From Spirogloea muscicola (taxonomy: Eukaryota; Streptophyta; Zygnematophyceae; Spirogloeales; Spirogloeaceae), in contig WELB01000063.1 of NCBI GenBank assembly GCA_009602725.1, positions 224,382 to 288,381 of the forward strand: 64,000 nt of DNA. Reading direction: 5' to 3'. Below are positions 1 to 64,000 of this stretch, in pieces. Below the pieces are notes generated by a model. It searched no databases and was not told the DNA's origin. It saw only the letters and a program-made list of their open reading frames with translations. Positions within the stretch are counted from its first letter, which is position 1; each line of letters begins with the position of its first letter. The position numbers and the translations under genes are program-made.

Positions 1-985
1 TATTTGCTTATATATTTGCTTCAGCGCTTTTCGGCGCTTTGGGACCTGGTCAACGCTTCCTGGTCGGGCTGGCTTTTTCCAGCCCCTATCCTCAATGGGC
101 CCTCGCCCCCTTGCGAAGATCTTACTTCCTCGTTGCCAAGCAGCGATCTGGTTGCACAACCTGCGGGCCACGTGGCGAGTCGGCACGTCCTCAGATTTCC
201 GGTGTGCACTCGCCCCCCCCTTGGCTGGAGGTGGGGGCCCAGCCAGCGCCCCAGGAGAGCCCCCACCAGAGGGGCTTTTCTGGGCTGGCTTTTTCCAGCC
301 CCTATCCTCAATGGGCGAGCCCTTCTCCCAGCAGAGGAGCCTAGCTTCACTGACCTGAGGTTGCTTCGCAGGGGTTACTGAGTAATGCGAAGCTGCTTTG
401 TTTCATTGTCAAATATAGATAGACTTTCGGTTTTTTCTTTCTTGTTGTGCTTGTTTTTCTTAGCGCTTCCCCTGGGCCCTTTCGCGTACTTCGTTCCTCC
501 TTTTTCGGGCTGGCTTTTCCAGCCCCTATCCTCAATGGGCGAGACCTTTCTTCCCCACCCGGGTCACGGCCACGTTCTCGGAGGTGGACGTGATCGGGTC
601 CGTGGCCCAATGCCGGCCGGCCGGGCCAGCCGGCGGCTGTGCAACGGCAGCATGCCCCCCCGGCCTGCAGCCCGCGCGCCGCCATGCCATGGCCACCCCG
701 CCGATGGCGGTTGCTTGCCGCCGCCCAGCTCCTAGCCTCAAGCAGTGTGCCTCATAAGGCGGCCCCCCAGCCAGGCCCGGCCTTCAGTCCACGCCGCTGC
801 CGCAGCTCACCCGCCTACCAGCACTAGCTGCGGCCGCCGCCGCCGGTGCCTCTGCTTCCTCTTCTTCCCACGGCGTGCTGCATTCGGGGCCCTGCGAGCC
901 TCCGCTTGCGAGCTGTCGCCTGCAGCCGCTCTCTCTGCACACGGCGAACGGCTGCTGAACCGGCTCGTGGTCGACCACGAAGTCC
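1..985. repeat. Intergenic left edge with three hairpin-type repeat copies
   Basis: Three direct copies of the dispersed stem-loop repeat lie at about 50-110, 275-335 and 485-560. Each has GGGCTGGCTTTTCCAGCCCC (an inverted GGGCTGG/CCAGCCC pair) followed by TATCCTCAATGGGC. The third copy is preceded by a conserved upstream stretch (about 440-500, with AGCGCTTCCCCTGG) that recurs at 7095-7145 and, inverted, at 27870-27930. The rest, 600-985, is GC-rich and probably holds the promoter and leader of the gene starting at 986. No gene is supported here. Confidence 0.6.
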
Positions 986-3900
986 ATGGCCAGGGAAAAG
1001 CTGGTGGCACTTGTGTCCGGCCGCTTCTGTCTCCTCCTCGTCCTCGGCGCTGCCATTGCAGCTCAGGGAGCGCGCTCGGACTTGGAGCCCGCGACGGACT
1101 TGCGGCACCTTAGGGTGGCCGGCAGACGCCTGGCGGCAGCAGGTCACCATGCTGGCCACCACCCTCCCGGCATAGGCCATCACGTATCGGTCGCCACTGA
1201 GAAAGCCTTACCGCCCGAGATGACTGCAACGATGACTCTGGGAGCACCCGCACCGGCTCCTGACGCGCGCGAAGCACCTGAGCTGTTGGCCCTTCCACAA
1301 ACGAGCTGGGCAGCGGACCTGCCTTCTAGTATGCCTTTCGGAGGTATGGTGCAGGCCTCCACCTCGCTAGCGTTCTCCCCCAGGCATTGGGCAAATATTG
1401 CAGTGTCATTTTGCAGAAAGCTTTCGCAACACGTACCTCACCAAGTCACTCGACTGCTGACTGGAGCTTTGCACTTGGCTGTTCATTCTTATCGGCTGGG
1501 CGAGCAGGTCCATGCGTTTCAAATTGCAACGACACTACCTTGCAGTACTTTGGAGGCCCAGTGATGAGCAGACCCATCAAGGTCTATCTGCTGTGGTATG
1601 GGGCATGGTCGTTGAGTGAGATTACGTCGACAATCGAGTTTGTCAAGTCAATTTCTTTCGTGAGTGACTCTCTCTGTGTGGACTTGCCATCATCACTCTG
1701 CACTAGTTCTTGATCTGAGGTCCTGCAAGAGCAGTTGGCATTTCACAGTTGACCTCCTCAACAAACATTTGCCCACAGTACATGCTAGCTGTCTAATCTA
1801 GATCGCTCAATACGCTTGTGCAGCCTCGTCCCCCTACTTACTACGGCTTTGACAACAGTACACCCAGTGTCAAGGAATGGTGGGCCATCGTGACCAACCT
1901 TACTGGCCAGGATGGTCAGCCCGTGACAGGAGATGTCAGAGTTGGAGGTGACTCATGAAAGCCCACGTGCCTGACCGAAGCAACTCGAGACTGACTTACA
2001 ATCAACGGGTCGTCAACACGTCAACATGGTGCACCAGCTATCTGACAAGTCATTCATCGTTGATCGCAGGATTTGCCGGTCTAGGATATCAATTTGGCAG
2101 GGCACTTGACGCCAATGCTGAGAATCCCTCAGGTGCTCTTCAACCACCGGACACAAGAGATACCCTCTCTGCTTTGATGCCTGATATGCCAATCAGCTCA
2201 CGTTCAGTGCAGTTGCTGATGCAAACACTTAACTCTGAAAATGTGGAGTGACATACATTGGCATCCCTGACCTGGTGCTAGTACTCTGGAATCATACGAA
2301 ACAATGCCATATCATGAGGCTTGTTTGTAGCTGCCTTGTGCGCATAATATCCTTTATCTGTGGCACGATATTCCTATGGTGTTGGCGTTGTCTTGGTTGT
2401 TGTCCTCTCGAGGTCATGAGGGATGGGGATACATGCTGCCTGACGCACTCACGCGCCTCCTTGTAAACAGGGAATGATATTGCAGGCCTGCTTCAAAGGT
2501 CCCTTGGCACCAGATTGCCCCTAGACAAGGATGGCATCTATTTCGTTCTTGTCAGCCCTGATGTGCTTGTGACTGACTTCAGCTACAGTAATTTTGGCTA
2601 CCGTGCTTCACTCCAGCTTCAAGGAACGGTAAGAACAGTCTGATTGATGTGGATGCTTTCTATCATATTCTTTACAATGAGACACCATGAAGCATGGGTG
2701 ATTGCAACATAAGTCAAAGTGGATGTGGAGAACCTGAAGAAACATGTCTTTCATCATGCAGGAAATCAAGTACATCTTCATGCAAAATCCACAATTCAGC
2801 CCGGGACCTAGTCCGTTCTATCCCATGATGTCCGGCCTTGACCAGTTCAATTACCACTTCCAACCTGATCAGCCATACCCACCTGCAACTGCTTCAAAGG
2901 GCATTGACGCTCTAATAGCTACTGTTGCTACTTTCATGGCAGGCACGGCTTCTGATCCCGTTCAGCCCACGGTGAGCACTGCTTGTACATCGCACTCTCA
3001 TCTCTTAATCTCACTCCAGCTGCGGAAAGCCTCGCTTGTCCGGATCTGCCAGTCGTTCAGTGCTAGACGCCTGACTTGATCAGTTGGCGGTTGTGGCAGG
3101 CTTGGGCAGGCCCAGCATCCGTAAATATGCTAGAAATTGGTCAGACATGCTACTACTATGGTATCTTACAGAACACCAGCAGGGGTTACTACAACATGAT
3201 CGGAGCTCATGGAAGCAAATTCATAGTGAGCTTTGACTTAGTCAGAGTCGAACTCTACGACATTGACATGTACCTTCACTGCTTACCTCGCTTTGCCTGC
3301 ATCTTTTGTTGCGGCCTTAGACAACGCGCTCTGCTCTGGTCAAGATTTTGCCTATTCTGTCGATGCAAGAAGTGTTACGACTGAGCCTGGCTCTTGTTGC
3401 AATGTCTGCATGCAGTTGCCGGAGATATACGATATCCGCACAGCTGACTGCGAGCTGCAGGTAGACCCACCAATCTTATCAAGTTCCTTAGAAGGGTTGC
3501 TCTGTCTGAAATGCAGTTCTGAGAGGCGTCACTGAATGAGCTGCCGCATCTTGGACAGTGCATGACGTGCTGCCAGGAGCTAAATCTCATCCACCAATCT
3601 CATTGCTGTTGCTACCGCAGGCCACTGGTCTCGGAAAATACGTTCCACCACCATTTCCACCATTCGGCCCACAAGGATATGCCGACACCTCTGCTCTCCC
3701 TGCTATGAGTTCCATGGCGCAACCACCAATGACGAACCTCGAACCATATACATATGGTGATGGCGATGTTCCTCCAGTGTACTTTGATCCCGCTGTGCCT
3801 CAGGCACCACTATTGCAAGCCCTTCGAGATACTAAGAAGCACACACAGTTTCTGTCGCTCTACATTGTAAGTAGCAGGAACTGCACCTCGTCAAATTCTG

Positions 3901-4848
3901 CTCCCTTGTGATGATGAGGAGCAAACATACGGCGATACCGAGCATCGTTGTGCACAGAACCTTTTCTACTGCTAGCACAAGCTTATGTTGACTTGCACAT
4001 AGGTTGAGGCCCACCGCTGTATTTAATGCTTAACACTGTCTGTTCAGGAGACTGCATTTTCAACCGCTGTTTTGCGATCGCCGTTGACAACTAAATACAC
4101 CATATTTGCACCCAGGTGAAACATGTGCTCAAGACTCCAATGAATACATCAGTGATCGTACTTTTGTGGCTGGATTGATGATAGTCGAGTTTGCCTCTCG
4201 CTAGCGCCGCAGAAGTTCCCCAGTCTATGTCCGAGGTACATCAATGTGCACTGCTACTCTTGTCTAACTGTTACTCCTTGCTGAGTGTGAATCTGCAGCG
4301 ATATAGCCCTCTTACCAGTCTACCCTCAGGCAGGCAAAAGCATCGACTTTGAGCGGACGTCCAATGGCTACGATGTCAATCGCATCGCATTGTACCAGAC
4401 AATTGCCGGCGTTTACACTTACTCTGGCCTCATGACGTACCATCGACCACGCGCCTTGTGCACCCTCAACCATCTGGTGAGCAGTCACATACATGTATAC
4501 AGTCATGTCTCTGGCCAAAGCAAATGGCATTGGCCTTTTTATAGCCAATTCAAAGAGCTTGTACTAGATTCTTATAAACACGTTCATGCCCAAACCTATT
4601 TGTTGCTGTTTTCCGCTCCTACATGCGGGAGAATGATCTCAAGCAAGCTTCTCCTCCCTCTCCACGGGTTTGTCACTGTGCAGAAGGAGGTCATAACAGT
4701 TTCCAGGCAGGGTGTTGTATACCTTCGGTCCGAAGACGGCACTGTGGCCATCATCGACCAGCCAAACATATATAACGATGGCCGAGTTGTGGTTCATGGC
4801 ATTAACCATTTCTTTGGAGCTGACAATCTGAAGTTGCACACACAATGA
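986..4848 (+). CDS. Secreted EXORDIUM-like / Cys-rich / FAS1 multidomain protein
   Basis: The first exon begins with a Lys/Arg-bearing, Leu/Val/Ala-rich signal peptide (residues 1-30). Exons with good splice signals and matching phases are 986-1343, 1508-1659, 1824-1947, 2471-2628, 2762-2971, 3100-3225 and 3621-3866. Further pieces lie at about 3320-3460, 4048-4115, 4308-4476 and 4640-4848. The first half matches the plant phosphate-induced/EXORDIUM family: FGGPVMSRPIKVYLLWYGAW, then TPSVKEWW, LDKDGIYFVLVSPDV and GAHGSKFIV, in family order. About 25 residues expected between 1947 and 2471 were not found, so one exon is probably missed. The 3320-3460 piece has a PAN/apple-like CC..C cluster. 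The end is a FAS1 domain: LLQALRDTKKHTQFLSLY, YTIFAP and IYNDGRVVVHGINHFF. FAS1 proteins are secreted or wall-bound adhesion proteins, and EXORDIUM proteins are apoplastic and growth-related. One gene rather than two is inferred, because no new start or signal peptide precedes the FAS1 part. Confidence 0.72.
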
Positions 4849-6039
4849 CCAATTGCAAGCCCAGAAGCACGACTTCAGATGCCTTTGTGACTCAAATGCT
4901 CCTGCCTTCGAGTATGAGTGGGACCTCGATACAAGTCTTACGAGCTTTCAAATGCAGTAGGAGCCCATTTTACTATGACCCGGACAGCAAGTGAAGCTGC
5001 CGCCTCCACAAGTAAAAAATGAGCTAAGATCCGTTGTTGGAGTGCTTGCAATTGTACATATATGCATGATACTTTAACACAAAACCTTCTTCGGACCGGA
5101 CAGGAGTTGGTACAGCTTGTGCGCTGCTGTACAGTACACGTGCACGCCTTCTGGCCAACCTGACGTCTTCTTTGTTCGTTCATCGCCTGGACAAACCCAC
5201 TCTTCTCTTAGTCAGCTGCAATATGCTCCTCGTGAGATCGCAGTGGGCCGACTACCAGCAGGTTAGCTTGTACTTGTCCTCACCCACATCCCCACTAAAG
5301 GGTGTAACTTCACTAAGTGGGTGCATGCCGTGTCGAAGTGTTGGAACCTTTGCCTATCGATTGAAAACGACGAGCACCGGAAAATATTTATCTGTATCTT
5401 CTTATCTTATCTTATCTTATCTCACCAAGTCAATGTGGAAAATTTCCGGAAAATGTTAGAGTAGATGGGCTATATACAATATAGACCCGTTTACTGGTCT
5501 AGTACTATTTTACCACAAGGCTTGCCACTGGCCTGGCACTGAGGCCAGCGGCATTGTATGCTTTGCCATACAGTACTTTGTCGACCTCCAGCATTATATG
5601 TTTTACAGATTGCCGTGCAGATGTTGTCCAGTGAAGAATGCCCTGTGATTAGTCTCATTCAGTCGACAGTGAGCAAACACGCACAAATCTGAAAGCGAAT
5701 GCAAACTTGTGCACTTCTTAGATCACCTGCGACTATTGAGCCCCTCTCCTTGACAAGGTTCTCAAGCCAAACGAGAAAGATGAGCTGCTTGCTCTTGATA
5801 GTCAAGGCCACCTGTCACCTCCACTGAAGTCCCCTGATTTACAAAACTGAATCGCTTTCAAAATGATAAGATGGATATTGTCTCAGTTTAAGGATATGCA
5901 TGTAAATGCCTCATCTTTCAACCTGACCCTGGCCTAAGGGAGTGCAGTGGGGGCTGCTGCAATGTCGCCAGCAGCCACTTCAGGCTAGCCGGCTACGTTA
6001 ACAGCTGTTGCCACAGGCTGGGTGTCAATAGCTGCAGGC
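4849..6039. other. Intergenic, no gene seen
   Basis: This is the 3' flank of the EXORDIUM-FAS1 gene facing the 3' end of the first DUF427 gene (tail to tail). It contains a short TCTTA microsatellite at about 5397-5423 and a minus-strand TGTAA at 5839-5843 that could serve the DUF427 gene. No convincing ORF, RNA gene or mobile element was recognised. Confidence 0.5.
5397..5423. repeat. TCTTA pentanucleotide microsatellite
   Basis: Four to five tandem TCTTA/CTTAT units are read directly. Confidence 0.8.
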
Positions 6040-6921
6040 TCACTTTTTCTCAACTGTCACGCCCTTCCAGAAGGCAACGTGATCCTTGATGTTCTTCGCC
6101 GCATCCTTGGGGGTCGGGTAGTACCATGCTGCGTCCTGCCAAGCAGGCAGCAATTGATGACACATGAGCAATTCCAGCGTACATACACTGAGCAATCTCT
6201 GAGCCCAGTATGTGCCACCACGTCCTTTCAGACATCGCCGCAACTCACGCATCTATCACAAAAAGGACCTGCAGTTGTGGAGAGGCTTCAAGTTCTCAGC
6301 AATGACACCCAATCACACAAGCCCAATAGCGCGCCACTGCTAAGGACTACAGACGCGGCTGCCGATTTGGCACAAGATTCCTACGGGGTCCAGGCACACG
6401 TCAGTAAGAGTGTCAGCCGCCACGCCACAGGTGACGCAAGACCAGTCTGTGCCCCCGACGCGCCGAGGAGGGGCGGCAGCACGGCACCTTGTTCTCCTTG
6501 CCATTGACCTCAATGGTGTAGTAGCTGGCTTCGCCCTTCCACCCGCAGGTCGTGTGCGTGGCGCTCGGCTTGAAGAACTCCTTCTTCAGCGAGTCTGCAG
6601 GCAGCCGCGCAAGTGACGCCAGGTGAGCTTGACACAGGCTTGCTCGCTGCAACGGCAGCAGCGGCGCTCACTCCTTCCTCTGAAGCAGCGGCACCGGCCG
6701 ACAGACCACGGCCCACAATCAAGAGTACGACGGCGGCGCTAGCCGCGAGCTCGCGAGGCCCATGAGGCCCACGAGGCTCTGCCTGCGCGGGCCCAGCGCA
6801 GGCCGGGAGCTGCGCCAGCAGCATGGGGTGTCGCACCTGGCGGGAAGTAGACGTTGCCCTCGACGACCTCGAACTTGGGAGCGGCCGCCAGCACGGCGCC
6901 GTTCCAGATGGCCTCGGCCAT
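6040..6921 (-). CDS. DUF427 domain protein, copy A (95 aa, 3 exons)
   Basis: The gene reads on the minus strand as exons 6921-6837 (85 nt), 6594-6488 (107 nt) and 6135-6040 (96 nt, stop included). All introns are GT-AG and the phases join to exactly 95 residues. The protein starts MAEAIWNGAVL and carries VEGNVYFPPDS, THTTCGWKGEASYYTIEVNG and DAAWYYPTPK..AKNIKDHVAFWKGV, which together span the whole DUF427 (PF04248) domain at its usual length. The biochemical function of the family is unknown. The usual T-C-P-W-K-G motif reads C-G-W here, while copy B at 10733-11601 keeps Pro. The ATG is immediately upstream of the domain with no targeting peptide in frame, so a soluble protein is inferred. 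It faces the preceding gene tail to tail. Confidence 0.88.
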
Positions 6922-7400
6922 GGCGGCGGGCGGCGGCGGCGGCGGCAGCGGGGGGGGCTGGCGGCGAGGGCTGCGACGGCAGTGGAGGCAGCAGGTGTGA
7001 GCTGGGATCCAGCGACAAATTGCTGGCTGCTCGTTCGCTCGCTTTGGCTGTCTTGGCTCTTTTTGGCCTCCGAGCAGCGTGGTATTGCGTGCGCTTGTTC
7101 TTCTTAGCGCCTCCCCTGGCCCCCTTCTCGTACTTTGTTCCTTCCATTTTGGGCTGGCTTTTCCAGCCCCTTATCCTCAATGGGCGAGCCCTTCCTCCGC
7201 TATGTAGCAGGCACGCCCCCCCCCGGTAAGAGTCAGGACAAACCATAAAATACCCATAAATGTAAAGCGTCAGTCCAGCCGACAGCCACCTATACAGGGC
7301 CTGCGGGCTTAATCCGCGCCCTGTTGTGGGCATATAGCTTTTGGGCTAGCGGGGTGGTTCCCGTTACAATATCTATCTCTGCTGATTTCACATCGCTCGG
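6922..7400. repeat. GC-rich leader plus hairpin repeat copy
   Basis: A GGC-triplet run at about 6929-6958 lies directly upstream of the DUF427-A start. At 7095-7205 sits a full copy of the longer hairpin subfamily (AGCGCCTCCCCTGG, then GGGCTGGCTTTTCCAGCCCC, TTATCCTCAATGGGCGAGCC). It is the same unit as at 455-560. Confidence 0.6.
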
Positions 7401-7493
7401 CCCCGTTTTACTTTTCTTTTCCTTTTTTTTTGGAAGGGCTGCTTCTACTCGCTTCTACTCGCTTCCCCGCAGTCGCTGCTTAGCTCGTAGTTT

Positions 7494-7690
7494 GGCCCCT
7501 TCGAACCTTGTCAATTCTTTTCGGGCTGGCTTCTCACAGCCCTTGCCCCCATTGGGAGAGCCACTTCTGGAGCTGGCCCCCCCACCCGCTGGCGAAGGAG
7601 GCGGGCCTTCTGGAAGAAGAAGTGGCTCATCCAATGGGGGCAAGGGGCTGTGAGAAGCCAGCCCGAAAAGACAAGGTTCGAAGGGGCCAG
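7494..7690. repeat. Foldback pair of hairpin repeats
   Basis: A left arm at about 7494-7568 (GGCCCCTTCGAACCTTGTCA, GGGCTGGCTTCTCACAGCCC, CCCCATTGGGAGAGCC) is mirrored by a right arm at about 7614-7690. The inter-arm spacer is about 45 nt. Each arm also contains its own small GGGCTG/CAGCCC stem. No ORF is implied. Confidence 0.75.
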
Positions 7691-7765
7691 ACTGCGAAGG
7701 GGCCAGAAAGAGAGAGTGGCTCTCCCAATGGGGGCAACGGCTGTGAAAAGCCAGCCCGAATTGAC
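7690..7765 (-). repeat. Solo hairpin repeat downstream of a retroelement 3' end
   Basis: On the minus strand this reads GTCAATTCGGGCTGGCTTTT, then CACAGCC and CCCCCATTGGGAGAGCC. It follows the stop side of the minus-strand retroelement fragment at 7838-8503 by about 80 nt. The order and orientation match those seen at 13365-13500 and 58990-59120. Confidence 0.6.
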
Positions 7766-7837
7766 GAAGATTCGAAGGGGCCAACTGACGGAGGAGCCGA
7801 AAAGCGGCATGTCAGAACGGGTGTAGGATGGACCACT

Positions 7838-8503
7838 CGGTAGCTACGAGTGAGGAGCCTCTAATCTGACAGACTAGCAGCCGCAAAACAATCCCCCCGA
7901 CGAAAGCCAGAGGCTGCGGCGAGAGCACGGCCAGCACGCAGATGCAAGGCGTGGGCCATGGTCCGCTGGAGGGACATTGAAAGACGCATGCGATAAACCT
8001 GGGCCCACAAGCCAGCGGCGTTGAAGTCAGCCGGCTCACCTCGCCAGCGGGACACGGCACGTCGCGCAAGCCTGGCTAACACTTCGAGCCACTGGGACCC
8101 AAGAAATTCCGTGCACATCCACGGCCAGGGGTACAAACTCGTCTCCAGCCGGAGAGCGTATTTGGCCGCCTTGCTGCTAGCGGCCTTCGCCGCAGCATGG
8201 CCAGCCTGCGAGGCAGAGAGCTCCAAATTGGATCGGTCTACCACATCGGTGATGACCACGTCTGCAATGTTGGGCGCCTCCCGGCGTCGAGGCCACCAGG
8301 TTCAGCCGGCGCGTGTGTAGTCCGTCAGCCTTCTGGAGAATTGGCATTCTGGAAGTGTTCTCCATCGCCACCGTGTAGCCGGCTTCCACAAATATGTCAA
8401 ACATGGCATCCCTGAGGAGGTCGTGGGCTGTCGTGCGTTCACCTTCAGTGGCGCAGCGGAGGAATGCGTCGCCAGCTCCGCCCTGTCCCCCGGCCAAAAG
8501 CAC
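7838..8503 (-). pseudogene. Degenerate non-LTR retroelement C-terminal fragment
   Basis: Conceptual minus-strand reading gives THDLLRDA-like, TRRLNLVA..GG, DVVITDVVD, then LQRTMAHALHLRAGRALAAA and ASLSD. An in-frame TAG replaces the next codon before RLLTR. The same sequence runs through fragments at 12.6-13.4, 20.0-20.4, 27.2-28.1 and 59.1-59.4 kb. The DLVA..GG..DVV pattern resembles the PD-(D/E)XK-like C-terminal region found after reverse transcriptase in algal non-LTR elements (inference). Frameshifts and the stop make this copy dead. No reverse transcriptase core is present in the window. Confidence 0.55.
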
Positions 8504-8504
8504 T

Positions 8505-8700
8505 ATCTCAGAATTCCATTCCTTTGGGCTGGCCTCTCCCAGCCACCAGTCTATCTGGCCGCGCTTGCTTTCTCAGAAGTAGTGGTGGTTCCGGAAGGCC
8601 CTCCCCTCTCTCGCTGGAAAGAAAGGGCTCTCCCATAAAAGGTAGGGGCTGGGAAAGGCCAGCCCAAAGAGAATGGACAAGGTCCAAAGAGCGGGCCTCT
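8505..8700. repeat. Diverged foldback pair of hairpin repeats
   Basis: The left arm (about 8512-8580) reads TTTGGGCTGGCCTCTCCCAG and CTGGCCGCGCTTGCTTTC. The right arm (about 8635-8695) reads GGGCTGGGAAAGGCCAGCCC followed by AAAGAGAATGGACAAGGTCC. It is the same subfamily as the near-perfect foldback at 51619-51768 but more decayed. Confidence 0.55.
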
Positions 8701-8734
8701 GGAAGGTTGCTAAGGGCTCTTGCTTGCATCCCAG

Positions 8735-8960
8735 AATATAATTCTTTTCGGGCTGGCTGTTCACAGCCCTTGCCCCTTTTGGGAGAGCCACTCTTATTTC
8801 CGTAGCCACGCAGAGGTCTTAGGCGGGTCAACTTCTTCTGATACCTTCGTTTTCTGGGCTGGCCAATCAAAGCCATCCCCCTCTGCTGGAAGAGTCTCCC
8901 TCCTTTTCATACCTTATTATTCTGGGCTGGCTTTTATAGCTCTCGCCCCCATTCGATGTA
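8735..8960 (+). repeat. Three decayed solo hairpin repeats
   Basis: Direct copies lie at about 8740-8800 (TCGGGCTGGCTGTTCACAGC), 8858-8895 (CTGGGCTGGCCAATCAAAGC) and 8925-8955 (CTGGGCTGGCTTTTATAGCT). The stem half-sites become progressively mutated from first to last. Confidence 0.5.
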
Positions 8961-10732
8961 TGCTTACCTTACGAAGCTTACCTTCCGACTTCTTTGGGCG
9001 TCCCTACAAGCTGGTCTCGGCACTGCGGAATTTCGGGATTGTTGGAGCTAAACAGTCTGTCCATCCAAGTCAGGCCTCATGATGTCGAGTCAGGCTCAAG
9101 GGCGCAGTGACCGGCTGGCTTCACTAGAAGGTACAGACATGGAGGATCACAGGAGAATGACTACTTCAGCACGTGGACGGTCTTGGTGTATGACTCGTCG
9201 GCGCCACGCCCTGGAGGAGTTGCACGATTCATCTGCTGCGTCAGAAGCATGGAGGCTAAATTGCGCCCTTGCGGCTGGCTACGTCTCTTGCATGGAGAAA
9301 GCGACATCGTGTACGGCCATGTACCATAAATAGCCTAGGAGGATACGAACACATCAGCCAAGAAGAAAGGTAAAGGGCGGCCTCATGACTAAGCTCTTCC
9401 ACTGCCTTGTGCTGAGCTTCTAATTTTCAAGACCTAGCACAAGGACCAAGGAGAGCGCGAGGCCACACCGGAGGACAGAGTGTAAATGGACGGCAGAAGC
9501 CCTGCGTAGTCAAGCATCGGCGTGGGCCTGAGGGCGTGAGCAGGTCAACGAGCAACTGCAGAGGGTTTCAATCTGCTGCAGTCGCCACAAGCAGCGAGCA
9601 CCCAGATAATCATCAAGGTGCTCTGCAAGCTTTTCTAAAGGCTGGCGGTGTAGCCAGCTCGGCCAGAGTGGCTCTAACAACTGCTGCAAAGCGGCGACTT
9701 GGAAGTCTAAGTCGCACATATAATCGTGGCACAGACGAATTGAGAAGCACTTACACTCCAGATAGGCAGTAGCACAGACTGCAAATACTTGACATCCTAG
9801 ATGTAACGTTAGCCGAGGTGTATTCACGTTGTTTCAGACAGTACCGTTGTGCATCAGTGGGAGCTCTAAGTTAACTTGGCCAAGTGCATGAAGCAGCGTC
9901 CTCACTCTGCCGCACAGGAGCCACGGCACATGTATCCTATTGGCTGCATAGCTTGACTATGAGGATGGGTAGCGAGCTTGTGTGACTTCGCAATCTTGCC
10001 ATGCGCAAGCTTGTGTGATCAATCGAGGAGCTTTGTCCCCGCAAAAGTTAGAAGAAACTAGATCATGGTTCCACGCACCAGCATCATTGTTGTCACATTC
10101 GTTTTCTTACTCTGGGGTAGGTGCAGCGTCCAAGTACCAATGTCCTCGTGATTCCTTCACCGAGTCAGCAGGAAGCGCACCAATACGCTTGCCTTGCTAT
10201 TGAGAGCCATTGAGCTGCTCTCCTTTGCTGAACAGGCGCTCATTCCATTGACAGGGACTTGACGAGATGTACATGCAACAGTTTGTTCTGATACCTATTA
10301 AGCTCAGTCGCAAACAAAGCACTGCACATGCATACCCCAAGTCTTACGAGATGTGAAGCAGGAGCACAAGTTGCTTATTGCGTGACAGTAACTCAAACTC
10401 ATGAGTCTTGAGGGCAGCCTTGGTAGTATGAATAAGGGAATACACATACGAACGCGGTGTGCGAATTGATGCATGACCTGTAAGCAATATATGTGCCTGA
10501 CCTTTAAGAAAAGTGGAGGCATTCTGCCTCCATCACACACAAAAGCAAGGCCGCAGGGCAGTAGTGGTTGTGCCTTGCTTCAAAACAGCAGACTGTGAGT
10601 GACGGCTTAGGGCCCCTGGAACACAAATTTCTCCAGTCCTACTAAGGCCTGCTAGCCCCGAAATACTCAAGAGCACCGTCAAAGGCATATGTTTACAAGC
10701 TGAGTTAGCAGTCTGCTTCACAGCCAACTCCA
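8960..10732. other. Intergenic between the DUF427 paralogues, no gene recognised
   Basis: Several open frames of 70-105 codons exist on both strands (for example about 9510-9827 minus and 9982-10203 plus). None shows a family motif, a splice pattern or biased composition. A minus-strand TGTAA at 10693-10697 lies 36 nt beyond the DUF427-B stop. Confidence 0.45.
10693..10697 (-). promoter_or_regulatory. Candidate TGTAA polyadenylation signal of DUF427-B
   Basis: The plus strand reads TTACA, which is TGTAA on the minus strand, 36 nt after the stop at 10733. TGTAA is the usual chlorophyte near-upstream poly(A) element. Confidence 0.4.
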
Positions 10733-11601
10733 TTACTTGGTGGATACCTTCACGCCCTTCCAGAACGCAACATGGTCCTTGATATTGGACGCTGCGCTCT
10801 TCGGTGCCGGGTAGTACCATGCTGCATCCTGCCAGCACAGCGTGCACGTCTCTGGTTAGCATATTCAAAGTCTGCTCTCACAACATTCAGGCCGGCAGGA
10901 ATAGCCATAATGACTCCTCACTGTTGAGCAACAGAAACTGCAGATTAGCACTCCTGCTGAAGGCGCGCCTGAGGCTGCCTGCACTGATCCCTGGCACGCT
11001 ATCTGTGACACCATCCGAAAGTGTTCCGGCGCTCAAGCGCACGATTAGATGATTACCTAGGTACCTGCATTCGATAAGTATGTGTAATCAAGCTTTCGGC
11101 AATGCAGGACTTGAGTGTGGTTCATGACCACTGTCTGGGGATCGAGATAGAGAGCGTGGTCAGTCACCCATTCAGCACCTTGTTCTGCTGGCCATTGACG
11201 TCAATCGTGTAGTAGCTAGCCTCGCCCTTCCATGGACACGTGCTGTGTGTGGAGCTCGGCTTTAAGTATTCCCTCTTCAGCGACTCTGCAGCAAGTATCA
11301 ACTATGGGGGGGGTGAGCGAGACAAGAATGAAGCTGCTGGCTCTTGACCAGCCACTGCAGATGCTCAGGTGCAAGCTACAGCAAAGCGGAGCTCAGCGCT
11401 TGGCGTGTGCTGGCCGACCAGGCGCCGATCTCTCAAACGAGGCATAAGCGGCTGCAAGGACTGACATTGTGGATTTCAAGAGAGGTGGCGAAGCAGACGA
11501 GGCTGGCAGCTCCGACCTGGGGGGAAGTAGACGTTGCCCTCGACGGTCTCGATCTTGGAGGCGGACGCCAGCACGGCGCCGTTCCACGAGGCCTCCGCCA
11601 T
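10733..11601 (-). CDS. DUF427 domain protein, copy B (95 aa core, 3 exons)
   Basis: Exons at 11601-11517 (85 nt), 11285-11179 (107 nt) and 10828-10733 (96 nt) have exactly the same sizes and phases as copy A. The core starts MAEASWNGAVL and contains VEGNVYFPPES, THSTCPWKGEASYYTIDVNG and DAAWYYPAPK..SNIKDHVAFWKGV. Compared by hand it differs from copy A at about 21 of 95 positions, so this is a duplication of some age with both copies kept intact. The reading frame stays open upstream to an ATG at 11820, adding 73 codons with a strongly hydrophobic run (about 11610-11690) just before the core Met. A membrane-anchored or secreted longer form is therefore possible. If the start is 11601, the product is a small soluble protein like copy A. 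Function of the family is unknown. Confidence 0.86.
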
Positions 11602-11820
11602 GATTGCTGGTGGCGACGGGGAGGAGGAGAAGAAGAAGAGGAATGCGGCTGCTGATATCAAAAGAGCGGCTGTAAGAGCCAGCCAGGAGAGGAGGACGAC
11701 CGGGCCGCAGTGCCGGCGGTTCACGGAGAGCGTACTTGCGGGCCGAGGCGGCGAGGAGCGCGTCGAAGTGCGGCGGCAGAGGGAGAAGAGAAGCTGGCGA
11801 GGCGGCCGGAGGTGAGGCAT

Positions 11821-12579
11821 GGGGCTAAGTAAGGTGGCGAAGCAGCAGTTACTTCGAGGAAGGGGCGAGGGCTGTGAAATGCCAGACCCCGGAAAAAGAC
11901 TGAATGAGGTTCCAGAACGGTGGGGAAGGCGTCTGTCAAGCTCATGGCGAAGTTATGACAGAAGGGGCACAGTCTGCACGATTTTCGCTTTGAGAGCAAG
12001 GCCAAAACGAGCCAATATATTGTTCAGGCAAAAGCACGAAGAATGGGGGCAAAGAGTGTGGAAGAACGCGATATTTGGAGACCACGGGCGGCTTCGAGGG
12101 AAGGGGGGAGCTGGGGGGCGGGAGCGAAGCTGCGGGCTCGCAAGCCGCCACCGCCCGCCGCCACCGCGATCGCTTCCGTCACACTGCCATCTCCGCTCCG
12201 CTCCCCGCACCGTCTCGTGGCCTTTCGAGGCCACGAACAGGGCGTCGCGCCGTCAGCGTCTCCGCGGCCCCGCTTGCCGGGGGAGCTTCCGCTCCTCCGA
12301 CATTGTCCATTCTTTTTTGGGCTGGCTCTGCTAGCCCCCCCTTCTCTCAGGGCAAGCACTTCTTTTTCGCCGGCCCTTCCTTCCCCTTCTCCCTCCATCC
12401 GACCTTCGAGGGCGCGCCCGGCTGCTCTCCGCCTCCTCCCCTAGGGCGGCGGCGTGGTTATCGGCGCTCCCACTCGTGCTTAGCTCGTGTGGCCCCTTCG
12501 AACCTTGTCAATTCTTTTCGGGCTGACTTCTCACAGCCCTTGCCCCCATTGGGAGAGCCACTTCTTCCCACTCCACGCG
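11821..12579. repeat. Intergenic repeats: hairpin copies and a family-B fragment
   Basis: A minus-oriented decayed hairpin copy lies at about 11840-11915 and direct copies at about 12303-12365 and 12480-12570. Around 11998-12035 is the end of the second repeat family (GAGCCAATATATTGTTCAGG CAAAAGC). The remainder is GC-rich with no supported gene. Confidence 0.5.
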
Positions 12580-13365
12580 GCGCTCACCATGCCTGACGAG
12601 GTCTTCAGGACGGCGGTCCACCGGCTCTTGGGCCTCCTCCCTCCCTGCCTCGTGGGCGTGACTTAGTGCAAGTGCGGTGCCCGTCACGCTGCACCTGCAG
12701 AGTTGGCAGCCCGTATGCTCCGTTGCGCGCACGGGGGCGAGCGGACCGCTTCCCACGACCTCCTGCGAGCTGGTATGCAGGGGGTGTTTTCCGGAGGCTG
12801 GCTTTAAGGTCGCGGTGGAAAACTCCTCCATAATGCCCATCCTGCCGGGCGCGGACGGCCAGCCCCATACGCGACGCGCCGACCTGGTCGCCATCCCGCC
12901 CGGCGGCGGTCCCCGCATCATCGCTGATGTGGTGACAACTGACTGCATCGACTCCGCCAATCCCACCAGATCGGCGTCGTTTGCAGGGCACGCGGTCGGC
13001 CAGGCGGCCCGGGGCAAGGAGCGAAAAAATGCTGATCACCGAGTGGGGGATGCATTCGCGGCCCTGGCGATGGATGTACACGGGGCTTTCGGCAGCCGCT
13101 GGCTGGATCTCATTCAGCGCGGCTTGCCCGCCAGACCATTGACCGGCGGCCGGGTCTGCCAGGGGCGATGCCCGGCTTCAACGCCGCCGGTTCGCTCGCA
13201 CAAGTCGTCCGCATGCGCCTGGCCGTATCGCTTCAACGCTCCCGTGCCCACGCCGTCCACACGCGAGCAGGCCGTGCTATGGCCGCCGCCTCTGGGTCTC
13301 GGCGCAGTGCCTCTTTCCCTGCAGCGAGCTACTCAGACCTGATGTTGCTCACTCCTGGGTACTGA
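12580..13365 (+). pseudogene. Longest degenerate retroelement C-terminal fragment
   Basis: From about 12680 the reading gives LHLQSWQPVC, FPEAGFKVAVENSS, TRRADLVAIPPGG, IIADVVTTDC, HAVGQAARGKERKNADHRV and AFAALAMDVHGAFGSRWLDL. After a frameshift near 13160 it gives VVRMRLAVSLQRSRAHAVHT, RAGRAMAAASGSRR and SYSDLMLLTPGY, then a stop at 13363-13365. It is the best-preserved of at least seven copies and is likely a C-terminal nuclease-like region of a non-LTR retroelement (inference). The frameshift and the absence of upstream reverse transcriptase make it non-functional. Confidence 0.6.
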
Positions 13366-13424
13366 GCTTCACTCTGCATCGACTATGTGTTCTGCAGTGT
13401 TCTTTAGTGTAGTCCTCTTTCCGG

Positions 13425-13530
13425 CTCCTCTTTCTTTGGCTTTGGACATTGTCCATTCTTTTTTGGGCTGGCTTTGCCAGCCCCTCTTCTCTATGGGCGC
13501 GCACTTCGCTCTGCTAGCCCCCGCTTCTCT
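13425..13530 (+). repeat. Hairpin repeat in the 3' flank of the retroelement fragment
   Basis: CCGGCTCCTCTTTCTTTGGC, TTTGGACATTGTCCATTC, then GGGCTGGCTTTGCCAGCCCC TCTTCTCTATGGGCG. It starts about 60 nt after the retroelement stop. The same 3' flank follows the retroelement end at 59118 on the minus strand (59055-58985). Confidence 0.65.
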
Positions 13531-14807
13531 CAGGGCAAGCACTTCCTCTTCCGCCGGCCCTTCTTCCCGCAGCAGCCGCTACCACCTTGGGACGCCGCCG
13601 CTGACATTCGGCGACCACACAGGCGCAGGGAAATCGGCATGCCCGCTTTGACCCTGCGTCAGCGCCTCAGGTCGAGCGCCTCGCCTTGCCACCTTCCTGC
13701 TACTAAATCCGCTCCGCCGTCGTCATTTGTATAGCTGTGTGGTTTTAGCGCCTTCAACCCTTTGGACCTTGTCCTCTTTCTGGGCTGGCTTCCACAGCCC
13801 TCGCCCCCTTAGGAAGAGCTTCTTCTTCCTGCTTCCCTGGCTTCATTGGCGGTGCTCCGGCTCCCAGGTTAATCTGTCGGATCTGCATATGCACTCGTGG
13901 ATACTAATTCATCCTTCAGCCAGGTCTCAAGGGAGAAGAATAAGAAACATAAACCCCTTTCGAGTAAGGCGATGGCTGTGAGAGGACACCCCAAAAGAAG
14001 ATGCAGCTCTTCAACAAGGGGCGAGGGCCATGAGAGGCCTGCCCAATAAGATAGCTAGGGCAAGGGCAGCCCAAAAGGAATGAACGAATGAAGAAGGCTT
14101 TCGCACTGACCTTTCTCTCTTTTCCTGAAGCTCCCCTGCATAAGGGGGCCCTCGTGCAACTTCGGGCTCGATGCTGCAGCTGGATCAGTGTACGCCTCAT
14201 CACGACAAAACGTTTGAGCGTGCTCCTAGTTTTCGACTTTTGACAACCTACAAGCCAAAGTCCTCTTTCCGAGTCCTAGACACTATAGCTTGAATTGTAA
14301 ATCCTCGATTTCAACAAATTCCAACGCATTCCCAGGAGACTGGACTTCCACAGCTCCCGTCTCTGTGAACTATGAAGTTGTCTTGGTGCTAGTGCTGTCG
14401 GCAGAGGGACAAGAGGCTTCTGGTCCAGCCTGCAGCATAGGAAGTAAAGAATTAGTGGAGATTTATTGAGGATATGAAGAATAAAAATCATGTTACAGGG
14501 CTGAATGCTGGCTGTTGCACGCCAGCTTCAGAGGACTAGGTGTCAAGAGTTGAATACCAGCTGCGCTAAACATCCGACAGAACGTGGACGGGCCGTCTGA
14601 TTTCATTGGCACATGGAATCATGGCTGCTGCAGTTTGCGTCCATCTGACTACAAATCGGCCTTTGCCACAGCCGCCAGCGGCCTACAGCCGCGGTGTTGA
14701 CTGGTGAGACCCTGCCGCATGATCTGCTTGGATCTTTCCCAGAACCTGCTATTGCTGCTTGACCTGCCATTTAATTCGTGCATGCTGTTGGCCAGCAGTT
14801 GGTACAC
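13530..14807. repeat. Intergenic with hairpin repeats
   Basis: A direct hairpin copy lies at about 13755-13830 and two minus-oriented decayed copies at about 13965-14070. The stretch 14100-14800 shows no gene. A minus-strand TGTAA at 14493-14497 may belong to the root-cap-like gene. Confidence 0.45.
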
Positions 14808-16282
14808 CTACATCCCACCCACTTCTTCGTCCTCCTCCCTCAACTCCTCCTCTTGCTGACGTTGCAGATTGTCCAATTGTTCCTCAACAAATGGCAGCTC
14901 GTCATCTCTTGAATCATCCTGAGAGGTTGCTGGTGCCGCCTGCCGGCTGCCACGCAGCATACTCAGACTCCCCCAGCCACTGGAAGTAGCCAAGACATCA
15001 ATTGACGGCTTGCCCCAGTTGGTCTTATAGGACAGCTGCGAGCGCCCCACATAATCGGCAATCTCCTGCAGCTCTCCTCCGCCTTCATCGGGGTTGCTGC
15101 CAACCAGGGCCCAGGTGCCCTTGCCAAGGGTGTCGATGGCACCAGCATTAGTCAGCACAGGCTCCGCCTCGTCACTGTCAAGCGTGAAGGTGAAGGCCTC
15201 CACAGCTGCAACCTGCGCAGCGCTGCCAAATGCGTTTGCAGCAGCCATGCCAGCGGCGCCTCGGCGGACCCCACAGTCGAAGGCCCATGGCCCTGATGAT
15301 ATGAAACTGCTCAAGTCAGCTGTTTTGCCAGCCTGCGTAATACCAACCATGGACAAAAGATGAGTGTGCGCAAAGTTGCTGGCAAGGCAAGGAGAGTAGG
15401 AGAAAGTGAGGCGGAAGGAGGAGAGAGAACGCAGGCCACAGATGCCAGCTACTGAAGGGGACATGGCTTCACGAGCGGGACCTCAGCTAGGGCGGCTTGA
15501 TTGTAGCGGCGGCCGAGGGTGCCGCTGAGCACAGGTGTGCCTGACAGGTGGTGAAGCTCAAGGCTCAAGAGCGGGGTGCTGCCGCAGGCCTCGCCGCCAG
15601 CGGTGCATGGCGCCACTGCCATGGTTGCGTCAAGGACTATAGTGCCGTCGCCAGAGGTGCTGCTGCCGCCGGTGCTGTCGTCATTTACTGTTACTCGCAC
15701 AGACCCATCTGTTGCAAGCGCTATCCGGATGGACGGCCCGCCGGCTGGCTCAAGCTCCCACACAGCTGCTATTGTCACTCCCTCCACGTCTCCTGCAACA
15801 CGAGTACACGGCTGATAGTTAATTATTAGCGGATTTCTTAATGAGATACTTGTTTCTATTGGACTGGGCAAAGCTCGGCCAGGACGAAGAGCGGCGATGG
15901 CCGCAGTCGCTTGCAGTGCCTTGTGCCGCTCTGACAGCTGCAGCAACCAATTGCCAGGAAGGCACTCACCAGTGCCAACGGGGGCACTTGCGATGAGCTC
16001 TCCCCCGTTCAGGAGCAGCTGGAGGCGGCGGCCGTCACGAGCGGGCGCAACGGCGAGGCGCGTGGGGCCAGCCGTGAGAGTGAGCGACCCGACTGCCGGG
16101 GCGGCGGCGGCGGCGGTGGCCACGAGGTGCGCGTTGACGTGCAGAGCCTCGTCGGCGACGAGGCACACGTGCCGGCCCGGTGCGAGCGGGAGCTCCAGCG
16201 GCGTGGAGGCGGCGCCCGCCGCGGCCGCCAANCGGTGCAGTGGGTCAGTGGCACGCGGTGGCGGCTTGACCACCTTCAACAC
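14808..16282 (-). CDS. Root-cap/LEA-like domain protein (5' end unresolved)
   Basis: Three exons join in phase: from upstream of 16282 to 15970, 15792-15473 and 15332-14808 (stop). The first donor is a strong G|GTGAGTGCC and the acceptors are TTGCAG and ACGCAG. The protein has HVCLVADEALHVNAHLV, GRRLQLLLNGGEL and, in exon 2, LSLELHHLSGTPVLSGTLGRRYN. This pattern is typical of the plant root-cap/late-embryogenesis family (PF06830), whose hallmark is a C-terminal G-x-L-G-x-x-Y segment. FISSGPWAFDCG in exon 3 fits the conserved C-terminal Cys region. The N-terminal side runs into a poly-Pro stretch coded around 16285-16310, and an ambiguous base at 16232 falls in the frame. No start codon or signal peptide could be fixed. 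The tail (about 14810-14900) is very acidic, with Glu/Asp-rich coiled-coil-like sequence. The function in algae is unknown; a secreted protein is inferred. Confidence 0.62.
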
Positions 16283-17050
16283 AAACCTGGGCCGCTGCGG
16301 CGGCGGCGGCGGAGGAGACAGGAGGCGGAGGCGGCGGCGGCGGCAATGGCGGCGGGGCCGGCTGCGGCGCGATGGCGGCCGTCGGCTGGCGCTGGGAGGA
16401 GTGGGGCGGGGCGCCGGTGCTGGCCTCGGGCCCTGCGCAGCGGGGTTGCCTCCTCCTCGCCTCAGCTCATCTGGCTTCCCATGGCCGACACGGGGGTGCT
16501 CACAGCGCCCTGTCTGCTCACCCTGCCGCTCCGCTGTGAGTAGTCATGAACGTCGTTCGCTGTGCACACGCGGCCGCTCGTCCACTGTTCCTCCATCCCG
16601 CTGTGCTGGCCTGGGCGCGCGGGCCCCGGGCCGTGGGAATGTGCCGCCATGGCCGGCGCACAGCCCAGGTGGGGACGACGGCCGGGTGGGCCACGGGGAG
16701 CTCCCTCCCTCCCTCCCCCCTCCCTCCCGGCTGCCGACTGGGCCCATTACCGGAGCCCTCCCTTTGCGGCAACCTGAGCCCCCCCGGGTCAGCCTGACAC
16801 CTGCCCCGGCTGCGACCGGGCCCCCGTCTGCTGCCCGCCCTTTGTGACACCCTGATCTTCTGCTGCCGTACCCTCCTCGCCGTCGGCGGGCCCTTGCACG
16901 CCCCAGGCCTCGTCTTGGCGCCTTGTCGCCCATCGGACCTTGTTCCTGGGCTGCTGTCAGAGCCCCCGCCCCCTTCTGGAGAAGCTCATCCGATTCCGAT
17001 CGTGCGCCCACGTTGGCTGCGTCCTCCACGCCCAGAACACGTGAGCTCTT
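16283..17050. other. GC-rich intergenic / probable 5' part of the root-cap-like gene
   Basis: Extremely GC-rich sequence with CGG/GGC runs at 16293-16360 gives open frames on both strands, none of which I can defend. The unresolved first exon and promoter of the minus-strand gene probably lie in 16283-16550. Confidence 0.4.
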
Positions 17051-19980
17051 CACAGAAGTGGCGGGGGGATTGGCCAGCCCAGAAGGAATAGACAAAGTAC
17101 CAAAGGCTGAAAGGCGTCGAAACCACACAGCCATGCAAGTAACCACAGCGAACGGGAGCTTAATAACCCCGAGTCAGCAGCCGCAAGTCGGAGTAGCTTG
17201 CAGCTGCCAAGCACGTGGGGTGTGTAAATTGGAAGACCGAGAAGGTAGAAATAACTCTTTATTGTAAGGAAGAGATAGACTCTTCCGATAGAGGGCGATG
17301 GCTGTGATTGGCCAGCCACGTAAGGCAATGACCGTGAGAGGCCAGCCCAAGACAAGAATGAGCAAGTAACTCTTAGCTACGGGGTTGGGGTTGCTATACC
17401 TCAACTTTGCGGCCCCTGCGGCCCTTGTTCAGTCTTCTGTGGGCTGGCTTCTCAAAGCCCTCGATCCCTCTGGAAGAGCTGGCACTTCGGACCTTGTCGT
17501 TCGACTTTGCACTTGGCCTTTCACAGCCATCGCTCACATTTAGTACGAACAGATGGATTGGTAAGAAATTCCTACTCACGAATGTTTTGTACTAAAGGTG
17601 CGTGTTCTGCTGCTCTTGGTCGTGCCGCTTCCCAGAACAAGACCAGTCAGATTTTTCGACTACTTGCTCACAAGTACAGATTGTTCTCTCTGCAATTCGT
17701 CACCTCTCCGACCTCAAGTCGCCACTCTCTAAACGACGATTCATGTATCCATCGCATGCTCGCTGGCCTGTCGCACCGATTAGATTCTTGCCTGGTTTTG
17801 CCAGGCGATTATTCTGTGCTTCCCCAGCCAGCTTGAATATATCTACAAGCCCGCTGTACTTGTCTTACAACGTCCTTGCAAAAGTGGCTGGTCAACAACA
17901 TCCTCTGCGTCTCTTGCCCACGTCACTCTCGTGCTGGCGCTTTGCCACACTCCTTCTGCAAGGTATCAGAGCGCAAGTCGATCAACCTCCTGCTGGTGAT
18001 GTCAGGCCCAAAAGGATAAGTACTGGGACAGAAATCATCTGGCTGGTGGCTGTTAAGAATCTCCCACTTACTGTGGACTGGCCATTGTGAAACCCCTTGC
18101 TCTCCTTGAGCTGGACAAGCCCCGTCTCTCTGGGCCAGAAGGCACTTCTTTGGACTGGCTGATCACAGCCTCAGGACTCCCGAGAGATACCCCTTGTTCA
18201 GAGGATTGAGGCTTGCACGTCCTCCACTTTTGGCTAGCTATTGCTGCCCAGATGCTGGTGATAGAGATCCCCCTCCGCCAGGCAAGATACCCCTTGAAGG
18301 AAATGACGTGCATTGAGTCCATCCTCCCAATTGGGGTGGATGAAGGGGTGAATGGGGGCCTCAAGAAGAGAAGACGAATGAGTAGCAGGCGTAGGAGCGC
18401 TCTGAGAATTTAGCTCTTTGGAAGGGCTAAATTCTCGAGCCCTGCCGGAAGCGGCCAATCGCAGTGGTGGGCCCAGCTGAATGGAATTGTCTAGAAATTT
18501 AATGGACGTCAAAGAAGGAAGTGGCCGCAAAGTTTGCCGGCCATCAGACATTGGTCGGTACTACACGGGGGTTTTGTCAAGCAAGAAAAGTGAGAGAAGA
18601 GCTCTTCTGATTGGGTAACTCATAGTAAGGGCTCTGGCAGCCGTAAGCGTGCTCCTGTGTGACCCCATGTTGGCAAGACTCTCGCCATTTTCAGGACAAT
18701 GTTTGGCTAGTCCCTCAAAGCTCGACCCAAGACAAACGCAGGCTGGGGACTGAAGCAGAACAGCAAGTCCTGCAGTGGCAGTTTTTCAGGCCGAAGCCTA
18801 TGGCGCTCCAAGCGTGCTACGTGCCGCAATATCACCCCAAGGTGTAGCACAAGGCTCTGCAGTACCCGAAGGACTTTACTGCTGCTGTGCTCACATACTG
18901 CAGTGGGGCTGCCTGATATGATTGCACTGCCACAGAGCTAATGGCACCAACAAGAGGTTTTCGACAAAGGTTCAGCAGTAGAGGCAATGTAGCTGCGCCT
19001 GGTCAACTAGGAACATGATGTCACTGTACGCGGTGCTTTACGCAGCCAGCCTTCTAAGGAGCGCATCGAAGAGACACTGGCTATGGTCGTCAGTCACGGT
19101 GGACGACCTTGTGCAGGAGGTCTGTGGTGGACGTCCATTTGTGGCTGCGGCCCCAGCACAGGTAAGCCTGCCCATTCTGTTGTAGCTGCTTATACTTCGT
19201 CGTACCTTCCCCGCCGGAAGGAAGCAGGCTTGTTGTGAGCTTCCGTAACCGTGAAGCCAAGGCTCCTGCATTAACTTGCTGGCCCCACAACTTCCGCCAC
19301 TTGGGCGAGATTTTCACTACAACTGAAAAAGCTTCTCATCGAGCACAATGTCAGCCAACCCCATTGCAGCCACGATCTTGCCCAAGTGTATCGCCGAAGC
19401 TGCAGTTCAGAGCTGCCGCAATATTAAGACCACCGCTTTTTCTCCTTACTTTGGAACAGCTCGGAATAGTCCTACCAGTCTCTGACGGCGGCTGGCCCCT
19501 CCTTGCCCAAGCTTCACCAGCTCCTCCTACAACGCCGTTCAACCCGGTTCCATCTGAACCCGGTTCTTGTGAATGCTGTTACACGTGATGCTCACACCCA
19601 CCGCCTGTACCAGGAGTCCACTACCTCTTTTTCCTGGGCTGGCTTCTGTCGGCGAGTCCTCCCGTCAGAGCGCGTCCGCTTTTAAGGAGCTTCATGCATC
19701 TTCTCCACGCCGTAACGACTTTGTTTCGCTCAAGAGAGGAGGTGCGCGGTGCGCATGGATATAGGGTGGCAAAATCCAGCCAATAAACTGCTCAAGAAAG
19801 CGCCTTAGATTGGAAGAGCTGTTTCTTCCAGAGGCGGCAAGGACAGCGGAGGGCCAGCCCACAGACGGATGACAAGCTCGCCTCCGCTTAGAGCCACTTG
19901 ACCCCACGGCGCAACGCGTGTCCGCAAAGCAGATCGTGCGGGCGGTCGCCGCCACCTTCTGGCCCATACTCGTCCTTTGT
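17050..19980. repeat. Intergenic with decayed hairpin repeats, no gene recognised
   Basis: Minus-oriented hairpin copies lie near 17065-17100 and 17285-17355, and direct copies near 17430-17485, 18140-18185 and 19630-19660. At 19715-19790 is a family-B repeat (GGTGCGCGGTGCGCATGGAT, then GCCAATAAA). Open frames such as 17602-18090 show no family signature or splice logic. Confidence 0.45.
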
Positions 19981-19984
19981 TTAT

Positions 19985-20040
19985 TCTTTATTTTGGCTGG
20001 CCTTTTCCAGCCCCTATCCTCAACAGGCGAGCCCTTCTTT
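19985..20040 (+). repeat. Hairpin repeat copy abutting a retroelement fragment
   Basis: It reads TTTTGGCTGGCCTTTTCCAG, CCCCTATCCTCAACAGGCGAGCC and runs straight into retroelement sequence at 20038, so the two are adjacent without spacer. Confidence 0.6.
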
Positions 20041-20224
20041 CAACGCCGCCGGTTCGCTCGCCCAAGTCTTCCGCTTGCGCCTAGCGGTATCGCTTCAACG
20101 CTCCCTTGCCCACGCCGTCCACACGCGAGCAGGCCGTGCTATGGCCGCCGCTTCTGGGTCTCGGCGGAGTGCCTTCCCTGCAGCGAGCTACTCAGACCTG
20201 ATGTTGCTCACTCGCGGGTACTGA
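20038..20224 (+). pseudogene. Retroelement 3'-end fragment
   Basis: It encodes FNAAGSLAQVFRLRLAVSLQ, AHAVHTRAGRAMAAASGSRR and SYSDLMLLTRGY, then a stop. This is a 5'-truncated copy retaining only the last roughly 60 codons, typical of incomplete non-LTR insertion. It supplies an uninterrupted version of the site that carries an inserted hairpin repeat at 59118-59400. Confidence 0.6.
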
Positions 20225-20284
20225 GCTTCCCTCTGCATCGTCTGTGAGTTTTGTAGTGTTTTGTAGTGTAGTCCTTTTTCCTTT

Positions 20285-20405
20285 GGCCCACGCCTTGCAT
20301 CTGCGTGCTGGCCGTGCTCTCGCTGCGGCCTCCGGCTTTCGTCAGGGGGATAGTTTACCGGCAGCTAGTCTGTCGGATGTGAGGCTCCTCACTCGTAACT
20401 ACTAA
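20285..20405 (+). pseudogene. Second retroelement 3'-end fragment, other subfamily
   Basis: Reads AHALHLRAGRALAAASGFRQ, AASLSDVRLLTRNY and a stop at 20403-20405. It is closer to the 7838-8503 copy than to its neighbour at 20038-20224, so two subfamilies lie in tandem. Hairpin repeats follow at 20440-20640. Confidence 0.6.
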
Positions 20406-20435
20406 GTGGTCCATCCTCCCCCGTTCTGCCATAGC

Positions 20436-20640
20436 CTCTTCAGGCCCCGCAGTCGCTGCTTAGCTCGTAGTTTGGCCCCTTCGAACCTTGTCAATTCTTT
20501 TCGGGCTGGCTTCTCACAGCCCTTGCCCCCATTGGGAGAGCCACTTCTTCTTCTTCTTTTCCCGGCTCCTCTCTCTTTGGCTTTGGACGTTGTCCATTCT
20601 TTTTTGAGCTGGCTTTGCCAGCCCCTCTTCTCTATGGGCG
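20436..20640 (+). repeat. Two consecutive hairpin repeats, the first in its extended form
   Basis: The first (about 20436-20550) shows the long unit: CAGGCCCCGCAGTCGCTGCT, TAGCTCGTAGTTTGGCCCC TTCGAACC, then GTCAATTCTTTTCGGGCTGG. The second (about 20570-20640) is the TTTGGACGTTGTCCATTC type. They follow a retroelement stop by about 30 nt. Confidence 0.65.
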
Positions 20641-21305
20641 GCACTTTCTTTCTTTCTTCTTCCGCCTTCGCCGCGCTGCTGCGGAGTCACAGCTGGTCGC
20701 CGTCCACGTGGCGCGCTCGAGGAGCTTCCAACTCTGTCGCCAAGGGTAGCGCTGTTGCCGCCACGTGGCCTGCCACGCGGGCGCGGCTCAGCAAGCCTCA
20801 AACCGTGGGGAAATGCGGGCCCCACTCAAAAGACTGCTCTGGATGACCGTCACTGTGAGAGTGGCAGTTAGTCTTTCTCATTGCCCCTCGCCTCCTAGCT
20901 GCTCGGCCGCTCGCGGCGGTCGCGGCTGCGGCGGCGGCGGCAGCGGCAGCGGCAATCCGGCGGCTGACCGCTTCGGCTCAGTGTCCTTGTCGCGCAAGTC
21001 GCTCTCCTGTATCGCGGATCATTGTGCCTGGAGTGGTGCGAGGACCTGCGCCTGACGCTCCGATGGTGAGGCCCACGCCCGCAGACTTTGGCAATGGCAG
21101 GAGCTGGTGCTCTGGTCGTTGGCCAAGCCACGCTCCGCCGTCTCGTGGCGACCAGGGCGAGCCCTGGAGCGTCACGGCCGGTGGCTTTGCTGAGCTCTTT
21201 CCGTTGTTCCTAGTGACGAGTGGTCCTCAGCTGCGAATGTAGCCCTGGTGTGGCGACCGGCATGCTCATTGGGAAGAGTCTTGGCAGGCGACCCCCGACA
21301 CGGCG
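20640..21305. other. GC-rich intergenic, upstream of DUF3754 gene
   Basis: No gene can be supported. The stretch contains a GGC-rich patch (20915-20960) and probably the promoter of the gene starting near 21306. Confidence 0.4.
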
Positions 21306-24300
21306 ATGGATGCGCTGCCGGCGACGCCAGCGGCGTCGACGCCGGCACAGCCGAGGGCGCCTGGCCAGGGCCAGGCCTCCAAGCTGGCCACGAGGCACCT
21401 GGAGGTGCTGCGCATGAGCAAGGAGACGGTCATCAAGACGATGAAGCCGCGGCTCATCAAGACCCTGGCCGACCTCATCGGTGCGCAGCACCCTCTCCCG
21501 GCTATCTGCCTGCCTGCCCTCCTGTAACAAGGTGGCCTGGTCAGCGGAGCAGCCTCAGTAGTGCTTTGGCAGCTTGTTCAAGCCGATAGAGGTTAAGCAA
21601 CTCTCACACAGAGGTTCTCATGTGTGACTAAGTGAGCTGTTCTGAGGAGGGACACGGTAGTCAGACACCTGGCCAAGAAAAGCCGGGAAATCATCCAACC
21701 TTACCACTTACTCAAGAGCAAGGTGCTCGGTTTGGCTTGATGGCCAAGAGAGCTCCGTCTTTCTACATACTGTAAAAGTAACATTTCAGCTATTACTGAC
21801 CACAGAAGGTCTGGTGGAACAGATGTGAAAGCGCAGTGCCAGGGCAAGGATCATTCCTTGACAGAAGGAACCTCTCACGGTGCAATATATTGTGACTGAT
21901 AGAGCTTACCGACAGGAACCTCTGATGCTGCTTCATTGTTTATTCAATAACAGCACGGGAGGAGGAGAGGCAGGCTTTCCTGCTACTGACATCGCGCATC
22001 GATTCTGTTGTAAGGGCATGGTTTCGTCAGCAATTTGAAGAGATCAATGTGAGTATGGATTGCATTATGGCCATCTTTCATTGATGCGAAGTGAATTCTG
22101 CTTGACAGCACCCTCCCCAGCCCCGCAATACCTTGACTGGAGTAGGATACTGTGGTCAAGCAGAGTGACTGGTTGGTGCTGGGAGCACTTGTTGGTCTCT
22201 TCGCTATTACTGTTGAGTCAAAAATTGATTGCTCTTGGAGCCGTTCATGAGAGCTATTGCAGGCTGACTACATGTCCAGTGGCTGACACGCCCTCCTGGT
22301 GGCACCATGCAGCAATTGTACTCATTGTTCGACCCAGCTGATGGGCCAAAAAATGTCAAGCGGCAGAATTTGGCAGCAGCCCAGCTCGATGTGTTTGAGC
22401 AAGCCTTCTTGAAGGACCTCTTCCAGGTCCCTCACCATCTCCAATCTTTCAGTCCTCTTCACTAGACAGCTATTTCGTGTTGAACTTAGTGACTGTCAAT
22501 TCTGCCTTGGTATAGAAAGACAGCCTCAAACTGCATTCAGCTTACACACATAATAGTGCAGTTTCGCGCCATGCTATACGTCCCTAAGTCTTCTGTATCA
22601 GCCTTGCAACCCTTACCTTCTTGGGATTGATGCCTCAGGTTTTGATGAAGAGCAACTTCAAAATGCTTACCGATGCCGAATATAAGGTGGCCAAAGAAGG
22701 GCAGTATCTACTCAGCCTTGATGTTGACGTTGACATGAATAAGGTGTGGATGAAGCTTTCTGCTTTTGGAAGTTCAGGCTTGCAGATGTTTGTGTTCAGA
22801 CTTGTAAAAGGGAGACTCCATCACTATTGAGGCAGTATTGATATTGAGGGTTGTGCTTTTCTGCATGGATGTAAAGCTGGATGGCAAGCTCCTGTCCACT
22901 TACTTCGAGAACAATCCTTCCCAAGATCTTCCTTTCTTTGCAAAGAAGGTGCTGCAATAACTTGCTGGAAGTTGTGCAAAACCTAAGCAACTCACCTCAC
23001 TTTAACAACATCATTGCTGTGATCCCTTTCATATCACTGTCAACTGCAAGGAATGGACGAAAGCCTGGTACTAACTCAACAAGGTCGTATGTTAGTTTGT
23101 GAATGGTATTTATGTATATATACCTACTCAAGTCTCAAAACGAAGTTGTGAGCCATCTACTTTGTTATGCAGTATGTTGTTTTCAGACGCGGAGTGGGCA
23201 TTGACCGCACCACAGACCTCTTTCTTTTGGAGAAAGTAAACATGCTGCTGGCTGCTGTCTGGAATGGAGTACTTACAACGCTCAGGTGCCCTTGCACATC
23301 AGCATGCCTGTGCTTAACGCCAAAGGTGCTAGAATAGCACATGAAAAGTGTCATCACGATGGCATATGAGCTTATGCTCTTCAGTGACTGTCTTGCTGCT
23401 TGGGCAAATTGGTGCAGATTGAAGAAAGGCGAGCCTCCAGGGAACAAGGTCATTGAGCTGGACTCGCTGGCTGCAACAAAGAAGACAGACGCAATTGTGC
23501 CAGACGTGACAAGCACAGTCCACGCTCAGGGTGGAGTGGCGCAGGATCAAGATGAGATGTTTGTGGAGCGTATCCGCATTCAGAACATGAAGCTTACGTG
23601 CGGCCTCTTGCCTTCAGCAACAAAGTTGTGCGGATTGGCTTGGTTCTGACCAGAGGGCGGATGGCTGTTTGATTGATTTCCAAAATATAATGAAATGCAT
23701 CCAACTGCCTTGCTTGGTGCAGATTGGAGAATTTTACAGCAAAGCACACCATTCAAGAGCCGACGTTTGATCGCATGATTGTGCTTTACAGGTGAGTCCT
23801 CTCAATAGAATCTATGCATCTGGGCTATCTGGACAGGTGTCCAACTTCTTGCAAAGAATATGCGAATACCGCCTGCAAACCTTCACATGTCCATTTCTCA
23901 CCCTACTTTCTCTCTTGCCTCCATAATTGAATGCAATGTCATGGTCAGCTACAGTGGTTCTGTACATTGCCCTTCAAGTGTACAAGGTCTTGAATCCTTG
24001 TGACAATTCTCCTGGTCTGCTCTCAATCCCTTGTGCTGCAGGACCGCTGTTGCGCCCAGTGCTGATCCTGCAGAAGGCCGCGGCATCCACATTAAGCATT
24101 TTCGGCATGTTCCCATGGCTGACATGGAAATTGTACTGGTAAGCAAGGACGCTAGGGCCTGCTTATTCCCTTGTGCTGCTATGTTGTCCTAACATGCTTA
24201 CTATGTCATTGTCTACTAATGTGACTGGACAAAGGTTCAGTTGAGTCTACTATGACTGCATAAGACACACTTTCTCATCGTTCTTTGCAACAGCCTGAGA

Positions 24301-25982
24301 AAAAGTCACCAGGATTGACCCCAATCGACACTATCAAGCTTGCAGTTACTGCCCTCGGTGGCCTGGTATGCAAGCCCATCAGTGCCACTTTGATAGCTGA
24401 CTGCCCCATTAAGTGCAGCATTTATCTTGCTTCTGTTTTGATACTTCAGTGAGGGCACAATCAAGTTCAGCTTTTGACTGCTCAGACAAGCATAGCCAGT
24501 TGTTAACCATAACGAGATCCCCTCTCTTCTGTATGTGTCAGACTGCACTTTTTGGGTCATTTGAGTTGAAGCTGAACTTCAACGTTATGCTAGCAGTTCT
24601 TGGTGCTGTCGTTGGTTACCTCATGAAAGTATACTTCACGTAAGTTGCGAGCACCCAGGCTGCTTGTCAGCACCTCCGTCACAGGTGGCTGATAGACCAA
24701 TTGAAGCATTACACAAGCCTCTGATGTTGCTCAAGGAGTGCATGGCATAAGAGGCTCTCCCATCAGACAACGGTGGCCAAAGTAAGACACGAGGGAAAAT
24801 GCAGCAATGCAGCTTGTGTAGCTGTACCCAGGATGTAAGGAAGTCCTTTTGCTGCTACAGCAACAAGTCTTTGGCCAAGAATGCTTATTTGGATGACTGC
24901 TACGGCACACTTGACATGCAGCTTTGCAACGAGCATCAGAATTTATCAGGAGCTAATTATGAAGGCTGTGTATGACAAGCAACTGGACAGTGGCAAGGGC
25001 ACTCTGCTTCACTTGTGCAATGATGTTGTGGAACAAGAGGTGAGCATACTAGCTATCTGGCGGCACTCATTGTTGATTTTCTCGTCTCTTAGAAACTATT
25101 GATGTCGCTGGTCATGGATGTCAGACTCTTCCACAATCCCTTACCATTGCATCTGCTCTTGAGGCAGGTGAAGGAGGTGATTGTAGCGTACTTTGTGCTC
25201 ATGAGTCAAGGTTCAGCCACAGAGGCGGTATTGCTCTTTTGAACAACATATCTGCTGTATAGAAGCTCTGCTAGTCCTGCCGCTTTGTGCCGCTTTGACT
25301 AGAGTTGCAGCTGGCAGTTTCTCACAGCACAAGCTAGCAGGTTGATAGAAATGTCTCAGTCTGTCACGGCATAATATAGAGTGGGGTGCCGCTGGCAATG
25401 CAGGAGCTTGACAGGCGATGCGAAGGCCTGTTGGAAGGCGAGTTCAATGAGACATGTAACTTCGAAGTCAGGGACGCAATCACCAAGCTGGAACGCTTGA
25501 ACATTGTGAGCAAGGTAAGCACACTCGTATGTGCCTAGATGGACCTCAACCAGGTATTACTTTCAGAGCTGCTTGACTTAGATGGATCCAGTACAATGTC
25601 TGACTGTTTGGCCCCATCTACTGGCATGTATTTCACTTTGTCCATCACTGGCGTAACAAGCTAACAGCAAGAATTCTGGATGTGACCCATGAATCCTGTG
25701 ATTACATATTGCATCTTGCCTCCCTTTTTTACAGAGCTTAGAATCTATACAGCATCTTATGTCACCAAACTTGATACTTCCTTCTAGCCACCAAGCTGCC
25801 TATGTAAGTGGAACTGAACGGTTGACCAGACAGGTGCTCTGCTTCTTGTGGGATAATGCTGAAGAATGACACATGGTGATGTGCAGGACCCTTCTGGAGT
25901 ATATGTGCACCATCCTTTGAAGCAAGCAAATGATCTCATAGGCGTCACGACTGACGAGGTTGTCAGCCACATGCTGTCATAG
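21306..25982 (+). CDS. DUF3754 / TMEM143-like membrane protein, 15 exons
   Basis: Exons: 21306-21480, 21954-22048, 22313-22426, 22639-22743, 22877-22948, 23173-23285, 23418-23597, 23723-23791, 24042-24138, 24294-24365, 24542-24639, 24922-25039, 25168-25227, 25404-25514 and 25887-25982. All junctions are GT-AG and in phase, giving 524 residues. Family landmarks run in order: FFAKKYVVFRRGVGIDRTTD, FVERIRIQNMKLTLENFTAK, HTIQEPTFDRMIVLYR, FRHVPMADMEIVL, TPIDTIKLAVTALGGL, a hydrophobic segment NVMLAVLGAVVGYLMKVYF, YDKQLDSGKGTLLHLCNDVV, VKEVIVAYFVLMSQG and a C-terminal winged-helix-like RDAITKLERLNIV. This is the DUF3754 architecture (human TMEM143; plant homologues), a membrane protein of unknown biochemical role, often organellar. 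The N-terminal 60 residues (exon 1) are the least certain. Confidence 0.88.
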
Positions 25983-26640
25983 AGTCATACGCAGCTCACT
26001 GCTCTCTTTACTGCATGTATTATGTGCTCTAAAATTGCTGCATTTTGCAGTGAGCTGCCAAATCAGAAAAACATGGCATGCAAAATTGTTCATATTGTGA
26101 ATTGGGGACAGCGTCATGTACTTCCGTGGCTATTTGAATGTCAATTTGATCAATTCAGGAGCACGTAGATTTATACTCCTACTTTACTTGGCCTGAAAGA
26201 CTGTACTCTTTGTACAAAGGATTCGTAATGCATCTTATGAGAGGAGCACATTCATGGTGCTGTTAGTTCATCGCAGATTGTCTTGTTGGTCATTGCCTCC
26301 ACAGCAAAGGCTCTGAAGTGTTTTGACCAACTGTGAATCTGTTTCCACAACCATGGGCATGACTATGGCATGTGTTTTCCCACTAGAAGCCAGCTGTCAA
26401 AAATCTGCTCCAACTCGCTTGACAATGCAAGACCTCATATAAGAAATACCTCTCTGCTACTAAATAATGCAGACTGGCACAGTGAGTTTTTCGCTGTTAA
26501 TAACATAAGATGGGGTTAGCGTGTGGTATGAGTCATACAGTTCACGTCAAGGATAGCGGAACTAAGCATAGCTGCCAAACAAATGATCCACAGTGCCTGG
26601 AGGGTGCAAACCCTCTCACCGTAGTGTTACTCTGCCCATC
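25983..26640. other. Intergenic, nothing recognised
   Basis: AT-richer spacer downstream of the DUF3754 gene. No ORF with family similarity, RNA gene or repeat was seen. Confidence 0.5.
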
Positions 26641-27086
26641 ATGGGCAGGGGTCGCCATATGGGAAGGCGGCAAGGGTTACTGAAGCTCCTCAAAATGGAG
26701 GCGATACATGTGGAAGGCTGGCCCCAAAGGATGGACAACATCCAAAGGCGCTGGGAAGTACAGACACTTGAAAAAGCAAGTGGCTACTAAGGATGGCCAC
26801 TCATCAAAACGTAGGCAACCGCTGCAAATTGAAAGGACTAGTAGTCGGAAGATAGTTGCCTTGTCGATAGTCAGAGGCGGCACCCAGGGCATGGCCGATA
26901 TCAGATGCAAGGCAAACCCCAGTAACACTGAAGCGAAGTGGAAAGACGAATACTGTACACTAGGGGCCGGAGAGCGTTACATTCTGGCTGCTCGCCCTGC
27001 TGCCCTTGCCATCAAAGGCACTGCTTACCGCGCAACCGCTTGCAGGAAGAAGCAGGAGGTCAAGCCACCGAGCCACCTAGGTCCGT
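26640..27086. repeat. Decayed repeat region
   Basis: A decayed minus-oriented hairpin copy (GGAAGGCTGGCCCCAAAGGA TGGACAACATCC, about 26710-26755) is followed by sequence without recognisable coding content. Confidence 0.4.
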
Positions 27087-27121
27087 CCTAAACCCTAAAC
27101 CCTAAACCCTAAAGCCTAAAT
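27087..27121 (-). repeat. Interstitial telomere-like CCCTAAA block
   Basis: CCTAAA, three CCCTAAA units and one GCCTAAA are read directly. The unit is the plant/green-algal TTTAGGG telomere repeat. It is surrounded on both sides by retroelement and hairpin repeats. Confidence 0.9.
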
Positions 27122-27214
27122 CATTGCGATGTGGGACCAACTCATCCAGCCACTGGATGATTGGCGTGCTTAAAATTGTCTCGCCAAGGGACATGGTGAT
27201 AGCGTGCCCTGCCT

Positions 27215-27430
27215 TCAAGGCTGAGGGGACCAACTGATGTGGTCGACAGTGTCCATGGTGACCACATTGTCGATGATGCAGGCGCTCCATTCAGGCATGA
27301 TGGCGACCAAGTCGACGCGCCTTGTATGAAAAGCGTCAGCCACAGCAACCGGGTATTCTACCTCCTGGAAGATGCAGAACATAGCATCCCTGCGGAGGTC
27401 ATAGGCGGCCGTTACGCCCTTCATCAGAAC
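27215..27430 (-). pseudogene. Internal retroelement fragment
   Basis: On the minus strand it reads AAYDLRRDAMFCIFQEVEYP, then VAVADAFHTRRVDLVAIMPE, ACIIDNVVTMDTVDHI. This is the same DLVAI..DVVT segment as at 12.8-12.95 kb, truncated on both sides; the telomere-like block begins about 100 nt beyond it. Confidence 0.55.
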
Positions 27431-27451
27431 ACCCTTCCAGTAGCGGGCGGT

Positions 27452-27634
27452 GGCCTTCGAACCATTGTCAATTCTTTTCGGGCTGGCTTTTCACAGCCCT
27501 TGCCCCCATTGGGAGAGCCACTTCTTCTTTGAGAGGCCAGCCCAGAAAAGAAGAAGTGGCTCTCCCAATGGGGGCAAGGGCTGTTGAGAAGCCAGCCCGA
27601 TGTCCGAAAGGAATTGACAAGGTTCGAAGGGGCC
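27452..27634. repeat. Foldback pair of hairpin repeats
   Basis: Left arm 27452-27527 (CGAACCATTGTCAATTC, CGGGCTGGCTTTTCACAGCC, CCCCCATTGGGAGAGCCACT) is mirrored by the right arm 27551-27634, about 24 nt later. The right arm carries a small internal insertion (GATGTCCGAAAGG). The outer flank CCAGACTACGAGCTAACCAG is the extended unit also seen at 7480, 20450 and 28460. Confidence 0.75.
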
Positions 27635-27739
27635 AGACTACGAGCTAACCAGCGACTACGGGGCCTGAAAAGAGAGTGAACCGAGGGGTCCAGCGCAGGA
27701 TGGTGCCGCCAGCTCCGTCCCTTCAGAGGCATCCCGCTC

Positions 27740-27960
27740 CTTCAGACCTTGTCCATTTCTTTGGGCTGGCCTCTCACAGAGGAAGTGGTTCTCACAGCCA
27801 CCAGTCAACTAGAAGAAAGGGCTCGCCCATTGAGGATAGGGGCTGGAAAAGCCAGCCAAAAAAAAGATTGAACAAAGTACGAGAAGGGGGCCAGGGGAAG
27901 CGCTAAGAAAAACAAGCACAACAACAGTCGATTGGGCCGCGCTTTCTTTCATTCGTTATA
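27740..27960. repeat. Further hairpin repeat copies
   Basis: A direct partial copy lies at 27745-27785 (CTTGTCCATTTCTTTGGGCT) and an inverted copy of the long subfamily at 27820-27930 (GGGCTCGCCCATTGAGGATA, GGGGCTGGAAAAGCCAGCC, GGGGAAGCGCTAAGAAAAAC). Confidence 0.6.
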
Positions 27961-28115
27961 GAATGCGGTTATCATTGAGTCTACAGCGCTCCCAGGCACT
28001 CGCGATACACCAGCGTGCCGGTCGTGCATTAGCACAGGCTAATGGCTTCCGTGGTGGTGGTTTGGTGCCTCAGCTTAGCTTGTCAGATATGCATGTGCTC
28101 ACTCGGGGATATTAG
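27960..28115 (+). pseudogene. Retroelement 3'-end fragment, third subfamily
   Basis: Reads RSQALAIHQRAGRALAQANG, FRGG, PQLSLSDMHVLTRGY and TAG at 28113-28115. Unlike the other copies it is followed by a family-B repeat rather than by a hairpin repeat. Confidence 0.55.
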
Positions 28116-28164
28116 TGTCCCCCTTAGCCTGCTCATTACCCAGTTAACAGGTCATTTGTAAGGC

Positions 28165-28240
28165 TTGAATTGGCCTCCCTCTCAATTTCATGCGCACCGC
28201 GCGCCTTCTCTCTCATTCGGAGGCAAAGCACTGCATTGCC
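28165..28240 (-). repeat. Family-B dispersed repeat
   Basis: On the plus strand: GAATTGGCCTCCCTCTCAAT TTCATGCGCACCGCGCGCC. This is the reverse complement of the unit at 50668-50745, 45415-45490 and 45575-45660. Confidence 0.6.
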
Positions 28241-28374
28241 TACTGGGCCCGGCCGTTTGGGCTCGTTGTTCACAGTCTGTCGCGACGTCCAGCGTGACTT
28301 GGACCAGTCGTACACATACCGACCGACGGGAAAGGCTTCCCAATTGGCTCCTCCGCTGCGACGGGCACAATCTT

Positions 28375-28495
28375 AGAAGAAGTGGCTCTCCCAATGGGGG
28401 CAAGGGCTGTGAGAAGCCAGCCCGAAAAGAATTGACAAGGTTCGAAGGGGCCAAAGTACGAGCTAAGCAGCGACTGCGGGGCCTGAAGAGGATCT
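28375..28495 (-). repeat. Extended hairpin repeat, solo copy
   Basis: AGAAGTGGCTCTCCCAATGG, GGGCTGTGAGAAGCCAGCCC, GAAAAGAATTGACAAGGTTC, then CGAGCTAAGCAGCGACTGCG GGGCCTGAAGAGG. It is an intact example of the unit, about 115 nt. Confidence 0.65.
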
Positions 28496-29099
28496 TCAAT
28501 CTTAGGGACGCTTCATGGGCGCCCGCTTGCAAGGTAGAATGCTCGCAGCCCCTTCTCACACCACGACAACTGAGTTGCGCGCCATTATCATCAACGTCAT
28601 CCACCCACCTCAGCTAACCTTGTCACATCGAAATCAATCAGCCAGTGTAGCTTGGGGTGCTGCTTTATTACTCGCTTGGTCTTCGCTTGCCTTCAGAGGA
28701 AAGAGGCCGCTGAATTGTTTGGGCGCTTCGTTGAAAAGCGAGTCAAGTGCATATAGATGGATTGTAACGAGTCGACTCGAGAATATGCCTGCCTGCAATC
28801 GTGTCCGCAGTCGTGAAGCAACAGCTGACAGTGTATCTTCCGACCTTCGTGGGTTGACATGCTGCAGAATCCACGAAGGTCGTTGTCATTTCCAGCTGCC
28901 ACTGTGGGCATGATCAGCTGACGTGCACTGCCGTTGCAGCAAGCGCTTGCAGTTGCAACACTGGCCAGGGGCAGCACTCTCAATGCGGGTGACAGCGGTG
29001 GTGGAGATGCGGAAGTGTGGGCAGCCTGCAGCCTTGGCGGGCTTTGCTTGAACATCAGCATCGTGGGAGCGTTGCAGCTGCACAGCGTGGCGCGGTGTC
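28495..29099. other. Intergenic, upstream of NAA40
   Basis: No gene recognised. It contains the presumed promoter and leader of the NAA40 gene. An imperfect inverted pair (GACCTTCGTGG and CCACGAAGGTC) occurs at 28842-28882. Confidence 0.4.
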
Positions 29100-30938
29100 A
29101 TGGCGCAGCTGACCAGCCGAGAGAAGCGGGCCCTGGGAGGCGAGATCCGCCGTCGTCAGGTAGCTGGCAAGCTCGAGCATGCCATGCTTGCCGTTGGCAG
29201 ACCCTACTGCATTACTTCCGCAGTGCAGGCTCCAATAACAGATGCAGCTCGCAGCTTACCCATCTCGCCTGCCCACCTCCAGGAGCTCGCTGGTCGGCGC
29301 AGCCTGAGGGCGCTGCTGCGCACTGCCAATGCCATGCCGGACCCCCTGGCCGCATCCTCCGCCACCAGCTGCTTCAGCTGCAATGGTGTGTCACCAGCAG
29401 CAGTCTTTGCATCACACCGGAGCTGCACATGCACTGTGACAGCGGTGCTGACTTTCGCTGCCAGTTGGCAGTGGGGCCGTAGGCGTGGACGTGAGGCTGC
29501 ACTATGCGACGGGCCAGAACCTGCCGCGGAGCGTGCAGGCGTGCTTGCTGGGCTTGCTGGAGGTGCCAACCCCAAAGCCCTTCCAAGTACCCGAGCCTTG
29601 AGTTCCGAGACAACCCTCCACCTCATAACGACCAGAGCAGCCCTGATTGTCAGCAGACATATGGTGATTGACGTGGGGCGTTGTGCTCGACAGGACCGCT
29701 TAGACCTCCTCCATTCATTGGCAGAGTGCCTGCACCTCACCACTGCCTTCGGCCCTGACTCTGGATGATTACCTGAATTTGCTTAGCTGCAGCTCCAGCG
29801 GCTGATTTATGCTGGACTGTCTGGATCCAGCCAATTTCGAGATGAGCCGCTTGAAGCTGACACCTTCCCTCCCTGTGGCTGTGCCATGGTAGTCAAACAT
29901 GCAACGGTACCACGGCGCTGCATGGCTTGCTGAGGCTAAGCTCAAGCAGGCCCAGCTCGTAGAGGACGGCGCCAAGTACATCCTCATCATTCCAAATGTC
30001 AAGGCCATCTTGGCCTCTGGGACGACCGCGCTAGGCGTCCACCGTAATAGCCATGACAGAGCTCGGTCACCACCCGCAGATGATCCGACTGAGCCGCAGG
30101 GCTTCGTGCAGTTCCGCTTTGTGGAGGAGGAAGGCATGCCAGTGCTATACGTATATGAGCTGCAGCTCGGCCACCCATTGCAACGCTGCGGACTCGGCAG
30201 TTTCCTAATGCGGCTGATGGAGGGCGTCGCTCAGGAGGTACTCTGTGGTTTTTCTTGCAACATTGCTGTGGCAGACCACCACCTTTGCTTTGTATCCGTC
30301 TCAGCCATCGACCAGGCTTCTTCTGGTGTAGCTTCTGAGAATGTGAGTCCAGGCAAGATTATTGCGGGTTGCCAAGGTTCACCTTCCACTTCTGGGCTGT
30401 TCGACAGAGCTCGATGGTCGGCGTTATGCTCACCGTGCAGACGAAGAACACCGGCGCTTTGGACTTCTACCTTCGAAAGCTCAAGTGAGTGTGCAATCAA
30501 CCATGGTTATTTATTTATCTGTCAGATCATAATGCGCGGTTGCAACATGCAAAAGTGGCACAGCCCTGGCTAAGGGACCTAAGCACGCAATTTGGGCTGA
30601 TCCTGTGTGGTGTCTCTGCCGATGGCTGTGCCGGGCCAAGCAGCTACGAGATCTCGCCAATATCCCCCAACAGAGTGACCTCGGAGGTAAGATCACCCAT
30701 CATTTCTTCGCATTGCCGCTCGAGCACCTGGTACTGTGCGTCAGGATACCTTTGAATGAGTGACGAAGACAGTAGCCTCAACGAGATTGTGGCCCTCACT
30801 CTGTGCTTGCAGGCTAGCAACTCGAAGTATGACTATGTCATCTTGCAGAAGATCTCTGACGCTGCTGCAAAGAAGGTCCTAGAGGTAAGTATTCATGAGC
30901 ACTCAAGGTCCTCCACTTGGCTTATCTGGTGCTGCTGA
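29100..30938 (+). CDS. NAA40: N-alpha-acetyltransferase 40 (NatD, histone H4/H2A)
   Basis: Exons 29100-29159, 29283-29385, 29483-29562, 29893-30237, 30408-30484, 30644-30686 and 30813 onward join in phase. NatD acetylates the N-terminal Ser of histones H4 and H2A. Family landmarks: an N-terminal basic helix (REKRALGGEIRRRQ), VDVRLHYATGQNLP, SNMQRYHGAAW, GFVQFRFVEEEGMPVLYVYE and LQLGHPLQRCGLGSFLMRLM (the acetyl-CoA-binding R/Q-x-x-G-x-G/A loop). SSMVGVMLTVQTKNTGALDF YLRKL, YEISPISPNRV and YDYVILQKIS follow. Between YILII and PQGFVQF lies an extra loop of about 30 residues compared with the usual enzyme. The coding end is either the in-frame TGA at 30936-30938 or a further exon after a GTAAGT at 30885. 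A TGTAA at 30950-30954 favours the nearby stop, giving about 277 aa against roughly 240 usually. Confidence 0.87.
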
Positions 30939-31781
30939 CATCAACCAGATGTAAAATTCAATGCAGCCTTTAACACATCACGATGCTGCTATAGAGCAGA
31001 TAGCGCTGATGACACTTGCCTTCTCCCAAATCCTTGAGTACCACATGAGACTTATTGGAGCTTTTTGCCCTTAACCGAGGTACGAATGAAGAGGCATATC
31101 ACTGATTGAAAGCATTCACTACATGGACCAGGCCAGGGGACAGGCTTGCCTGGAAGAATCGGCAGAACACAGCGGTCGGAGAACTGAGCGGCTGTCCCAA
31201 CTATGAGCCAGGCAGTCTTTACTCATCAGTAGCTCAATCAGAAGCCCTGCACTCAAAATATACTCTCTGGCCAAGGAGCAAGTCAACTTTAGGAGAGTTC
31301 GCTGCCACTGGTTACCGATGAGTGCATCATCCAGAGTTCAAGGAAGTCCACTCTAAAGCAAGGCAGGCTGTGATCGGTCAAGAAAGCCAGCAGAGCGATG
31401 CCCTCACTCAGTTATGTCGTACAATCTCAACTGTTACTCTTTGTGATACCAAAGAAGGTGCTTGCTTTGTGCCCCAAGAGAATCCTATATGAACCATCTG
31501 CAAGTGCACCTCCAGGCAGGAAGCTGGCAGCTATGCTATTCAATGAGTAAGAACTACTTATCAGTTCAAGCAACAATATTCCACACCATAGCTTCGGTTT
31601 TGGTAGACAGCAAGAGTGCATGGCAGGTGCAACGACACGATTGCCAGCCTGAGGTGCATACAATGGTGGCTCACATTACAGTCCGCTTGTCGCAGGCAAG
31701 ACTACTGAAACAGGGGCTGCAATGTGTTGCTCAGCCCCTTCCGGTTTGGGCCAAATGAGGCTTGATTAGCCTAAAACAGGC
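30939..31781. other. Intergenic between convergent NAA40 and VHA-A
   Basis: Tail-to-tail spacer. TGTAA signals lie at 30950 (plus) and 31676-31680 (TTACA on plus, for the minus gene). No other feature was seen. Confidence 0.45.
31676..31680 (-). promoter_or_regulatory. Candidate TGTAA poly(A) signal of V-ATPase A
   Basis: Plus strand TTACA, about 100 nt beyond the VHA-A stop at 31782. Confidence 0.35.
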
Positions 31782-37651
<5,870 letters not shown>

Positions 37652-39040
37652 TATGACGGCCCTCGCAAAGCCTGCTCAGGCGACGAGGTAGTAGAGCTGC
37701 AGTGGGAGGGATCGGGGCCAGCAGGCGCTTCGGAGCTACGGCGCAGCCTGCGAGTGAGCTCCTCGCTGCCGGCAGCAGCTATAAGTCAGACGCCGCAGCC
37801 GCGCCAGCAGCGAGGAAGTTTTCTCGGAGCTCCGCGAGCGGAGCGCCTGCGGCGTTGCCGTACGCGCGGCCGCTGGTGTCCCGACGCCTCGCGCCGCGCG
37901 CGCGGCGTCGGCTCTGGCGGCGTCTGGCCCGGCGTCGCCTGTCGCGGTGAAAAGATACGGCCTCTTCGTCGAGGTTGATGGTCGTGGAGGCCCCTGCAGA
38001 CGACGCTTCTCCACAGCCAGCGACGGCACTGGCAAGAAAGAAATTGCTCGCCTGTTGGAAAAAGAGGGGCTAGCGAAGCCAGCCCAGAATAGACGATCTC
38101 CACACTGGCTGGCGTGCGGAACCGATGGTCTGATGCCCCCGTTCCACTGGTCGGCCGCTCGGTCAGCCTTACGAGCTCCCAATTGCGAGGGTCCCGATCG
38201 GTCGGCCAATTGGTCACCCAGTGGCTCAGTCCGTCAATCATGGCGACGCAGAAGGCGGGCCCCCGGGCCCCTGACGGCGGGCCCCCAAGCACGCCCGTCA
38301 AACGGCCGGCAATGCCGTTTCGCATTTGCCGTCTGCAGAGTGCCCGCCGGGCCCGGCGGCTGACCAGCTCGGCGGGAGAGCGGCGGCGGCCGCGGCGGTG
38401 GCTCTGGCGGCGGACGCGGCGGCGGCGGCGGCGCCGGCGGTGGCAGCGAGCTCGGTGCGGGCCGAAGGCCACGCCGCCTCGGCGCCGCTTACATCTCCCG
38501 AGGGTCCTGCCTGACGAGGCTGCAGGCGCAGCCACGGATCGAGGGGCCGGGGATCCAGCTCCAATGGCCGATATGCGAGGTCGCGTGTCCCGGATACTGC
38601 TGCACATCAGACGCCGGCGCACCAGGCGGTGACTTGAGCGTCTGAAAGCCAAGCATGTAGCGAGCTCCACGGAACCAGACAAATGGATGGCCGCGGCGGC
38701 TTGCTCACACTGGCGGCTGGTTGGCTGAGGGCCTTGTCAGGGCCTCTCTGCCACCCGATCGTTTTCCTGCTTCAGATTCAGGTGTGGCTGTACCAGCGCT
38801 GAGTAGACACAGACATTGTGACAACAATGAGATTGGCGCAAATAGCTAGTGCACAAGCTGCTAAATGAAAGCTGCCCAATATCACTGGACTCCTCAGCAC
38901 TGGCAGCCCTCACGCCCTCAACCGGCCCTGCAAACATGCCGTTTGATCGAAGTGAAGGTGCTGCTAGCTCGCTAGGGAGGGCGTTGAAGGCCTTCTTCAC
39001 TTTCGTACTTGTATTGATCTTAGTTGGTTAAAACAACAAA
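37652..39040. other. Divergent promoter region between VHA-A and GCS
   Basis: Head-to-head spacer, GC-rich with CGG/GCG runs at 38385-38450. A short inverted hairpin-repeat remnant lies at 38062-38100 (GAGGGGCTAGCGAAGCCAGC CCAGAATAGAC). Long open frames on both strands here are products of composition. An upstream exon of GCS coding a hydrophobic stretch may lie at about 38938-39000. Confidence 0.4.
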
Positions 39041-42000
39041 ATGCAGGGCTGTGTGATCCTCTTGGGCCTTGCTGGTGGATGGTATTACGCAATGCTTACA
39101 AGGTCTTGGTCACTCTGAAACCCAAATTTTGGAATCGGAAAGTTATGACATTTCAAATGCAGGACTGTGTCAGATGACACTGTACATCCAGCTTTGGCTA
39201 TCCTGCAGCTCATTGACTTTTCGCTTGCTCCATCATGTTGGAAAAGGGCAGACTGAAAGAGCTGAGGCGCATTCTCCAAGCAGAGACAGACAACCCCTTT
39301 GCTTTTCTGAGCTTGCGACCTGAGGAGCTCCTACATAGCTCACAAATGAGGCTCCCCAAAGTCACTATCATCATGCCTGTGAAAGTCGTGAATGAGCACA
39401 GCGTGGACAACTGGCGTAGTCAGGTTGGTCAATTCATAGTAGGTCATTCAAAAAGGTCATCTTGCTGCAGTAACGCCCTTGAATTCATTTTGGAGTGGTC
39501 GCAAGGGACAGCTACTGACCGCAGAGTGGCTGACATTGTCTGTTCATTTCTTGATCTTGCATCAGATTGCGTCAGTATATGGTGGAGAGCTGCAGTTTCT
39601 CTTTGTGGTGGAAAGTGAGGATGATGTTGCACATGGGGCTGTTCTGCAGCTTATGTCTGCTGCTAAAGGAGACATCCCAATTGAGCTCATTGTTGGCGGT
39701 CATGCCGTTAAGAGCAGCCAGAAAATCCACAATCAGCTGGTAAGTGTCACAGGCATGCAAGATGCCCATGATGAAGTGCACACATCCTCACACTGACCTC
39801 GGCAGAAATGAGCAGGCATTTGCATGCAAGAGTAATTTTGAACTTTATGCACAATGCTGTGTCGTCCAGGCAGGGGTCTCCGCCATGTCAGCTGGCAGCA
39901 AGTATATACTCTTTCTCGATGATGACATCCGTCTTCACCCCGGCACAATAAGTCAGCTTGTCGACACCATGGAAGCTGATCAGAAGGTGAGCTTTAAGAC
40001 TTGCAGATGCTAAGCAACGACCTGTTCTCACTGTCTGCGGAAAGAGTCATCTTTACGCACATGCTTGACTTATTCGTAATGACTGCCATGTGGCTCATCT
40101 CCTTTGGCCCCTGCGGTCTAGCGGTGCCATTCAAGCCTTGACTCACCAGAAATGATTGCCATGTGGCTTATTTCCTAGAGAGACTCACTGAAGCCAAATA
40201 ACTACCTCAGTGGGATAGCTGCACTTGAGCAGGGCGTGTTACATTCTGCAGCACAGCAGTGCGGCAGTATGTACATAGCTCAGATCTATTGCTACTTGAG
40301 CTTAGCAATAGCAAGGGGAGTGAAAATCATCTCGATCGAGAGTAGTCGCTGCAAGTGATCCTTCCCTCCTTTACTTGGAGAAGATTTGATGCAAAGGAGA
40401 GTCAGCTGGACTGTGCATGTTCTTCTAAGGTTGTGGATAAGCATTGGTCAAATGCAGGTGTTTATGCTGACGGGATACCCCTTCGATCTTCCCGCACCAA
40501 CCTTAGTCAGCTACTGTACCCTAGAATATCACTTAGTAAGTATTGAATTTCCTTGTAAGACGTTGTGTGCATGTTTGGATGCAGATATAGCTGCAGGGAT
40601 TGCTGCCTCTTGTTCGTCGTAATTATCTCAATGACTGCGATACTTATGAGTAACAGTTTCTTTTCTTTAGAAAGGGTATCCTGCATGTACACCTTACTAT
40701 GCACCTTCTTTTGCCTACATCCTTCGACTCAATGAGGGTCCAGAACTCTTGACGATGCTGTTGCTATATTGCATTCAGCCACTGTTCATCGGTTTCTCAA
40801 CCGGTGGTCGAACCACCTTCGTGTGGGGTGGATGCATGATGGTAAGCTCTGACAGCCTATCAATGAAAGCGTTTGTATTGCACCTGAAAGTTGCGATCTT
40901 GCTGATGAATTATAGCCTGAGAGCCTGTATCAGTGCTACTCCAGCTCAGCAACAAAAATCAGGTCATGCTTGACTACCTATATATTCCCAGTGGTCCTCT
41001 GACTTGTCTTACACCTGAGTGCTGTGCTAATCTGCAAGCAGCTGTCACTTGGGTGCACAGAATTGTACCACAATTTCTTTAGCATTTAGTGTGGATCTCT
41101 GGTGACATAGAGGACAGTGTTGAGCAGATGCTTGCAGACGATTGGCGAACAGACCGATATGGCATCTGTGGTGCTCTTCGAGATGGTGGTTACTCTGACG
41201 ACATGATACTTGCTTCTGTAGCAGGTGACAGCTGCAGTGTAGCTAACATACTTGGAGGTTGTTTGGATGTCAGTGATCCGCTGTTCTTGTGGCTTGCAAT
41301 ATTTGACCGATATAGCACAACATCTCCATTGCATGTATATCATAAAAGTTTAGCTATTGGGGTGCCTTGCAAGTCGGTCTGATGAACTAGCTATCGAAGG
41401 AAATGTCTTATATGCACGCATATGACTGCCTAACGCCCTCCTTATCACGAGTGTGTGACAGGGTTGTGCTGCATGCACCCGTGTCTTTCCTGCTCATGCT
41501 AGCTGTTGAAATGTCTGCAGCTGCAAATGGCAGGAGCATCCATGTCCCCAGTTTTGCAGTATTCTTTCACCCACTTCCCGCCAATTTGACCTGGGAAAGG
41601 TGCGCTTGATCTTTCTTCGACTGATCACTTCTTTGCATGCACTATCTCTGGGCATAAACACACGATGCATGAAACCTTACCATGACCCATAGGCTCATAT
41701 GACTTGGCTAACTGACACGATAGACACTAGAGCAGGATCACTTACTAAAGTCTCTCATGCTTCAGATATTGGAATTATCTGCGCCGGCAAATATTTGTCC
41801 TCGAGACATATAGCAGTCTGTACAACAGAGTCCTCAATCGAGTCCTCTTTTTGGTCCATTGCTATTTGTCATGGGGCCTAGTCATCCCATTTCTGGTGGC
41901 TGAGCTCCACATGCTAAGACTAGGTGCACTATACTGGTCAATCTACTTAGGCGCATCCAACCAACTTCCACGAGATCTAGCCTGCACCCAAGGTGACTAC

Positions 42001-42996
42001 TGACTTGTCACGGCTGTGGACACTCAGTCACTTCCACCACTTTCATTACCTGCGTTTAAGGAGTGGCCCATCTATCTCAGGTGAAATTCTTATCAAATCC
42101 AGTAGCTGTCTCATTGGCAGGGCTGAGGCTTTCACAGGCATTGGTGCTCTGCCTTACCTTAGCATTTGTATCCCTCTTTCGGATGACTGTCGTGGTCATC
42201 AAGCTGTGCAACAAGCTTTCGCCTGAAAGGCCTCACATCCCAGTGAGAATCTTCAAGTGGCACTTGGTGAGCTCTTCATCCCTTCATGTCAATACTCCAT
42301 ATTGCATCTTCTGCACAATATTGCAGCAGGTTGTGCACCTTTCCTATGACAAGTCCACTTTCTGTATCACTGAAGAAAGCATGCTCTCATCCTATAAAAA
42401 GGTGAAAACCATGCAAAGTTAAGTACCAGGAGCTACTTCACAGCTATGGACCTGCAGATGCTCGCAGGATTCCTCATAGGTAACACCCTTTATCCAGTGT
42501 GCGCCTTGTACACGTTCATCAAGCCAACCGTGGAATGGTCAGGAATCATGTACACACGGTATGCTGGACGGGTATATAAGGTAGGCCCACATACGATGAC
42601 ATGTCAGATGGATGCTCTGTGCATCATTTCTATTAAAAGAACTTCATTTCCAGCTTTGTCACGTTCTGTGTCATATGTGGAATTTGTGTTGGGTCTCCAA
42701 GTCTACAGAAGATGAGTGCTACCTCTGGTGTCACTAGTGCAGTTGCATGTGAGAAGTTTTTGTAAGTCCTTCTCAGACAGGAGAGATGAAGCAGCCACTT
42801 AGACTGACAAAAACCTAGTCCATTGCAGGTACAACGCCAGGTGCCAGCGACGCAGCAAAACCGCACTGCTGCCGAGCAAAGCACAAACAGCGGCTTGCTG
42901 TCAGAAGCACAAGCTTTTGTCAATCAGGCCGTCCTCTTCTTTGCAAAGGTCTCCCCACGCTTCAGCAAAGAGCTGAAGAAAAGTGAAAATCCATGA
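39041..42996 (+). CDS. GCS: Ceramide glucosyltransferase (glucosylceramide synthase, GT21)
   Basis: Exons: 39041-39102, 39252-39423, 39566-39739, 39870-39986, 40458-40535, 40779-40841, 41128-41224, 41521-41599, 41766-41992, 42103-42266, 42458-42580 and 42829-42996. They join in phase to 507 aa. The enzyme transfers glucose from UDP-glucose to ceramide on Golgi/ER membranes. GT21 landmarks: LPKVTIIMPVK, YGGELQFLFVVESEDD (D1), SQKIHNQL, KYILFLDDDIRLHPGTI (D2), LTGYPFDLP, GFSTGGRTTFVWGGCMM, RYGICGALRDGGYSDDM (D3) and RYWNYLRRQIFVLETY, the (Q/R)xxRW-type region. Hydrophobic segments lie at the N-terminus and in the last third, as in plant enzymes. The exact N-terminus is uncertain: the ATG at 39041 directly precedes a hydrophobic stretch, but a further upstream exon is possible. 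The last exon adds about 45 mostly polar residues beyond the usual C-terminus. Confidence 0.9.
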
Positions 42997-43590
42997 AAGG
43001 TCTGAGGTCAGGCAGTCTCACGTGCACGGCCTTCTCAGACTTGGCCTGGGCTTAAGAATCGCCTGGGCTTATTGGACTATGGAGCCACAGGAGCTCTGAA
43101 GTGTGCATTATGCCCACCTTTTGCCCATCCACCTTTTGGGGCACAAGGGCACCTTGACATTGTTAGTTAGAGGTCAAATAGATCAGACTCCAAAAGGGAG
43201 TGCCTAATTTTGCAAGACCTTCACTTGTGCTTACTTGAGTTTTACAAGTCAAGTAGACAATTCCTTAGACAGAGCCAGCTCTGGTACTCAGCATTCACTT
43301 TCTATGGCCATTGTAACACCCAAAACTTAGCTCCCCTCTTCATGGCCCTAACCACCGAGATTGAGCAAGCCCAGCATGGTCACTGCAAGAGGGGCCAAAT
43401 CACTTCAATTGCAAGCTGCAGCTTCCCCATTGTTGTCTAGAGATCCAGAACCTGCAACTCTAGTGATTGGACAAAGAAGGTGAGGGCTTCACCAAGCTCA
43501 ATTGGCCTGCCCAGTCCTTTCAACTAGACCCTACACGTGAGTGACAACATGGACATTGCGAAACAATCTCTGCACCCCGTCTGAGCAGCT
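42997..43590. other. Intergenic between convergent GCS and SEC22
   Basis: No gene or repeat recognised. TGTAA on the plus strand near 43314 and TTACA near 43244 are possible poly(A) signals for the two genes. Confidence 0.4.
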
Positions 43591-45238
43591 CTAGTTGCCA
43601 TAGAACTTTGTCCGCACAAAGATGACCAGCAGCACAACAAGTGCCACCACAACAACTGGTGCCCACTTCTTGATGAAAGCCTGCAGAAAAGGGCAGTTGA
43701 GTGTTCAGCAGTTATCTCGGTCCTCAATGGAGACAGGCATCAGCCTAAAATCCTCATGTGAGATTGCCCTTCCCCTGCCTTCACTACTTGGAGTAGGGGA
43801 CTCGCCTAGTACATATACGGGCCACTGAGCAAAAGACTTGCGAGACCCCTAGGTCACCTGATGCTCACAGCCTATTCAAGCCAAGGGGTTCTGGAGCTCT
43901 ACAGCTGAGCGTGCGAGGCTGCAAACAGCCAGAGAAGTTGACTGCTCCAGGCAGTGCTCTCGCAAAACACAATATATGAACATCTAAGAAGCCCCGTTGG
44001 TGCGGAAAATGAGAAGGATGTCCATGACAGGTAGACCAGGGCCACTTGGCTCACCTGCCGGCTGAGATCCTTTGCTTTTGATGCGTACAAGCGTGCCTCG
44101 GACGACAGCTTGCTTGACATTTGGCTGGCCTCTGATAAATACACGCACACAGAACTACACATGAGGAGCTATCCAGCTCTCCTATACATCACTACTACAG
44201 CACTAGAGCTCTCCTCTTGGGCAAGGGGAGTAGTCTCCATTGGTGGGACTGGCCGATGGCTCCAGCGATGCGAGGCCACATGACCTCAGCAAGTAAGCGT
44301 GGTGCAAGGAACTCACGGTCCAGGCGTTCGCCAACGCCCAGGACCTCCTGGATGTTGCGTGTCATGATCTGCTGCACCTCGATGAGGTCATCGTTGAGCT
44401 TCGACAGGTTGCGCTGCGTCCGTGTATCGAGGTACAGCTTCCGCGTCTTCTGGATGAATGTGTCTGGCAGTGATATCCAGGGCCAGTGCACCCACCAGCA
44501 ACACTGTGAGTAACTGTAAGCATCGGAGGGAGCCCGTCGGACCCAAGAGACTAAACCCTGGGCGTAAAAGCAAGGGTGCGACTTCAGTTCTGGTCATCGG
44601 CATCAGAGAGTGGGAATAATGACCAACAGAAATCAGCGGAATCTCGCCACTCCTCGCGCCTCACCAAACTTGATGAAGGCGTAAGGGCGAGCGACAGTGT
44701 CGATCTGGCCGCCATTGACCTTCTCAAACTCCCGCTGGAGCTCCTCCAGGTACTGGTACGCCAGCTTCTTGGGGTACGAGCGGTCGCACAGCGTCAGGTA
44801 GCACACGTTGCCCTCGATGATGTAGCTGCAAGACGAGCCACAGCAGGCGGCAACAGGCCAGCCTCTGGCTCAGCTCAGCAATGGCTGTACTTAAGTTGCC
44901 AATTAGTGGGCAAACGTCAGTCGCTGGAAAAGGTGGGGCGGCGGGGAATCGATCCCCAACTGGAAGAAGTAGGGCCCCGTCTCGATGGACATGCGCGACG
45001 CCTGCGGGCCGCCGCCCTGCGACAGCCGCTTGAAGATGGTCTTTGCCTGCCCCTTGTACACCTCCAGCCCGCTGCCGCCGCCGCCGCCGCCGCCGCCGTC
45101 GCCGCCGCCGCCGCCGCTCACGGAGCCCTGCGGCGGTGCCGCCGCCGCATCGGCCGCGGGCGCCGCCCGATCCGAGCCCAAAAGCGCCGCAGCTGCGCCC
45201 GCAGACTCCTGGCTATGGCCGTCGCTGCTCCGCCTCAC
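43591..45238 (-). CDS. SEC22: SEC22-type R-SNARE (longin v-SNARE); 5' end unresolved
   Basis: Exons 44825-44665, 44463-44317, 44131-44055 and 43680-43591 are firm and in phase. An upstream exon ends at 44961 after IETGPYFF and joins the next to give FFHYIIEGNVCYLTLCDRSY. The longin domain continues PKKLAYQYLEELQREFEKVN to TVARPYAFIKF. The SNARE helix reads RNLSKLNDDLIEVQQIMTRN IQEVLGVGERLD, with the central-layer Arg, and the end is one membrane anchor (VVVVALVVLLVIFV) with a short FVRTKFYGN tail. SEC22 mediates ER-Golgi vesicle fusion. The exon before YKGQAKTIFKRLSQ is dominated by Ala and a run of about 20 Gly (CCG triplets at 45061-45118). This is foreign to the family, and the expected first longin strand (M-V-x-L-T-type) was not found. 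The true start could lie upstream of 45238. Confidence 0.85.
45061..45118. repeat. CCG triplet run inside SEC22 upstream exon
   Basis: Near-perfect CCG/CGG triplets interrupted once by GTCG, coding poly-Gly on the minus strand. Confidence 0.8.
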
Positions 45239-46753
45239 CGCGCCGCCGCCGCCGCCGCCGCCGCGGCCGCCGCCGCCAGCCTGCCGCGTATGGCGGCGTC
45301 GTTGGCGTTGTCTACTCCACCGTCAGCAGTCATTGGTCATTCGACAGCGCGTCACCCGTCAGCTCCGCCCCAACGGCGTCACGCTTGTGCTGGACCCTAC
45401 CTGTCGTCGCCGAAAGCGAGCGGTGCGCTTGAAATGAAAATGGTGGCCAATTTAATTCAGTACTTTGTCCAGGCAAAAGCTAGTGCACAAAGTATAAGGC
45501 TACATAAGACGAAGCCTTATGCTAGGGTGGCTAAGGTAACAGTGTGACGCTAGTCACCTGGGGTGAGCACGTAAGAGAGAGAAGGCGCACGGTGCGCATG
45601 AACTGAAAGGGTAGCCAGTTCGAGCCAATACTATGTCCAGGCAAAGAAACCACGCCGAAGCAATCAAGCAGCATGCTTGACACGGCATACTTTGGCAGGT
45701 GCTTGCTCGTAAGTCACTGCATGACCAGGGCGACAATAACGAGTGATGGATGATACAGCGTAGTCATCGATTTTCATACAGCTGTGTTGTCTTGTGGACA
45801 GGCCCTTCTCCTTTTATCTTATCTCCAAGCCGCTTTCTATAGTCTTTGAAGGCTGTTTAGTCTTCGAAGTCATCTATAATCCTCTTGGGTCATTAGTGTT
45901 CACTGCATCTCATCCTGGCAACGAAGTCAAGACCCTCAGGCAAGCCCTCGGCAGCCAGCAGCATTAAGGCCGTCGAAAAGGACGGGTATCAAATTGCCCG
46001 ACAGTAGTAGACGAGTAGTAGGTGAGGCGCCTAAGTCCGCGAGGACGCCCACCACAGTCGGCGCCCTAGCGCAATCCGACTGCACGACGCAGTCCCTGTG
46101 TATTGGACGAGCCAATGCCAGAATGCAGCAAGTGTGGTGCAAAGAGGTATAGGTAGGACTATCTACCCGAGATTTGTGCAGGCTGCCCAAGGAACCCCAG
46201 CAGGTTGCTTCAAGACGACCAGTGCCAATGAGTGACTCACAGAAGACTGTGACAAAGTGGACACAGCTAATCTGATTTGTCATGTCCCATCCTCGAACCT
46301 GGAGTGGATATGCACATCAAGACAACAGAAGGTCATCGCTATCAATGACCTTGACGCTGGAAGTACTGTTCCAAATGTGACAGTCAGCTCATGAAAAGTG
46401 ACAAGTAGCTGCCGATTTGGGAGGAAACCCTATGCTTTGATTGGCCCCTCATCTAACCACCAGATACCCAATGTATGCAACCACATATGCAACACGATCC
46501 CAGCATTGGGGATCATAAGCAGAAATGCGATCAGCTGCGAGCGGGCCGGCTGTTTGCCAAGCCACACTGGCACCATCATCATCAACCCCAACAAATGCCC
46601 TCCAAACACACCCATCTACAAAATCTTGCTCATGCAGGGCTGTCCTACTGTGAAATTTGAGTCAATGTGACGTAAACAATAGGTGATTAAGGACAAGCCT
46701 GACAGGAGTGATGGGATGACAAGAGTGATAGGCTTGGTCTCAAGGCAAAGGTT
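45239..46753. repeat. Intergenic with two family-B repeats in tandem
   Basis: Family-B copies lie at about 45415-45510 (GCGGTGCGCTTGAAATGAAA, TTTGTCCAGGCAAAAGCTAGTGC) and 45575-45660 (GGCGCACGGTGCGCATGAAC, GAGCCAATACTATGTCCAGG). The remaining sequence to 46753 shows no gene. Confidence 0.5.
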
Positions 46754-49700
46754 TCATTTCTTTCCCCCACCGGAGACATTGAACTTAAATTGGATGATGT
46801 CAGCATCCTGCACCACGTAGTTCTTGCCCTCCTGCTTGTACTTCCCAGCCGCCTGCACGACATTCTTGATGATGAGCATCCCTACTCCCTAAGCCATTCC
46901 CTCATGTCTCAGAGAAGACTACATCAGACATTTATGCAGTCAACCTGAAGAGGAGATACTAAGCTAGAGAACCTAAAAAGGGTTGACATGTTAAACTAAG
47001 CTAAAGAATCCTAGATGCGAATGCTATGCCAAAGCTGACCAAAGGTGGGCACCTGTGACCAGGGTAGCAGATGCTCTCTTACCTTTACAGCAGCTTCGTT
47101 TCCTAACTCCTTCAGGTCCTCATACTTCATCACCTGCGAAGGTTTAAACGCCACTGAGATGACCTGTTGTGCGAGTTTGTTGCACATACTGAACCCTAGA
47201 CCCTAAGCAGACCCTCTAGCCACTGTAACCTGCAACGTGCTGCTAGGCCTGCTAGGTCTTAGCATTGCACCACATGTAGAGACGTGAATAGAAGAGCAGT
47301 ACATCTCAGTGGTGCATATGAAGATAAGCACCTCAGCGCAAATGAAGCCCCTCTCGAAATCGGTGTGGATTGTCCCTGCCGCCTGGGGTGCCTTGCTGAG
47401 CTTACGAATCTGCCAGCATCTAACCTGACGTGCATTCGACAGAAGAACAGTCATAACACCTGGCTCAGCTTGTCAGGACTGTTAACTGCAACCATAATTC
47501 CTGTACATGTTCAACCCTCGCAAGCTGCAGGGCACATACTTATGAATTACCATAAATCAAGTCCTATGTCCTTGTGACAGGATAGTAGCAAACAAGAAGC
47601 ACATCTGCTTTGGTTGAAAGAAGCTGGAAGAAAGGCCTAACCTCATCTGGCCCGACTGTGAAGAAGTAAATTAAGTTGATAGCCGCAAATCCTGTCTTGA
47701 TGATCTTTGGCAGAGCACTGCAGCACCAGCACATAGTAGAACTTGCTGAGCATATGACACAGATGAGACTGACTTAGCAGACTCTGCCGCTCTTAGACGG
47801 ATCATAAGCATCCCATCCTTACTAAAACGTTTCCCATTGTCCAATCTATATGCCGCCTCAAAAGATTTCAGACAGATAAACCAGGGAAATGACAGTGGTT
47901 CCTGTACTTTAGCGGCAGCCATGCTTATAAATGTCCACTAAAATTCATGGCCAAATTACCCAGAGGTGACGTTCTTCAAGCAAATGAAAGGACAGCTTGA
48001 GGTCATAACAGCTTGACATCTCAAAAGCTTAAATTATGGGTTATCTTTACTAGGCATCTTCTGTGCACCAAGTCATCCAAGAAGACAAAGGTCGTTTGTG
48101 CAGATACTTGTGGACCAAAGGGCTAGAAATTACAGCAACTATCGTGGCATAGTACAGACACTGCCGAGATTTTACAGCTCATTGTATGCTGACCCTGGCT
48201 CACCTTTGAATGTCGTTCTCTTGGCAGTATTTGGCAGCCTCATCAGGGGGCATGTCCGCTAGTTTCTGCTCCAAAATTCCACTGAACAGCAAGATGGGGT
48301 CCTTGCCATGCTCCTGCACCCTAAAGATGCCGGAAGAAGTGACACAGTGCCTTGAGTACAGCAACTCATGCACGGAAGCATGGCTTCTCTGTGAAAAGCG
48401 TGAACGCCCTTGTATAAGCTCTGACATACGTGAAGTCTATATCAGCATCCTCCGATGGCCGTTGCAAGCTAAGACACTGATGGCACTGGTTGCCCTCTAA
48501 GAGCATGAAAGCCTACAAGCAAAGGTCTAGATGCTGCACATACCAGGCGTGAATTTTGGGTAGCCACTTGTTCTTTTTCCTTTGGTAGTCTTTCTCAGTC
48601 AAGTTGACCTGTCAGAGCAGTCCAAGCATACCCACAAAGCGTGAACATAGTCTATCAATTGGTCTCACTCTCTCTCACATATTTGTCAATGAAAAGCATC
48701 TGCAGGTCATTCTTGTAGACTCAGCTTCCTCGAGGAAGGCACACTCCAAAGAAGGTTGGGTATTAAACACAGTGCATGGCAGCTCACCAGGTACACTACA
48801 GGCTTGGCAGTGAGGAGCTGGTAGGTGTTAAGGAGCTCCACTTCCGCCATCTTCCAGTCGCCTAATCGCACATCCTTGCCATCCTTCAGCCACTCCATGA
48901 CCTATTTTGGCAGCCGGCAGAAAGAAAAGGCTGAGTTGGCTCTGACCAATCTGCACGAGGTTCCCCAGCCATGCACACTGTACTTCAGGTCCATGTACCT
49001 TCAGGTGTGAACCTTTCAATCACGAGCCATTGACTGCCCAAATGCACGAGTCTCCTCCCTGCTGATCTTGCATATTGAGGCTAAATAAGGGTTCCAGGCG
49101 CTCAGAAAGCATTATCAGAGGGTGTCAACAAGGACAACACAGACAGTCGGCTGCAGCCCCCGAGCATGCAAGTCAGACAGAGCAGAGCCTAAGAAGGGCG
49201 GACTGTCTCACACCTTCTGACAGCACTCCAGGTCCAGCTTCATTTGTTTGTCATTGCTCCGCTTCAAGTCCTTCTCAAGCGTCTGAATCCTGGCATCCAT
49301 GAACTCAATGTCCTGCAGTTTGATACCGCAATGAGTATAAATCCCAACGAGGAGCCCTGTTCACCCTGCATATAGGATACTGTATATCTGCTTGTTGTTC
49401 ACTCAATTCTTAAACCCTACAATATTTCACACTTGTTACAGTTGATATATTACCATGTGTAAACAAGAGAACAAGGTGCCCTGTGCATTCGCTGGCACAA
49501 ATGTAACACATTCCCTGCTCTGCTCTACTCTGTAAGGGAGCCTACCTTCAAGCGCAACTCCTCATGGATCGTCTCGAGATCCCTGATTGGATCCACGACA
49601 TCATCAACATGGATGACATCGGCGTCGTCAAAGGCTCCTGCCAAGAGCTGCTAGTCAAGGAGCTCACACCCAGCAAAGGCACTGCCTCGAGCCACTAGGC

Positions 49701-51386
49701 CCCTGAGTCTGAATATGAATTAGTCTACTATTGGCGCTATATACACGGCTGCCTACACCTATTGGCAGGTCCAACGCATGTGTCAGTGTTGTTCGCAATC
49801 GTGACGACAGGGTGACCCACAGTTGCCACATATAGGCGCAATGTCGATCCAAATGCGGAGGTTAAGGCCGCTGGCAGTCACTAATCTCCAGCAACAGAGG
49901 TAGTAAACTGCGACAGGTGACAGGCTCCGGGACCTGGAGGAGCTGGTTGCCAAGCCCTTCTTCCAAACCATGGAGCTCCGAGACGCCCAACGTTGTGGCA
50001 GCTTCTTTGACCTCCGCAATGCACCAACGACTGGGTTGCGCCCAACTACAATAACGAGGGCTTTCCCACTGCTATGCATACAACCTCATGGGCTCATCTG
50101 TCAAGAATCTGCTAGACGTACGTAGTGAAGGCAGCAGGGCAAAAGTCATCAATAAGTTACCAATGCGGGCAACTCACAACCTGGCCAGAAAGCAGAGCCT
50201 GGACAGCACGGAGCCTCTATCCCCTATCATGGCAGCCTTCCTTAGGTCGTCAGACCTCTGATAACCACCTGAATCGCAAGCTCCTGGTCCAGGTGCAAGC
50301 GCATACGCAAGGCAAGAAGCACGAGGCTCGCAGCTGTTGATGCTGCTGTCAACATTAAATATGGGTTATAAGTCAAAGGTGCTGCACACAGAAAGCGAGG
50401 AGGGGGATACGGCAGACGTGGAAGATGCCGTCCACGGCCCGGATGTGCGACAAAAACGCGTTGCCGAGGCCCTGGCCGGCAGATGCGCCTCGAACGAGAC
50501 CGGCAATGTCGTTCACTTCCAGGAACGCAGATATCTGCACCGCGGCACAAGCGGCAGAACAGTGTGAAAGGAACCCACAAGGTCACAACGTTGGCAGGAG
50601 CTTCAGCGCGAAACCCAGTAGTGGAAACATGGCGAGGGTGAGCGCTGCCGCGGCGCATGATGGCAGAGAAAGGCGCGCGGTTCGCATGAAACGAAAGGGA
50701 GGCCAATACAAGCCAATACATTGTTCAGGCAAAAACTAGTGCTAAAAGCATGAAAAAGTAAGGCTACAATAAGGGTCCTCGAAGGCGGAGGACGTGCCTC
50801 GCTCTTGGGCTTGTAGTTCTGGACGAGCCAGTCGAAGCGGTCGTCGGGGATGTGGACGCGCGCCTCGTTGGGCTCGATGGTGCAGAAGGGGAAGTTCTCG
50901 GCGGGGATGGCGAGCTTGGTGAGAGTGTTGAACAGCGTGGACTTGCCGACGTTGGGGAGCCCGACCTGGCAACAGCAGCCCCCACCGTCAGCTCTGACGA
51001 CGTGATTCCCGCAACGGCCAGGCCCCAGGTTCGACTCAGGCCGACGCACCAGAATCTGGCTATCCGGGCGCTATGCCGATTTTGGAGGAATAAATCTCTA
51101 TCCAGGTCCAATTCTTCTGTGTCGGGCCATACTCAGCCGGCGACCCGTCGGTAGCGTCACAGCGCCAGTGTCGAGGGGAGGCAGGGGAGCTCTGAGGCGC
51201 CGTCTATATGGTGGACCGCGGTCAGTAAGACCTCGTCGCAGCAGGGCGGGCGTTCGAGTCCGGGCCAGGCGCGGCTGCGGGGCTCGGCTCGGCTCGGGCG
51301 CTCACGATGCCGATCTTGAGGTGGCTGGAGAAGCGGCCCAGGATGGGCCGCTCCGCCGGCGGCCCCTCCTTCTTCTTCGGCGGCAT
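46754..51386 (-). CDS. OLA1: Obg-like ATPase 1 (OLA1/YchF family), 12 exons
   Basis: Exons: 51386-51306, 50965-50798, 50534-50411, 49637-49546, 49312-49214, 48901-48788, 48608-48544, 48320-48204, 47717-47642, 47424-47332, 47133-47083 and 46852-46754, about 392 aa, the normal length. Landmarks: MPPKKKEG start, G1 P-loop GLPNVGKS, the [11 protein letters not shown] switch, [20 protein letters not shown] (G3 region), [17 protein letters not shown], a coiled-coil insert ([15 protein letters not shown]), LTAKPVVYL (the G4-equivalent) and the TGS domain ending [25 protein letters not shown]. The YchF family prefers ATP to GTP and binds ribosomes. The intron after KPKSE appears to be GC-AG (GAG|GCACGT to GCAG|ATATC), the only non-GT donor among the firm exons. 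A family-B repeat lies in that intron at 50668-50745. Confidence 0.94.
50668..50745 (+). repeat. Family-B repeat inside OLA1 intron 2
   Basis: GGCGCGCGGTTCGCATGAAA, CGAAAGGGAGGCCAATACAA GCCAATACATTGTTCAGGCA. It is antisense to OLA1 and ends about 50 nt from the GC splice donor. Confidence 0.65.
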
Positions 51387-51618
51387 CGCCGCCGCCGCTG
51401 CCGCCGCCGCTGCACCGCCCTCGGCCCCTCTCCTCGCTCCACACCCAAAGGCCGCTCCGAGTACCTCCGAGCCGAGCTACTCTCCAATGGCACCCTCGTC
51501 GGCAGCGGCAGGCGGCGAGGTGCACGGATAGCGGGGGGGCGGCGCGTGGATGGCTTGTAAGTCGCGCGGGGGTCCGAGGCTTAAACCCTTCACCTCTCCG
51601 ATGGCGAGGGTTTAACTT
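51387..51618. other. OLA1 upstream region
   Basis: GC-rich GCC triplets next to the start codon (51387-51415), presumed leader and promoter. No other feature was seen. Confidence 0.4.
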
Positions 51619-51768
51619 ACCTTGTCCATTCTTTATGGGCTGGCCTCTCCCAGCCACCACTTAATCTGGCCGCGCTTGCTCCTTGACTTACCCTCTTCTG
51701 CTACTGGAGCAAGCGCGGCCAGATTAACTGGTGGCTGGGAGAGGCCAGCCCAAAAGAATGGACAAGGT
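51619..51768. repeat. Near-perfect foldback element
   Basis: Arm 51619-51682 (ACCTTGTCCATTCTTTATGG GCTGGCCTCTCCCAGCC...GCGCTTGCTCC) and arm 51705-51768 are reverse complements with only a few mismatches or indels. The spacer is about 22 nt. The arms are the hairpin repeat of the CTTGTCCATTC subfamily. It lies in the promoter-proximal spacer about 230 nt upstream of the OLA1 start. Confidence 0.85.
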
Positions 51769-52445
51769 CTGAAGGAGTCGGAGTGCTAAGGACTGAGACA
51801 GCAGTAAGCGAACTCTCAGTAACCTCTCGTCAGTAGATGCAAATCTGCTACTCCAATGCGACTAGCGGCTTCTGACTAGGGGTTGCAGAGTTCTAGATGG
51901 ACCAGGCACTTGATTTTCTGTGTTTCTTCTGTGCTTGGTTTAGGAGTCCTGTTGGTGCGTCCCCTTGAAGTTGGTCCCATCGGGATCCCGACTGGCGTTT
52001 CACATCCACGCCTACTACTGGAGATTGCTCTGTATCAAAAAGTGAGCTCCTACAAGAGCCTTGGCTTAGCTTAGCTGTGGCCGTCATGCGCACCGCAGCG
52101 GAGCACTCTCTGCCTGCGCGGCTCTTGATGTCACGCCGAAGCTCGTGGCCGAGGCACCCACATGGTCGCCAGACACTTTAGCAATGCTTGTACTACCCCA
52201 GTCGACAGCCATGCACTAACTCCAGGCCAGGCAATTGACTCGAGCCACTGGCACCCACTGCATTGCTAGAAATTACTTGGCATGCTGCATCGCATGCGGG
52301 GGCCTGGCATTTCTTGAAGAGTACGGCATTTATTCAATGATGAGCAACCATTAAGCAACGGCGCTGCCTTGAAACTAGACATGTAATTCGCTTGAAGCTG
52401 CGGGCAGGTGCAAATCTTACAATTCTAAGCAAAGCATTGATGTTT
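51769..52445. other. Intergenic, no gene recognised
   Basis: Contains only the candidate poly(A) signal of the SIS gene (52417-52421). Confidence 0.45.
52417..52421 (-). promoter_or_regulatory. Candidate TGTAA poly(A) signal of SIS gene
   Basis: Plus strand TTACA, 25 nt beyond the stop at 52446. Confidence 0.45.
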
Positions 52446-53922
52446 TCACTCCATGTTTGTGTGGCGGACAAGCATCTCATCCGTGGAGATGTTGAGCGCG
52501 CGGCGGAGGAGGAGGACCACGATCTCAGCGAGCACAAACAGCGCGCCCTCAAAGATGCTGCCCATCGGCAGCAACTCCTCCTCCTCCTCCACCGCCCCCA
52601 GGCGGGAGTCGCTGGAGGCGGCAATGTCGCCACCATTCAGCTCATCCAAACTGGCCGGTATGTGGGAGGCCTCCATATTCGCTACAATAGACTCCATGGA
52701 GGCCGCCTCGTAGAAGCGGTGGCCCTGGCTGGCGTTCGCCTCGGTTGGCGCCCCTGGCTCAATGCCCAAGGCATGATGGAGTGAGCGTTCATCTTCTGCA
52801 GCTTCGACAACAGCAGCCTCGTCAGGCCTGCCAACCTCAGGCGCGGAGGTGGCAGCTTGGTCACTTTGCAGCTGTGGCAGGCAGTTGGCAGCAATGGCCG
52901 CGCTGCCAACGGTCACTGGTGGCGTGGCATCTCCGACGTCGCCTAGAGTGCGGGGCTCCCTCCTCACTGAGAGCTGCTCCACCGGCGGCTCCATAGCGGG
53001 GCTGACCTGAGTGTCAGCCATCGTCTGCGCAGGAAGCACTGCAATGCTGTCGGCGAGAGCTGAGGCGGAGCCCTCAGGCCGTGCTGTAATCACTACAGTC
53101 CGCGCGCCGGCGCCTCCTGCGACCCCCAACAGCGCGTTGACGGTGGAGAACCCCCCCGGCCCAGCACTGGCCAGAAAGAGGTCGCCTGCAGGGGACGCGC
53201 CGCCAATACTGCTTAGTCGCCCCAGACGGCAGCGCTGCACAGCAGCCACGACTTGGCAGAAATGCGGAAAATAATCTCGACGCCAGCCATTGGCATGTTG
53301 GCGGCTGCTCAAGATCGCGTCATCACGCTGCCTGAGTCTCACCTTTGCCGACGGCTGGCGTTGACATATCCCCGACAACATGGACGCGCAGCCCTGTCAT
53401 CAGCGCAAGGGGTAGACAGGGCTCAGCGACGACTGATGGTCCGATCTTGATTGATTATCGACGCCTTCTAGAGCTGCAACTGCTGCACGGTGAGGCCAGC
53501 CAATCAAAGCGCACAGACAGGCTGGCCGCTGCCAGACATCGATAGCGGCCAAGGCTGCGAATTGCTGCTCAAGTGTTGTCGCAGAACTGCATGGCAACAA
53601 TGGCAAACAAAGCCGCCGCCACCGTCGTCGCTGCCGCCTCCGCCGCAGTATGATCAGCTCGAGTGGTCCAGCACAATCACAAAACTCTCCCCAACTGCAG
53701 CTGGAGGCGGTGCTCACCAAGATGTGCCATGCGCATGGCAAAGGCGCGCATCATGAGGCCTTCTCGACCGACGCCGTAGAAGAATATGGCGCCGTCTCGG
53801 TGCTCCAGGACCTCGTCCACGAGCAGCTGCGCGGGGTCCGCGTGCTGGTCGGCGCCGGCGCGCAGGAACACGGCGCTGATGTCCGCCAGCGCCTGGTGCG
53901 CCAGCGATGCCGCCGACGTCTT

Positions 53923-53973
<51 letters not shown>

Positions 53974-53988
53974 GCCGCCTGAATCCAT
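52446..53988 (-). CDS. SIS-domain sugar isomerase, 6-phospho-3-hexuloisomerase-like
   Basis: Three exons, 53988-53718, 53393-53343 and 53185-52446, join in phase to about 353 aa. After MDS and about 18 Gly, the SIS fold begins: SLAHQALADISAVFL, IFFYGVGREGLMMRAFAMRM, GLRVHVVGDMSTPAVGKGD, LFLASAGPGGFSTVNALLGV and GARTVVITARPEGSASALAD SIAVLPAQTM. It then resumes at LLPMGSIFEGALFVLAEIVV and ends RHTNME. This is the layout of 6-phospho-3-hexuloisomerase-like SIS proteins (GxGRSG-like loop and SGPGxxST phosphate loop), so a phosphosugar aldose-ketose isomerase is inferred; the substrate is not determined. About 140 acidic, Ala/Glu-rich residues are inserted between IAVLPAQTM and LLPMGS, in one uninterrupted exon. 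The poly-Gly run is coded by CCG triplets at 53925-53981. It is divergent from the SPOUT1-like gene. Confidence 0.82.
53925..53981. repeat. CCG triplet run coding poly-Gly
   Basis: About 18 CCG triplets in a row in the first exon of the SIS gene. Its length is likely polymorphic or poorly assembled. Confidence 0.85.
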
Positions 53989-54536
53989 CGGCGGACCACA
54001 ATGCGCGCCCGAGCCCCCTTCCCTCCGCCTCCACCGCGGCAGCCGGGGTCCGAGATAAAGCGGCACTGCCGATGACGCGAGCGCACGGCCCTGCCTTAAG
54101 CAGAAACGGCGCCTGTCGTGAGCGCGACACAGCGAGAGCTCGAGAGCCTGGCGCGGCACCCGCGCCGGAGTCGCAGAGCCGCAGGGCGGCGACGGCGGCG
54201 GCGGCGGCGGCCGCGAGCTGGTCCTGCCCCGCAGCTTTAGTCTGGCGCAGCGAGGCGGAGGGGGTTGGGGGCGAGGCCGAGGAGGGGCACGGAGGATGGG
54301 GGACCCCGGAGCGGAGCTGCACCCCCCATTCGCGGCGGCTGCTCCACAGGTAGCTGTTACCGCGTGGAGAGGGCTGCGGCATTCGACTACGGAATGGAGA
54401 ACCGGGAACGTCGTCCCCCGCTGACTGTGCGCCCCGCCCAGGGGACCTGTCCCCGCTGGCGGGGCCGGACGGAACGGAACGTGCAATCCCGCTGTCCCGT
54501 ACGCTTTCTCGTTCCAGCGACTGACAACATCTATGT

Positions 54537-54570
<34 letters not shown>

Positions 54571-54676
54571 CGTCGTGTGCGTGAGGTCTTAGCTCCGCCC
54601 TCCAGCTCCGCAGCAGACGGCGACTGGCAGCGAGCGGCGGGTGTGTGGCGTCGTCCGCTCGGCGGGCGCTGCCGTC
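53989..54676. other. Head-to-head spacer between SIS and SPOUT1-like genes
   Basis: Very GC-rich, with a CCG run at 54538-54572. The 471-codon open frame on the minus strand here is a by-product of composition. Presumed bidirectional promoter. Confidence 0.4.
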
Positions 54677-56964
54677 ATGCCGGAGGATGAGAGCCAGCGC
54701 CGCGGTGTCAGGAAGGCCGCCGCGGAAGCCTCGCCAGCGGGGAACGGCGCCACGCCGAGGAAGGCGGGCAAGCAGCGGCTCGAGGAGGCTTCCAAGCCGC
54801 GCAAGCGAGGCAAGCCGACGCAGGCGGATGTCATGCCAGTAGCTGATGCCCCTGGCCGTGACAGGGAGACGGAACCTGATGAGCCGAAGAAAGGTGAGAA
54901 GAAGCGGAAGAAGAAGCGCTTGCGAGCGATGGAGGATCCCGGGACTGACCGCACTGCGGAGGCTGCTGGTGCGGGCCACTTTCTCAACCCCCTGTTGACT
55001 TACAGTTGCCTCCTTCAGTAGCTGTGGCAGAGCTCCTCCGCCTCGTAAAGTGGGCCACTTACAACGTCGTGCCGCGACGACAGAATACTGTCTGTCGTTG
55101 TGAAGTCTGGAATGGATGACCTGAATCACTCAGGCTACAGTTGGCTGCTGCCACTATTTCACAGTCAGTTTGAGATGAGAGGACTTATACACCAATGTAG
55201 GTGTTAGCGCGGCCGTCCGTCGCTATGCCAGCTTGCCTTTGACGGCGGGCGGGCGTCTTCGTGGGGTGCTGCAGAGCAGACCTGGACGAGCATGCAAACG
55301 ACGACATGCAGGCACTGCCCACCGGCCGGCTCTCCCCAGGCGGAGTTGGTCATGCTGCAGCAGCTCAGTGGAAAGGCAGGCTGTACACGCTCTCCATAGC
55401 CTTGCCGGGATCTGTCATCGACAATGCGCAGTCCTTGGAGCTGGCCACGGTGCTGGCAGGCCAGCTTGCACGTGCCGCAGCCATCTTTCAGGTTGACGAG
55501 GTCGGCTTCTACAATGCCTACCTTCCACACTTCTTCCTCCCTCTTACCAGCTTATGTGCTTATTTGCCACTCTGCAGCCTTCCTTTATAGTTGACCTGAC
55601 GTGCTGCTCTGCACTGCAGATCGTCGTGTTTGATGACGGGGACCGTGGACCAAGCAGGCCTCGGAGGTGGCGGACTGAGGGGGACGACAGCACGGGCGGA
55701 GCATTCATGGCCAGGGTCCTGCAATACCTGGAGACGCCGCAGTACCTACGCAAGACACTGATTCCCATGCACAAAGATCTGCGCTTTGCAGGCTTGCTCC
55801 CACCCCTTGATGCACCGCACCAGCCCAGAGCGAATGAGTGGTGTCCTTATAGAGAAGGTGAAGCTCTGCTTGCCATGCATATCTGGTATGCAACTCAGCA
55901 GGTTGTGCCCTCTTCTTTAGCTTCACCTGCTGGAGATGTTACTAATCTCCAGAAGTCTTGCCAGCTACTGCTATTGTGTGTATTCATTGTGTAGATGACT
56001 TCCAAGCCCTCTTATGTAGCTAATTTGCAAGCTACAGTTGCCTGAGACAATGCAAATATAACAAGTCCAAGTCGTGAAACAAGGTTGTGAGCTTATTGTT
56101 TTGACTCATGTGGTGAACTCCTTCATTGTGGAGTTTCCTGTCTCCTCTCTCAGTTATTTTGTGTAGATACAGTGGAATGGTCTTTTCGAGATGTTGAGTG
56201 GCTGCTGTGCAGGTGTTGTTCTTGAGGCTCCAGCAGGCAAGGCCTGGCAAAAGCAGGGTGGCTGTGCTGTAGACGTTGGCCTTTACCAGGAGGTGCGCTT
56301 GAAGGAAAAGGTGCCGCCAGGTCTGAGGGTGACAGTAGCAATGGGTGCCAACAGAGAATCGCTCACATCAGGTGCCCTCCTGTCGGCAGTCCCGCCATCG
56401 GAGCCGCGAGAGCAGGAGGGGCTTTACTGGGGCTACACCGTGAGGTTGACGAGAGGGCTCAGCGGAGTGCTGACAGGCTGTCCTTTTGGAGGGGAGTATG
56501 ACTACACCATTGGCACCTCGGAGCACGGCGAGCAGGTCAAGCAGGGGGACCTTGTGCTCCCTGCTTTCAAGCACCTGCTCGTCGTCTTTGGCGGCCTGGC
56601 GGGCCTGGAGGAGAGCGCCGAGCTTGACGATGCCATTGAGGTGCTACAGGAGACTCATATTTGCTGGATGTATTGCCCCATGTTTCATAAGCATCTACCC
56701 TGAGCAGCCTCACATGCAGCATTCAGTGGTGCACGAGTTGCAGTGCTCCACTTCGTTCATACGGAAGGCACCTGGCAAGGACCAGCTGAATTCTTGGCAC
56801 GAGTTGCTGGGCTCATTTTGCAGGTGAAAGAGGCATCATGCCTCTTTGACCGCTACCTGAACACGTGTCCTGGGCAAGGATCCCGGACCATTCGAACGGA
56901 AGAGGCCTGCCTCATTTCGTTGTCTTTTCTTCAGCCTGCCATCCAGAAAGCTGTGCTTCGATAG
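54677..56964 (+). CDS. SPOUT1/C9orf114-like RNA methyltransferase
   Basis: The start is ATG at 54677, followed by a lysine-rich N-terminus (KKGEKKRKKKRL), likely nuclear/nucleolar. The catalytic part is in exons about 55312-55500, 55620-55857, 56213-56640 and 56824-56964, joined in phase. Landmarks: YTLSIALPGSVIDNAQSLEL, IVVFDDG, YLETPQYLRKTLIPMHKDLR FAGLLPPLD, REGVV, GLYWGYTVRLTRGL, KHLLVVFGGLAGLEESAELD and CLFDRYLNTCPGQGSRTIRT EEA. This is the putative-methyltransferase SPOUT family (human SPOUT1/CENP-32, DUF171), with the knotted SAM-binding fold at the C-terminus. The join between the first exon (ending about 54968) and the 55312 exon could not be phased, so part of the N-terminal linker is missing. 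The RNA target in algae is unknown. Confidence 0.87.
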
Positions 56965-59117
56965 GCTGCCACTGAGCTTTATTGAGGGCTAGCCGACTTA
57001 CAGTGAAGCGCTTTTGGCCCATGGAGTTGTGCTTAGACTGCGGTGCCCATCACCGGGGTAGCACACAATGGTTACGGCGCTGTTTGATTTACTGGCCATT
57101 CTTTGCGGCTCCGCTACGAGGTGAGATGTTGGTCTGTCAATTACAGGATCAGAATTGTTCGATCACAGGACAAATGGTGTGAAGCAGTCACCTTGAGTAC
57201 AATTAGAGGGATAGTCTATTCTGTCGACTGAATCTGATGTCAGAATCATGGGACAGTGCCTCAGAATGCAATGTAAGCTCATGCAGTTAAAACAGGCATT
57301 CTCCTTCTTCCATGCAAAAAATCTGGCTATCCTGTTAGTATCTGTTTTCAAAGCAGAGGAATATTCCGGTAAGAGCAATACATGTCTCCACCAATCAGAT
57401 CTTTCTTGGGACTTGGCGGTACTTGCTCTGAGCTAAACCTTCGCTCAATCAGCTGGCACCTTACCTTTTAAGTGGGCCCCCAACTGCACGACAAGAGGTA
57501 ACAAAAAGTCTTGCCCACTGCCATTATTTGAAAGGCCTGCTGTTCTAGTCAGCATGTGGCGTTCTTGTGCATTGAGACTTATTTCTGGAGGAGCATCAGC
57601 AGACGCTTTGCCGCCGTGCTTTGTGATGCGATCCAGTAACAATCACCTGTGGCTCCAAGAATTGTTGCACCACTTGCAACAGTTTATAAACCAATAGATC
57701 ATCAGCCAGAAAGGATCAGGAAGGGTGCCATCGAACTTGCTATTTGACCCCACGCCCGGGCCTTTGCGCGGGTCTCACTAATTCATGTGCTAAGTGGCTG
57801 GGCAATCTCACTCCCAAAGGAGTTTCGCCACCCTGAGCAAGCCATTAGCCCGGTAGTAGGAAAGTAAGCGGCTGGATTCACTCATTTTCAAGCTGACGTT
57901 TTGAGCCTGATGCAGATTTTGTTTGTAAAAGCACCATGGTAGACAGGCAGAACAGTAATAGCAATTGATGATGTGGGCAAACAGGTTATGTCAGGAAAAG
58001 CAGAGTGCAGCACAGTCAGGAGGTGTACAACAAGGTGCAACCAGAATCATGTCAATTTTCAGGAATCTTTAGAAATCTATAGAAACCCGAGGGCTAAGAC
58101 CTAGATGTAAGTCTTGAGGTCATCCTGTTGCAGTCTGGAACAGGTAGCTTACCTCTTTTCGGCTTACTGCACTGTGGTGCTAGGGGCTTAGGGCGTCGAC
58201 CTCCTTCTAGGTTGCCCATTCAAAGCCATGTCCACTATGTCGAAGAGCACGCTCCCACTGTTGGGCAGCTCGCGGTGGACAGAGGATGTTCAGAGGCAGG
58301 TTGCAGGTGCTCATAACCTGAATTGAAGTTGCAACATAAGAAGCTCCCATCGGCTCGAAAGAAAGTGGCTCCCCCAATGGGGGAAAGGGCTGTGAGAAGC
58401 CAGTCCAAGAAAGAGTTGACAAGGTTCGAAGGGGCCACACTACGAAGGGGCCGAAAGCGCTATCTCAGAACTGGGGGAGGATGAACACTCAAGGCATGGC
58501 TCGAGGGACGGCGCGCGTGCTGAGGGCAAGGGTAGTGTGTAATCAATGCAGACGGCCAGAGCGCCCAACTTTCACAGGCAAGCACATCCATAGATGCAAG
58601 TCGGGTGCTGTTGCTTAGGAGAGTCAGGCAGGCTAGGGGAAGAATTTCTTACGAAGGTAGCGATGGCAGTGAGAGGCAAGCAGCTCTTCCACAAAGAAAG
58701 GGAGGCCAGCCCAAGCCAGTACACTGCTTGTTAGCAGATAAAAGTAAAATCTAAAGAGAGGCCAAGGTAACAGAACGTGAATGCAATTGGAAGGGGGACT
58801 AAGGAGGGCTGCAGAGGGCCAGAAGGTGGAGCAGGCGACGCGCCAGCAGCACAGGCTGCAGTGGCGGGGAGCTGAGGTGCGTGGTCGTCTGGCCGCACTG
58901 ACGCCGAGAGGGCCTTTCTTCCACTTGAGCGAAGGAAGGAAAATGGGAGGCCACATGGCCAAGCGGCAAATTCAAAGAAGTGCTCGCCCGTAGAGAAGAG
59001 GGGCTGGCAAAGCCAACCCAAAAAAGAATGGACAATGGCCAAAGCCAAAGAAAGAGGAGCCGGAATAGGACTACACTACGAAACACTGCAAAACACATAG
59101 ACGATGCAGAGGGAAGC
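56965..59117. repeat. Intergenic with hairpin and family-B repeats
   Basis: 56965-58340 shows nothing recognisable. A minus hairpin copy lies at about 58362-58440 (GAGAAGCCAGTCCAAGAAAG AGTTGACAAGGTTCGAAGG). A family-B-like stretch is at 58690-58760 (GGCCAGCCCAAGCCAGTACA). A minus hairpin of the TTTGGCCATTGTCCATTC type is at 58985-59055, 3' of the next retroelement fragment. Confidence 0.5.
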
Positions 59118-59400
59118 TCAGTACCCACGAGTGAGCAACATCAGGTCAAGAAGAAGGGGGTCTCCCAATGGGGGCAAGGGCTGTGAGAAGCCCGCCCGAA
59201 AAGAATTGACAAGGTTCGAAGGGGCAAGAGGCACGCCGCCGAGACCCAGAGGCGGCGGCGGCCATAGCACGGCCTGCTCGCGTGTGGACGGCGTGGGCAA
59301 GGGAGCGTTGAAGCGATACCGCCAGGCGCATGCGGAAGACTTGGGCGAGCGAACCGGCGGCGTTGAAGCCGGGCATCGCCCATTCAAAACCCTCCGCCGT
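59118..59400 (-). pseudogene. Retroelement 3'-end fragment interrupted by a hairpin repeat
   Basis: On the minus strand: FNAAGSLAQVFRMRLAVSLQ, AHAVHTRAGRAMAAAASGSR RRA, then a hairpin repeat (59150-59235: CCCCTTCGAACCTTGTCAAT to CCCCCATTGGGAGA), then DLMLLTRGY and a stop at 59118-59120. The uninterrupted version of the same site is present at 13300-13345 and 20160-20205. About 20 nt of retroelement sequence is missing at the junction. Confidence 0.65.
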
Positions 59401-59528
59401 CACACCGTTGGCCGCAGCCTGACGGCGGGAGTCGTTGGCCAGCCGCAAGGGAACGACACGACCGCCGCCTTCCCAGCCGGGCGCGCCCGCTCCGCGGCGG
59501 AGGCGGCGGCGGCGGCGGCGGCGGCGGC

Positions 59529-61192
59529 NTGCTGGCGGGCGCGCCGGCGCCGGCGGCGGGCGAGATCCTGCGCGCCAGCATCGTCGCCGACGCGCGGCGC
59601 TCCATCTACTTCGACGCGTTCGGCTTCGGGCGGCGCGGCCACTTGGACATCACGCTCTCCAACGTCAAGATCGGGAAGCTGGACGTCACGGAGACGACGG
59701 TGGAGACCGACCGGGCGCTGATGGGGTTCTACGCCGTCTCCGAGCTCCGCGACGGCCCCAGCCTCGTGGCCAACGAGTCGTGCCTCTTCCCACCGGGCAG
59801 CCCCTTCGAGCGCCTCTTCACGATGCAGAAGGCCCACGACGAGACCAACGTGAACGGCTCCTACCACTACGGCCGCGACGTCGCGGCGCCCGCCATGCTG
59901 CGCATCGTCTTCATCAACTGCCAGTACCAGCAGGCGCAGGTGACGAACATGGATGTTGAGCTGCAACTGTTCAACGTCCTCGCCAATGGCCGCCGCGACT
60001 ACCTCCCTGCCGGCAAGACCCAGTTGCCGGCCTTGTACCTCGCCTTCTTCATCGCCTACACCACTGCGCTAGGCGTCTGGTTGTGGGTCTGCCATGGCGC
60101 GCGCGAGTCGGTGCACCGCATCCACATCCTCATGGCCGTCCTCATCCTCGTCAAGGCCCTCACGGTCCTCTCCCTCGCCGGCGAGTATAGCCGTGTCAAG
60201 GCCACCGGCGTGCCGCACGGCTGGAACATTGCCTACTACATCTTCTCCTTCTTCCGCGGCGTCATGCTCTTCACGGTCATAGTGCTCATTGGCACCGGCT
60301 GGTCCTTCCTGAAGCCCTTCCTCCAGGACCGCGAGAAGAAGATCATCATGATCGTCATCCCGCTGCAGGTTGGTGTCTCACAACCTTCTCATGCGTGTCC
60401 TGCGGGCTCCTTCAGTGACTAGCCTGTTACCGGCCCTTGTTTGAGCATACAGTTGCCTGAGAACCCCTGGCAAGGTTGAATGCTGCCGCTGTTCAGTAGC
60501 AGAGATGCTGGCACTGATCAGGTTCATGGCAGCTCGGAGTCCTCATGTAAGCTGTCCAAGGGCTTCAGAGGCACAGTCCATAGGTCCTGTTCTTTTCATT
60601 TACAGAGCTACCTGAGAAGGGCACCATGATATTCTGCAACAATCTGTATGCCCTGCTGCACCCCGTCTCCTACACTGCCATCCGTCACCGTGTTCCAATT
60701 AACCCAAATTACCCACCGCCTGCGAATGTGCAGGTGTTTGCCAACCTTGCATACGTGATATTCGACGAGGAGGGCATGTCGTCGGTCGAGTGGACAAGCT
60801 GGAGCAACATCTTCCACATCCTCGACATCATCTGCTGCTGCGCCATCCTCTTCCCCATCGTCTGGTCAATACAGCAGCTCCGGGAGGCCTCCCGGACAGA
60901 CGGCAAGGCCGCCAAGAACCTTGCCAAGCTGACGCTCTTTCGACAATTCTACATCATGGTGGTCTGCTACATATACTTTACACGGATCATCGTGTACCTC
61001 CTCCAGAACACCTTGCCATACCAGAATATCTGGCTTGCATTCCTCGCGGGCGAGCTGGCCACGCTGGCCTTCTACAGCGTCACGGGCTACAACTTCAGGC
61101 CTCTCAAGCAGAACCCCTACTTCATCCTTGATGATGAGGAGGAGGAAGCTGCCAAGCAGCTAGCCCTCCAGGACGAGGAATTTGACCTTTGA
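59529..61192 (+). CDS. GPR107/Lung-7TM family membrane protein (5' end ambiguous)
   Basis: Two exons, about 59529-60368 and 60734-61192, join as PLQ|VFANLAYVIFDEEG in phase. The N-terminal lumenal domain (ASIVADARRSIYFDAFGFG, LSNVKIG, ESCLFPPGSPFERLF, NCQYQQAQVTNMDVELQLFN) precedes seven hydrophobic segments starting LPALYLAFFIAYTTALGVWL. PHGWNIAYYIFSFFRGVMLF, REKKIIMIVIPLQ and FRPLKQNPYF follow, with an acidic C-tail (DDEEEEAAKQL). This matches the Lung_7-TM_R family (GPR107/108; plant CAND6/7-like), Golgi/endosomal trafficking proteins. The usual signal peptide is not seen. In frame upstream is a Gly run, and the single ambiguous base N at 59529 is the first base of a codon N-TG that would be ATG if N is A. 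Retroelement sequence ends at about 59400, just upstream, so the 5' end may be truncated, misassembled or in an unseen exon. Confidence 0.86.
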
Positions 61193-62092
61193 GGTACCCT
61201 TCGACCTCCCAGGCAAGAGGTGTTTGGCCGTAAACGTGGCTAGACGTCTGTGAAACAAGGACTTCCTTAGTAGAGCATGAGTGCCTTCACCTTAGGACAC
61301 AGACGTAGCCACCGCACAGCTGTCAGGCAAGCCAACCTCGCCTTTACGAGTCACCAGAGCTGGCAGAGTTGGCTCTTGTGATGGTGCCCTTTGCTCTGTG
61401 GACCAATTATCTTCCTTTTGCTCGTACGTGTCCAGCTCAATTACAGACAGCGCTCCACACCCCACACTACCTACTGCCCAACTCCTCTCCTGTGCACTTT
61501 CAAGTCATATGGCCAGCCACATTGTGCAGGACGAGAATGGAAAGCCTGTGGGTGGCCGATTTCATGATAAGTGATCCATAGATGCTGAAGCTTGTCACTG
61601 CAGCATAGCTGAGCTGGGGGCCAACGTGCTTTACGGGCTGTTTGCACTAGCTTTTGCCGGATCATCTATTGGATCAGATTGGCCACCCTTTCATCTCATG
61701 CGCACCGTGCACCTTCTTTCTTTTTTGGGAGTTAATCTTGGTGCTGAAGGCGCACCCACTGGGGGAGACTCCCAGCTGCAGGAAATTGTGTGCTGCCTAT
61801 TTGGATTGTAATACAGGCATCCAGTTGATGGCTGCTCAAGAACGCCCTTGGCACAAGGTGGCTGTGCACTAATGCTGTTGAATGAATCAAATACAAGGTT
61901 GCAACCCAACTAAATGGTCCACGTTGACCTGTACCTGTGCTGACAACTAGCAGCAGAACTTATTATTGCAAAACTAAACGCATTCAGGGCCATACTTTGA
62001 CATCTGTAACCCTGGATCCTGTAAACTCCTTTCTTCGGAATGTTGTCCAGTCCAAACATCAAACCACACCCAGTTTAAGTCCGATGCAACTC
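61193..62092. other. Intergenic between convergent GPR107-like and RRP42
   Basis: A minus-oriented family-B repeat lies at about 61640-61735 (CTAGCTTTTGCCGGATCATC, TTTCATCTCATGCGCACCGT GC). TGTAA at 61807 and 62007 (plus) may serve the GPR107-like gene. No other gene was seen. Confidence 0.5.
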
Positions 62093-63900
62093 CTACTCCT
62101 CTTCGTTCTCTCCAAGTGCAATAGCGGCATCAACACTTGCAAGGAGCTTAGGTCCCAGCCGCCTGGCGATGCCAAGCATCTCCAGAAATGCTTCCATCGT
62201 CAGGGCCGCCAGCCCCTGCTTGGTCATGCCGCAGATGGAACCGCTGTGGTCCACCGAGATGGTCAGCGAGGACTGACCAAGCTGCGCCTCCTCCTCTGCT
62301 GTCGTGTCCACTAGGTAGTGCCGCCCCACCTGCCAGACACAGGCGTCACCAAGCTGCTCATGAGCCCGGGATGAGACTACGGCATGTGCAACCATTGATT
62401 CACTGTATGCTGTTTTGGCTTGTGTAAAACGCGAATAGCTAATGGAGTCCTGATGTTCTCGAACCTGAGTCACCGTCACTGCCAGTGGCACATGCACTGT
62501 ATCCAGCCTCGTGCCGCTGTCCTCGGGGTCGTCGCTGACCTCAACCTCAACAGGATCGTCAGAGCCGTCGCCACCGCCGCTCACCTCGACCTTGGGCAGC
62601 CTTGTATTAGCCAGCGCACCCTGCGGCAGCCCAAGGAAGGTGCGGAAGTTGGCATCTGACTGCTGCTCTTTTGTGCAAAGTACGATCGCAGAGTGAGGCT
62701 GCGCTTGCTACCTCACCTCCTGTCACACTTCAGAATTGACTTCTGCAAGACGTAAGTCCTGGATGGCAGCCCTTCCTCCGCTCTAGACCTCCTCATGCAG
62801 CGCTTGATAGTACAATGCTAGCTTGGGCAGTCAATCATCAGTCATGTGCTCATCCACTAAGAGACACAGTTGACCTGACAAGGCAGCTTAATCTCTACCA
62901 GATTGCAACAGCGTTCAGCTTAGCATGTAGGGAGGCAGGACTTAGGCAGACAGCGCACCTCAACGACGCACCTTGATAGCAATGGCAGCCGCGTCCACAA
63001 GGTTGCCGTCCATCGCGAGGACGAGGGCGTCAACATAGAGGACCCAGCAGGCCTTGCCGGCCACGATGCCGAGCTGCTTCAGATCGACCGCCGACCCTGG
63101 GCACGCCAACATGTTACTGTTGGCCGCTGGTGGTCACAGACACCAGGCGCAGCTGCCAGCTCCAGCACCAAAACCCAACCGCCTGAGACGCACATGTTGA
63201 CGACCTTGTCCACAATCTGAACTGATGTCACGATGCGCTACATCAGCAAGTATGCAAACCGGCGACCCAGAAGCAACTACACTGACGGTGGCAAGTAAGT
63301 GAGGCGAGCTTTGGTGCTTAAGCGCAGCCTGGAAAGGCAAGAGCTCAAGCAGGTGACATGGAGGCGGACCGGCACCCGAGCCGGCCCCCAGAAAGTTGCG
63401 CCGCAGAGCCAGCGTCAACGCCAGCGCAATGTCCTCGCCCCCCCGCCCCTGAGGGCCACAACAAATGGAACACCTCGGAGGCCCATCCGTTTCAGCTCCA
63501 GCACAACCTCAAGCCTTGGGAGGCCGGTCCGTCTCAGTGCAGCAGCCATCAGAGGGCTCAAGAGTGGACGTTCTAGCAGAGTCCAGGTTGCGGGATGAGG
63601 ACTTAGCGGCTTGGGCTGGGGCTCGCTCGAGGCTCAGGGTTTCAGAGTGGGGGTTTCAGGGACTCAGGGGTCAGCATTCGAGGTTGTGAACGCCGAGGGT
63701 TTCTGAGGGTTTAGGTAAAAGTAAAGGGGACTCAGGGTTCAGCTTCGAGGTATCGAACCCTGATAGCTAGAATCTGAGGATGGCTCCTCGCCTCGAAGTG
63801 GGGGCTGGCCGTGGAGGAGCACTCGGCGGAGATGAGGACGCGGCCGTGGTCGGGCCTGCCCGCCGGCGGCGTGCCGAGCTCTGCCTGGCCCATCGAGCAG
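62093..63900 (-). CDS. RRP42: Exosome complex subunit RRP42 (EXOSC7), 5' end beyond or near the window edge
   Basis: Firm exons are 63096-62972, 62620-62465 and 62329-62093 (stop). Further upstream, about 63900-63790, a piece reads QAELGTPPAGRPDHGRVLIS AECSSTASPHFE, the family's first RNase PH strand pair. The others read AVDLKQLGIVAGKACWVLYV DALVLAMDGNLVDAAAIAIK, GALANTRLPKVEV, VTVTQVGRHYLVDTTAEEEA, ISVDHSGSICGMTKQG and a long C-terminal helix. RRP42 is a catalytically inactive RNase PH-like ring subunit of the RNA exosome, acting in nuclear and cytoplasmic 3'-5' RNA decay. The exon(s) between 63790 and 63096 (about 30-40 residues around the ELSxxL helix) and the first exon were not resolved. 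The first coding exon may lie past 64000. Confidence 0.82.
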
Positions 63901-64000
63901 CGCGCCAAGCCGTGAGCCGGCGGTTCTGGCGGTTCCGCGGCGGCTTCAGCGCGGCCGCGAGCGCCATGCGAGGCCGGCGGCAGCGGCCCTGCGCCGATTG

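Follow-up and report, generated by a model that had tools for sequence, protein, structure and literature searches.

Hairpins of the form GGGCTGG-loop-CCAGCCC recur in a 64,000-nt stretch of the Spirogloea muscicola genome, both directly behind the ends of decayed retroelements and on their own. Do they belong to the retroelement, what might they do for it, and how did the solitary copies arise? The stretch analysed (hereafter the window) comes from an assembly of 153.1 Mb and 471 contigs, in which it occupies C63:224382-288381. Fragments of chlorophyll a/b-binding genes are present in this genome (68 matches). One LHCII fragment of 167 aa has its highest scores among single-domain PDB chains with the moss entries 8htu and 7xqp, in keeping with a probable streptophyte alga, although a two-domain chain (9vfj) scored higher overall. 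A first-pass annotation had read the hairpin as the 3′UTR of the element, possibly the structure recognised by its reverse transcriptase (RT), and the solo copies as its SINE-like partners. We consider it highly probable that the hairpin is the 3′-terminal module of a set of related LINE families (A, B/B2, C, D and G), with one R2-like protein that has an RT and a putative restriction-like endonuclease (RLE) region.

Results

The window was searched with five representative tails as queries (E≤0.01). This yielded 34 tails, and none when the same tails were reversed. The hairpin itself, with up to 3 mismatches, matched 10 times where 0.08 matches were expected, one of the places scoring on both strands. 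All four pairs of retroelement end and hairpin named in the first-pass annotation exist in the orientation given there. Several of its coordinates had to be corrected, however (one hairpin lies at 20503-20522, not at about 20440), and the pairs are approximately 80-100 nt apart where 30-100 nt had been claimed. A fifth pair, absent from that annotation, was found at 51816 (-).

The first pair belongs to a broken family-A LINE fragment (12386..13362, +) that retains the C-terminal third of the ORF, with its knuckle and endonuclease-like region, and ends in LLTPGY*. A tblastn search with the ORF of the full-length copy L066 matches it at 12386-13120 and 13120-13362. Lying within this fragment is a truncated family-B tail of 92 nt (12476..12567, +), delimited by empty-site comparison and its border letters and accompanied by a short CCCACTC-like target duplication. 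The family-A 3′UTR and tail follow at 13366..13507 (+), the hairpin (13465-13483) being 99 nt past the stop at 13365. At the second pair, a family-A fragment (20026..20281, +, ORF stop at 20224) has its 3′UTR interrupted by a nested family-B copy of 274 nt (20282..20555, +) with an 8-nt duplication. This copy comprises an ORF end LLTRNY* at 20405, a 3′UTR, the hairpin at 20503-20522 (97 nt past the stop) and CTT repeats, and the remainder of the interrupted 3′UTR (20556..20646, +) has its own hairpin at 20606-20624. Nested insertion sites were sought inside family A only, where the 3′UTR is covered by more copies than the ORF; among them, the family-B copy at 20282 and a family-A copy in L025 are independent inserts into one and the same CTTTTTCC site in the 3′UTR of family A, with 8-nt duplications.

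The other three pairs are on the minus strand. A family-B2-like end at 7715..7838 (LLTRSY, stop codon lost) is followed by its 3′UTR and, about 80 nt on, by the hairpin at 7738-7757. A family-A end at 58975..59118 (LLTRGY*) has its 3′UTR and a hairpin at 59001-59019, 98 nt past the stop, and a truncated family-B tail (59150..59225, -) interrupts its ORF end just upstream of the 59118 terminus. The fifth pair, a family-D end at 51708..51816, consists of LLTRGY*, a 3′UTR and the hairpin tail, with the hairpin 64 nt on. The copies at 13.4 and 59.0 kb, both of family A, do have the flank in common that had been attributed to them. Adjoining the 59.1-kb copy is an open frame of 351 aa (59367-60422, +), the C-terminal part of which we take to resemble a GPR107/108-type membrane protein with seven helices. 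The window also contains long GCC/GGC trinucleotide tracts (45060-45307, 53918-54006, 54528-54607 and 59500-59528).

Away from these pairs, tails occur singly, as in a truncated solo family-B copy at 28376..28492 (-) with AAGATTG repeated at its end, and in clusters. One of several clusters in the window, at 7130..8935, holds eight tails from families B, C and D on both strands (at 7130, 7503, 7616, 7715, 8515, 8623, 8740 and 8920, that at 8515-8570 being family D). A neighbouring tail lies within 400 nt for 30 of the 34, compared with a random expectation of 11.5 and a maximum of 24 in 5000 simulations; nesting, tolerance of gene-poor stretches or target preference could each be the cause. 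Such crowding, and the presence of tails within other copies, would suit an independent small mobile repeat that happened to insert just behind LINE ends. The spacing of ORF ends and hairpins bears directly on this.

Genome-wide, exact matches to GGGCTGGC N1-30 GCCAGCCC number 2267, and those to the reversed pattern, used as control, 0. Exact 21-nt copies of the family-A ORF end have GGGCTGGC 84-114 nt downstream in 429/633 cases (68%), as do 547/738 (74%) family-B ORF ends, with 0 for the reversed-pattern control in each. When 30 loci were picked by the protein end alone (the best-scoring 30 of 150), a hairpin lay within 170 nt in 27; the remaining three (L008-L010) have one rearranged end in common, with the hairpin at 205 nt. 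Spacing per family was counted on ends that had not been used as anchors, for hairpins within 170 nt and with ends near a locus edge excluded. Counted in this way, the hairpin follows 17/23 ends of family A (mode 99 nt), 9/9 of B (97 nt), 5/6 of B2 (113-114 nt), 19/27 of C (88 nt), 16/17 of D (64 nt) and 12/13 of G (52 nt). Most of the A and C ends without a hairpin (6/23 and 8/27) that were read are decayed or interrupted by another insert. The ORF of each hairpin family terminates in an LL(T/S)R.Y-type motif, followed by a family-specific spacer of ~50-115 nt. The fixed distance that the first-pass annotation had suggested looking for is therefore present: it is nearly constant within each family, and equal in two full-length copies at different places. 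Because spacing is this constant across hundreds of copies, the A and B ends in particular, the independent repeat was rejected as a candidate and we regard it as extremely improbable. Moreover, the nested sites received ORF end, spacer and hairpin together.

Hairpins were also found within 170 nt of 3/4 family-H ends and 1/5 family-I ends. The window contains a family-H ORF end, LSDMHVLTRGY, at 28115 (+), whose 3′UTR (..CAATTTCATGCGCACCGCGCGCC..) is unlike those of the hairpin families. Family I (L081, L082 and at least 150 scored matches) is an abundant related LINE with a hairpin-less 3′ end, CAAATACACGAAATCTT. Its copy L081 has an open frame of 1137 aa with 44% protein identity to A and ends ...GTTTGTTTCAAATACACGAAATCTT, without the GGGCTGG hairpin; the hairpin is thus the mark of one branch of this LINE group. 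By the terms that the first-pass annotation had set, this open-frame copy without the stem-loop counts against its reading for the LINE lineage, but not for the families which it described. Separately, a repeat like GGCCAATACAAGCCAATACATTGTTCAGGCAAAA (repeat family D15) occurs in the window at 11992, 19760, 45437, 45605 and 50693. On the opposite strand it resembles sequence that follows other LINE-like ends, such as VLSRGY in L021, and it may be the 3′ end of another LINE family.

Two full-length copies with RT and hairpin, L066 and L067, were found. They are ~4.3 kb long, differ at 2 positions in 4159 nt and have a single ORF, which in L066 is 1358 aa within a 1382-aa frame. The RT domain is recognisable in L066 (RVT_1, 50.7 bits). 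A profile built from three rows of families A and I and searched against PDB scored best with R2 proteins (9nl2, 9nl3 and 9dou, E 7.9e-9 to 6.2e-7), compared with E 0.04 for group II intron RTs and 0.53 for LINE-1 ORF2. A single ORF and an RT nearer to R2 than to LINE-1 are features of RLE-type (R2-group) elements. A phmmer search of the single ORF against PDB returned no match, an NCBIfam search gave nothing useful, and among the best 150 scored matches of a PF00078 search (84 to 140 bits for most) the LINEs (~50-69 bits) do not appear. Neither the 1382-aa frame of L066 nor that of L081 (1137 aa), whose N-terminus is possibly incomplete, gave a Pfam match to an AP-endonuclease domain. Motifs of the form C-x2-C...H-x3-C can be seen by eye near the N-terminus of both L066 and L081, where Pfam zf-C2H2 scores below its cut-off (E 0.017, 16 bits). 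Behind the RT there is a Cys/His knuckle with conserved C, C, H and C in the spacing CX1CX11-12HX3C, which departs from that published for RLE proteins. It is followed by a conserved D-x14-D...K region, in which D1199, D1214 and K1244 are invariant in the three rows. This region has no Pfam endonuclease match, and the predicted fold of the window's endonuclease piece (P0001) is poor (mean pLDDT 41.5). Copies lie at many sites that differ from one another, as do their target duplications, and not at the one 28S rDNA site by which the R2 clade is recognised. On these sequence features the element is probably best described as an R2-like LINE, without placement in the R2 clade itself.

At least five families (A, B/B2, C, D and G) have upstream 3′UTRs that align poorly and a last ~70 nt in common. 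In the ten pairwise comparisons of A, B, C, D and G, similarity relative to shuffles is z 2.6 to 11.4 over the last 70 nt, compared with -0.5 to 3.9 for the upstream 3′UTR. The shared tail consists of a leader like GGACCTTGTCCATTCTTTT, the hairpin GGGCTGG-loop-CCAGCCC, a segment like TGGGCGAGCC and CTT repeats. It is chiefly this modular conservation that argues for a function. The hairpin is predicted in 5/5 representative tails, with folding better than shuffles in A (z -3.9) and C (z -2.8) but not in B (-0.6), D (-0.7) or G (0.25). Covariation in the GGGCTGG/CCAGCCC stem, proposed earlier as a check, did not exceed chance: one pair is changed on both sides, where shuffling gives 1.0, and since the stem hardly varies covariation cannot support it. 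A possible outer stem closing the hairpin (TTGTCCAT with ATGGGCG) is predicted in A and C; in 12 tails it pairs with its own 3′ half at a mean of -8.0 kcal/mol and with the halves of other families at -7.4, so that the swap test lends it no support.

The hairpin is a conserved 3′-terminal stem-loop of the kind that characterises stringent-type LINEs. That it is the 3′ tail of the R2-like LINE group, as the 3′UTR reading had it, is well supported: it is the terminal part, at a nearly fixed distance per family. It also lies within the only part of the 3′UTR that the diverged families have in common, as expected of a putative RT recognition site, and recognition by the element's RT is its likeliest role. 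Alternatively, the tail could be kept for 3′-end formation of the transcript or for RNA stability in the host, since it occupies the extreme 3′ end and RNA processing could make use of a hairpin with a pyrimidine run behind it. We judge this rather unlikely, because the tail also terminates the DNA copies, the shortest included, so that at least its 3′ edge marks the start of reverse transcription. Other LINEs of this type are moreover described as needing a 3′ structure for reverse transcription (PMC5135761).

Lastly, we considered the origin of the solo hairpins. The sample consisted of the window and the surroundings of loci picked mostly by A or B ends, and since a recognisable hairpin was required, even shorter inserts escape the count. 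Among tails not used as anchors, LINE similarity stops 0 to at least 700 nt upstream of the hairpin in family A (n=42), 0-221 nt in B (n=51), 0-110 nt in C (n=38) and 3-92 nt in D (n=22), the upper limits being the reference lengths. It stops within 60 nt in 29, 32, 21 and 13 of these respectively, counts that are upper bounds for short copies as some short extensions reflect subfamily divergence and not truncation. Tail-bearing copies therefore begin at scattered points, some being only ~30-60 nt long. Six family-B copies pile up at 32 nt; the five that were read all belong to LINE subfamily B2 and continue upstream with their own 3′UTR. Something similar may hold for four C copies found at 40 nt.

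Several tail-bearing copies are flanked by target-site duplications of ~7-13 bp, for which the first-pass annotation had proposed to look around solo copies. In L006, GATATTGTC is duplicated on either side of a tail of ~40 nt; further examples are ATGTCGCC (L054), TTATGAGTGAGGA (L043) and CTCTCCGTGCA (L008). Flanking repeats of at least 9 nt were found in 66/183 units, against 39.0 when 3′ flanks were swapped between units, a control so high that the surroundings must be highly repetitive. Taken together, the scattered 5′ ends, target duplications and excess of flanking repeats are the signature of target-primed reverse transcription halting early, and the lone hairpins look like stubs of incomplete copies and not a separate parasitic element.

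The first-pass annotation had instead made the solo hairpins short, non-autonomous (SINE-like) partners mobilised by the element. Such SINE-like elements would have their own promoter and a borrowed LINE tail. Solo tails do exceed those that adjoin an intact in-frame ORF end (4/34 in the window). Moreover, four short family-D inserts (L043, L054, L034 and L030) start at or a few nt from TTGTCC, where the possible outer stem has its 5′ edge, three of them (L054, L034 and L043) with an 8-13 bp target duplication. This hints at either a point where reverse transcription prefers to stop or a small unit of fixed extent. However, the fixed 5′ end of a SINE is not seen in these copies: the starts in A are spread over the whole range given above, as are those in B, C and D as far as their shorter references extend, and the pile-up that was traced is subfamily B2. 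Scans of the window against Rfam and for tRNA genes gave no match at all, and with it no tRNA-, 5S- or 7SL-derived head. The SINE reading was therefore rejected for the copies seen and, the sample being limited, we consider it very unlikely overall.

Discussion

The LINE-tail explanation suggests a sequence of events. The protein would nick the DNA and bind the tail on its own RNA, and reverse transcription would start in the CUU repeats (target-primed reverse transcription). Many such events would halt within a few hundred nt, leaving solo hairpins scattered. Because the tail is common to the families, the enzyme of one family may also copy the RNA of another. We tentatively raise the possibility, which we think somewhat doubtful, that at least five R2-like LINE families share a 3′ address and form one cross-mobilising pool, with tail-only inserts of ~30-120 nt as a main product of early-stopping reverse transcription. 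If so, a LINE would act as a genome-wide writer of ready-made hairpins. R2-type enzymes are described as being in use for RNA-templated gene insertion (PMC11331408), and a short, well-bounded tail used by several natural enzymes would therefore serve as a model of template recognition. The 30-60-nt inserts with clean target duplications suggest that target-primed reverse transcription can halt very early and still be sealed. There is also a warning for annotation: what looks like an RNA gene or a SINE in a genome of this kind can, for many a lone hairpin, be the stub of a LINE.

Stringent-type LINEs such as UnaL2, ZfL2 and SART1 share a conserved 3′ stem-loop with the algal group but are AP-endonuclease LINEs, whereas the algal group is R2-like. 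The EhLINEs of Entamoeba are dispersed in their genome. For the stringent LINEs, the 3′ stem-loop is reported to be required for retrotransposition and the tail to be common to their partners (PMC5135761). EhLINE/EhSINE are listed among RLE LINEs with SINE-like elements of common 3′ ends (PMC3747384); EhSINEs are separate units, and no such unit was found in the algal sample. The same source records LINE/SINE tail sharing in green algae for L1 and RandI/Dualen. In Chlamydomonas, the tails of RandI/Dualen are common to short SINEX elements, some of which end in repeats such as (CTTT)n (PMC3747384), so that here too a green-algal LINE has its tail on short copies. However, the short copies in our alga appear to be truncations, and Dualen is described as having an AP endonuclease as well as an RLE (PMC4640811), whereas no AP endonuclease was detected in the algal element.

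Likeness to R2 and other RLE LINEs lies in the single ORF, the RT profile that scores best with R2 proteins, and the Cys/His knuckle followed by the D-x14-D...K region. Truncation at the 5′ end, described for R2 (PMC7650587), is likewise seen in both. Differences are the dispersed sites of the algal element, where R2 uses one 28S site, the knuckle, for which the published RLE spacing is CX2-3CX7-8HX4C (PMC5678591), and the tail, only ~70 nt of which is shared, whereas RNA recognition by R2 is reported to use ~250 nt of 3′UTR (PMC5135761). RLE LINEs are described as mostly target-specific, HERO being a clade with many non-specific families (PMC4640811), and in this respect, compared by description only, HERO resembles the algal group. 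A limited search of the open literature found no description of RLE-only LINEs from a green alga. By analogy, the algal group would work like a stringent RLE LINE with wide insertion. It is ordinary in principle; what is distinctive is its lack of a detected SINE, its strong truncation, its host and a short tail common to several families.
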